Positions 1 through 41,210 of a stretch of 41,210 nt of DNA are shown here, piece by piece; position 1 is the first letter of the stretch, and every line of letters starts with the position of its first letter. The stretch lies in assembly GCA_009886125.1 (NCBI GenBank), contig VFJK01000093.1, positions 1 to 41,210 of the forward strand. The letters are read 5' to 3'. Both the position numbers and the translations under genes were made by a program. The DNA comes from Geobacter sp. (GTDB lineage: Bacteria; Desulfobacterota; Desulfuromonadia; Geobacterales; DSM-12255). The notes under the pieces were generated by a model. It was given only the letters and a program-made list of their open reading frames with translations, was not told the DNA's origin and searched no databases.

Positions 1-333
1 ACCTGTCTCTATGTCAAAGATTTCTGCGGCAATTCCTGTTACCTGATCTACTACACCCTGAAGAATATGGGGCTTGAAAATTTCAATGCCGGTGCCGGTG
101 TGCCAACGCTGAACAGGAATCATCTGAACGGCATTCCACTGGTTGTGCCACCCAAGACGCTGCAAGACCGCTTTGACGAGATAATCGCTCCGATATTTAG
201 GCAGAAAGAATTGATCGAACAGTCGAACAAGGTGCTGATTCAGACACGGGATTCATTGCTCCCCCGCCTCATCTCCAGCAAACTGTCCCTCGAAAATCTG
301 GACATCCGGTTTCCGCCCGGCATGGAGGCGTGA
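1..333 (+). CDS. hsdS: Type I restriction-modification specificity subunit HsdS, 3' part
   Basis: The reading frame is open from base 1, so the gene begins outside the window and only about 110 C-terminal residues are seen. HsdS carries the two target-recognition domains of a type I restriction-modification complex and decides which DNA site is methylated or cut. The visible part has the usual end of the second recognition domain: a GAGVPTLNRNHLNGI stretch followed by a VPP turn, and then the helical conserved region (QDRFDEIIAPIFRQKELIEQ, continuing to a DSLLPRLISSKL motif). That helix packs against HsdM in known complexes. No hsdM lies in the window; it is expected just upstream. The matching hsdR is 1.6 kb downstream, separated by the AbiE pair. 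Family assignment is firm; the target site cannot be predicted. Confidence 0.9.
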   Translation, partial: TCLYVKDFCGNSCYLIYYTLKNMGLENFNAGAGVPTLNRNHLNGIPLVVPPKTLQDRFDEIIAPIFRQKELIEQSNKVLIQTRDSLLPRLISSKLSLENLDIRFPPGMEA

Positions 334-351
334 CCGTTAGTTGTTGTTTCC

Positions 352-388
352 TGCATGGTAAGTGACTTTTTTGTGGACTTACCATGCA
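352..388. promoter_or_regulatory. Perfect 12-bp inverted repeat upstream of abiEi (candidate operator)
   Basis: TGCATGGTAAGT at 352-363 is followed, after a 13-base T-rich spacer, by its exact reverse complement ACTTACCATGCA at 377-388. The repeat ends 15 bases before the first possible start of the antitoxin gene. Characterised AbiEi antitoxins bind inverted repeats in their own promoter and repress the operon, so an operator role is the best inference. No convincing -35/-10 pair could be placed. A stem-loop ending hsdS is the alternative, but there is no T-run after the stem. Confidence 0.55.
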
Positions 389-403
389 TAAAAACAGTAT
401 TGT

Positions 404-1066
404 GTGAGCATGCTCATGGACCTGCGCCGCCACATTCCCTTTGAAGAGTTCGACTACCAGATCCTCCTGGATTCGCTGCGGGAGTATGCCCATCCGCGCA
501 AGAAGATCACTTCGCTGCTGCGCAAGGGTGAGATTATCCGGGTCAAGAAGGGGCTCTACCTCTTCGGCGAGCAGCACCGCCGCGCCCCGTACTGCCGCGA
601 ACTGCTGGCCAACCTCATCTACGGCCCCTCCTGTGTTTCCCTTGAATATGCCCTCCACTATCACGGCCTGATCCCGGAGCGGGTCGAGACGGTCACCTCG
701 GTCACCTGCGGCCGGTCACACAGCTTTGACACCCCTGTCGGACATTTCAGCTACCGCGCCATCCCCATGACGGCCTACAGAATCGGTATCGACCGTATTG
801 AACTCGCCGACGGGCGGGCGTTTCTCATGGCGATAGCGGAAAAGGCGCTGGCCGACCGGGTGGTGGCGGAGAGGGGGAGCGGACTGAGGACGCAAAAAGA
901 ACTGGCGGTTTTTCTGCAGGGCAGCTTGCGCATTGACGAGTCAGCACTCAAGGGGCTCGATCCCGAAGCAATCCTGACCATTGCCGCGGCCTATCGCTCA
1001 CGGCGGCTGAAAGTGCTGGGGCAGGTGGTCTCCCGGCTGAAGAGTGCGGAGGCGTCCCATGCATGA
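404..1066 (+). CDS. abiEi: AbiEi-family antitoxin of a type IV toxin-antitoxin system
   Basis: About 220 residues. The N-terminal part (roughly residues 10-60) reads as a winged-helix domain ending in KGLYLFGE. This is followed by the AbiEi core with a SLEYALHYHGLIPE stretch and a later AIAEKALADRV helix, as in AbiEi antitoxins and related transcriptional repressors. In the family this protein represses its own operon and counteracts the nucleotidyltransferase toxin encoded next to it. The partner overlaps its end by 8 bases, which suggests coupled translation. The start is uncertain: GTG 404, ATG 410 and ATG 416 are all in frame. None has a good ribosome site, though GTGAG sits 7 bases before ATG 416. 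The gene lies between hsdS and hsdR on the same strand. Confidence 0.8.
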   Translation: MSMLMDLRRHIPFEEFDYQILLDSLREYAHPRKKITSLLRKGEIIRVKKGLYLFGEQHRRAPYCRELLANLIYGPSCVSLEYALHYHGLIPERVETVTSVTCGRSHSFDTPVGHFSYRAIPMTAYRIGIDRIELADGRAFLMAIAEKALADRVVAERGSGLRTQKELAVFLQGSLRIDESALKGLDPEAILTIAAAYRSRRLKVLGQVVSRLKSAEASHA

Positions 1067-1940
1067 TGCCGTAGCGCGGATGCTGTCCAGATACGAGAAC
1101 AGAAGCCTGGACGACCAGATGCGGGCGCTGCGGGAGATCATCCAGGAGGTGGCCCTGCTCGGTTTGTGGCGCGCCCGGTTTTTTGAGCATGGGGCATTTT
1201 ACGGCGGCACCGCTCTGCGGATTCTCCACGGCCTGGACCGGTTTTCCGAAGATCTGGATTTTTCCCTGCTGGCGCCGGCAGCTGATTTTTCTTTGCAGCG
1301 CTTCAGTGCGGCTTTGGAAGAGGAGGTGCGGGCTTTCGGTTTCAACCTGCGCGTCGAGTCGGTCAACAAGTCGGTGGAAAGCGCCGTGCAGTCGGCCTTT
1401 CTCAAGGCCAATACCCGTAACGAGCTGCTGGTGATCGAAACCGACGAGCGGCTTACCCGGAATATTCCGCCGGGGCAAGTGTTGAAAATCAAGATCGAGG
1501 TGGACACCGATCCGCCGCCGGGATTCATGACCACAACCCGCTACCTGCTCCAGCCTATACCGTTTGCCGTCCGCTGCTACACGCTTCCCAGTCTGTTTGC
1601 CGGCAAAATCCATGCGCTGCTCTTTCGCCGCTGGAATAATCGGGTCAAGGGGCGCGACTGGTACGACCTGGTCTGGTATGCCGCCAATCATCCACAGCTT
1701 AATCTGTATCATCTTGAACAGCGGATGCGGCAGACCGGGCAGTGGAGCGGCGAAAGCCGCCTGACAAAGGAGCAGTTCGCTGAACTGATGAACAGCGCCA
1801 TTGATCGACTGGATCTGGAACAGGCACGGCAGGATGTTTTCCCTTTTGTGAAAGACCAGCAGGCCCTGGCGATCTGGTCCCGGGATTTCTTCCGTGATGT
1901 GGCGGCCAGAATCAGCATTGTGGAAGAACAGGAGGCGTAA
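1059..1940 (+). CDS. abiEii: AbiEii/AbiGii-family nucleotidyltransferase toxin
   Basis: 293 residues from ATG 1059. That start overlaps the antitoxin stop and has GGAGG about 6 bases upstream; an in-frame GTG at 1044 is less likely. The nucleotidyltransferase signature is clear: GGTALR at residues 49-54, then RFSEDLDF at 61-68, with D65 and D67 as the expected metal-binding acids. Later come an IKIEV strand and the LPSLFAGKIHALLFR and KGRDWYDLVWY motifs typical of AbiEii. Family members transfer nucleotides to a target such as tRNA and arrest growth until neutralised by AbiEi. They act in phage abortive infection or plasmid and island maintenance. All key residues are present, so it looks active. 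The end lies 6 bases before hsdR. Confidence 0.88.
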   Translation: MHDAVARMLSRYENRSLDDQMRALREIIQEVALLGLWRARFFEHGAFYGGTALRILHGLDRFSEDLDFSLLAPAADFSLQRFSAALEEEVRAFGFNLRVESVNKSVESAVQSAFLKANTRNELLVIETDERLTRNIPPGQVLKIKIEVDTDPPPGFMTTTRYLLQPIPFAVRCYTLPSLFAGKIHALLFRRWNNRVKGRDWYDLVWYAANHPQLNLYHLEQRMRQTGQWSGESRLTKEQFAELMNSAIDRLDLEQARQDVFPFVKDQQALAIWSRDFFRDVAARISIVEEQEA

Positions 1941-1946
1941 CGCCCC

Positions 1947-4900
1947 ATGCCCAATTTCATCTCCGAAGACAGTATCGAGAAAGCCATTCTAACGCGGCTG
2001 AAGGAGCAGTTCGGTTTTGAGCTGCTCAACTGCCACACCAGCGACGCGGACGACCTGAGCGACCGTTCGGGGCGGAGCGACAAGCGCGAGGTGATCTTAG
2101 GTGAACGGCTGAAAGAGGCGGCAACCCGGCTGAATCCTGGCATTCCCGAAATGGCGATTGATGAGGCCCTAACCAGGCTGACTGACAAGCGTTATGCCAT
2201 GACTCCCATTGCCGCCAACCGGGAAATCGACGGTCTGCTCCGCGACGGCATCCCGGTGGAGTTTGAGGACGCCAAAGGTAAGCAGGAACAGGAACGGGTG
2301 CGGGTGATCGACTTCAATCCCGACTCGAAGGACAACCGCTTCCTGGCTGTTACCCAACTCTGGATCAAAGGGGAGCAGAAGTACCGCCGCCCCGACATAC
2401 TCCTCTACGTCAACGGCATTCCGCTGGTCTTCATCGAACTGAAAAACTCCAACGTCAAGCTGAGATCCGCCTTTGACGACAACCTCACCACCTACCGCAA
2501 GGAAATCCCTCAGCTCTTCCTCTTTAACGCCTTTTGCATCCTCTCCAATGCCATCGAAACGAAGGTCGGCAGCTTCAATGCGCCGTGGGAATTCTTTTTC
2601 AAATGGCTGCGGGTGGAGAGCGAGAAGGAGAAGGTTGACGCGGCTAAGATCAAGCGGGAAGGGACGAGCGTCGAAGCCGCCATTGCCGGTCTTTGCCAGC
2701 CGGATAGGTTGCTGGACTACGTCGAGAATTTCATCATCTACCACAAGGAGACGGAAAAGATCATTGCCCAGAACCACCAGTTCATAGGCGTGAACAACGC
2801 CTTTGATGCCTTCCTGGAGCGAAAGGACAATAACGGGAAGCTGGGGGTTTTCTGGCATACCCAGGGCTCTGGCAAGAGCTTTTCCATGATCTTCTACGTC
2901 CGCAAGATCTTCCGCAAACTGACTGGCAATTTCACCTTCGTGGTCATTACCGACCGGGAGGATCTGGACAGCCAGATTTACCGCAACTTCCTTAACACCC
3001 GGACCGTCAAAAAGAGCGAAGCAGCACAGCCGAAGGACAGTGCGGAGATGCGCAAGTTCCTTGGCCAGAACAAGCGGCTGGTTTTCACTCTTATCCAGAA
3101 GTTCCGCTATGACAAAGGGAAGAAATATCCTGTTCTCTCCGACCGGGATGACATCGTCGTGATCGTGGACGAGGCCCACCGCACCCAGTACCGTACCTTT
3201 GCCGAAAATCTGCGCGCCGGACTCCCCAAGGCCCAGTACTTGGCTTTTACCGGGACTCCGCTGCTGGGGAAAGGCCGCAAGACCAATGCCTGGTTCGGCG
3301 AATATGTCAGCGAGTATAACTTCCAGCAGTCTATGGAGGACGGAGCGACGGTGCCGCTCTTTTACGAAAAGCGGGTGCCGGAGGTGCTGATCCAGAATGA
3401 GGTGCTGAGCGAGGAGTTCTACGAGATTCTGGAGGACGAGATTCTTGACGAAGCCCAGCAGGCCAAGCTGGAGAAGAAGTTTTCTCAAGAAGTGGAGGTC
3501 ATCAAGCGGGACGACCGCCTGGAGACCATTGCCAAGGACATTGTCTATCACTTCCCGCGCCGCGGCTACCTGGGCAAGGGGATGGTCATTTCGGTGGACA
3601 AGTTCACAGCCGTGAAGATGTACGACAAGGTGCAGCATCACTGGAAGGAAGAACTGAAGCGGCTGCACGGGGTCATCAGGAAATCCACAAACGACATCGA
3701 AAAGGCGCGGCTGAAGAAAATTGTCGAATATATGCGCTTGGTAGAGATGGCTGTGGTGATTAGTGAAGAGGCTGGCGAGGAAGAGAAATTCAAGCAGCAG
3801 AAGCTGGATATAAAGCCCCATCGCGAGTGGCTGGGCAAGCTGGACCAGCATGGCCACGACGTGGAGTACAACTTCAAGGACCCGGCCCATCCGCTGCAGC
3901 TGGTCTTTGTCTGTGCCATGTGGCTGACCGGCTTTGATGCGCCGACCGTCTCGACCCTCTATCTGGACAAGCCGATGAAGGACCACACCCTGATGCAGAC
4001 CATCGCCCGCGCCAATCGGGTGACCTCCTGGCAGATCAACGGCGTAACCAAGATCAACGGCGAACTGGTCGATTACTACAACGTCTTTCGCAACATGAAG
4101 AAGGCGCTGAAAGAGTATGCCCAGGGGCAGGAGGGGCTAAGCAAGCCGCCGGTGCAGGAGAAGACGGAACTCTTCAAGTTACTGAAAGAGGCTATCGAGC
4201 TGGGAACAGTTTTCTGCGAGGAAAAAGAGATCGAACTTGCCCGAGTGATGGACGAAAAGAACGTCTTCAAGAACATCGGCCTCTTCACCGATTTCGCCGA
4301 CATCCTCCTGGGAAATGAGGAGTGGCGCAAGAGCTTCAATGTCTACGTGAACACGATTACCTCGCTCTACGAGGCCTCCAAGCCTGAAATCCTGGGGAAG
4401 CCGGTGGTGCGCTACGTGGCCGTCTTCCAGTATCTGCGCGGGGTGATCGAAAGCTTCATTGAGCAGACGGACATCGACAAGGTCAGTCTCCGTATCAGTG
4501 AGCTGCTTGATGAGAGTGTGGTGGTGGATAATGCCGACAAGTTCATTGCCGAGACTCACGCGCCGGAGTACCGGATCGTTACCAAGGGGAAGAAGTGGGA
4601 CTTGAGCAAGATCGATTTTGACAAGCTGCGGGAAGACTTCAAGCTGGCTGTGCACAAGAATATCGAGATTGTCGACCTGAAGGCCTTTGTCGATAACAAG
4701 CTGGAGCTGATGCTGCAACAGAATGTGACCCGCACCGATTTTGCCCAGCGGCTGCAAGAGATCATAGATGCCTATAATGCCGGCGGAACAACGACGGAGG
4801 ATTATTATGAGCAGCTGATTAAGCACACTCAGGAGATGAAAGCGGAAGAAGAGCGCGCCGCACGGAAGGGGTTGACCGAAGATGAACTGGAGCTGTTCGA

Positions 4901-5180
4901 CCTTCTCAAAAAAACAAAGATGACCAAGGCCGAAGAGCAGAAGGTCAAGCTGGCGGCCAAGGCTTTGCTGCATCGCCTGCTGGAAGAACAGCCAAAGGTT
5001 TTGGTACAGGACTGGTTCAAGGATACGCAGACGCAGCTAAGGGTGCGCACTGCCGTGGAGCAGGTGTTGGATAAGCAGCTTCCCAACAGCTACAATCGGG
5101 TGCTGTTCAAGAAGAAATGCGATGCGGTCTTTGAGACGATGCTGAACTATGCCAGTCAGGGGCAGAAGTGGGCGGCATAG
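1947..5180 (+). CDS. hsdR: Type I restriction enzyme endonuclease/translocase subunit HsdR
   Basis: 1077 residues, full length for HsdR. This is the motor and nuclease subunit that moves DNA past an unmodified site and cuts at a distance, working with HsdM and HsdS. The PD-(D/E)xK nuclease motif is visible as D150 (RPDILLY) with E164-L-K166. The helicase domain follows: Walker A G307-S-G-K310-S, a DEAH box at 408-411 (VDEAHR), and motif III as AFTGTPL. The second RecA lobe carries FVCAMWLTGFDAP and the motif VI region TIARANRVT. The C-terminal third is helical and charged, as expected for the part that binds the methylase core. It starts 6 bases after the toxin gene, so hsdS-abiEi-abiEii-hsdR reads as one transcription unit. 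No frameshift is seen. Confidence 0.95.
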   Translation: MPNFISEDSIEKAILTRLKEQFGFELLNCHTSDADDLSDRSGRSDKREVILGERLKEAATRLNPGIPEMAIDEALTRLTDKRYAMTPIAANREIDGLLRDGIPVEFEDAKGKQEQERVRVIDFNPDSKDNRFLAVTQLWIKGEQKYRRPDILLYVNGIPLVFIELKNSNVKLRSAFDDNLTTYRKEIPQLFLFNAFCILSNAIETKVGSFNAPWEFFFKWLRVESEKEKVDAAKIKREGTSVEAAIAGLCQPDRLLDYVENFIIYHKETEKIIAQNHQFIGVNNAFDAFLERKDNNGKLGVFWHTQGSGKSFSMIFYVRKIFRKLTGNFTFVVITDREDLDSQIYRNFLNTRTVKKSEAAQPKDSAEMRKFLGQNKRLVFTLIQKFRYDKGKKYPVLSDRDDIVVIVDEAHRTQYRTFAENLRAGLPKAQYLAFTGTPLLGKGRKTNAWFGEYVSEYNFQQSMEDGATVPLFYEKRVPEVLIQNEVLSEEFYEILEDEILDEAQQAKLEKKFSQEVEVIKRDDRLETIAKDIVYHFPRRGYLGKGMVISVDKFTAVKMYDKVQHHWKEELKRLHGVIRKSTNDIEKARLKKIVEYMRLVEMAVVISEEAGEEEKFKQQKLDIKPHREWLGKLDQHGHDVEYNFKDPAHPLQLVFVCAMWLTGFDAPTVSTLYLDKPMKDHTLMQTIARANRVTSWQINGVTKINGELVDYYNVFRNMKKALKEYAQGQEGLSKPPVQEKTELFKLLKEAIELGTVFCEEKEIELARVMDEKNVFKNIGLFTDFADILLGNEEWRKSFNVYVNTITSLYEASKPEILGKPVVRYVAVFQYLRGVIESFIEQTDIDKVSLRISELLDESVVVDNADKFIAETHAPEYRIVTKGKKWDLSKIDFDKLREDFKLAVHKNIEIVDLKAFVDNKLELMLQQNVTRTDFAQRLQEIIDAYNAGGTTTEDYYEQLIKHTQEMKAEEERAARKGLTEDELELFDLLKKTKMTKAEEQKVKLAAKALLHRLLEEQPKVLVQDWFKDTQTQLRVRTAVEQVLDKQLPNSYNRVLFKKKCDAVFETMLNYASQGQKWAA

Positions 5181-5196
5181 GACCGTTAATTCTTCC

Positions 5197-5250
5197 TTGA
5201 CCATCAGATAATCAGATTGTATGATTTAATCAGATTATCTGATAAAGGAG
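5197..5250 (+). promoter_or_regulatory. Promoter with overlapping 16-bp inverted repeat, Phd/VapC operon
   Basis: A sigma-70 type promoter is visible: TTGACC at 5197-5202, a 17-base spacer, and TATGAT at 5220-5225. An inverted repeat covers the spacer, the -10 box and the bases beyond it. Its left arm is 5203-5218, its right arm 5228-5243, and 15 of 16 positions match. Each arm contains ATCAGAT units. AAGGAG at 5245-5250 lies 6 bases before the antitoxin ATG. The layout fits autorepression by the Phd-type antitoxin, which normally binds such palindromes. Confidence 0.7.
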
Positions 5251-5256
5251 AAACCC

Positions 5257-5523
5257 ATGCTTAGCGTTACCGCCACAGAACTTGCCCGCAACTTCCGGAC
5301 GATGCTCGACAGGGTTGAGTTCAAACATGAAGAACTCATCGTTATCCGCAACAACCACGAGGTAGCGCGGATCATCCCCGGTCCGGCCACCATGACGGCT
5401 CTTGAGGCAATGGCCAACATCTATCGCACCCTGCCTGACGAGGCAGCAAGCGGCTGGCTCAAGGATTCCCGGCGGGCCGAAAATGGGCTGAAGGATGAGG
5501 TGCGCGATCCATGGGCTTCCTGA
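5257..5523 (+). CDS. Phd/YefM-family antitoxin
   Basis: 88 residues. The N-terminal half (VTATELARNFRTMLDRVE, then ELIVIRNNHEVARIIPG) is the Phd/YefM DNA-binding fold, which dimerises and represses its own promoter. The C-terminal half, from about residue 50, is charged and probably wraps the toxin. The ATG is set by AAGGAG 6 bases upstream. The toxin gene begins 13 bases before this stop codon, the usual arrangement for a coupled type II toxin-antitoxin pair. The pair follows hsdR on the same strand but has its own promoter, so it is a separate unit of the defence island. Confidence 0.87.
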   Translation: MLSVTATELARNFRTMLDRVEFKHEELIVIRNNHEVARIIPGPATMTALEAMANIYRTLPDEAASGWLKDSRRAENGLKDEVRDPWAS

Positions 5524-5945
5524 TCGACACCTGTATCTGGATTGATGTGGAGAGAGGCACCCTGGCGCCGGCGGATGTGGCCTCTATCACGGGCGACGAG
5601 CCAGTATACCTTTCACCCGTCACCATCGCGGAACTGAAGTTCGGCGCAGAGACCGCCAAGACGTCCGATCTCCGCCAGAAACGACTGGCAGCCCTTGCCC
5701 GGCTGAAGAGAAAACCGCTCCTCGTAATCGACGAGACCACCGGCGAAATCTTCGGCGACATCGCCGCGCAGATCAGAAAAAACGGCTCACAGCATCACTA
5801 CCGCGTCCAGGATCTGTGGCTTGCCAGCCAGGCGATTCAACATGGCTACCGCTTCCTGACCCACAACCGCAAGGATTTCACCGATATTTCAGGCCTTGCC
5901 CTCGTAGTCTGGGAAGACGCTGTGAAAAAGGCCGTTCAGCCATAA
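5511..5945 (+). CDS. vapC: PIN-domain ribonuclease toxin, VapC family
   Basis: 144 residues covering a single PIN domain. The metal-binding acids expected of VapC can be placed: D6 in FLIDTCIWID, E41 in TIAELKFG, D101 in VQDLWLASQA, and D122 in HNRKDF with N119 nearby. VapC toxins cleave specific tRNA or rRNA sites and are held inactive by the co-expressed antitoxin. The gene overlaps the Phd-type antitoxin by 13 bases. Pairing a Phd/YefM antitoxin with a PIN toxin is common, although the classical VapB is an AbrB-type protein. The catalytic set is complete, so the toxin appears functional. Confidence 0.9.
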   Translation: MGFLIDTCIWIDVERGTLAPADVASITGDEPVYLSPVTIAELKFGAETAKTSDLRQKRLAALARLKRKPLLVIDETTGEIFGDIAAQIRKNGSQHHYRVQDLWLASQAIQHGYRFLTHNRKDFTDISGLALVVWEDAVKKAVQP

Positions 5946-5966
5946 CACCCGCAAAATAGCTTAACC

Positions 5967-5994
5967 TTGCGTTTCCCCGTCAAAATGTTAATCT
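5967..5994 (+). promoter_or_regulatory. Candidate extended -10 promoter for the phasin-like/aarF operon
   Basis: TTGCGT at 5967-5972 is followed after 16 bases by TAATCT at 5989-5994, with TG one base upstream of the -10 box (extended -10). It sits 43 bases before the chosen start of the phasin-like gene and in the first A+T-rich stretch after the G+C-rich island. Confidence 0.45.
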
Positions 5995-6036
5995 TCTACC
6001 AGTAGCAGATAAAATCAATAAATGAGGAGGCAGACC

Positions 6037-6339
6037 ATGTTTGAACTCTTTGAAAAAGCTGTACTGACCGGAATAGGCGCTATTTCGCTGACACAGAAAA
6101 AAGGTGAAGAGATCCTGAGCGAATTGAAGGAGAAGTACAAATTCAGTGAAGAGGAAGGGAAAGCCTTCCTTGAGAAGATACAGTCTGCTGCAAAGGAGAC
6201 CCGCGAAAAAATCACGGAGGCTGCCGAAACCGAAGTGAAAAAAGCTGTTGAGCGGATAGGCCTCGTTCCGAAAGACGAATATGACAAGCTGAAACTGAAA
6301 GTCGAAGAACTTGAGAAAAAACTGGAGAGTGCGGGCTAA
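6037..6339 (+). CDS. Small phasin-like coiled-coil protein
   Basis: 100 residues from ATG 6037, chosen because GAGGAGG lies 6 bases upstream; an in-frame ATG at 6022 would place that site inside the gene. The sequence starts with a short amphipathic segment (MFELFEKAVLTGIGAISL). Long charged helices rich in Lys and Glu follow, including a heptad-like C-terminus (KLKLKVEELEKKLES). This resembles the small phasin-like proteins annotated as polyhydroxyalkanoate granule regulators, and also membrane- or lipid-surface-binding helices in general. No enzyme motif is present. It ends 3 bases before the AarF-like gene and is probably co-transcribed with it. Binding a membrane or lipid surface is an inference; a granule role is unproven. 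Confidence 0.7.
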   Translation: MFELFEKAVLTGIGAISLTQKKGEEILSELKEKYKFSEEEGKAFLEKIQSAAKETREKITEAAETEVKKAVERIGLVPKDEYDKLKLKVEELEKKLESAG

Positions 6340-6342
6340 TAC

Positions 6343-8025
6343 GTGAATCTCTTCCAACTGAACCGTAACATCCGGAGCATCAAACGCTATCGTCAGATAG
6401 TACGGGTTCTCTTCAAGTATGGGTTTGACAACCTGCTTGCATACTTAAGCCTTACCGAACTGGTCACCCGCTGGCGGCGGCTGCTCAGAAGAGAGAAGTC
6501 ACTGCTCGCAGAGCTGTCTCAGGCAGAACGGATGAGGCTTGCCCTTGAAGAGCTCGGGCCGACCTTTATAAAACTGGGTCAGTTTCTCTCGACCCGCTCC
6601 GATATACTCCCCTCGAACTATATAACTGAATTCTCGAAGCTTCAGGATTGCGTCCCGCCATTCAGCTTCGAGGAGGTCAAAGCAGAGATTTTCAGGGAGT
6701 TAAACAAGTATATCCCGGAAATATTCTCCGCATTTGATCCAACCCCCATAGCTGCCGCCTCCATTGCCCAGGTGCACCGGGCAACGCTCATTTCAGGTGA
6801 AGAGGTCGTAGTAAAGGTCAGACGCCCCGGGATACTTGACCAGGTAGAGACGGATATTGAAGCGCTTATGCTTCTTGCCATGGTCGCTGAACGACACATC
6901 CCCAACTGCGAGATATACGACCCCACCGGGCAGGTAAGAGAGCTGGCAAAAACCATCAGGAGAGAGATGGACCTGTCTCTGGAAGGACGGACTGTCGAGC
7001 GTTTTGCCTCGTGCTTTGCTGGCGACCTGACACTGTACTTCCCCAAAGTATACTGGGAGTGGACTTCCAAATCACTTCTGACCATGGAGTTCATCGATGG
7101 AATAAAGGTCTCGGAGATCGACTTATTGGTTGAAGCCGGCCTCGACCTGAAACTTGTCGCAAAAAGAGGGGCTGATGCATTTGTAAAAATGGTCCTGCAG
7201 CACGGTTTTTTCCACGGCGACCCTCATCCGGGCAACATCCTGATCCTGAAGGACAATGTCATCTGCCTTCTCGACTTCGGTATGATCGGCAGGGTCGATC
7301 CGTTTCTAAAAGGACATCTCACTGATATTCTGCTTGCCGTCCTCAGAAAAGACGTCGAAGAGGTCATCTCCCTGCTGATCTACTCCGGAGATATCACCGA
7401 CAGCATTAACATCAGAGCTCTTCGCCGGGACCTGTCTGAATTCATCGATAAATACTATGATCTAGCCCTTCATGAACTCGAAGTCGGACAGCTCCTGATC
7501 GACTTCATAGATATAATAACCAGTTACAGGATCAAGTTTCACCCCGACCTGCTGCTTCTGGCAAAAGCCTTCATGACAATGGAGGGGGTGGGAAACATGC
7601 TTGATCCAGAATTTGACATGACCCTTCATCTGAGGCCGCTGATGGAGGAAGAGATAAAAGAGAGGCTTTCGCCAAAGAGAACGCTTAAGTACCTGAAAAG
7701 TAACATAGGCTCATACTATAACCTCATTCGGACTCTCCCGAAAGACCTTAAAGAGATCCTTAACCGCATAAACCGGGACAAATTCAAAATCGATCTTGAA
7801 CATCGCGGTCTCGACAAGTTCACCAAAGACCTCGACAAGTCAGTCAACAGGCTCTCTTCAAGCCTTATCATTGCAGCCCTTATCGTAGGTTCTTCGATTA
7901 CCATGCAGATCGATCGGGGACCGCAGCTGATGGGTTTCCCGCTCTTCGCCTTTATGGGCTACTCGATTGCCGGGCTTATAGGACTTATATGGGTTATCGC
8001 GATTATCCGCTCCGGGCGGCTCTGA
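6343..8025 (+). CDS. AarF/UbiB (ABC1) family atypical protein kinase-like protein
   Basis: 560 residues, the usual size for the AarF/ABC1/UbiB family. Signature segments appear in order: KLGQFLSTRSDILP, the alanine-rich AAASIAQVHRA loop that replaces a normal P-loop, VVVKVRRPG with the conserved lysine, GFFHGDPHPGN (catalytic loop) and LLDFGMIG (metal-binding DFG). Two hydrophobic segments at the extreme C-terminus (about residues 505-555) should anchor it in the inner membrane. Members support quinone synthesis or lipid handling, with ATPase rather than classical kinase activity. Since the menaquinone gene mqnA is also in this window, a ubiquinone role is unlikely, and the gene symbol ubiB would be only by homology. 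The start is GTG 6343, three bases after the phasin-like stop. Confidence 0.9.
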   Translation: MNLFQLNRNIRSIKRYRQIVRVLFKYGFDNLLAYLSLTELVTRWRRLLRREKSLLAELSQAERMRLALEELGPTFIKLGQFLSTRSDILPSNYITEFSKLQDCVPPFSFEEVKAEIFRELNKYIPEIFSAFDPTPIAAASIAQVHRATLISGEEVVVKVRRPGILDQVETDIEALMLLAMVAERHIPNCEIYDPTGQVRELAKTIRREMDLSLEGRTVERFASCFAGDLTLYFPKVYWEWTSKSLLTMEFIDGIKVSEIDLLVEAGLDLKLVAKRGADAFVKMVLQHGFFHGDPHPGNILILKDNVICLLDFGMIGRVDPFLKGHLTDILLAVLRKDVEEVISLLIYSGDITDSINIRALRRDLSEFIDKYYDLALHELEVGQLLIDFIDIITSYRIKFHPDLLLLAKAFMTMEGVGNMLDPEFDMTLHLRPLMEEEIKERLSPKRTLKYLKSNIGSYYNLIRTLPKDLKEILNRINRDKFKIDLEHRGLDKFTKDLDKSVNRLSSSLIIAALIVGSSITMQIDRGPQLMGFPLFAFMGYSIAGLIGLIWVIAIIRSGRL

Positions 8026-8076
8026 CAAACATTTGCAACTGCTATTTGCACGCATGTAGCAAGCGGAGACACCCTG

Positions 8077-10308
8077 ATGAATGAACGCATAGTGAATCCG
8101 GACCCGACGCGTGAACATCGCAAGCGAAAACGCGAAGCTATAATCATCGGCATCTCTCTCCTTCTGATAAGCATCCTCATCGCCACACAGATACATCTCA
8201 CAAAGATAAGCTCGGAAGTCGCGATGGGCGCCAACATTATCATCTTCGGACTGATCAATGTGATAACCCTTCTGATAATTCTCTTTGTCTATCTTCTGGC
8301 GCGAAATCTGTTCAAGCTTTTCAAGGAGCGGCAGCTGAACAAGATGGGTGCCAGGCTCCGCACCAAGCTTGTCATGGCATTTGTCTCATTATCCCTCTTC
8401 CCGACACTTTTGCTCTTCTTCATCTCAGCCGGCTATATCACAAACAGTATCCAGAACTGGTTCAACCGGCAGATAGAAACCTCGCTTGATGAGTCCATGG
8501 AAGTTGCCCAGACCTATTACAAGAACTCCGCTGCCAATGCAGTCTTTTACGGGGAACAGATCAGCCAGTTCATAAAGAGCCGGAAACTTCTGAACGAGGA
8601 TAATCTCCCCCAGCTCAAGGCGCTGGTACGTGAGAAGCAGAAGGAGTATAACCTCGGAGTAGTCGAAGTATTCTCGGCTCAACGAGAAGAACTTATCAGG
8701 GCTTCAAACCCGAAACTTCCGATCTCGGAGTTCACGAATCCCTCATCTGACGACCTCAACACCGTGCTGAAAGGGCAAACACTGAGCAGGGTCAACTCCA
8801 TAGGCAAAGCTGACCTTATTCGAGGGATAGTCCCGGTTTTTTCGAACTGGAATCAGAGCGACATTGTCGGTGTTGTTGTGGTGAACTACTATGTGCCCTA
8901 CTCTCTTGTCAGCAAGATGAAAGAGATCAATGCTTCCTATCAAGAGTTCAGACAGCTCAAGATACTGAAGCGGCCGATTACGACCACCTACATACTGACG
9001 CTTCTCTTCATGACGTCGGTGATCATAACTCTCTCGGTCTGGTTCGGGGTTAACCTTGCCAAAAGCCTTACCGATCCTATCCAGGATCTCGCTTATGCGA
9101 CAAAACAGATAGCAGACGGAAATCTGGATATAGAGCTTGCAGGTGAAAGTCGTGATGAGATAGGTCAACTGATCCACTCTTTCAATAAAATGGCAGCCGA
9201 TTTAAGAACAAATCAGATCGCACTGAAAGATGCCAACTTCGATCTCAACCGGAGCAACCAGGAGATCGAAGGGCGCAGAAGGTATATGGAGACAGTTCTG
9301 CGCCATATCACCGCAGGCGTTATTTCGACTAACAGTCAGGGGATCGTAACGACCATCAACAAATCCGCAGAACGGCTTCTGCAGATCAAGCGTGCCGAGA
9401 TCATCGGCAGGAATGCCCGGGAAAAGTTCCCATGGCCTCAACTGGAAATAATGAAGGAAATGCTCCGCGACATTCTCCTTAAGAAACAGGAGACGATGAA
9501 CCGCCAGATTGAAATTCAGGTCAATGAAAACCGGTTGGTCCTCCAGGTCAACCTGACCCTTCTCAACGATGAGAATGGTGAATTCCTCGGAACGGTTGTC
9601 GTTTTCGACGATCTTACCCATATTATCAAGTCACAACGCATGGCTGCATGGAGAGAGGTCGCCCGAAGGATTGCTCATGAGATCAAGAACCCGCTCACCC
9701 CGATACAACTTTCAGCACAACGACTTCGCAAACGCTATCTCTCCAAATTTGCAGAAGATGATCAGGTATTCGATCAATCTACCGAGACGATCATAAAGTC
9801 AGTCGAAGAGCTCAAGACTCTTGTCAATGAATTTTCCCAATTTGCCAGAATGCCGGCCGCCCAGCCTGCCCCCTGCAATCTGAACGAACTTATTTCTGAA
9901 TCGGTAACCTTATACTCGGAAGCACATCGAAAAATACGCATCAGTTTTGTGCCGGATGAAGCACTCCCTGAACTGCAACTGGACCGGGACCAGATAAAAC
10001 GTGTCCTCATAAATCTTCTGGAGAATGCCGTTGCCGCCCTGGACAACGAAGGGGAGATCCGGATCGCCAGCAGCTACAACCATGAATTAAAAATGGCCGG
10101 TTTCTCGGTAGCAGATACCGGACTCGGAATATCTGCCGTAGACATGCCGAGACTTTTCGAACCATACTTCTCCACAAAAAAGAGCGGAACCGGCCTCGGG
10201 CTCTCCATAGTGAGCACTATAATCACCGATCATCACGGTTTTATCCGGGTAAAAGGGAATAAGCCGAAAGGGACTGTATTCACCATAGAGCTGCCGACTG
10301 GCAGATAA
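8077..10308 (+). CDS. NtrY-like membrane sensor histidine kinase
   Basis: 743 residues. The N-terminal part has three hydrophobic segments in the first about 120 residues, followed by an extracytoplasmic sensor region and a further membrane segment near residues 305-325. This is the layout of NtrY-type nitrogen/redox sensors. A HAMP domain (LTDPIQDLAYATKQIADGNL) and a PAS domain (from about residue 400, GVISTNSQGIVTTINKSAE) follow. The kinase core has H534 in RRIAHEIKNPLTP as the phosphorylation site. The ATPase has its N box (NLLENAVAALDNEG) and glycine-rich boxes (DTGLGIS, GTGLGLS). NtrY kinases usually stand next to an NtrX-type regulator; none is present here, so the partner must be encoded elsewhere. 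GGAG lies 8 bases upstream of the ATG. Confidence 0.88.
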   Translation: MNERIVNPDPTREHRKRKREAIIIGISLLLISILIATQIHLTKISSEVAMGANIIIFGLINVITLLIILFVYLLARNLFKLFKERQLNKMGARLRTKLVMAFVSLSLFPTLLLFFISAGYITNSIQNWFNRQIETSLDESMEVAQTYYKNSAANAVFYGEQISQFIKSRKLLNEDNLPQLKALVREKQKEYNLGVVEVFSAQREELIRASNPKLPISEFTNPSSDDLNTVLKGQTLSRVNSIGKADLIRGIVPVFSNWNQSDIVGVVVVNYYVPYSLVSKMKEINASYQEFRQLKILKRPITTTYILTLLFMTSVIITLSVWFGVNLAKSLTDPIQDLAYATKQIADGNLDIELAGESRDEIGQLIHSFNKMAADLRTNQIALKDANFDLNRSNQEIEGRRRYMETVLRHITAGVISTNSQGIVTTINKSAERLLQIKRAEIIGRNAREKFPWPQLEIMKEMLRDILLKKQETMNRQIEIQVNENRLVLQVNLTLLNDENGEFLGTVVVFDDLTHIIKSQRMAAWREVARRIAHEIKNPLTPIQLSAQRLRKRYLSKFAEDDQVFDQSTETIIKSVEELKTLVNEFSQFARMPAAQPAPCNLNELISESVTLYSEAHRKIRISFVPDEALPELQLDRDQIKRVLINLLENAVAALDNEGEIRIASSYNHELKMAGFSVADTGLGISAVDMPRLFEPYFSTKKSGTGLGLSIVSTIITDHHGFIRVKGNKPKGTVFTIELPTGR

Positions 10309-10338
10309 CTAAATATGAGTTTTAAAAGGATTTTCCTG

Positions 10339-10368
10339 TTGACTTTTTTCAAGCAAAATTGATACATT
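10339..10368 (+). promoter_or_regulatory. Possible promoter upstream of the PxxKW gene
   Basis: TTGACT at 10339-10344 is a good -35 box. The A+T-rich ATACATT region at 10362-10368 is the only candidate -10 and is a weak match. It lies in the 104-base gap between the sensor kinase and the cysteine-rich protein. AGGAGG with an 8-base spacer precedes the ATG at 10413. Confidence 0.35.
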
Positions 10369-10412
10369 GAAAATCTGCTTAAAATATTGTGAGTTTATAG
10401 GAGGCTTTCTTC

Positions 10413-10700
10413 ATGCAGTGTCAAACGGTTCTTCCCGGCAGCGAGTGTACTTTCTGGGGGAAACAGGGTTGTGTATTCTCTGACGGTTCATGTCAGGTGA
10501 TAGTCGATAATTGTGAAGGTTGTGAGCGAATTGTTCCCGGCACAATCGGAAATGTCTGTGGCTCATATCCGGCTCCGGAGCAGAAATGGCTGAATGGTAT
10601 CTGTAATTTTGCAACTCATGTCAAAATCGAGATAAAAACGGAAGACCTCAAGGTCAACCCGCTCAAGGCATCCAAGAAAGCAGCCGGAAAGAAGAAGTAG
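10413..10700 (+). CDS. PxxKW family cysteine-rich protein
   Basis: 95 residues with eight cysteines at positions 3, 12, 20, 27, 34, 37, 49 and 64, then a lysine-rich tail (KKAAGKKK). The motif P55-E-Q-K-W59 identifies the PxxKW cysteine-rich family, known to me mainly from Geobacter and related bacteria and without an established function. There is no signal peptide, so it should be cytoplasmic. The cysteine spacing (including C34-x2-C37) suggests a metal or iron-sulfur site, but this is inference. The gene stands alone between a candidate promoter and a strong terminator, which suggests independent and possibly high expression. Confidence 0.75.
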   Translation: MQCQTVLPGSECTFWGKQGCVFSDGSCQVIVDNCEGCERIVPGTIGNVCGSYPAPEQKWLNGICNFATHVKIEIKTEDLKVNPLKASKKAAGKKK

Positions 10701-10726
10701 TCAACACTTTACATACAGGCAATCAG

Positions 10727-10752
10727 AGGGGGGATTCGTTCCCCCCTTTTTT
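10727..10752 (+). terminator. Intrinsic terminator after the PxxKW gene
   Basis: An 8-bp stem (10727-10734 with 10740-10747), containing six G-C pairs and a TTCGT loop, runs straight into six T residues. It lies 27 bases after the stop codon. Confidence 0.9.
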
Positions 10753-10792
10753 ATTGGCACTACGTTGAGGACTCTCAAAAGGCACTGAATTT

Positions 10793-11239
10793 ATGGCTTT
10801 TGACACACTTGTCTGCCCATCGTGCGGCAGCAGCATAAGAGATTACAAAAACCCGCTCCCGACTGTCGACATCATCATCGAAATTGACGGAGGGATTGTC
10901 CTAATTGAGAGAGGACATGATCCGAAAGGGTGGGCACTCCCCGGAGGATTTGTTGATTACGGGGAGACATTGGAAGCAGCGGCGATACGTGAGGCTTTCG
11001 AGGAGACATCTCTTTCGATCTCAGGGCTAAGACTGCTCGGATGTTATTCGGATCCGTCACGGGATAAAAGACGACACACCATCTCGACTGTATACGTCGC
11101 AAAAGGTGAAGGGGTTCTGCAGGCAGGAGATGATGCTGCGACTGCTCGTGTTTTCAGTAAGGATGCTCTACCATCAGGGCTCTGCTTCGATCATGACCGT
11201 ATCATCAAAGAGTATCTGCAGAGCAATACACCGGCCTAG
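10793..11239 (+). CDS. Nudix hydrolase with N-terminal CxxC half-ribbon
   Basis: 148 residues. The Nudix box runs from G52 to L74: G52, E58, R66-E67 and E70-E71 are in place, so the metal-binding REXXEE core is intact. The late glycine of the consensus is Ser73. The family hydrolyses a nucleoside diphosphate linked to another group; the N-terminal C8-P-S-C11 pair and overall length resemble ADP-ribose or NADH pyrophosphatase relatives. The substrate cannot be fixed from the sequence. The gene follows the PxxKW terminator by 40 bases. Its stop codon overlaps the stop of the convergent GGDEF-EAL gene by four bases. Confidence 0.88.
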   Translation: MAFDTLVCPSCGSSIRDYKNPLPTVDIIIEIDGGIVLIERGHDPKGWALPGGFVDYGETLEAAAIREAFEETSLSISGLRLLGCYSDPSRDKRRHTISTVYVAKGEGVLQAGDDAATARVFSKDALPSGLCFDHDRIIKEYLQSNTPA

Positions 11240-13617
11240 TCTGCAGCTCTGTTCCCCTCCCAGCCGCGGGACTGTATAAAATCATACACCTTTTCAGGAC
11301 GTATCGGTCGACTCACCAGATACCCCTGAATCTCATCGCACATCGCCTCCTGCAGGAAGGTGTATTGACCTTGTGTCTCAACCCCTTCTGCGATGACTCT
11401 CAGATTAAGGCTGTTCCCCATGGCTATGATTGCAGATGTTATTGCCGCATCAGTCTTGCTCGACTCAACATCCCTCACGAAAGACTTGTCGATCTTCAAA
11501 GTATTCACTGAGAAACGCTTCAGATGCGCCAGGGATGAGTATCCGGTACCGAAATCGTCTACTGATATATGAATGCCCCTGCTCTGGACATCGTTCAGAA
11601 CCTGGATCGTAAATTCAGGGTTCTGCATGATGACACTTTCGGTGATCTCGATCTCAAGCTGGTCAAACGGCATTCCGGTCTGAATGACTACATTTTCGAG
11701 CCGCTCTACAAAATCTGCCTGCTGAAGCTGGTAACCCGAGATATTTACTGCCACTCTCATTCTTGGCAAACCCATATTAAACCACTCGACATTCTGGCGA
11801 CAGGCACTTTCCAGCACCCAATCACCGATAGCGACGATGAGCCCTGTCTCTTCTGCAAGGGGGATGAAATCATCCGGGTTTATCAGGCCGAATTCAGGAT
11901 GGTCCCATCTCAGCAGAGCCTCCATGGCTGTTATCTGGCCGGAGATTATATCGACTTTCGGTTGATAGACCAGCCTGAACTCGTTTTTTGAAAGCGCCTT
12001 CCTCATGCTGTTTTCAAGTAAAAGCTGCTTGTGCGCATTTTCATCCATGGAGGGGTCATAAAGGACACAGCGGTCACCGCCCTGCGCTTTCGCCTCATAC
12101 ATGGCGATATCCGCCTTCTTTATGAGGCTGTCGATGTCATCGCCGTGCTCAGGGAAGATGCTTATCCCTATGCTCCCCATCGCAAAAAGCTCATGGGTGT
12201 CAATGATAAATGGCTTTTGAAGGGCATCCAGTATCTTTCTGGCGACTAACTCGGCATCTCCGGGTTTCTCAAGAGTCCCGAGGACTATCGTAAATTCGTC
12301 GCCGCCAAACCGTGCAACAGTATCAACTTCCCGCACCGACGCTATCAGAGTCTTTGCAACAGACTGGAGCAGCCTGTCCCCTACAGGATGTCCCAGTGAA
12401 TCGTTAATAACCTTGAACCGGTCAAGATCGATGAAAAGCAGAGCCACTGAACTCTTGCGCCGATTTGCATAGGCAATCGACTGTTGGAGCCTGTCACGGA
12501 AAAGAATGCGATTGGGAAGCCCGGTCAGGTTATCATTGTGTGCCAGCTTGTACAGCCTCGCTTGAGAACGTTTCTTCTCCGTCACATCATGCCATATCCC
12601 CCAGACCAGTGCGGGGATTCCATCGATGAAACTACAGGTAAGGTTCCCTTCCACTGCTATTTCGCTGCCATCTTCCCCTTTTAATGACAGCTCTACATCT
12701 TCAGCCTTTACTCCGCCAAGGGTCTTCTGGATTTCCCTTGCGGCAGTTTCCTGAGAATCGCTGCCGATAATCCCGCTGAACCCCTTTGTCTCGATCTCTT
12801 CTGCAGTAAAACCAACTGCTCGGCGCATAGCAAGATTCATAAACAGTATCCGGCCATCCGGCGTATTGCAGTGGATCAGGTCTTTTGCATTATCGATGAA
12901 GCTTATAAGCCGCTTCTCACTTTCGCGGACCAGGAGAGTCTCACGGCGAATAACCGTCATCAGGGAGTTTGCAATAATTGCGGTGACTGCATTCGTTATG
13001 ACGACCCAAAGAGCCATCAGGAAAAGGTAATGTACATTATGATTGAGCGCAGGATCGACGAAAGGCATCTTTACGGATGGGAGTATTTTCGTATGTTCCG
13101 CCATAAGAAGAAAAGAGTAGAGCCCCCCGCCTATCCCCCCCATAATCCATACATCATGCTGGATATCGAGGATATAGGCGGCTTCGAGAGTCACTATCAG
13201 ATACACCGGCCAGAACCAGCTGGTCGCACCGCCGCTACAGTGGATAAGAACAGTTACTGCCAGAAGGTCGAGAAAGATCTGGGAATGCCTTGAGAATCGA
13301 TACTCTGCCAGAAGCCTGTTGTTGGTATGGCACGCAAGGTTGTAGAGGACGACAAGAGAAATTGTACTGGCAAGAAGGCTGATCTGAACAGATTCGATGA
13401 AAAAACCGTACCTGCTGAAAAGGTAGGTGCTCCCTGCAAGCGCCCCGTACATTGCAAGCACTGAGAGAAGAAACCATCTGACAACGGCAACAACGCGTAT
13501 CCGTTCAGCCCTGTTTTCGGATATGCTGTATTCTTGAGAGAGAGAGTTGTCGCCGACACTGGTAAAGCGCCTGTTGAGTGTTTCTGTCCACGACATCAAT
13601 TCAGAGACTCTGTTCAT
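11236..13617 (-). CDS. Membrane PAS-GGDEF-EAL cyclic di-GMP synthase/phosphodiesterase
   Basis: 793 residues. About six hydrophobic segments between residues 45 and 220 form an integral membrane sensor, followed by a PAS domain (about 235-355). The GGDEF domain (about 360-525) keeps FGGDEF near residue 440 and the RxxD inhibitory site five residues before it (REVD). The EAL domain (about 540-785) keeps EALLRW, the Asn in VNISGYQL, EITES, DDFGTGYSSL, the Lys of LKIDKSF, AEGVET and QGYLVSRP. Both catalytic sets therefore look competent for making and breaking c-di-GMP; which activity dominates cannot be told. Its ATG overlaps the mqnA stop in an ATGA arrangement, so it should be translated by coupling to that gene. 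It converges on the Nudix gene with overlapping stops. Confidence 0.93.
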   Translation of the reverse strand: MNRVSELMSWTETLNRRFTSVGDNSLSQEYSISENRAERIRVVAVVRWFLLSVLAMYGALAGSTYLFSRYGFFIESVQISLLASTISLVVLYNLACHTNNRLLAEYRFSRHSQIFLDLLAVTVLIHCSGGATSWFWPVYLIVTLEAAYILDIQHDVWIMGGIGGGLYSFLLMAEHTKILPSVKMPFVDPALNHNVHYLFLMALWVVITNAVTAIIANSLMTVIRRETLLVRESEKRLISFIDNAKDLIHCNTPDGRILFMNLAMRRAVGFTAEEIETKGFSGIIGSDSQETAAREIQKTLGGVKAEDVELSLKGEDGSEIAVEGNLTCSFIDGIPALVWGIWHDVTEKKRSQARLYKLAHNDNLTGLPNRILFRDRLQQSIAYANRRKSSVALLFIDLDRFKVINDSLGHPVGDRLLQSVAKTLIASVREVDTVARFGGDEFTIVLGTLEKPGDAELVARKILDALQKPFIIDTHELFAMGSIGISIFPEHGDDIDSLIKKADIAMYEAKAQGGDRCVLYDPSMDENAHKQLLLENSMRKALSKNEFRLVYQPKVDIISGQITAMEALLRWDHPEFGLINPDDFIPLAEETGLIVAIGDWVLESACRQNVEWFNMGLPRMRVAVNISGYQLQQADFVERLENVVIQTGMPFDQLEIEITESVIMQNPEFTIQVLNDVQSRGIHISVDDFGTGYSSLAHLKRFSVNTLKIDKSFVRDVESSKTDAAITSAIIAMGNSLNLRVIAEGVETQGQYTFLQEAMCDEIQGYLVSRPIRPEKVYDFIQSRGWEGNRAAD

Positions 13618-14444
13618 GCCGTATCCCGATATCCGAAAAGGCGAAGCTGTGGTTCACTGTCAATAAGAGAAGCGTCTGCAGCAAATCGATAAAACAGCTT
13701 CAGACCTTCTATATGGTTTGGTGAAAGATCATATGAGATCGTATTCCAGTAGTTAATGAGAAACTCGCGATTTGTCCAGATAATTCTTGTCGCCGCTGCA
13801 ATATCATCATAGCTCTGCATGGCAATGCGCTTTGATTCAAGCAGCCTGTTGCATAATATATCGACTGTGGCTTTGTCACTGCAGGCAACCTCTTCTCTCA
13901 GCAGCCAGAGAGCAAACACGAACGGGGTACCGGTAAACTGATACCAGAGCTCACCAAGATCGTACAGGTAACAGCCCTTCCGGTTGAATGATTCCCGTAA
14001 CGCATTGTCACCGATAAGGAGCAGAGGATCATCAAGGGAGTTAAGATTCTTTAGAGGGCTTTCAGCTGTATAGAAGGTGTTGGTAAAGGAGTATCGACGT
14101 GCAAGGAGTATTTTCAGTAACGCCACTGATGTCTCTGACTCGCCGGTTATAGCAATAGATGCCCCGTCCAGCCGCTCTATCGGAATCGGTGAAAAAAGCA
14201 GGACGCTTTTCACCACACCGATGGAACTGATCGAGAGGTCCGGAAGGATCAGATAAGATCCCGGGTTACGGGCAAACTCAATAGAAGAAGAAGGGCAGAG
14301 ATCGATCTCGCCGTTTCGAAGCCTGGCATTCAGTTCTGCAGGTGTCCCTGTAACAAAGTCATACCCGGAGTCATAAAAACGATCCCGGAGAACGGTGAAT
14401 ATCGGAGTACAGTTAAGATAACTTATCTCTCCTATACGAAGCAT
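13614..14444 (-). CDS. mqnA: Chorismate dehydratase MqnA (futalosine menaquinone pathway)
   Basis: 276 residues from ATG 14444, which has GGAG 7 bases upstream; an in-frame TTG at 14459 has no such site. The protein starts with the family's RIGEISYLNCTPIF segment. Further MqnA marks are CPSSSIEFARNP, GESETSVALLKILL, LLIGDNALR and YDLGELWYQFTGTPFVFALW. MqnA removes water from chorismate to form 3-enolpyruvylbenzoate, the first step of the futalosine route to menaquinone, the main quinone of this group. The fold is that of a periplasmic-type binding protein, but no signal peptide is present, so it is cytoplasmic. Its stop overlaps the start of the GGDEF-EAL gene. The gcvH terminator directly upstream separates it from the accBC operon; its own promoter was not identified. 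Confidence 0.88.
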   Translation of the reverse strand: MLRIGEISYLNCTPIFTVLRDRFYDSGYDFVTGTPAELNARLRNGEIDLCPSSSIEFARNPGSYLILPDLSISSIGVVKSVLLFSPIPIERLDGASIAITGESETSVALLKILLARRYSFTNTFYTAESPLKNLNSLDDPLLLIGDNALRESFNRKGCYLYDLGELWYQFTGTPFVFALWLLREEVACSDKATVDILCNRLLESKRIAMQSYDDIAAATRIIWTNREFLINYWNTISYDLSPNHIEGLKLFYRFAADASLIDSEPQLRLFGYRDTA

Positions 14445-14462
14445 CTGATCTCTCCACAAAAA

Positions 14463-14490
14463 TAAAAAAAGGCGAGATAGAATCTCGCCT
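14463..14490 (-). terminator. Intrinsic terminator after gcvH
   Basis: On the minus strand a perfect stem (14482-14489 pairing with 14471-14478, plus one A-T pair) with an AGA loop is followed by a run of seven T residues (14469-14463). It ends the aminopeptidase-accB-accC-gcvH operon just before mqnA. Confidence 0.88.
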
Positions 14491-14511
14491 CTGTTACATT
14501 CCGCCTACAGG

Positions 14512-14901
14512 CTACTCCTCATTATCAGACACCTGTTCAAGATAGTCATCTGAAGACATAAGAAGTTTCAACTCTTCATGGTCCGAAATCTCCACGACCA
14601 GGAGCCATCCGGCATCATATGGGTCATCATTCATGATTTCAGGAGAGTCGACCACCTCTCCGTTAACTTCGACAACTACGCCGCTCAACGGTGCGTAAAG
14701 CTCTGCGATTGTCTTCCTTGCCTCAACTGTGCCGAAGGAGTCATCCTGATCAAGTTCGTCACCTAGAACCGGGAGCTCAACGGCACTTATGATGCCGAGT
14801 TCCCCCTGAGCATGATCGGTAATGCCGATAACCGCCCTGTCTCCTTCAACTCTGATCCAGAGATGCTCCTTGCTGTACAACAGTTCTTCAGGAAGATCCA
14901 T
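14512..14901 (-). CDS. gcvH: Glycine cleavage system H protein (lipoyl carrier)
   Basis: 129 residues, the normal length. The H protein carries a lipoyl group on one lysine and shuttles the aminomethyl group between the P, T and L proteins of glycine cleavage. The attachment lysine is K63 in TVEARKTIAELYAPLSG. The N-terminal SKEHLWIRVEGD and the NDDPYDAGWLL segment near residues 90-100 are typical. The gene starts 3 bases after the accC stop, with GGAG 6 bases upstream, and is followed by a terminator. No gcvT, gcvP or lipoate ligase is close, so this copy may serve a distant gcv operon or lipoate relay. Placement behind accBC puts a lipoyl and a biotinyl carrier in one operon. Confidence 0.92.
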   Translation of the reverse strand: MDLPEELLYSKEHLWIRVEGDRAVIGITDHAQGELGIISAVELPVLGDELDQDDSFGTVEARKTIAELYAPLSGVVVEVNGEVVDSPEIMNDDPYDAGWLLVVEISDHEELKLLMSSDDYLEQVSDNEE

Positions 14902-14904
14902 AGG

Positions 14905-16245
14905 CTACTCCAGAACTACTCTTTCCAAAAAGCTTGTATCTATGTTCCCTTCGATAAAATCCTTATTTGCCATTATCTTCCGGTGGAACGGTATCGTTGT
15001 CTTTATCCCGTCGACGATATATTCATCGAGTGCACTAGCCATCCGGTGAATAGCGTCCTCCCTCGTCTCAGCATGGACTATCAGCTTTGCAATGAGAGAA
15101 TCATAGTGTGGGACAACAGTATATCCGTCATAGACAAAGGAGTCAACACGTACTCCGAGCCCTCCCGGAGTGTGATAAGCAGTTATTTTGCCAGGAGAGG
15201 GGGAGAATTTTACCGGATCTTCAGCATTGATGCGGCATTCGATCGAATGCCCATTGATCTTTACATCGCTCTGCTTGTAGCGAAGCTTGTTCCCGTACGC
15301 TACCCTGATCTGCTCTCTGACAATATCGATACCGGTAACCATCTCGGTCACCGGATGCTCTACCTGTATCCGTGTATTCATCTCCATAAAGAAGAAATTG
15401 CTGTTCTTGTCCACAAGGAACTCAATAGTACCGGCACTGTAATACCCTACGGCCTTTGCAGCCCTTACTGCCGCCTCGCCCATCGCCTGGCGCAGTGCAG
15501 GGGTACTTACGGTCGAAGGGGCCTCTTCTATGATCCTCTGATGGCGCCTCTGAATCGAGCAGTCGCGCTCACCCAGATGAATCACATTGCCATGCTTGTC
15601 TCCAAGAATCTGGATCTCGACGTGACGTGGCTGCTCGCAGTACTTTTCTATGTAAACTTCAGGATTCCCGAAACCGGCCTGAGCCTCTGCCCGTGCGGTC
15701 GCAAAAGCATTCGGAAGCGCCGCTGGCGAGTGAACTATCTTCATCCCGCGACCACCACCACCGGCTGTTGCCTTGATGATGACCGGGAGCCCGATCTCTT
15801 TTGCGATCTTGACAGCCTCCTTGACATCCTTCACGGCTTCCTTTGTACCGGGGAGGATGGGGACCCCCTCTTTTATGACTGCCTGGCGGGCACTGATCTT
15901 ATCCCCCATGATCCTCATGCTCGAGGAGTTGGGGCCAATGAAGTTTATCCCGCAGTTTTCACAGATCTCCGCAAAAGCCGCATTTTCAGCGAGAAAGCCG
16001 TATCCTGGATGGATAGCTTCGGCATCAGTCAGCTCAGCAGCACTGATAATCGCATTTATGTTCAAATAGCTTTGCAGACTTGGCGGCGGGCCAATACAGA
16101 CACTTTCATCGGCAAGCTTTACATGAAGCGAATCCCTGTCAGCAGTAGAGTAGACGGCTACTGTCTTGATCCCGAGCTCCTTGCAGGCACGGATTACACG
16201 CATCGCAATTTCGCCGCGATTGGCTATAAGTACTTTATGAAACAT
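14905..16245 (-). CDS. accC: Acetyl-CoA carboxylase, biotin carboxylase subunit
   Basis: 446 residues, the standard size. It uses ATP and bicarbonate to carboxylate the biotin on AccB, the first half of malonyl-CoA formation for fatty acid synthesis. The N-terminal domain begins [21 protein letters not shown]. The ATP-grasp glycine loop is [14 protein letters not shown]. Later motifs are [20 protein letters not shown], the catalytic [14 protein letters not shown] segment and [16 protein letters not shown] lies 7 bases before the ATG. It sits between accB (28-base gap) and gcvH (3-base gap) on the same strand and is surely co-transcribed with both. Confidence 0.97.
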
Positions 16246-16273
16246 GAAATTTCTCTCCTGTCAGATCTGACTG

Positions 16274-16744
16274 CTAGAGTTTTTCTACAATGAACAGAGT
16301 GTCGTTGTACTCGACAGGCTCAGCATTTTCCCGGCATATCTTGATTATCTTGCAGCGGAACTCGGCTTCGATCTCGTTCATCAGCTTCATCGCTTCGACA
16401 ATGCAGAGTACCTGGCCCTTCTCGACAATCTGCCCGACCTCGACAAAAGGCGGTGAATCCGGTGCCGGTGCACGGTAGAAAGTGCCGACAATCGGCGAAG
16501 GGATCCGCTCACCGGCTTCATCGGCAGGAGCAGCCGCAGCAACAGGTGCTGCAGGAGCCGAATGTGCTACAGCACCATGCGGTGCTGCTGCGAATACCGG
16601 AGCCGGAGCTGCCTGGTACTGCACCATCTGAGGTTCGCTGCCACGTTTCAGGAATATCCTCTCCTCGCCGCTCTCCATCTCGAACTCGGTAATGTCAGTC
16701 TCAGTAATCATCTTCACCAGCAATTTAAGATCTTTGATATCCAT
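16274..16744 (-). CDS. accB: Acetyl-CoA carboxylase, biotin carboxyl carrier protein
   Basis: 156 residues. The N-terminal region (about 1-40) is the interaction segment, including [14 protein letters not shown] flexible Ala/Pro-rich linker follows (about 40-78). The C-terminal biotinyl domain has the attachment lysine K120 in [13 protein letters not shown], with 36 residues after it as is usual. AccB carries the carboxybiotin between AccC and the carboxyltransferase AccAD, which is not encoded here. AGGAGAG is placed correctly before the ATG. It lies 38 bases downstream of the M24 aminopeptidase gene and 28 bases upstream of accC. Confidence 0.96.
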
Positions 16745-16782
16745 CTTTTTCTCTCCTTTTTTATTACGATTAAAATTATTCT

Positions 16783-17850
16783 TTAACAGACAGTCAGCTC
16801 TTTATCTACGCTGCTCAGAATACGGCAACCATCAGCCGTAACCAGAACCATATCCTCAATCCTCACACCACCAAGCCCGGGGATATACACTCCCGGTTCC
16901 ACGGTAAAAATCATCCCCTCAGCGACAGAGTGACTGCTGCGTGGAGAGAGCGTCGGCATTTCATGAACCTCCAGTCCGACTCCATGTCCAAGCCCGTGCC
17001 TGAAGTGATCACCATAGCCGCAGCTTTTTATATGAGTTCTGGCTATAGCATCAATTACGCGGCATTCAATCCCCGGATTTACCGCTGCAAGAGCCAGGTC
17101 ATGGGCTTCTTTCACAACCCTGTAAATCTCAAGCAGTTTCTTATCCGGCTCTCCGACTGCGACAGTTACCGTTTCATCAGAATTGTATCCGTTACAGCAT
17201 GCTCCGAAATCAAATGTTACAAACTCTCCTGCACGTAATAGTCTTTCCGTCGGCCTGCCGTGCGGCAACGCCCCTCGCTCCCCTGAGGCTACAATGAAAT
17301 CAAAGGCTTTTTCATCTGCACCGCCCCGCTTCATAATCATCTCCAGCTCAATGGCCAGGGTACGCTCTGAAACGCCAGGTCTTATGATAGGGAGGAGCTG
17401 TTCGAATGCGGATGATGCGAGCTGGGCGGAAAGCTCTATCGCCTTGACCTCTTCAGGACTTTTTACCGCTCGAAGCTGATCAAGCTGATCAGTAAGCGGG
17501 ATGAACTCAAATTCAGGCAGAGCCGCTGTCAAAGAGTTGAAAAAAGAGACCGGTACCTGTTCGGCATCAAATGCCACTCGCTTGCAGTCGCTTTCGCGAA
17601 GCTGCGATACTATTCCCTCTAGCTTCGTCTTATACTCTGAAACCTCGCAGAGCGAAGCTTCACTTCGAGCCTGGAGAGTATATCTTGCATCACATAATAA
17701 GAACCGGTCGCGCGACGTCTGGAAAAGAGCAGCGTCACTTCCGCTGAAACCTGATAAAAACCGGATATTGACGAGTCCGAAAACAAGCAGAGCATCCACG
17801 TGCAACGGCTCTAACGCCTTCATAACAGCGGAAAACTTTGCTTCGGACAT
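16783..17850 (-). CDS. Xaa-Pro aminopeptidase-like M24B metallopeptidase
   Basis: 355 residues. The N-terminal creatinase-like domain (1-125) contains [20 protein letters not shown] and [13 protein letters not shown]. The C-terminal pita-bread domain has the five metal ligands: the two Asp of [15 protein letters not shown], the His in [13 protein letters not shown], Glu in FTVEPGVY and Glu in GVRIEDM. Members cleave an N-terminal residue before proline, or Xaa-Pro dipeptides, with two metal ions in the cytoplasm. It could be called pepP or pepQ; the size fits the short YpdF/PepQ-like group. It heads the accB-accC-gcvH operon. In many bacteria efp lies between this gene and accB; here the gap is only 38 bases and efp is absent. 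In the 164-base gap upstream, the only promoter-like site is a weak extended -10 near 17907-17915. Confidence 0.9.
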
Positions 17851-18014
17851 CTCGAAATACCCTCACGGTTTTCCATTTACTGCAGAGCTTTCTACAGTAG
17901 AGACTGCTTATAACAAAATTCAGCCAAACTTAAAACAAAAAAGGAATCCGGTTGTCATGGTGCGATGAAAGGCCTGCTGAGCAGATGACCACAGCTGTCG
18001 GTTTTGAAGCCCGG

Positions 18015-19391
18015 CTACTCTTTTCTGAGTGAATATTTTTTCATTTTCCGGTACATCGTTGCCATATTCATTCCAGCATCCCGGGCAGCAGCCTCGACAT
18101 TCCACGAGTAGCGCGCCAGGAGTCCTTTGAGATAATCCGCCTCAAAGCGCGCCATTGCTGCACTATAGTCACCCTCAACCTGATCTTCTCCAAAGACGGC
18201 ACTGATTTCAGCAGGCATCTCTATGAACTGGGCAAGCAGTTGAAGCGTCAGATATTCATCACTCGCCATAGCCATCGAGGCCTCGATCACATTTTTAACC
18301 TCACGGATATTCCCCGGCCAATCGTACTGGGTAATCGCCGCCATAGCCTCGGAATCGAGCCCCTTCACGCCTGTGCCGAATTTGCTGTTCTGATGAACGA
18401 TAAAGTGCGCCGCAAGAAGAGGTATATCCCCCCTCCGCTCCCTGAGAGGCGGAAGATGGATATTCACCACATTCAGCCGGTAGTACAGATCTTCTCGAAA
18501 AGAGCCGTTCTTTACTGAAAGTTTCAGGTCCGAGTTAGTGGCTGACAGGACCCGGACATCCACCTTGGTAGGAGTTGTGTCGCCAAGCCTGAGGAACTCC
18601 TGCTCTTGAAGAAACCGCAGAAGCGTCTTCTGGACATTCATGGGCAGATTGCCGACTTCGTCCAGAAAAAGGGTCCCGCCGTCAGCAGCCTCTAAAAGAC
18701 CAGCCCTGTTCTCCTTTGCACCCGTAAACGCACCTTTTTTATACCCGAACAGCTCGCCTTCAAGAATGGATTCCGGCAGTGCCCCGCAATTTATCGCGAC
18801 AAAGCGCTTCTCTTTTCGGGGAGAATTGTAATGAATGGCCTGAGCAATCAACTCCTTGCCAGTACCGGATTCCCCCGTTATAAGAACCGAGGTGTCGCGA
18901 ATGGCAATTTTTTCGACTTTCTCCAGGACCGATTTTAGCCCGTCTGAAGCACCGATTATGTTTTCAAAGGAGAACTTGCCGGCAAGCTCCTCTTTCAACT
19001 CCCGGTTCTCTTCCAGAAGCTTCGTCTGGGTGAGTGCATTCTTGACACGGTAGAGGAGTTCCTCCGGCTCAAAGGGTTTGGTAAGCATATCATACGCCCC
19101 CTTCCGAAGAGCCTGGATGGACATCTCGACAGTTGCATACGCCGTTATCATGATTACCGGGATCTGCGGCTGTTTTGCCTTGATCCGCTGCAGTACCTCG
19201 AGTCCGTCCATTCCAGGCATCTTGATGTCAGTGATGACCAGATCCCAATCACTCGGAACAAACTCCTCAACAGCTTGAAAAGAGCGTGTATACGCTTTCA
19301 CCAGGTAACCGTTATCCAGTAGCACCGCCTCCATCATCCGGCAGAGGCCCTCTTCATTATCAATCAGCAGAATTCTTTTTTTGTCTGACAC
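18015..19391 (-). CDS. Sigma-54-dependent response regulator, NtrC family
   Basis: 458 residues in the full three-domain form. The receiver domain (1-120) has the acidic pocket at D11 and the phospho-acceptor D55 in VITDIKMPGMDG. The AAA+ domain has Walker A GESGTGKE near 171-178, the GAFTGA sigma-54 contact loop near 217-222, and Walker B GGTLFLDEVGNLP. A Fis-type helix-turn-helix ends the protein (NVEAAARDAGMNMATMYRKMKKY). It should activate sigma-54 promoters when phosphorylated. The start is GTG 19391 with GAGG 8 bases upstream. The Cache-domain kinase lies 105 bases upstream on the same strand and is the likely partner. Its target genes are not evident; I saw no clear -24/-12 promoter in the neighbouring gaps. 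Confidence 0.93.
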   Translation of the reverse strand: MSDKKRILLIDNEEGLCRMMEAVLLDNGYLVKAYTRSFQAVEEFVPSDWDLVITDIKMPGMDGLEVLQRIKAKQPQIPVIMITAYATVEMSIQALRKGAYDMLTKPFEPEELLYRVKNALTQTKLLEENRELKEELAGKFSFENIIGASDGLKSVLEKVEKIAIRDTSVLITGESGTGKELIAQAIHYNSPRKEKRFVAINCGALPESILEGELFGYKKGAFTGAKENRAGLLEAADGGTLFLDEVGNLPMNVQKTLLRFLQEQEFLRLGDTTPTKVDVRVLSATNSDLKLSVKNGSFREDLYYRLNVVNIHLPPLRERRGDIPLLAAHFIVHQNSKFGTGVKGLDSEAMAAITQYDWPGNIREVKNVIEASMAMASDEYLTLQLLAQFIEMPAEISAVFGEDQVEGDYSAAMARFEADYLKGLLARYSWNVEAAARDAGMNMATMYRKMKKYSLRKE

Positions 19392-19496
19392 GACGAAAAC
19401 CTCTTAAACAATGGGTGTTTGGAGATGACCATGCCCGCTTTCTACAAGCAGCTAATCTACAACATTTTACCCTGTTGGGAAACAGAACTTATGCTT

Positions 19497-21545
19497 TCAA
19501 AACTCTTCCGGGTGAAACGGCAGTCGAACCGTCACCTTAGTCCCGACCCCCAGTTCGCTTTCAATTGAAATAGTACCGTGGTGCTGCTCGACAATCTGCT
19601 TTGTGATTGCAAGCCCCAAACCGGTACCTTTCTCCTTGGTCGTAAAGAACGGCTCGAATATCTTCTCCAGATTTTCGTTCGAAACACCGCTTCCATTGTC
19701 GCTGAATCGAATAACTGCGTGCCCCTCCTCAATCAAGGTAGAAATTTTCAAGAGTCCGCCTCTACCGATAGCTGCACCGGCATTAAGAATAAGATTGATC
19801 GCAACCTGACGCATCTGGTCGCCGTCAAGCAGAGCTGAAGGGAGCCCCTTTTCCAGTTCCATGACAACTTTGACATCGTGCATATCAGTATGGTTTGCGG
19901 CGAAATCGACAATCTGCTCAAGCAGCGCATTAATGTCGGTCTCTTGAAGGACCGGCTTCGGAGTACGGGCATAGTTCAGCAGATCCTGGACGATCTTCTT
20001 GCACCTCTTGCTCTCCCGCTTGATCTCATGAATATACCGATAGCCGGGATCATCCTCTTTCATCTTTCCTTCCAGATAGGCTGCATATCCGAGTATAACG
20101 CCGAGCGGATTGTTGATCTCGTGCGCCACCCCTGAGGAGAGAACCCCGAGAGACGCCATTTTCCCCTGTTGGGCAAGGGTCGCCTCCATCTCCCTGTTTC
20201 GCTGGATTATCTCAGTCATCCTGTTGAAAGCCGCACCAAGTTCTCCCAGCTCATCATCAGAGTTAACCTCCATGCGGGCGTCAAGCTTCCCGCGCTTGAC
20301 CTGCCTGATCGTTTCAAGCATCCGGTTGATAGGCCCGGTAAATATCCTGGCAGCCAGAAAAACCAGATACGTCGACACGCAACCGACGATCAGGGTCAAT
20401 AAAGCAATCCAGGCGACTATCCGCCACTTAATCTTGTTCGCCTCGCTGTAGAACTCGTCTTCGTATGAACCGACTGCTATGATCCAGTCCCATGGGGCAA
20501 AGTAGTCATATCTTACTATCTTCATCCTTGGGGTAGGCTCTCCCCTGTTTTTCCATGAATAGCGGATCCAGCCACTCTTCTTCTCGCACATCTCACGGAT
20601 GAACTTGCGACCCTCTTCATCAGAAGAATCGATGAAGTTCTTCCCTTCGCCAGATGGATGTATGGCAAAAGTCCCCTTACTGTCCATGCAGAAGATATAG
20701 CCGGTCATACCGACTTTCTTCTGCTTGATCTTCTCCTTCAGAAGGTCAAAAGAACTCCGCTCGAAAGACTCGTTGTCGTACGTCTCGTCAAGATACCCCC
20801 CGGCAGCGACAATCCAGTCCCACTCCTTGAAATATCTGTAGGCAACCACCTTATTCCTCGCCTTCTGATCTCCAAGGACAGCATTCCGCCAGGGGTAGAT
20901 TATGTAGAGCACTTCACCGGGCCTGGCAAGGCGGGCTTTTTTACATATCTCCCTTATGAAATAGCGGCCACTCTCATCTTTTTCATTGTAGACATTCTCC
21001 CCCTCACGAGCGACATGGACTTTTAACGTCCCGTCACCGGTCATGGCATAGATGTATCCGGTCTCGCCTACATTGACTTTTTTCAGCGCACTTCTTGCTT
21101 CATTCAATGCAGTGCTTCGATCAATCCGACCGGCATTGAACTGCCGGTACTGGGCTTCTACCAGGTTATATGAAAGGGTGGTAAACGCTGCCAGCTCCTG
21201 CCTGAATATCCGCTCCTTGTCCTGCTTGTAGACCTGAAACTGCTGATGATGTGACTGGAGAAGATCTATAGTGAAGCCGGACATATGTTCCAGATCATCC
21301 TTGCTCGTCCTTGTAATACCGAGATAGGCGTGATGGTTGGAAATATACCCGATCACAGCACCTACAAGAAAAATAGGGATAATGACCAGGGGAAGGATCA
21401 TTACCAGCATTTTCCAGCGAAGCTTGAGCTTTTTGAGGAGCTGATTTAAAATGGCGATCACCTTGTACGCTTTCTTCTTTCTGATATAATCGGTTTTATA
21501 TATCACAAATTCAGCAGATTTTTTGGAAACAAGCTCACAAAGCAC
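19497..21545 (-). CDS. Sensor histidine kinase with tandem Cache domains
   Basis: Up to 682 residues. A membrane segment (about residues 45-68, MLVMILPLVIIPIFLVGAVI) precedes an extracytoplasmic region with two related Cache modules. Each has a GETGYIY/GMTGYIF strand, an RxFIREMC-like helix and a WDWIVAAGGY/WDWIIAVGSY end, so it is a double-Cache ligand sensor for small molecules such as organic acids. A second membrane segment, HAMP (GPINRMLETIRQVKRGKLD), a dimerisation domain with H475 (GVAHEINNPLGVILGY) and an ATPase (ILNAGAAIG, DNGSGVS, GTGLGLA) follow. The start is doubtful: GTG 21545 has no ribosome site, and the first about 28 residues look unlike the rest; GTG 21461 is another option. 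It pairs with the downstream NtrC-type regulator and is divergent from the pseudopilin gene. Confidence 0.88.
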   Translation of the reverse strand: MLCELVSKKSAEFVIYKTDYIRKKKAYKVIAILNQLLKKLKLRWKMLVMILPLVIIPIFLVGAVIGYISNHHAYLGITRTSKDDLEHMSGFTIDLLQSHHQQFQVYKQDKERIFRQELAAFTTLSYNLVEAQYRQFNAGRIDRSTALNEARSALKKVNVGETGYIYAMTGDGTLKVHVAREGENVYNEKDESGRYFIREICKKARLARPGEVLYIIYPWRNAVLGDQKARNKVVAYRYFKEWDWIVAAGGYLDETYDNESFERSSFDLLKEKIKQKKVGMTGYIFCMDSKGTFAIHPSGEGKNFIDSSDEEGRKFIREMCEKKSGWIRYSWKNRGEPTPRMKIVRYDYFAPWDWIIAVGSYEDEFYSEANKIKWRIVAWIALLTLIVGCVSTYLVFLAARIFTGPINRMLETIRQVKRGKLDARMEVNSDDELGELGAAFNRMTEIIQRNREMEATLAQQGKMASLGVLSSGVAHEINNPLGVILGYAAYLEGKMKEDDPGYRYIHEIKRESKRCKKIVQDLLNYARTPKPVLQETDINALLEQIVDFAANHTDMHDVKVVMELEKGLPSALLDGDQMRQVAINLILNAGAAIGRGGLLKISTLIEEGHAVIRFSDNGSGVSNENLEKIFEPFFTTKEKGTGLGLAITKQIVEQHHGTISIESELGVGTKVTVRLPFHPEEF

Positions 21546-21646
21546 TTTTTTCTTGAAAAGAGCAGCGATTTAAAGGAGAATTAAAGAGTAAAAGTTTTTA
21601 AATTTATGCCTATTACCTGTAATGAAGTTCTAAAAGGACAAAGAAA

Positions 21647-22135
21647 TTGGGAATTAATCGCAATGAATGCAAGTTGGCGTTAAACCTTTTTATCCGCACA
21701 GCTCAAAATAATAACGGCTTTACGCTGATCGAACTGATTATGGTCTGTGCTCTTATTGGTGTTCTGGCAACAATGGCAGTTACGGGAATCTCAGACTTCA
21801 AGAACAAGACAAAGATATCAAGAGCTGCCGCAGAGATAAGGGGCCTCGAAAAAGATATAATCGCGTTTGCTTCAGAAAAGGGGGCATACCCAACTGATCT
21901 TACCGTTGCAGGGATGGTTCAGCTGAATGATCCATGGGGCAACGCTTACGAGTATAAACCCGCAGGAACACGAACCTATTCTGGAAATCCAATCAATACG
22001 GACTTCGACCTCTGGAGTTATGGACCAATAAAAGGTGTAATAAATGACTCTATTATTCAAGGTGACAGCCCAGATGACATAATTCGTGCCAGGGATGGCA
22101 GCTTTGACGAATCTGCCATCAGATATCCGTTATAG
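21647..22135 (+). CDS. GspG-like pseudopilin (prepilin-type protein)
   Basis: 162 residues from TTG 21647, picked because AAAGGA lies 8 bases upstream and no ATG is available before the pilin signature. The prepilin signal is clear: cleavage is expected after G24, giving a mature protein starting F-T-L-I-E with the conserved Glu5, then a hydrophobic helix (LIMVCALIGVLATMAVTG). The C-terminal part (NDPWGNAYEYKPAGTR, then FDLWSYGPIKG and a DDII segment) is like the calcium-binding end of the major type II secretion pseudopilin GspG. No other secretion or pilus gene is near, so it is an orphan. It would need PilD and a type II or type IV machine encoded elsewhere. It is followed 51 bases later by the zinc-ribbon protein. 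Confidence 0.82.
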   Translation: MGINRNECKLALNLFIRTAQNNNGFTLIELIMVCALIGVLATMAVTGISDFKNKTKISRAAAEIRGLEKDIIAFASEKGAYPTDLTVAGMVQLNDPWGNAYEYKPAGTRTYSGNPINTDFDLWSYGPIKGVINDSIIQGDSPDDIIRARDGSFDESAIRYPL

Positions 22136-22186
22136 GACTTTTGTTTTGCTCCACGAATTTAACTGTTTTTCAAGGTGAACCATTAA

Positions 22187-23107
22187 ATGACATGCTCCTG
22201 CCCAAAATGTACCGCCCAGATTGAATTCGACCCGACAGACATCCCGGCAGAAGGTTCTTTTAACAAATGCTCTGAATGCGGCACGAACTTTGTCATCCGC
22301 AAAGAGTCGTTTGCACGCAGAGCCCTTTACAAAAGTGACGGGATCTCCTGCGCTGAATGCGGCAGTCATCCCGGCTCATCGATCTACTGCGAAAACTGCC
22401 ATGCCATCTACCCTGATTTCCTGGTAATCGAGGCATCTTCTACAGCAAAAAGACGGATCAAGAAATTACTGGCATCTTTCAATATCCTGAAAACCCTGAA
22501 ACTGGGAGGGGCTGCAAAGCCTTCCCATGAGACGTACACGGCAGCTCCTTCTGCCTCAGGGAAAGCAAAGGCGACTATTCTTCCTGGGCAGCCTGCACAG
22601 CTGCTCGTCGTCCTGGTTGTTATCATCGTAGTAGCTGTTGGTGGTGGTTATTACTGGTATCAGGAGAAGCTGGCAACAAAATACACTGAAAGCTATGTAT
22701 CAACTCTTGTTGGAGTCAAAATGGCACGAGATCTCGACATCAGGATCAGCAGTCGCCTTGCTGCTGACATGAAGACAGGTGCCTCATCAGCGCTTACTGC
22801 TGCAGAACAGAAATCAACAACTTCTGCTAAAACTGATGTAGACACCCTCATAACAAGAATTGACAGAGTGCCTGCCAAGTTCACTGCGAACAATGAATCA
22901 CTGAAGAAACTTTGCGACACGTACTCCTTGCTTCATACGACAGTTATTGCACCAATAGGTTCGTCCGACATCTATTCCGGGTCTGTTAAAAAAATCGACG
23001 ATGATTTCAGGAAAACCGCCAGAGAACTTAAAGCCGGGCTGCCGGAAAAGATTGCTGACCAGCTCGCTGAAACAACTAAAAAGTTCAAGGAGCTTCAGGA
23101 TCTGTAG
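22187..23107 (+). CDS. Zinc-ribbon single-pass membrane protein of unknown function
   Basis: 306 residues. The N-terminus has two zinc-ribbon modules. The first is C5-x2-C8 with C28-x2-C31, of the MJ0042/prolyl-tRNA-synthetase-like type. The second (about 54-70) is CAEC with CENC. A linker rich in Ala, Ser and Lys leads to one membrane helix (about 143-163, LLVVLVVIIVVAVGG followed by GYYWYQ). The C-terminal about 140 residues are predicted helical, with no Cys and no recognisable domain, and should be outside the cytoplasm. I do not recognise a named family for the whole protein. AAGGTGA sits 8 bases before the ATG. It follows the pseudopilin gene on the same strand and ends one base from the convergent pdxJ. 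Confidence 0.75.
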   Translation: MTCSCPKCTAQIEFDPTDIPAEGSFNKCSECGTNFVIRKESFARRALYKSDGISCAECGSHPGSSIYCENCHAIYPDFLVIEASSTAKRRIKKLLASFNILKTLKLGGAAKPSHETYTAAPSASGKAKATILPGQPAQLLVVLVVIIVVAVGGGYYWYQEKLATKYTESYVSTLVGVKMARDLDIRISSRLAADMKTGASSALTAAEQKSTTSAKTDVDTLITRIDRVPAKFTANNESLKKLCDTYSLLHTTVIAPIGSSDIYSGSVKKIDDDFRKTARELKAGLPEKIADQLAETTKKFKELQDL

Positions 23108-23108
23108 T

Positions 23109-23828
23109 TCAAGCGAACCTGACCAGTTCCGACATATCCCTCACAGCTCTTTCAAGCCCTACCAGTACTGCTCTTGATATTATCGAGTGCCCGATATTGT
23201 ATTCGTCAATTCCACGTATCGAAGTGATCTGCTTGATATTGGCGTAGTTGAGTCCGTGTCCGGCATTTACCCCCAGACCCAGTTTCCTTGCGAGTTTTAC
23301 TCCGTTCTCGATCCTGATCAGCTCAGCCTCTCCACTTTTCCAGTCAGTCGCCTCAGAAAAGATCCCGGTATGTATTTCGATGTAGTCCGCTCCTACTCTG
23401 TCGGCAGCCTTTATCTGGTCAGTATCGGCATCTATGAAAAGCGATACCGGTATCCCGGCACTCCGTATCCGCTCAACTGCTGACTTTATCTGCTCGATAT
23501 TGCAGCGGACATCAAGCCCTCCTTCAGTTGTCAGCTCCAGACGCTTTTCCGGGACAAGTGTACACATATCGGGTCTGATTTTCTGGGCTATCGAGACCAT
23601 CTCATCAGTAGCCGCCATCTCAAGGTTGAGGCGAGTCTTTATGGTCTTTCTGAGCAGTTCAAGGTCACGGTCCTGTATATGTCGCCTGTCCTCTCGCAAA
23701 TGAACCGTTATTCCGTCAGCGCCGGCCATTTCAGCAATTACGGCTGCCGCCACAGGGTCGGGCTCGACACCTCCCCGCGCCTGCCGGATCGTAGCAACAT
23801 GATCAATATTCACTCCAAGCTTTGCCAT
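23109..23828 (-). CDS. pdxJ: Pyridoxine 5'-phosphate synthase PdxJ
   Basis: 239 residues, full length. PdxJ condenses 1-deoxyxylulose 5-phosphate with 3-amino-2-oxopropyl phosphate to give pyridoxine 5'-phosphate, the last ring-forming step of the DXP-dependent vitamin B6 pathway. The TIM-barrel signature segments are present: [16 protein letters not shown] at the N-terminus, [41 protein letters not shown], and [10 protein letters not shown] near the C-terminus. The start codon is one base after the glmM stop, so it is the last gene of the ftsH-glmM cluster. Its end lies one base from the convergent zinc-ribbon gene, and no terminator is visible between them. Confidence 0.97.
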
Positions 23829-23829
23829 C

Positions 23830-25185
23830 CTATTTCACCCCTATGGTTTTCTCGACAGCGTCAGCAATCTCCTTTGCCCACGCAGTGATCTGATACTTAT
23901 CCTGGCCCTCGATCATTATCCTGAGGAGCGGTTCAGTGCCCGAATAGCGGATGAGTATCCTGCCATCCTGCCCAAGTTTGGCTTCAATATCCTTTATCAA
24001 AGCAGAAACTTTCGGGATATCCATGACATCCCTCTTGTCTGAAACGCGTACATTCAGAAGCACCTGCGGCAGCGGGATCATTATATCAGACAGATCCGAG
24101 AGGCTTTTTCCTGTCCTGCGGATTATCGCCAGAAGCTGCAACGCCGAAAGCATGCCGTCACCCGTAGTATTGTGATCAAGGAAGATCATATGCCCGGACT
24201 GCTCCCCTCCGAGATTATACCCCCCCTTGCGCATCTCCTCGACGACATAACGGTCACCGACATCGGTCTTGATGACCTTGCCCCCGGCTCTCCTCATCGC
24301 TATATCAAGCCCCATATTGCTCATGACTGTTGCAACAAGGGTGTTTTTCCGCAATTTTTTGTGTCTTATCATATCAGTAGCACAGATTGCCATGATCTGG
24401 TCGCCGTCCACCTTGTTCCCGAACTCATCGACAAATATGACCCTGTCCGCATCACCATCAAGAGCGATTCCCAGATCAGCACGGTGGATCTTTACCGCCT
24501 CGCTCATGACTTCAGGATGAAGAGATCCACACCCCGCATTAATGTTAGTACCGTTCGGCTTCACTCCGATCGGGATAACTTCGGCACCAAGCTCTTCGAG
24601 TACAGCAGGTGCTACCTTGTAGGCAGCCCCGTTGGCGCAGTCGAGGACGATCTTCATGCCAGCCAGATCAAGGTCCTTTGGAAAAGCGCTCTTCAGAAAC
24701 ACCACATAACGACCCGCAGCATCATCGATCCTGTACGCCTTCCCCACCTCAGTAGCAACCGGACGAAGCGAATCAACCTTCTCTGAAAAAAGGAGCTTTT
24801 CAATTTTCAACTCAATGCTGTCTGGCAGTTTAAATCCGTCCTTGAAAAAAAACTTTATCCCGTTGTCCTGAAAAGCATTGTGCGATGCTGAAATCACTAC
24901 TCCGGCGTCTGCCCTCATAGAAGAGGTTATATATGCTATCCCGGGAGTCGGAAGCGGCCCTACTTGAAGGACATCGACCCCCATTGAACAGATGCCGGCG
25001 ACCAAAGCGTTCTCGATCATATATCCGGAGAGCCTCGTATCCTTGCCGATTACAATACGATGCCTTCTGTTTCCATTCTTGAAAAGGTATGCTGCTGCTC
25101 TCCCGATCTGCATCGCCATTTCGCAGGTCATTGGATAGACATTTGCCACCCCGCGTACACCGTCAGTCCCAAAAAGCTTTTTCAT
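23830..25185 (-). CDS. glmM: Phosphoglucosamine mutase GlmM
   Basis: 451 residues, typical. It converts glucosamine 6-phosphate to glucosamine 1-phosphate for peptidoglycan and lipopolysaccharide precursors. The protein starts [14 protein letters not shown]. The phospho-serine is S101 in [13 protein letters not shown]. The metal loop is DGDADR, the sugar loop [10 protein letters not shown], and the C-terminal phosphate loop [15 protein letters not shown] lies 6 bases before the ATG. It follows cdaR by 30 bases. The order cdaA-cdaR-glmM is the widely conserved c-di-AMP/cell-wall operon, in which GlmM can bind and inhibit the cyclase CdaA. Confidence 0.97.
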
Positions 25186-25215
25186 ATCTGCTCCTATAAG
25201 ATCAATTCCTGTCTT

Positions 25216-25617
25216 TTACTGTTGAGAAGCCGGCTGAACCGCCGGGTCCGGATGAATAACGACTATGAGCGGTGATACCCGGGTAAATTTCACTCCGCTG
25301 ACCGGATCAACAGAGTTCTCATACCCGGCAATAGTGTTCTTCCCGTCTTTAGCTGCCGAGATGTCAAGCTTTGCTGAAGCGCCTTTCAGCCTCAGCCTCA
25401 ACAGAAGAATTCGAGGGCCGACTGCATGAATCGACAACTGCTGAGGCTCGCTCTCCCTGACTGTCGATCCGGAAGGTATGTTGACATAGGTTACAACAAG
25501 CGGGATGTCCGCCTCCTCACTTGTCTCGAGTGTCACAAAAAGCCATAAAAGCGCCGCAAGCAGAAGTGAGAGCAGCTTAAGCTGAAGATTAGGCGATACC
25601 TTGTTCAGAAAAATCAT
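25216..25617 (-). CDS. cdaR: YbbR-domain membrane protein, CdaR-like regulator of CdaA
   Basis: 133 residues from ATG 25617, supported by GAGGTG 6 bases upstream; an in-frame GTG at 25626 is less likely. A membrane helix lies near residues 11-30 (LQLKLLSLLLAALLWLFVTL). One YbbR-like beta-rich domain is recognisable (about 35-125; IPLVVTYVNIP and a GPRILLLRLRL segment). This is short compared with Firmicute CdaR, which has several YbbR repeats. Its ATG overlaps the cdaA stop (ATGA), so the two are translationally coupled, and it should sit in the membrane next to CdaA. Regulation of the cyclase is inferred from the family and the position. Confidence 0.83.
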   Translation of the reverse strand: MIFLNKVSPNLQLKLLSLLLAALLWLFVTLETSEEADIPLVVTYVNIPSGSTVRESEPQQLSIHAVGPRILLLRLRLKGASAKLDISAAKDGKNTIAGYENSVDPVSGVKFTRVSPLIVVIHPDPAVQPASQQ

Positions 25618-26393
25618 TGCGCCCACCTCGGCTCGACCATCCTGCGAAGTAATTTCCGGAGCGCAGCAGGTTCAAGGTTGCTTGTTATCCTCCCGCCTGA
25701 AACGAACGATATTGAGCCGGTCTCTTCAGAGACAACTATCACCAGTGCATCGACCAGCTCCGTAAGTCCAATGGCTGCCCTGTGTCTCGTCCCCAACTCC
25801 TTTGCAACTTCAGGATTTTGCGTAAGGGGAAGGAAACAGCCTGCCTGTGTCAACTTGCCGTGCTGGATTATCACTGCGCCGTCATGAATAGGTGAATATG
25901 GCAGGAATATTGACGAGATAAGCTCACTGGTCACCTTGGCATCGATCTCGGTACCGACCGCCATGAAGTGATCCAGCGACATTTCCCGCTCAATGACGAT
26001 AAGGGCTCCGCTCCTTCTGTCCGAAAGCGAATTCGCGGCAGCAACAAGTTGATCAAGAAGTTCTGCCGACTCTTTCTCATGAGGGTCGTCTTCCCCGGTC
26101 TTTGCAACTCGGCCCCTCCTGAACGAGAGCATGGCACGGCGGATATCGTACTGGAAGATCACTACAAGGATGAGGATAAGCGCTGAAAGAAAATTGTCGA
26201 GCAGCCAGGTGAAAGTCACTAGCCCGGCCAGTCGAGCAAGCAGATATGAGATGATTACGACAGGGAGGACAAGCAGAACCCGTATGGCCGTTGACTCTCT
26301 CAAAAGGCGAAAGAGCCGGTAAATAACAAATGACACCAGCAGTATATCGAGAACGGTAAGCAGTGAGTCGGTTTTTAGAAGTAATTCCGGCAT
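25614..26393 (-). CDS. cdaA: Membrane diadenylate cyclase CdaA (c-di-AMP synthase)
   Basis: 259 residues from ATG 26393; a GTG at 26402 is also in frame, and neither has a strong ribosome site. Three membrane helices fill roughly residues 10-85. The DAC catalytic domain follows, with D171-G-A173 in PIHDGAVII and R203-H-R205 in GTRHRAAIG, the two motifs that define diadenylate cyclases, plus the SEETGSISFVSGG end. It joins two ATP into c-di-AMP at the inner face of the membrane. It lies 17 bases after folP and overlaps cdaR. In other bacteria c-di-AMP controls potassium, turgor and cell-wall balance; the targets in this group are not evident from the window. Confidence 0.95.
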   Translation of the reverse strand: MPELLLKTDSLLTVLDILLVSFVIYRLFRLLRESTAIRVLLVLPVVIISYLLARLAGLVTFTWLLDNFLSALILILVVIFQYDIRRAMLSFRRGRVAKTGEDDPHEKESAELLDQLVAAANSLSDRRSGALIVIEREMSLDHFMAVGTEIDAKVTSELISSIFLPYSPIHDGAVIIQHGKLTQAGCFLPLTQNPEVAKELGTRHRAAIGLTELVDALVIVVSEETGSISFVSGGRITSNLEPAALRKLLRRMVEPRWAQ

Positions 26394-26410
26394 GAGGCCC
26401 ACCGTAGCAA

Positions 26411-27265
26411 CTATTTATTATTCTGAATCGCCCTCACCATGTCGACTGTATCACGCATTGCACGTACATCATGAACCCTGAATATTTTCGCCCCGTTCAT
26501 CATGGCGACGGCAACCGAAGCAGAAGTGCCGATGAGTCTTTCAGACACGTCTCGCCCAAGGGTTGCCCCTATGAACGACTTCCTGGAGAGGCCTATCAGC
26601 AGCGGCCTGCCAAGATGCCTGAATTCCGGAAGCCTTCTGATCAACTCAAGATTTCCGGAAGTGCTCTTCCCAAAACCGATCCCGGGATCAATGACAATCC
26701 GTTCACCATGTATTCCGGAGGAGACGGCAGCATTGATAGCCCGCCCGAGAACCCCTGTCACCTCGGAAACGATATCTTTATATACGGTGTTCTTCTGCAT
26801 TTCAGAAGGTCTGCCCCTTGTATGCATCAGAACAAGACCTGCCTCCATATTGGCAAGGCATTCAACCATCTGAGGATCAAAGGTCATAGCGCTGATATCA
26901 TTGACGATCTCTGCACCGGCCTGCAATGCTGCAACTGCCACTTCAGACTTCCAGGTATCGATGGAGATCGGAACTGATATCCGCCCCGAAAGATGTTCGA
27001 TGACCGGAATGACCCGGGACAGCTCTTCCTGAGCTGAAACCAGCAGAGCATCGGGCCTTGTGCTCTCTCCGCCGATATCAATAATATCAGCGCCATCCTC
27101 AACCATTCTTTCGGCGGCTTCAGCAGCCGCCCTGACTGACCCGAAACTGCTGCCGTCTGAGAATGAATCGGGAGTCAGGTTAAGTATCCCCATGATACAA
27201 GGACGTTCAGAAAGATCAAAAGACCTGCTCCCGAACCGCCAAATATCAGAGAATGAGGATGACAA
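26411..27265 (-). CDS. folP: Dihydropteroate synthase
   Basis: 284 residues if translation begins at TTG 27265, which has AGGA 6 bases upstream and lies just past the ftsH stop. A longer frame from 27307 would overlap ftsH by 29 bases without better support. The enzyme joins 6-hydroxymethyl-dihydropterin diphosphate to 4-aminobenzoate in folate synthesis and is the target of sulfonamides. Signature segments are ILNLTPDSFSDG, GADIIDIGGESTRP, PISIDTWKSEV, EIVNDISAM, VIDPGIGFGKS, IGLSRKSFIG and FRVHDV. All the known substrate-binding loops are intact. It lies between ftsH and cdaA, the order found in many related genomes. Confidence 0.95.
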   Translation of the reverse strand: MSSSFSDIWRFGSRSFDLSERPCIMGILNLTPDSFSDGSSFGSVRAAAEAAERMVEDGADIIDIGGESTRPDALLVSAQEELSRVIPVIEHLSGRISVPISIDTWKSEVAVAALQAGAEIVNDISAMTFDPQMVECLANMEAGLVLMHTRGRPSEMQKNTVYKDIVSEVTGVLGRAINAAVSSGIHGERIVIDPGIGFGKSTSGNLELIRRLPEFRHLGRPLLIGLSRKSFIGATLGRDVSERLIGTSASVAVAMMNGAKIFRVHDVRAMRDTVDMVRAIQNNK

Positions 27266-27278
27266 ATGATTTCCTGCC

Positions 27279-29099
27279 CTACACAAATTCCACGGGCGCC
27301 GGAACATTCGCCGGGTCGACCTTGATTATCTCGTCAACCTCTGCACCGGTCAGGTTCTCCTTCTCGACAAGGGCATGCGAGATCCTGTGGAGCATTTCAA
27401 CGTTTTCTGTAAGCAGCGCTTTCACCCTCGCATAGTTCTGGTCGACAATACGACGGATCTCCGTGTCGATTTCGACAGCAGTCGCTTCGCTGAAGTTCTT
27501 GTGCATCGCCATCTCACGTCCGAGGAATATCTGTTCATCCTTCTTCCCGAAGGAGACCGGTCCCAGCTTATCGCTCATACCCCACTCGCAGACCATCTTG
27601 CGCGCCATCTCGGTAGCCCGCTCAATATCGTTCCCGGCTCCGGTCGTCATCGTATTGAAAATAATTTCCTCTGCCGCTCGCCCACCCATCAGGACAGCTA
27701 TCCTGTCGAGCAGCGACTCTTTCGTGTAGCTGTGCTTTTCCTCGATCGGCAGCTGCATTGTCACACCGAGTGCTCTTCCGCGCGGGATAATGGAGACCTT
27801 GTGAACAGGGTCGGTCCCGGGGAGTAGTTTTGCAACAAGAGTGTGACCCGCCTCATGATATGCTGTACTTTTCTTCTCTTCCTCCGAGATCACCATGCTG
27901 CGCCGCTCAACGCCCATCAGCACCTTGTCCTTGGCATCGTCAAAGTCGACCATCTCGACTTTTTCCTTATTTCTTCTTGCCGCAAGGAGAGCCGCTTCAT
28001 TGACCGCATTTGAAAGGTCCGCTCCGGAAAAACCGGGAGTGCCGCGAGCCATCAGCTCAAGATCTACATCTGCTGCCAGCGGGACCTTCTTCGCATGGAC
28101 CTTCAGGATCATTTCGCGACCCTTGACATCGGGCCTTGGCACGACCACCTGCCTGTCGAAACGCCCCGGCCTGAGAAGAGCCGGGTCAAGAACGTCAGGA
28201 CGGTTAGTCGCAGCAATAAGGATGACCCCTTCGTTCGACTCGAAGCCGTCCATCTCTACCAACAGCTGGTTCAGGGTCTGCTCTCGCTCGTCATGGCCGC
28301 CGCCGAGTCCTGCACCCCTGTGCCGGCCGACAGCATCTATCTCATCGATGAAGATTATGCAGGGAGCGTTTTTCTTTCCCTGAACAAAGAGATCACGTAC
28401 CCGGCTTGCGCCGACACCGACAAACATCTCAACAAAATCGGAACCTGAGATGGAGAAGAACGGAACACCGGCCTCACCCGCTATAGCCCTTGCCAGAAGG
28501 GTCTTGCCCGTTCCCGGAGGCCCCATCAACAAGACTCCCTTGGGAATCCGGCCCCCAAGCTTGGTGAATTTCTTGGGATCTTTAAGAAACTGGATGATCT
28601 CCTCCAGTTCCTCCTTTGCCTCCTCGATTCCTGCAACATCCTCAAAGGTGATCTTCCCCTGAGACTCAGTCAGGAGTTTCGCGCGGCTCTTCCCGAAAGA
28701 CATGGCTTTCCCGCCGCCAGCCTGCATCTGACGCATGAAGAAGATCCAGACGCCGACGAGAAGGATAAGCGGGAACCATGAAATAAACAGTGAGAACCAG
28801 GAGAACTTCTCCTCCTCGGGCTTGGCCGAGACCTCGATTTTCTTCTCTATAAGGGTTTCGGAAATCGAGGCGTCAGTAGGCCTGTATGTCCTGAAATCCT
28901 TGCCATCAGTGTACTTGCCAATAACATCATTACCCGAAATAACGACCGACTTCACCTTCCCGCCATCGACTGCGGTGATGAAGTCACTGTAGTTAAGCCT
29001 GTCCTGTGCCGGTTTCGGTTTATTGAAAAGGTTGAAAAGAAGTATCATCATCAAGCTGATGACAAGCCACAAAGAAAGATTCTTATAAAACTGATTCAA
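27279..29099 (-). CDS. ftsH: ATP-dependent zinc metalloprotease FtsH
   Basis: 606 residues. Two membrane helices (about 8-26 and 104-124) flank a periplasmic domain. The AAA module has Walker A G193-P-P-G-T-G-K199-T, Walker [14 protein letters not shown] and the second region of homology ([20 protein letters not shown]). The protease motif is H415-E-A-G-H419. It forms a hexamer that pulls misfolded membrane proteins and regulatory proteins into its proteolytic chamber. The start is TTG 29099, preceded by GGGGG 5 bases upstream; the following [13 protein letters not shown] sequence is the normal beginning of FtsH, so a TTG start is credible. tilS lies upstream with a 100-base gap, and folP follows. 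Confidence 0.97.
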
Positions 29100-29148
29100 A
29101 TTTGCCCCCTATTATTTCCATGCAGAGACGCTAAAAGCAGCTAATAAC

Positions 29149-29170
29149 TTTTCCAGAATAATTTGGAAAA
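29149..29170. repeat. 7-bp perfect inverted repeat between tilS and ftsH
   Basis: TTTTCCA at 29149-29155 and TGGAAAA at 29164-29170 form a perfect A+T-rich inverted repeat with an 8-base spacer. There is no T-run directly after the stem, so it is a weak terminator at best; an operator for ftsH is equally possible. Nothing else is recognisable in this 100-base gap. Confidence 0.35.
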
Positions 29171-29199
29171 ATAGCACACCCACTACGCCATGACAAGGT

Positions 29200-30600
29200 T
29201 TAATGCCTTATGGACGCCTTCGTATACGCAATCCGCATCCGTGAACGCTCCCTGTTTACCGCTGTTATCCGCGCACTTTCCGATGCCTGTATCCCACAGA
29301 CCCAGACAATTTCATCAAGGCAGACAAGAAGAGGAGTCCTGATCCGTTCCTGCAGCGGGATCTTCCTGTCTATGAAAAGGTCCTTAAGCTTTTTCGAGCC
29401 TGCCGTTCCGAGCGGACTGAACCGGTCACCCTTGCGGAAATATCGAACCCTCCAGGGGAACGGAAGAGCTTCAGGATCTAAATATATAACATCCCTTCCG
29501 GTCTCTTCCTGATCTCCGGACAGACCCACTGAAATCAGCCCTCCGCATGGCATTGTGTAGGAACCGCAGGCAGATATGGAAATCTCGCCCCCCTCTGAAA
29601 ACGGTTCATCCTTCTTCTCTGTGAAGAGCAGGCTCGTGTAATCCCTCACTACCCTGATCCCGTTCGGAAGGTTCAGGCTCCCGTTCGGCTTTTGTGACTG
29701 TGCCAGTTTCTCAATATCAGCCAGATGATTGAAGGAGATCCGCTTCAGATCACCTTTTAGCGAGCTTATTGCAGCCCGGTAGAGCCGTTTGCGCAAGGGA
29801 GCAGGCTCGGCGCAGAGCTTTGAACGGTCAAACCTGACTGAACAATCCCCCGTTTCTGCGGTGCGAGTAAACGATTCAGACGTCAATCGGCCAAGGATCT
29901 CTTCATCAGCCGAAAGCGCATCGGCTGTCTGTATGAGAGACCTGACCATCTCAGGATTGAAGGTCTCTAGAAGCGGCAGCAACTCATGCCGTATCCTGTT
30001 ACGTAAAAAACGTCTGTCCGTATTACTCCTGTCTTCCCTCCAGACCACTCCGGCCTTACGGAGATACCCTTCGATCTCGTTTCTGCTCAACTGGAGAAGA
30101 GGCCTGACTATCTGCCTTGAGGCTGGACGCATGCCTGAAAGTCCGCTGCCGCCAGCCCCTCTCATGAGCCTCATGAGAACCGTCTCGGCCTGATCATTCC
30201 GGTGATGCCCAAGAGCAATCGCTGCTGCAGAGTGTTTTAGCGCGATCTCCCTGAAAAAATCGTATCGTGCCTCTCTCCCGGCTTCTTCAAGAGACAAACC
30301 TCTGCCCCGCGCCAGTGCCGCGACATCAACCCTTGACACCTCAAGGTGAATGCCGTACCTGCCTGCTGAAGTCGTCACAAAGTGCTCGTCACCTTCCGAC
30401 TCTTCAGCCCGAAGCATATGGTTCAGATGAGCGGCAACAAGATTTAAAGGGAATCCGGTGAGGTTCGCGAGGATATCCATGAGAGCCGAAGAGTCGGCTC
30501 CTCCGGAGAAAGCGACAACCACTGTATCTCCCGGCCTGAACAGATTCTGCTCAAGTATGAATCCCAACACTTTTTTCCTAAGGACCAGCATCCTGACCAT
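29200..30600 (-). CDS. tilS: tRNA(Ile)-lysidine synthetase TilS
   Basis: 466 residues. TilS modifies the wobble cytidine of the AUA-reading tRNA-Ile to lysidine, using ATP and lysine, an essential step. The PP-loop S32-G-G-A-D-S-S38 is near the N-terminus. It is followed by AAHLNHMLRAEES, ALGHHRNDQAETVLMRLMRG, the RPLLQLSRNEIEGYL segment and a DRSNTDRRFLRNRIRHELLP motif that matches the family. The C-terminal domain (about 360-460) includes RYFRKGDRFSPLG and KKLKDLFIDRKIP, which bind the tRNA acceptor. M1 and M4 are both possible starts; M1 has ACAGGA directly before it, too close to be ideal. ftsH follows downstream. Confidence 0.95.
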   Translation of the reverse strand: MVRMLVLRKKVLGFILEQNLFRPGDTVVVAFSGGADSSALMDILANLTGFPLNLVAAHLNHMLRAEESEGDEHFVTTSAGRYGIHLEVSRVDVAALARGRGLSLEEAGREARYDFFREIALKHSAAAIALGHHRNDQAETVLMRLMRGAGGSGLSGMRPASRQIVRPLLQLSRNEIEGYLRKAGVVWREDRSNTDRRFLRNRIRHELLPLLETFNPEMVRSLIQTADALSADEEILGRLTSESFTRTAETGDCSVRFDRSKLCAEPAPLRKRLYRAAISSLKGDLKRISFNHLADIEKLAQSQKPNGSLNLPNGIRVVRDYTSLLFTEKKDEPFSEGGEISISACGSYTMPCGGLISVGLSGDQEETGRDVIYLDPEALPFPWRVRYFRKGDRFSPLGTAGSKKLKDLFIDRKIPLQERIRTPLLVCLDEIVWVCGIQASESARITAVNRERSRMRIAYTKASIRH

Positions 30601-30677
30601 TCCTGTATAAAGATAATGCGACGCTATCCTACTGGATTCAGTTAAAATATGGTAGAGTAAAAGGATTCGGGGGCAAT

Positions 30678-31844
30678 GTGTACAGATTTCTGATCTTCTA
30701 TTTCATAGCATATGGTGGAGTTCACCTCTACTTCAATTATAAACTCAATAGAGCCTTTCATCCTCCCCGCAGATGGAGTCTGACTTTTTCAGTCTGCCTC
30801 CTGGCCTTGTTCCTCTCCCCGATAATCGCCCGAAACCTGGAATCCTCCGGTTTAGATAGAGCCCCTGAGCTTCTGTCAAGCGTTGGATACCTCTGGATGG
30901 GTCTTCTCTTTCTGTTTGTCACAGCTTCGGCCTTTTTCGACATTGCAAACTGTTTCTTATGGTTTATGCGACCGTTTTTCAAAATTGCAGGCAGAAATTT
31001 CATCGGCCCGAGGTCGCTGTTCCTGGCTTCAGCTGCATACACCGTACTGATTGGCATTTACGGATATTTTGAGGCTCTGGATATCCGGACAGAATATCTT
31101 ACGATCAAAAGCAGCAAGGTCTCTGCGGGAGCACCTCGAATCAGAATCGCTCAGATATCTGATGTCCATATCGGCCAGATAGTGCGAGAGACAAGAATAA
31201 AGGCAATATTGAAGGCTGTTGCAAAAGCCGAACCCGACATCCTTGTATCAACAGGAGACCTTGTAGACGGCCATCAAAAGCATTTCAACGGGCTTGAAAA
31301 ATTTTTTCTGGAGACCAGGCCCAGGCTCGGCAAATATGCTGTCCTGGGGAACCATGAGTATTATGTCGGTGTCGAAAAGTCGATAGACTTCATGAGGGAT
31401 TCCGGCTTCAAAGTCCTGAAAAACGAAACTGTCGAATCCGGCGGGTTGATCAGTATTTCCGGAGTCGATGACTCCCGGGGAGATGCAGAGCGGAGTTTAA
31501 ATGCGCTTATCGAGAAAAAGCTGCTGGAAGCGACAGGCAAGGGCTTCTTCAGGCTTCTCCTCAAACACAGACCAGTGGTTGAAAGCGGGTCAAAAGGATT
31601 GTTCGATCTGCAGCTCTCCGGCCACGTCCATAAAGGACAGATATTCCCGTTTAATTTTCTCACCTGGATCAGCTTCCCGGTAAAAACCGGGCTTACTTCT
31701 CTCAAAGACGGAGGTTGGCTCTATGTAAGCCGCGGCACCGGCGTATGGGGGCCGCCGATACGATTTCTGGCACCCCCCGAGGTCACGATTATCGACCTTA
31801 TCCCCGAATCAAGCTCCAACAGGAGTCTGTCGGACTTAGAATAA
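30678..31844 (+). CDS. Membrane-anchored metallophosphoesterase, YkuE-like
   Basis: 388 residues. Several hydrophobic segments in the first 150 residues (near 1-18, 34-52, 70-90 and 112-132) anchor the protein. The catalytic domain follows, with the dimetal phosphoesterase motifs in order: ISDVHIGQ, STGDLVDG, VLGNHEYY, LKHRP and SGHVHKGQ. Family members hydrolyse phosphomonoesters, phosphodiesters or lipid pyrophosphates (LpxH and YkuE are relatives); the substrate here cannot be named. The start is GTG 30678, since the ATG at 30676 is out of frame and stops after five codons. It diverges from tilS across a 77-base gap and is probably monocistronic. No terminator is visible in the 244 bases before typA. 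Confidence 0.87.
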   Translation: MYRFLIFYFIAYGGVHLYFNYKLNRAFHPPRRWSLTFSVCLLALFLSPIIARNLESSGLDRAPELLSSVGYLWMGLLFLFVTASAFFDIANCFLWFMRPFFKIAGRNFIGPRSLFLASAAYTVLIGIYGYFEALDIRTEYLTIKSSKVSAGAPRIRIAQISDVHIGQIVRETRIKAILKAVAKAEPDILVSTGDLVDGHQKHFNGLEKFFLETRPRLGKYAVLGNHEYYVGVEKSIDFMRDSGFKVLKNETVESGGLISISGVDDSRGDAERSLNALIEKKLLEATGKGFFRLLLKHRPVVESGSKGLFDLQLSGHVHKGQIFPFNFLTWISFPVKTGLTSLKDGGWLYVSRGTGVWGPPIRFLAPPEVTIIDLIPESSSNRSLSDLE

Positions 31845-31997
31845 ATCTGCTGCAAATCCATCTGGACGGCTCATATTTCACCGCTTTCTCGGTCAATAGA
31901 ACAACTATTAACCTTCAAAATCGGCAAAATCTGATCTCTTTCATCCGAATTTTCGCTTCGATTTCCTAAGTTCGACAGACTCCTTGAAAGAATTAAC

Positions 31998-32026
31998 TTG
32001 AAATATCTGTCTGATATTGACATACT
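31998..32026 (+). promoter_or_regulatory. Possible promoter of typA
   Basis: TTGAAA at 31998-32003, a 17-base spacer and CATACT at 32021-32026 give a moderate sigma-70 match in the 244-base gap upstream of typA. A second -35-like TTGACA at 32017-32022 has no good -10 partner. AGGAG precedes the typA ATG by 8 bases. Confidence 0.35.
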
Positions 32027-32088
32027 CAAAAGCTTTTTTAAGCTGGTTGCCAAGCCCGTTTTTCAATTTTCCTTCAGGAGCATAATCT

Positions 32089-33885
<1,797 letters not shown>

Positions 33886-33915
33886 CTCCCGGGTGCATCA
33901 GCTTGACTTTTAGTA

Positions 33916-33943
33916 CGGCTTTTACTACCTTCAGTAAAAACCG
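33916..33943 (+). repeat. Stem-loop between typA and bamD
   Basis: CGGCTTTTACT at 33916-33926 pairs with AGTAAAAACCG at 33933-33943 (10 of 11 positions) around a 6-base loop. No T-run follows. It lies 15 bases before bamD and could weaken or modulate read-through or translation; a classical terminator is not supported. Confidence 0.45.
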
Positions 33944-33958
33944 GTCCAGGAAAATGCG

Positions 33959-34696
33959 ATGCCTGATCTAAAAAAATTGTCTCTGTTCTTGCTGTTGCTC
34001 CTCTTCTCCGCCTGCGCCTCGATACCTATTGAGACCCAGCCTGCGGCTGTATTTCAGGAGGGAGAGGAGTTCTATGGTGCGAAAAAATATGACGACGCCA
34101 TCGCTCAGTACAAAAAAGTGCGTGATGCATACGCTTCGACCGAACTCTCCTCGAGCGCTGAACTTCGAATAGCCGACTCCTATTTCGAATCTGAACGCTT
34201 CATCGAAGCTTCTTCATCCTATGAAGAGTTCCGCAAACTCCACCCGACACATCAAAAAGCCCCGTACGCACTCTACAGGACGGGGCTTTCCAACTTCAAT
34301 CAGATCACCGGCACCGATAGAGACCAGACTCCGCAGAAGAACACAGTGGTCTATTTCGAGCAGTTTCTGAAACTGTACCCGAAATCCGAATATATGCCGG
34401 ATGTGACTGACAAGTTGGAAGCAGTCAAATTGCAGCAGCTTCAGTACGAGCATTATGTTGCTGATTTCTACTATCGGACTGAAAAATATGCAGCCGCGAT
34501 CAAACGACTTGAAGATGCCTTGATCGCTTTCCCGAAAAGCCCCATGCATGACATGACATGGTATCTGATCGGCGCCGCGCAGCTCAAGGCAGGCGAGTCT
34601 GAAAAAGCCCGGATAGCCTTCAACCGGCTCTCGACAGACTTCCCTGACAGCAGAATGATCCTCGATGCAAGCAAACTCCTGGAGAAGTACTACTAA
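33959..34696 (+). CDS. bamD: Outer membrane assembly lipoprotein BamD
   Basis: 245 residues. A lipoprotein signal peptide (KKLSLFLLLLLFSAC) places the lipid on C19. The mature part is a row of tetratricopeptide-like repeats: FQEGEEFYGAKKYDDAIAQY, then the AELRIADSYFESERF, PYALYRTGLSNF and DFYYRTEKYAAAIKRLEDAL segments, ending SRMILDASKLL. BamD is the essential partner of BamA in inserting beta-barrel proteins into the outer membrane and faces the periplasm. The length is typical. AGGA lies 7 bases before the ATG. Its stop codon TAA is directly followed by the palindromic element at 34697, with no bases between. Confidence 0.92.
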   Translation: MPDLKKLSLFLLLLLFSACASIPIETQPAAVFQEGEEFYGAKKYDDAIAQYKKVRDAYASTELSSSAELRIADSYFESERFIEASSSYEEFRKLHPTHQKAPYALYRTGLSNFNQITGTDRDQTPQKNTVVYFEQFLKLYPKSEYMPDVTDKLEAVKLQQLQYEHYVADFYYRTEKYAAAIKRLEDALIAFPKSPMHDMTWYLIGAAQLKAGESEKARIAFNRLSTDFPDSRMILDASKLLEKYY

Positions 34697-34877
34697 GGGA
34701 CTCGGAACTAACAAATATACCGTTTTACATCTCATCTTCAGGCCATCTTTGCCCCCCCCTTCAATCGCAAAATCCTCAGCGTAGCCCTGCTACACTTGCG
34801 GTTTTCCTCAATCAGGAACGACAAATCTGACCTAAATCTGAGCGAAAAACTTGGTATATCAGTTAATTCCGAGTCCC
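34697..34877. mobile_element. 181-bp MITE-like palindromic element after bamD
   Basis: Terminal inverted repeats of 25 bases (34697-34721 and 34853-34877) match at 22 positions and begin GGGACTCGGAA. Inside, the arms continue to match imperfectly toward a centre with GTAGC-CCT-GCTAC (34781-34793) and flanking CGCAA/TTGCG, so the whole element can fold into one long hairpin. The trinucleotide TAA borders it on both sides, and the left copy is the bamD stop codon; this could be a 3-base target duplication. No open frame is contained. It fits a non-autonomous insertion element or REP-like intergenic repeat. The parent transposase family cannot be decided here. Confidence 0.72.
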
Positions 34878-34880
34878 TAA

Positions 34881-35054
34881 GCCTTTTACATTATTGCCAA
34901 GACAGCACCCAGAGCTATTTGTAGCGCAGATAATTCCATTTAATCCCACGCCAGCTCCCCTCGGAAAGGTTCACCTCCTTCTACTTGCCCACATGTAAAG
35001 TGTGCCTTCATCGCAACCCAGACTCCTGAGTAAATTGAATCAGCCTGAAATGCA
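34881..35054. other. Intergenic stretch with no recognised feature
   Basis: Together with the element before it and the hairpin after it, this makes up the roughly 400-base gap between bamD and the convergent octaheme gene. I see no gene, RNA or promoter in it on either strand. Confidence 0.5.
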
Positions 35055-35080
35055 AAGGGACGGACTACTGTCCGCCCCTT
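35055..35080 (-). terminator. Hairpin at the 3' end of the nap/octaheme operon
   Basis: AAGGGACGGAC (35055-35065) and GTCCGCCCCTT (35070-35080) pair at 10 of 11 positions around a TACT loop, 25 bases after the octaheme gene stop. The T-tract on the minus strand is weak (TTTGCATTT), so termination may be incomplete. Confidence 0.6.
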
Positions 35081-35105
35081 CAGATCAATCTATGCTCTTT
35101 TCAAC

Positions 35106-36701
35106 TTATTTTTTAGGCACCATCGCATCTTCCAGTATCTTCACGCCGTCTTTTCCCGCCTTGATCGCGCCGGTAAGCGTCTCTCGCGCGAGGTCGGGAT
35201 TATGGAACCCGTCAGAATTCTCGGCAGTCCAGAACTCCCAAAGCACATGAGCTTCTTCATGCTTCTCACGAGCCTTGGCAAGGGTCTCTTCCGGGACACC
35301 GGCTCTTTTTGCAGTTGCATAGGTGTCAATCAGCTTTCCTATCCAGTATTCGGATTTGCGCATCTTGCCCTTGACATAATTCCGCACGCTTTCGATCTCG
35401 TACTTCTTGGCATCGACACTGTCCTGGGGGTGGCAGCCAAGACAGGACTCCTTGACAGTGTTAAGCGGCCTGGATACGTTGTGCGCCGAGTACATTTTGC
35501 CATCCTTCCCCTTCATCTTGGGCATATGACACTGATGACATTGAACACCTGCCTTGTCGTGAACACTGCCCGCATAGGCTTCTGCTTCAGGATGCTGCAT
35601 CTTGATGAGACGAGCACCGGTTACCGCATGTTTGAAGTCAAAAAAATCGAGCTTTTTGTAGTGAGCAAGGAGGTCTTTGGCGTTCTTCAGCGGGAAGTGG
35701 TTGGTGCGTTGATCGTCGTAATCGACCTTCTTGCCATCGCTCCACTGACTGCCTGAGTTGCAGTTGTACTCTACGTGACACTGGGCACACATCATGCGGG
35801 AATCTGTCTTTGCCATGACGCCTATCTTCCTGAACCCACGGAAATCTGTTACCTTCAGGTCGGTCTTGCCTCCCTTGGCAAAGATATTGTTTGCCGGATC
35901 ACGCTCAATCGCCTGTATCAGGGCATCACGCACAATACGCGGCTGTGTGCCGTGCGGATCGTGGCAATGCACGCAACCAACCGGATTATTGGTATCTTTT
36001 GCTACGTCATTTACGTTGGAGGTCCTGTCCCACTTGGCCTTCGGATCCTTGTCGCCGAGGAACTTCCACTTCAGCAGATGGTCTGAAGTCTTGCACTGGA
36101 TACAGGTGGGGTTACCGGCCATTGCGCTCTCCGGAATTTTCGTCTTTTCACCTTTATCTGCCAGGACGTCCCAGGTCTTGCCGGTGCGGTTCACATCCTT
36201 CCACCCGTTCTTGTACTGATAGCGCCCTCCTTGAAAACGATCGACGACAAACTGATCCGTGACCATGAATGCGTGTCCACGCGGCTCGTTATGTTCGAAG
36301 GTGAACCCATGTGGCGCCAGGAGTTTATCCTGCTGTGGCGAACGACCGGCAGGAACTCCCTTCTCTTTCCGAGACCCGCCTTCACTGCTTACCTTGTAGA
36401 AACTTTCATACTGATTCTTGTGACATTTACCGCAGAGTGCCTGATCGATGATCGTTACCGGCTTCACCTCACCCATACTCTCGACATGTTTTGCCAGATT
36501 GTCATGACAGGTACTGCAGGGAAGCTTTGCGTGCTTTGACGACTCCTTCATCGCCTTGATATCCTCATGACATTCATAGCAGGCTTCTTTCCCCTGAGCG
36601 GCTTTTACGGGTTTTGTCTTGGCTGCGGTCAATACTCCGGGCAGACTTAAAGCAATAACTACTCCACTAAATGCAACAGCTGAGAATACGGTCTTTTTCA
36701 T
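35106..36701 (-). CDS. Octaheme c-type nitrite reductase (ammonia-forming, TvNiR-like)
   Basis: 531 residues with a signal peptide (about 1-27). Eight heme sites are present: CXXCH at 41, 62, 90, 243, 305, 388 and 420, and a CXXCK site at C200-C203-K204. The lysine-ligated heme is the active site of the NrfA/octaheme nitrite reductase group. Three N-terminal hemes before the CXXCK heme mark the octaheme type. Y312 and C314 (CHVEYNC) match the Tyr-x-Cys pair that is covalently linked in the Thioalkalivibrio enzyme, and H370 in QHPE matches the catalytic histidine. R155 in VDRFQGG is my candidate for the catalytic arginine. The enzyme reduces nitrite to ammonium with six electrons in the periplasm. 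It is the last gene of the nap operon, 13 bases after the ferredoxin, with AGGAGAG before its ATG. Confidence 0.9.
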   Translation of the reverse strand: MKKTVFSAVAFSGVVIALSLPGVLTAAKTKPVKAAQGKEACYECHEDIKAMKESSKHAKLPCSTCHDNLAKHVESMGEVKPVTIIDQALCGKCHKNQYESFYKVSSEGGSRKEKGVPAGRSPQQDKLLAPHGFTFEHNEPRGHAFMVTDQFVVDRFQGGRYQYKNGWKDVNRTGKTWDVLADKGEKTKIPESAMAGNPTCIQCKTSDHLLKWKFLGDKDPKAKWDRTSNVNDVAKDTNNPVGCVHCHDPHGTQPRIVRDALIQAIERDPANNIFAKGGKTDLKVTDFRGFRKIGVMAKTDSRMMCAQCHVEYNCNSGSQWSDGKKVDYDDQRTNHFPLKNAKDLLAHYKKLDFFDFKHAVTGARLIKMQHPEAEAYAGSVHDKAGVQCHQCHMPKMKGKDGKMYSAHNVSRPLNTVKESCLGCHPQDSVDAKKYEIESVRNYVKGKMRKSEYWIGKLIDTYATAKRAGVPEETLAKAREKHEEAHVLWEFWTAENSDGFHNPDLARETLTGAIKAGKDGVKILEDAMVPKK

Positions 36702-36714
36702 GCATCTCTCCTTT

Positions 36715-37056
36715 CTAGTTTTTGTTTGACTCTGCTCCAGTCGGTTTCATCTCTATTACTCCGGGGGTTATCGGGCAGACAGCGGCGCATTCACCACAGC
36801 CGTCACACAGCTCATTATCTATGGTTATGCCTCTTCCCTGAGAAATATTCACTGCAGCTTGCGGACAGTGGTCGATGCAGGTGAAACAGCCGCCCTTCTG
36901 AGCCAGACAGCGGCTGTTGTCAAGCACTAGATAGCTGTAACTCTCTCCACAGGCCTCTGCATCTGTTTCAAACGACCTGACCTTGAGAGAATCAAACAGA
37001 TCCTGTCCGAACGTGAAAATACCCCGACAAATAAACTCCTTACGGCTTATCCTCAT
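36715..37056 (-). CDS. NapF-like ferredoxin with two 4Fe-4S clusters
   Basis: 113 residues. The C-terminal half holds two cluster-binding motifs: C50-x6-C57-x2-C60-x3-C64-P and the regular C84-x2-C87-x2-C90-x3-C94-P. Extra cysteines occur at 10 and 36. The N-terminus reads RISRKEFICRGIFTFG, which resembles a twin-arginine region with RK in place of RR but lacks a following hydrophobic stretch; it is probably cytoplasmic, as NapF is. NapF-like proteins are thought to assist NapA maturation or feed electrons. The start overlaps the stop of the diheme cytochrome gene (ATGA), and the octaheme gene follows 13 bases later, so it belongs firmly to this operon. Confidence 0.8.
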   Translation of the reverse strand: MRISRKEFICRGIFTFGQDLFDSLKVRSFETDAEACGESYSYLVLDNSRCLAQKGGCFTCIDHCPQAAVNISQGRGITIDNELCDGCGECAAVCPITPGVIEMKPTGAESNKN

Positions 37057-37376
37057 TTAATCTCTTTCTGTTTCTTTTTCTTTTTACCAGTTGCATTTTT
37101 CGTCTCTTTTATCTCACCCTGACCGTGGCACTGAACGCAATCGATCCTTACGGCATGAGGAGAAATCGGGGCTCCGTTCTTCCCCTCAAGGTGACATGCA
37201 AGACATGCGTCACCAGTTGCTCCCGGCTCCATCCTGTGCGGCACCATCGGGGGATTACCTTCTGCATAGGCCGCATCTTTCTCAAAAGCTTCATCATCGG
37301 CAGCGGTAGCAAGCACAGGGGCAAGCAGTAAGACTGACAAAGCGGCAGCGGTTAAAGCGGGTAAATATCGTTTCAT
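37053..37376 (-). CDS. napB: Small diheme cytochrome c, NapB-like
   Basis: 107 residues from ATG 37376 (GGAGGG 4 bases upstream); a TTG at 37388 is less likely. A signal peptide (about 1-26) ends in an ATAADD-like site. Two heme motifs, C58-LAC-H62 and C80-VQC-H84, are preceded by H47 in NPPMVPHRM and H74 in PISPHAV, which are placed like the distal histidines of NapB. NapB passes electrons to NapA in the periplasm. The protein is shorter than usual and ends in a lysine-rich tail (KKKKKQKEIK). It follows napA by about 100 bases and overlaps the ferredoxin gene. The symbol is given by motif and position, not by full-length similarity. Confidence 0.78.
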   Translation of the reverse strand: MKRYLPALTAAALSVLLLAPVLATAADDEAFEKDAAYAEGNPPMVPHRMEPGATGDACLACHLEGKNGAPISPHAVRIDCVQCHGQGEIKETKNATGKKKKKQKEIK

Positions 37377-37475
37377 CGAACCCTCCAAACTACGTTGTTA
37401 AAATCATCAATTAAAAATGAATCCATCTTTAATGCCTTTACCCGGCAGACATCAATACCTCCGTGCTGATTTGGC

Positions 37476-39788
37476 TCACGCTCTCTCAAGCTTGACAGCA
37501 CATTTTTTGTAATCCGGCTCTCCTGATATCGGACAGTAGGCGTCAATGCAGAGCTCGTTAATCAGCTTGTTCTCGTCAAAAAAAGCGACAAAGACATTTC
37601 CCTTTTCAGCTTTACCTCGTCCGCGCAGATCCGCAGTCAGAACGATGGAGCCCCTTCTGGAGGAAAGCTTGACCTTACTGCCCTGCTTTATCCCTAACCT
37701 CTTGGCATCTTCCGGATGCAGCTCGCAGACCGCTGCACCATACGCACGCCTAAGCTCCGGAACGCGCCCGGTCATGGTCCCTGTGTGCCAATGTTCCAGT
37801 ACCCGACCGGTGCAGAGCCAGAACGGATACTTCTTGTCCGGTGATTCAGCTGCCGGCTCGTATGGCCTTGCCCAGATAACTGCCTTGCCGTCATCTTTCT
37901 TGTTCTTATAGAACTTGATCCCTTCACCTGCCTTGACATACGGATCATATCCTTCGGCATAACGATAAAGAGTCTCCTTACCGTTCACCACAGGCCAACG
38001 CAATCCCCGCGACTTGGTGTAATCTTCATAGGGCGCCAGATCCTTTCCCTGACCGGCATTGAAAAGCCGATACTCCTCCCACATCTCCTTTTCCACGTAT
38101 TCGTATGGAAACAAGTTGCCGTGTCCGAGAAGCCTTGCCAACTCGATGGTCTGCCAAAGGTCATTTCTGGCCTCACCAGGGGGATCGACTTGCTTGAACC
38201 ACTGCTGGGTGCGGCGCTCGGCGTTGCCGAATACTCCTTCCTTCTCAACCCACGATGCAGAAGGGAGGATCACATCAGCCAGCTCTGTTGAACGTGTCGG
38301 ATAGATGTCGGAAACGATGACAAAGCGGCCATCACCCTTTCGGGCACCCTTTCGGTAGCGGTTCAGGTTCGGCAGCGACTGGAATGGATTGGTGACCTGC
38401 ACCCAGACAACCTTGATGTCTCCCCGATCCAGGGCACGGAACATCTCGGTAGCGTTGTAGGTCGGTTTTGCAGGAATTTTTTTCGGGTCGACGCCCCAGA
38501 TTTTAGCGGCCTTTTCCCGGTGCTCGGGGTTAGTAACCACCATATCAGCCGGCAGACGATGGGTAAATGTGCCGACTTCTCGTGTTGTTCCGCAGGCAGA
38601 AGGCTGTCCGGTCAATGACATCGGGTTTTCTCCCGGCTTGCATATCTTGCCGGTGAGCAGGTGAAGATTGTAGACGAGGTTATTTGCCCAGGTCCCGCGG
38701 ACATGCTGGTTGAAGCCCATTGTCCAGAGAGAGTTTACCTTTCTGTCCTTATCTGCATAGAGCTTGGCAACTGCTTCAATGGTCTGAACCGGAACTCCTG
38801 ACAGCTTTGAGACATATTCAGGCGTGTACAGCTTTAAAAATTCCTTGTACTCATCAAAGGTCTGCGGCTTCGGGTCATCAGTAAACGTGAACTTGTCCTC
38901 AAGGCCGTAACCGATAGAGGTCTTCCCTTTCTTGAATACAACATGCTTCTTGATGAAATTCTCGTCGTAGAGCTTGTCTCTAACTATTATATGGGCTATG
39001 CCGTTCATAAGCGCCAGATCGGTCTGTGGCACAAATTTGATGTACTGATCAGCCATTTGTGATGTACGTGTATGCCGTGTACCGAAATCGATTATCTTTA
39101 CGTTGGGATTTTTAAGGCGATTATCAATCAGGCGTGAGAAAAGTACCGGATGACACTCTGCCATATTTGCTCCCCAGAGAAAATATGTATCACCCTGGTC
39201 AAGGTCATCATAGCATCCCATGGGCTCGTCCGAAGCAAAGGTAGTCATAAATCCGGTTACTGCTGATGCCATGCAAAGCCTGGCGTTTGGCTCGATGTTA
39301 TTAGTGCCGATTCCACCCTTGAAGAGCTTGCTTGCAGCATATCCCTCAAATACCGTCCACTGCCCTGAACCATAAATAGCCACCGAATCAGGACCATATG
39401 TAGCAATTGCTTCCTTGAACTTACCGGCAATAAGGGTCATCGCCTCTTCCCACGAGGCCTCCACCATCTTGTCACCTTTACGTATCAAAGGCTTTGTAAG
39501 TCGGTCTTTTCCGTAGAGTATTTTAGAAAGGAAATAGCCTTTAATGCAGTTAAGTCCCTTGTTCACCGGCGACTGTGGATCACCCTTGGTGGCAACTATT
39601 TTTCCATCTCTTACTCCCACAAGAACTCCGCAGCCAGTTCCGCAGAAACGACAAGGTGCTTTCCCCCACTTAAGCCCGCTCGTATCCATTGCGGCTTCTG
39701 CTGAGCCGACAAACTTGCCGCCAGTCGCGGCTGCCAAAGCTGCCGCTGCTGCACTTGCCTTGATGAAATCGCGTCTGCTTACATCCAT
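37476..39788 (-). CDS. napA: Periplasmic nitrate reductase catalytic subunit NapA
   Basis: 770 residues from ATG 39788, chosen because AAGGAG is well placed and the twin-arginine signal (SRRDFIKASA) begins at residue 4; a longer frame from 39866 would bury it. The 4Fe-4S cluster ligands are C46, C49, C53 and C81 (CRFCGTGC, then NCIKG with K83, the conserved electron-transfer lysine). C172 in NARLCMASAV is the molybdenum ligand. Further molybdopterin-binding segments include LWGANMAECHPVLFSRL, GFNQHVRGTW and TGQPSACGTTREVG near 400-420, and LCTGRVLEHWHTGTMT near 660-680. It reduces nitrate to nitrite in the periplasm. NapD is encoded 16 bases upstream and the cytochrome downstream. The closest relatives may be bacterial Nap or monomeric types; the operon supports Nap. 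Confidence 0.94.
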   Translation of the reverse strand: MDVSRRDFIKASAAAAALAAATGGKFVGSAEAAMDTSGLKWGKAPCRFCGTGCGVLVGVRDGKIVATKGDPQSPVNKGLNCIKGYFLSKILYGKDRLTKPLIRKGDKMVEASWEEAMTLIAGKFKEAIATYGPDSVAIYGSGQWTVFEGYAASKLFKGGIGTNNIEPNARLCMASAVTGFMTTFASDEPMGCYDDLDQGDTYFLWGANMAECHPVLFSRLIDNRLKNPNVKIIDFGTRHTRTSQMADQYIKFVPQTDLALMNGIAHIIVRDKLYDENFIKKHVVFKKGKTSIGYGLEDKFTFTDDPKPQTFDEYKEFLKLYTPEYVSKLSGVPVQTIEAVAKLYADKDRKVNSLWTMGFNQHVRGTWANNLVYNLHLLTGKICKPGENPMSLTGQPSACGTTREVGTFTHRLPADMVVTNPEHREKAAKIWGVDPKKIPAKPTYNATEMFRALDRGDIKVVWVQVTNPFQSLPNLNRYRKGARKGDGRFVIVSDIYPTRSTELADVILPSASWVEKEGVFGNAERRTQQWFKQVDPPGEARNDLWQTIELARLLGHGNLFPYEYVEKEMWEEYRLFNAGQGKDLAPYEDYTKSRGLRWPVVNGKETLYRYAEGYDPYVKAGEGIKFYKNKKDDGKAVIWARPYEPAAESPDKKYPFWLCTGRVLEHWHTGTMTGRVPELRRAYGAAVCELHPEDAKRLGIKQGSKVKLSSRRGSIVLTADLRGRGKAEKGNVFVAFFDENKLINELCIDAYCPISGEPDYKKCAVKLERA

Positions 39789-39804
39789 AAAAGCTCCTTT
39801 TCCG

Positions 39805-40053
39805 TTAAGTTTGGAGTTCCTGCAGGTCTTCAAAATTGTGGTAGGCAAGCCTGACATCAAGCACACCGTCAGTTTGCATCATTTCAGTTACCAGTGAAAC
39901 TTCCTCATCTACCGTATCTGTTTCCAGAACAGCTATTATAGAACCGTTATCAAGCAGGTGATGTATCTCGACCTGACCATATATCTTGAGACGGGACTCA
40001 ATTTCAGCTGTTCTTCCGACCTGACAACTTACGACGACGCTTGAAACCGGCAT
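39805..40053 (-). CDS. napD: NapD, chaperone for NapA maturation
   Basis: 82 residues, the typical size. NapD folds as a ferredoxin-like domain, binds the twin-arginine signal of NapA, and holds it until the molybdenum cofactor is inserted. The family's pattern is visible: PVSSVVVSCQVGRTAEIESRL at the start (the strand and loop that contact the signal peptide), QVEIHHLLDNGSIIAVLE in the middle and a VLDVRLAYHNFED end. It is the first gene of the operon and is preceded by a 233-base gap with the FNR-like site. GGGAGAGG lies 4 bases before the ATG. Confidence 0.9.
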   Translation of the reverse strand: MPVSSVVVSCQVGRTAEIESRLKIYGQVEIHHLLDNGSIIAVLETDTVDEEVSLVTEMMQTDGVLDVRLAYHNFEDLQELQT

Positions 40054-40112
40054 GTATCCTCTCCCGTTAGTTTTGCTTTAAACATACCATACACAAACCA
40101 TCGTTCAATCAT

Positions 40113-40150
40113 ATTAGATTTATTTATAAATATATGCACTTCAATCTAAT
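40113..40150. repeat. Inverted ATTAGATT/AATCTAAT pair upstream of napD
   Basis: ATTAGATT at 40113-40120 and AATCTAAT at 40143-40150 are exact reverse complements, 22 bases apart; a further ATTAGA lies at 40171-40176. TTCAATC also occurs twice (40104-40110 and 40140-40146). They lie 60-100 bases before the napD start and may be regulator half-sites, but in A+T-rich DNA chance cannot be excluded. Confidence 0.35.
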
Positions 40151-40180
40151 ACAATTTACTGTTACCGAAGATTAGAATAC

Positions 40181-40194
40181 TTGACTCAAGTCAA
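40181..40194 (-). promoter_or_regulatory. FNR/CRP-family binding-site-like palindrome upstream of the nap operon
   Basis: TTGACTCAAGTCAA has the 5-4-5 form TTGAC-N4-GTCAA, one base per arm away from the FNR consensus (TTGAT-N4-ATCAA). It also resembles sites of other FNR-family nitrosative and anaerobic regulators such as HcpR. Its centre is about 134 bases before the napD start. A TAAATT at the right distance downstream would fit a -10 box for activation from about -41.5. It lies after the DUF4337 terminator, so it can only serve napD. Confidence 0.55.
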
Positions 40195-40228
40195 CTATTC
40201 AAAATTTCCGCGGCACTGTTTTCGGCAT

Positions 40229-40261
40229 AAAAAAACCTCTCAACCGTTAATCGTTGAGAGG
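40229..40261 (-). terminator. Intrinsic terminator after the DUF4337 gene
   Basis: On the minus strand a perfect 9-bp stem (40253-40261 with 40236-40244) and an 8-base loop are followed by seven T residues (40235-40229). It isolates the nap operon from upstream transcription. Confidence 0.9.
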
Positions 40262-40286
40262 CCGGTGTTTCCAAGTAACCTGTATA

Positions 40287-40823
40287 TTAAAAAAACAGCA
40301 AAAACCCGTTCGCAAAATAGACCACGCCCACAACGCCAATGGCAACCCCGATTATCCAGAGTGGCTTCTTTTTGAGAAGTGCGGCAATAGAGGAGAGTAG
40401 TATGGCTATCTGCAGATAAATAACCGCGATACCGAAAATCTGAGAGTGCTTCTGTGCATCATTTCTTACATTTTCGAATCGTTTCGCCTCACTCTGGATC
40501 TCTGCTTTTTCCTTATCGTATTTTTCTATTTTTTTCGAATAGTCATCGATTCGTTTTGCATACTCATCTACCGTATCTTTCGAGAACTTCCCGCCTGAGG
40601 CATTAAGTTCAAGCTGCAGTTTATCCCTCTGCATCTCATAGATATAGCTTTTGATGCTCTTTGACTGGAAAAACGCCCATTGATCAGAAGCCTGTGTCTG
40701 GCTCATGACTGATCTTGTCGAGTACCCGCCGCCTTTGAATGTCGACAGAGTCGCACAGACGGCAAGAATAACTGTTGTAAGAGCGAGATAGTTCAGCCAG
40801 GTCTCTTTTTTTTCTTCAGCCAT
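40287..40823 (-). CDS. DUF4337-type membrane protein
   Basis: 178 residues. One membrane helix near the N-terminus (about 11-28, NYLALTTVILAVCATLSTF) is followed by the family-like GYSTRSVMSQTQASDQWAFF segment. A long charged coiled-coil region (about 60-125) comes next, then two C-terminal helices (about 130-150 and 155-178). This matches the DUF4337 family, whose function is not established. Both ends of the coiled coil are anchored in the membrane, so that part should lie on one side, probably exposed to the periplasm or cytoplasm as a spacer. GAGGTG precedes the ATG by 7 bases. It is flanked by terminators on both sides and is thus a single-gene unit, not part of the nap operon. Confidence 0.82.
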   Translation of the reverse strand: MAEEKKETWLNYLALTTVILAVCATLSTFKGGGYSTRSVMSQTQASDQWAFFQSKSIKSYIYEMQRDKLQLELNASGGKFSKDTVDEYAKRIDDYSKKIEKYDKEKAEIQSEAKRFENVRNDAQKHSQIFGIAVIYLQIAILLSSIAALLKKKPLWIIGVAIGVVGVVYFANGFLLFF

Positions 40824-40902
40824 CTATGGACACCTCTTGACAGTCATTATTTTTGCGCATTATACACAAGTTTTAAGTGTTGGCAATATTCCCTGCACTT
40901 CA

Positions 40903-40940
40903 AAAAAAGAACCCCCCTGACGTGTCCTGGTCAGGGGGGT
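40903..40940 (-). terminator. Intrinsic terminator after the multiheme cytochrome
   Basis: An 11-bp stem (40930-40940 with 40911-40921, including six G-C pairs in a row) and an 8-base loop are followed on the minus strand by TTCTTTTTTT (40910-40903 region). Confidence 0.9.
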
Positions 40941-40983
40941 GAATTTTCCGGATGTCAATCAATCCGGTTATGAACTGCCGTTG

Positions 40984-41210
40984 TTAGAGTGCACCGTGGC
41001 AGTCTATACATTTGTTAGGATCATTCCAGTTTGCCAGGTTCCAGGTAACTGTTCTGCCATTGTGGCAGGCTATGTTGGTACAGTTGCTGGCCATCGGTGT
41101 GCTTGGGTGCCACATGGTTGCGGTATCGAGTGCAACTTTGGCAGTATCGTAAGACAGTGTCGACATGTTTTTGTAGGATGTGCGCTTCCAAACACCGCTA
41201 TAGAAGTCGA
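40984..41210 (-). CDS. Multiheme c-type cytochrome with CX4CH motif, C-terminal part
   Basis: The frame is open to the end of the window, so the gene starts outside it; about 75 C-terminal residues are seen. They contain CTNIACH, a CX4CH heme motif, and 24 residues later a normal CIDCH, ending GAL. Paired CX4CH/CX2CH modules are characteristic of a domain described in Geobacter, found in large cytochromes of the cell surface or periplasm used for extracellular electron transfer. The total number of hemes cannot be known. The terminator at 40903-40940 follows the stop codon. Confidence 0.8.
   Translation of the reverse strand, partial: DFYSGVWKRTSYKNMSTLSYDTAKVALDTATMWHPSTPMASNCTNIACHNGRTVTWNLANWNDPNKCIDCHGAL

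Follow-up and report, generated by a model that had tools for sequence, protein, structure and literature searches.

The closest described systems are two octaheme cytochrome c nitrite reductases (ONR), TaNiR of Trichlorobacter ammonificans (PDB 8rv0, 8rvm and 8rxu) and TvNiR of the haloalkaliphile Thioalkalivibrio nitratireducens (PDB 2ot4 and others). T. ammonificans is described as having ONR and lacking pentaheme NrfA, with ONR and Nap together providing periplasmic nitrate ammonification (PMC11972089, PMC13390470, PMC12142623). Octaheme enzymes have heme sites in the order three CXXCH, one CXXCK and four CXXCH, and occur in a calcium-dependent form with Lys-x-Gln-His and a calcium-independent form with x-x-Arg-His (PMC10716430). 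A covalent Tyr-Cys link has been reported for TvNiR (PMC6209398) and is counted in a review among the differences between octaheme and pentaheme enzymes (PMC12285233). Octaheme nitrite reductases have already been described in the Geobacterales, namely GsNiR of Geobacter sulfurreducens and NrfA-3 of T. lovleyi (PMC5433712, PMC11972089). The enzyme class, its occurrence in Geobacter relatives, the Tyr-Cys link and the Nap-ONR module are all already published.

We analysed a 41,210-nucleotide stretch of Geobacterales DNA, referred to in full as the window, which carries a gene of this kind at the end of a nap cluster. Our main reading, with a probability of about 0.96, is that the product of this gene is a periplasmic cytochrome c nitrite reductase of the octaheme TaNiR/TvNiR family and acts as the terminal enzyme of a nitrate-to-ammonium Nap-ONR module. 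This reading rests on heme motifs and residue equivalences, on phylogeny and fold, and on the order of the genes. Nitrite-to-ammonium activity, calcium binding, hexamer assembly and physiological role would follow those of characterised relatives. The features of the locus are as follows.

35106-36701, minus strand: octaheme ammonia-forming cytochrome c nitrite reductase of ONR/TaNiR type, 531 aa, ATG start codon; called from its eight heme motifs, identity to TaNiR and model fold
35760-35768, minus strand: codons of Y312 (TAC, 35766-35768) and C314 (TGC, 35760-35762), equivalents of TvNiR Tyr303 and Cys305
36090-36104, minus strand: CIQCK active-site motif of the fourth heme, C200-K204, placed from the position of C200 and the ORF coordinates; K204 corresponds to TvNiR Lys188
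36715-37056, minus strand: ferredoxin-like protein with 4Fe-4S motifs, 113 aa; Fer4 domains and a weak NapF match, kept beside ONR in relatives
37053-37376, minus strand: small diheme c-type cytochrome, NapB-like; PF03892 at 20.6 bits, below the cut-off of 25.1, with CLACH and CVQCH motifs
37476-39788, minus strand: NapA, periplasmic nitrate reductase catalytic subunit with Tat signal; NCBIfam NapA 1091 bits against a cut-off of 904, ATG at 39788
39805-40053, minus strand: NapD-like maturation chaperone, 82 aa; NapD model E 9.6e-8, below the curated cut-off
40181-40194, no strand assigned: perfect dyad TTGACTCAAGTCAA, candidate Fnr/Crp-type operator, about 130 bp upstream of the napD-like gene

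Translation of the ONR open reading frame gave eight heme motifs in the octaheme order rather than the five sites of a pentaheme enzyme. CXXCH motifs start at C41, C62, C90, C243, C305, C388 and C420, and the CXXCK motif follows the first three, confirming an earlier sequence-only reading of this DNA that had placed three N-terminal hemes ahead of a CXXCK fourth. Heme attachment accounts for 16 of the 17 cysteines, leaving C314 as the sole remaining one. The N-terminus is likely a signal peptide. The protein is assigned to Pfam PF02335, the family it has in common with NrfA, and scored 135.6 bits with the NCBIfam NrfA equivalogs, for which the cut-off is 595. The sequence-only reading had expected simple annotation pipelines to call the protein NrfA or c552. 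This proved only half right: the NCBIfam NrfA score is far below cut-off, so only the Pfam-level label 'Cytochrome c552' would mislead.

The window ONR is 69.6% identical to TaNiR over 490 aligned residues and, like it, has eight heme motifs, the sequence CAQCHVEYNC, the same fold and a place downstream of nap genes. Identity to TvNiR is 50.3%, and the N-terminal triheme part of the window protein aligns end to end with both enzymes. An AlphaFold2 model, built without hemes from an input of 33 locus-derived homologues, had a mean pLDDT of 87.8 and a pTM of 0.87. Superposition, which had been proposed as a check, placed the model on TaNiR (8rv0) with Z 52.3 and an rmsd of 1.7 A over 493 residues and on the TvNiR entries with Z about 46.8. 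Against pentaheme NrfA, Z was about 30 over about 370 residues. The model thus has the fold of the solved octaheme nitrite reductases.

Phylogeny gave the same assignment. In a tree of 128 sequences, including the window protein, TaNiR and TvNiR, a branch with full support held all octaheme proteins on one side. When the tree was restricted to columns common to both classes and occupied in 85% or more of the rows, the octaheme/pentaheme split retained 100/100 support. In both trees the window ONR was inside the octaheme side and outside the pentaheme clade. In the larger tree it lay in the Geobacterales branch, whereas TvNiR comes from a haloalkaliphile. A 45-row set starred in the tree holds both the window ONR and TaNiR, and the nearest rows to the window protein were from a Geobacter sp. 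MnB_3 MAG and a Geobacteraceae MAG. The suggestion of an octaheme reductase in a metal-reducer lineage was thus borne out in its first part by identity, fold and tree position, and is reasonable in its second because the lineage is Geobacterales and the nearest named relative is the MnB_3 MAG. The octaheme assignment is not new in this order, as the structure of an enzyme about 70% identical to this one has been published.

We also checked the Tyr-x-Cys pair and the active site. The motif CHVEYNC covers ONR residues 308-314, with Y312 and C314 two residues apart as the sequence-only reading had it. Its match to Tyr303-Cys305 of TvNiR also stood: in an alignment of the window protein, TaNiR (8rv0) and TvNiR (2zo5) these residues correspond to Y312 and C314 free of gaps, so that C314 is not displaced from the active-site tyrosine. 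Locally, CAQCHVEYNC is identical in all three proteins. In the same alignment TvNiR Arg131, Lys188 and His361 correspond to R155, K204 and H370, so the Arg, Lys, Tyr and His of the ONR active site are all kept, the His lying between the sixth and seventh heme sites. Lys358, Gln360 and His361 correspond to K367, Q369 and H370 in the run K367-M-Q369-H370. The TvNiR residues named here (Arg131, Lys188, Tyr303, His361, Lys358 and Gln360) are those taken here to form its active site. With Lys-x-Gln-His at this position, the window ONR active site is predicted to be of the calcium-dependent type. By transfer from TvNiR, Y312 and C314 may be joined by a thioether bond with a comparable effect.

To place the pair in the wider family, we surveyed 159 distinct proteins, comprising 109 octaheme (counting the window protein) and 50 pentaheme sequences. 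They came from a genome-collection scan with patterns that did not call for the Tyr or Cys, from Pfam-model matches in relatives and from profile matches across the phylum. Y-x-C was found at the site in 109 of 109 octaheme proteins against one of 50 pentaheme proteins, a count that is not representative of all bacteria since the octaheme sample is mostly Geobacterales and the wider phylum. The pair was also unchanged across a 34-sequence alignment with identity down to 41%. A chance origin of Y312-x-C314 was rejected, because all octaheme homologues have the pair and it is invariant in that alignment; the protein's other Y-x-C (Y42-x-C44) sits in the first heme motif. The Tyr-Cys pair is a fixed feature of the family, of which the window enzyme is an ordinary member.

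Pentaheme NrfA resembles the window ONR in its catalytic core, with a CXXCK heme, Tyr, His and Arg, and in belonging to PF02335. It differs in having five hemes, in its side of the tree and, in 49 of 50 proteins, in the residue at Tyr +2, which is Ile, Val or Phe instead of Cys. The sequence-only claim that pentaheme NrfA lacks the Cys therefore held for these 49 and failed for the CXXCH-clade NrfA of locus L171, which has CXXCH replacing CXXCK at the active site, and for its congener L192. The L171 protein has the motif CAQCHVEYYC, its Cys being the sole non-heme Cys, and L192, at 89% identity, also has CHVEYYC. The related pentaheme proteins L173, L193 and L194 do not have Y-Y-C at this site. 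The L171 gene (L171:861-2297, minus strand) adjoins a tetraheme NrfH-like ORF. In the literature searched, at the level of titles and abstracts, no Tyr-Cys link in pentaheme NrfA is described, and the Y-Y-C of L171 and L192 may represent an independent origin of the cross-link. Y-x-C is close to exclusive to octaheme enzymes, but not entirely so.

The gene order around onr was then compared with that of related loci. On one strand the window carries napD, napA, the diheme cytochrome gene, the ferredoxin gene and onr, with onr last. The ferredoxin gene is directly upstream, ending 13 bp before the onr start, and its own start overlaps the stop of the diheme cytochrome gene by 4 bp. Upstream of the cluster, the dyad TTGACTCAAGTCAA matched once in the window against 0.23 expected and was present in 23 of 100 shuffles; it could conceivably be an Fnr/Crp-type operator. 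An Rfam scan of the region gave no match, and promoter and terminator scans gave no excess over shuffles. At the window edge (40984-41208, minus strand) lies an open-ended ORF with two motifs, the heme motif CIDCH and CTNIACH, a longer heme-like one; it probably encodes the C-terminal end of a further multiheme cytochrome.

As in the Nap-TaNiR module of T. ammonificans, nap is directly upstream of onr. By contrast, the NapG/NapH quinol dehydrogenase genes of that module are missing from the window cluster, where the gap between napA and the diheme cytochrome gene is only about 100 bp (37377-37475). Locus L081, with an ONR that the tree makes the sister of TaNiR, reads napD-napA-napG-napH-cytochrome-ferredoxin-onr, with napG and napH in this gap. 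Counting loci with enough flank rather than species, and with some loci of two collections being the same contig, napG and napH occupy the gap in 14 related loci, all with the full set (napD undetected in two), and three loci have the full set without napGH, namely the window, L066 and L072. In a further 16 the ferredoxin gene is the only one of these next to onr, and in 51 none of the genes searched for is present there. The window cluster is an abridged version of the Nap-TaNiR module for ammonification known from the literature.

A search of the window's genome found no NapG or NapH above the curated cut-off and one NapC/NrfH-type domain match outside the window. On contig C109 of the same genome (G000; L195:1423-2976, minus strand) we observed a 517-aa polyferredoxin with a NapH-like membrane N-terminal part and a NapG-like C-terminal part. 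From its sequence, this NapH-NapG-like fusion is a candidate alternative quinol dehydrogenase. We tentatively propose, at rather less than even odds, that the window holds a compact Nap-ONR variant of five genes, running from napD and napA through the diheme cytochrome and ferredoxin genes to onr, without NapGH; it would then have to take its electrons from another quinol-oxidising protein, such as this fusion.

Other readings of the ONR gene were weighed against these results. The protein might be a pentaheme NrfA that independently gained three N-terminal heme motifs, its Y-x-C being coincidental, as the breadth of PF02335 and the one pentaheme lineage with Y-x-C would allow. However, the octaheme set falls on one side of the branch in 100% of bootstrap trees from common columns and the N-terminal triheme part matches TaNiR and TvNiR throughout; this account is already refuted and deserves almost no credence. 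Pentaheme NrfA identity was rejected by heme count and tree, and the phylogeny proposed by the sequence-only reading showed no clustering inside pentaheme NrfA. It is quite improbable that Y312 and C314, conserved as they are, stay unlinked in the window protein under the organism's growth conditions. The data on the bond considered here come from TvNiR, but the pair is invariant in the octaheme homologues (109/109) and its surroundings do not differ between TvNiR, TaNiR and the window.

Another possibility is an octaheme enzyme that shares this fold but whose main task is detoxifying nitrite, NO or hydroxylamine, or reducing sulfite, rather than respiratory ammonification. Hydroxylamine, sulfite and hydrogen peroxide are further substrates of TvNiR (PMC5433712), and most related loci with enough flank are without nap beside ONR (51 with none of the genes, 16 with ferredoxin only). 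In the window, by contrast, onr is directly downstream of the napA cluster, an arrangement shared with T. ammonificans, for which ammonification is proven; it also encodes the only NrfA/ONR in the genome. We consider such a role unlikely here and retain the reading of a terminal ammonifying enzyme.

As a Nap-ONR module, the cluster would work in two steps. NapA would reduce nitrate to nitrite in the periplasm, and ONR would add six electrons to convert the nitrite to ammonium at heme 4, bound by Lys204, with R155, Y312 and H370 predicted to line the substrate pocket and the seven bis-His hemes expected to carry electrons. By homology, the module would have the same nitrate ammonification role as the Nap-ONR of T. 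ammonificans.

Two points remain of interest: the absence of napGH from this cluster and the occurrence of Y-x-C in one pentaheme lineage. Because Y-x-C tracks octaheme enzymes almost perfectly, it is helpful in annotating them, and the pentaheme exception means that it should be paired with heme count. The window ONR is the one NrfA/ONR-type protein over the family cut-off in a genome that is 99.74% complete, and the genome search at that completeness found no pentaheme NrfA, whereas T. lovleyi also has two. The genome thus apparently relies on the octaheme enzyme alone for ammonia-forming nitrite reduction. Surveys based only on nrfA would therefore miss its ammonification potential, a blind spot to which the literature has already pointed for T. 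ammonificans and its relatives.
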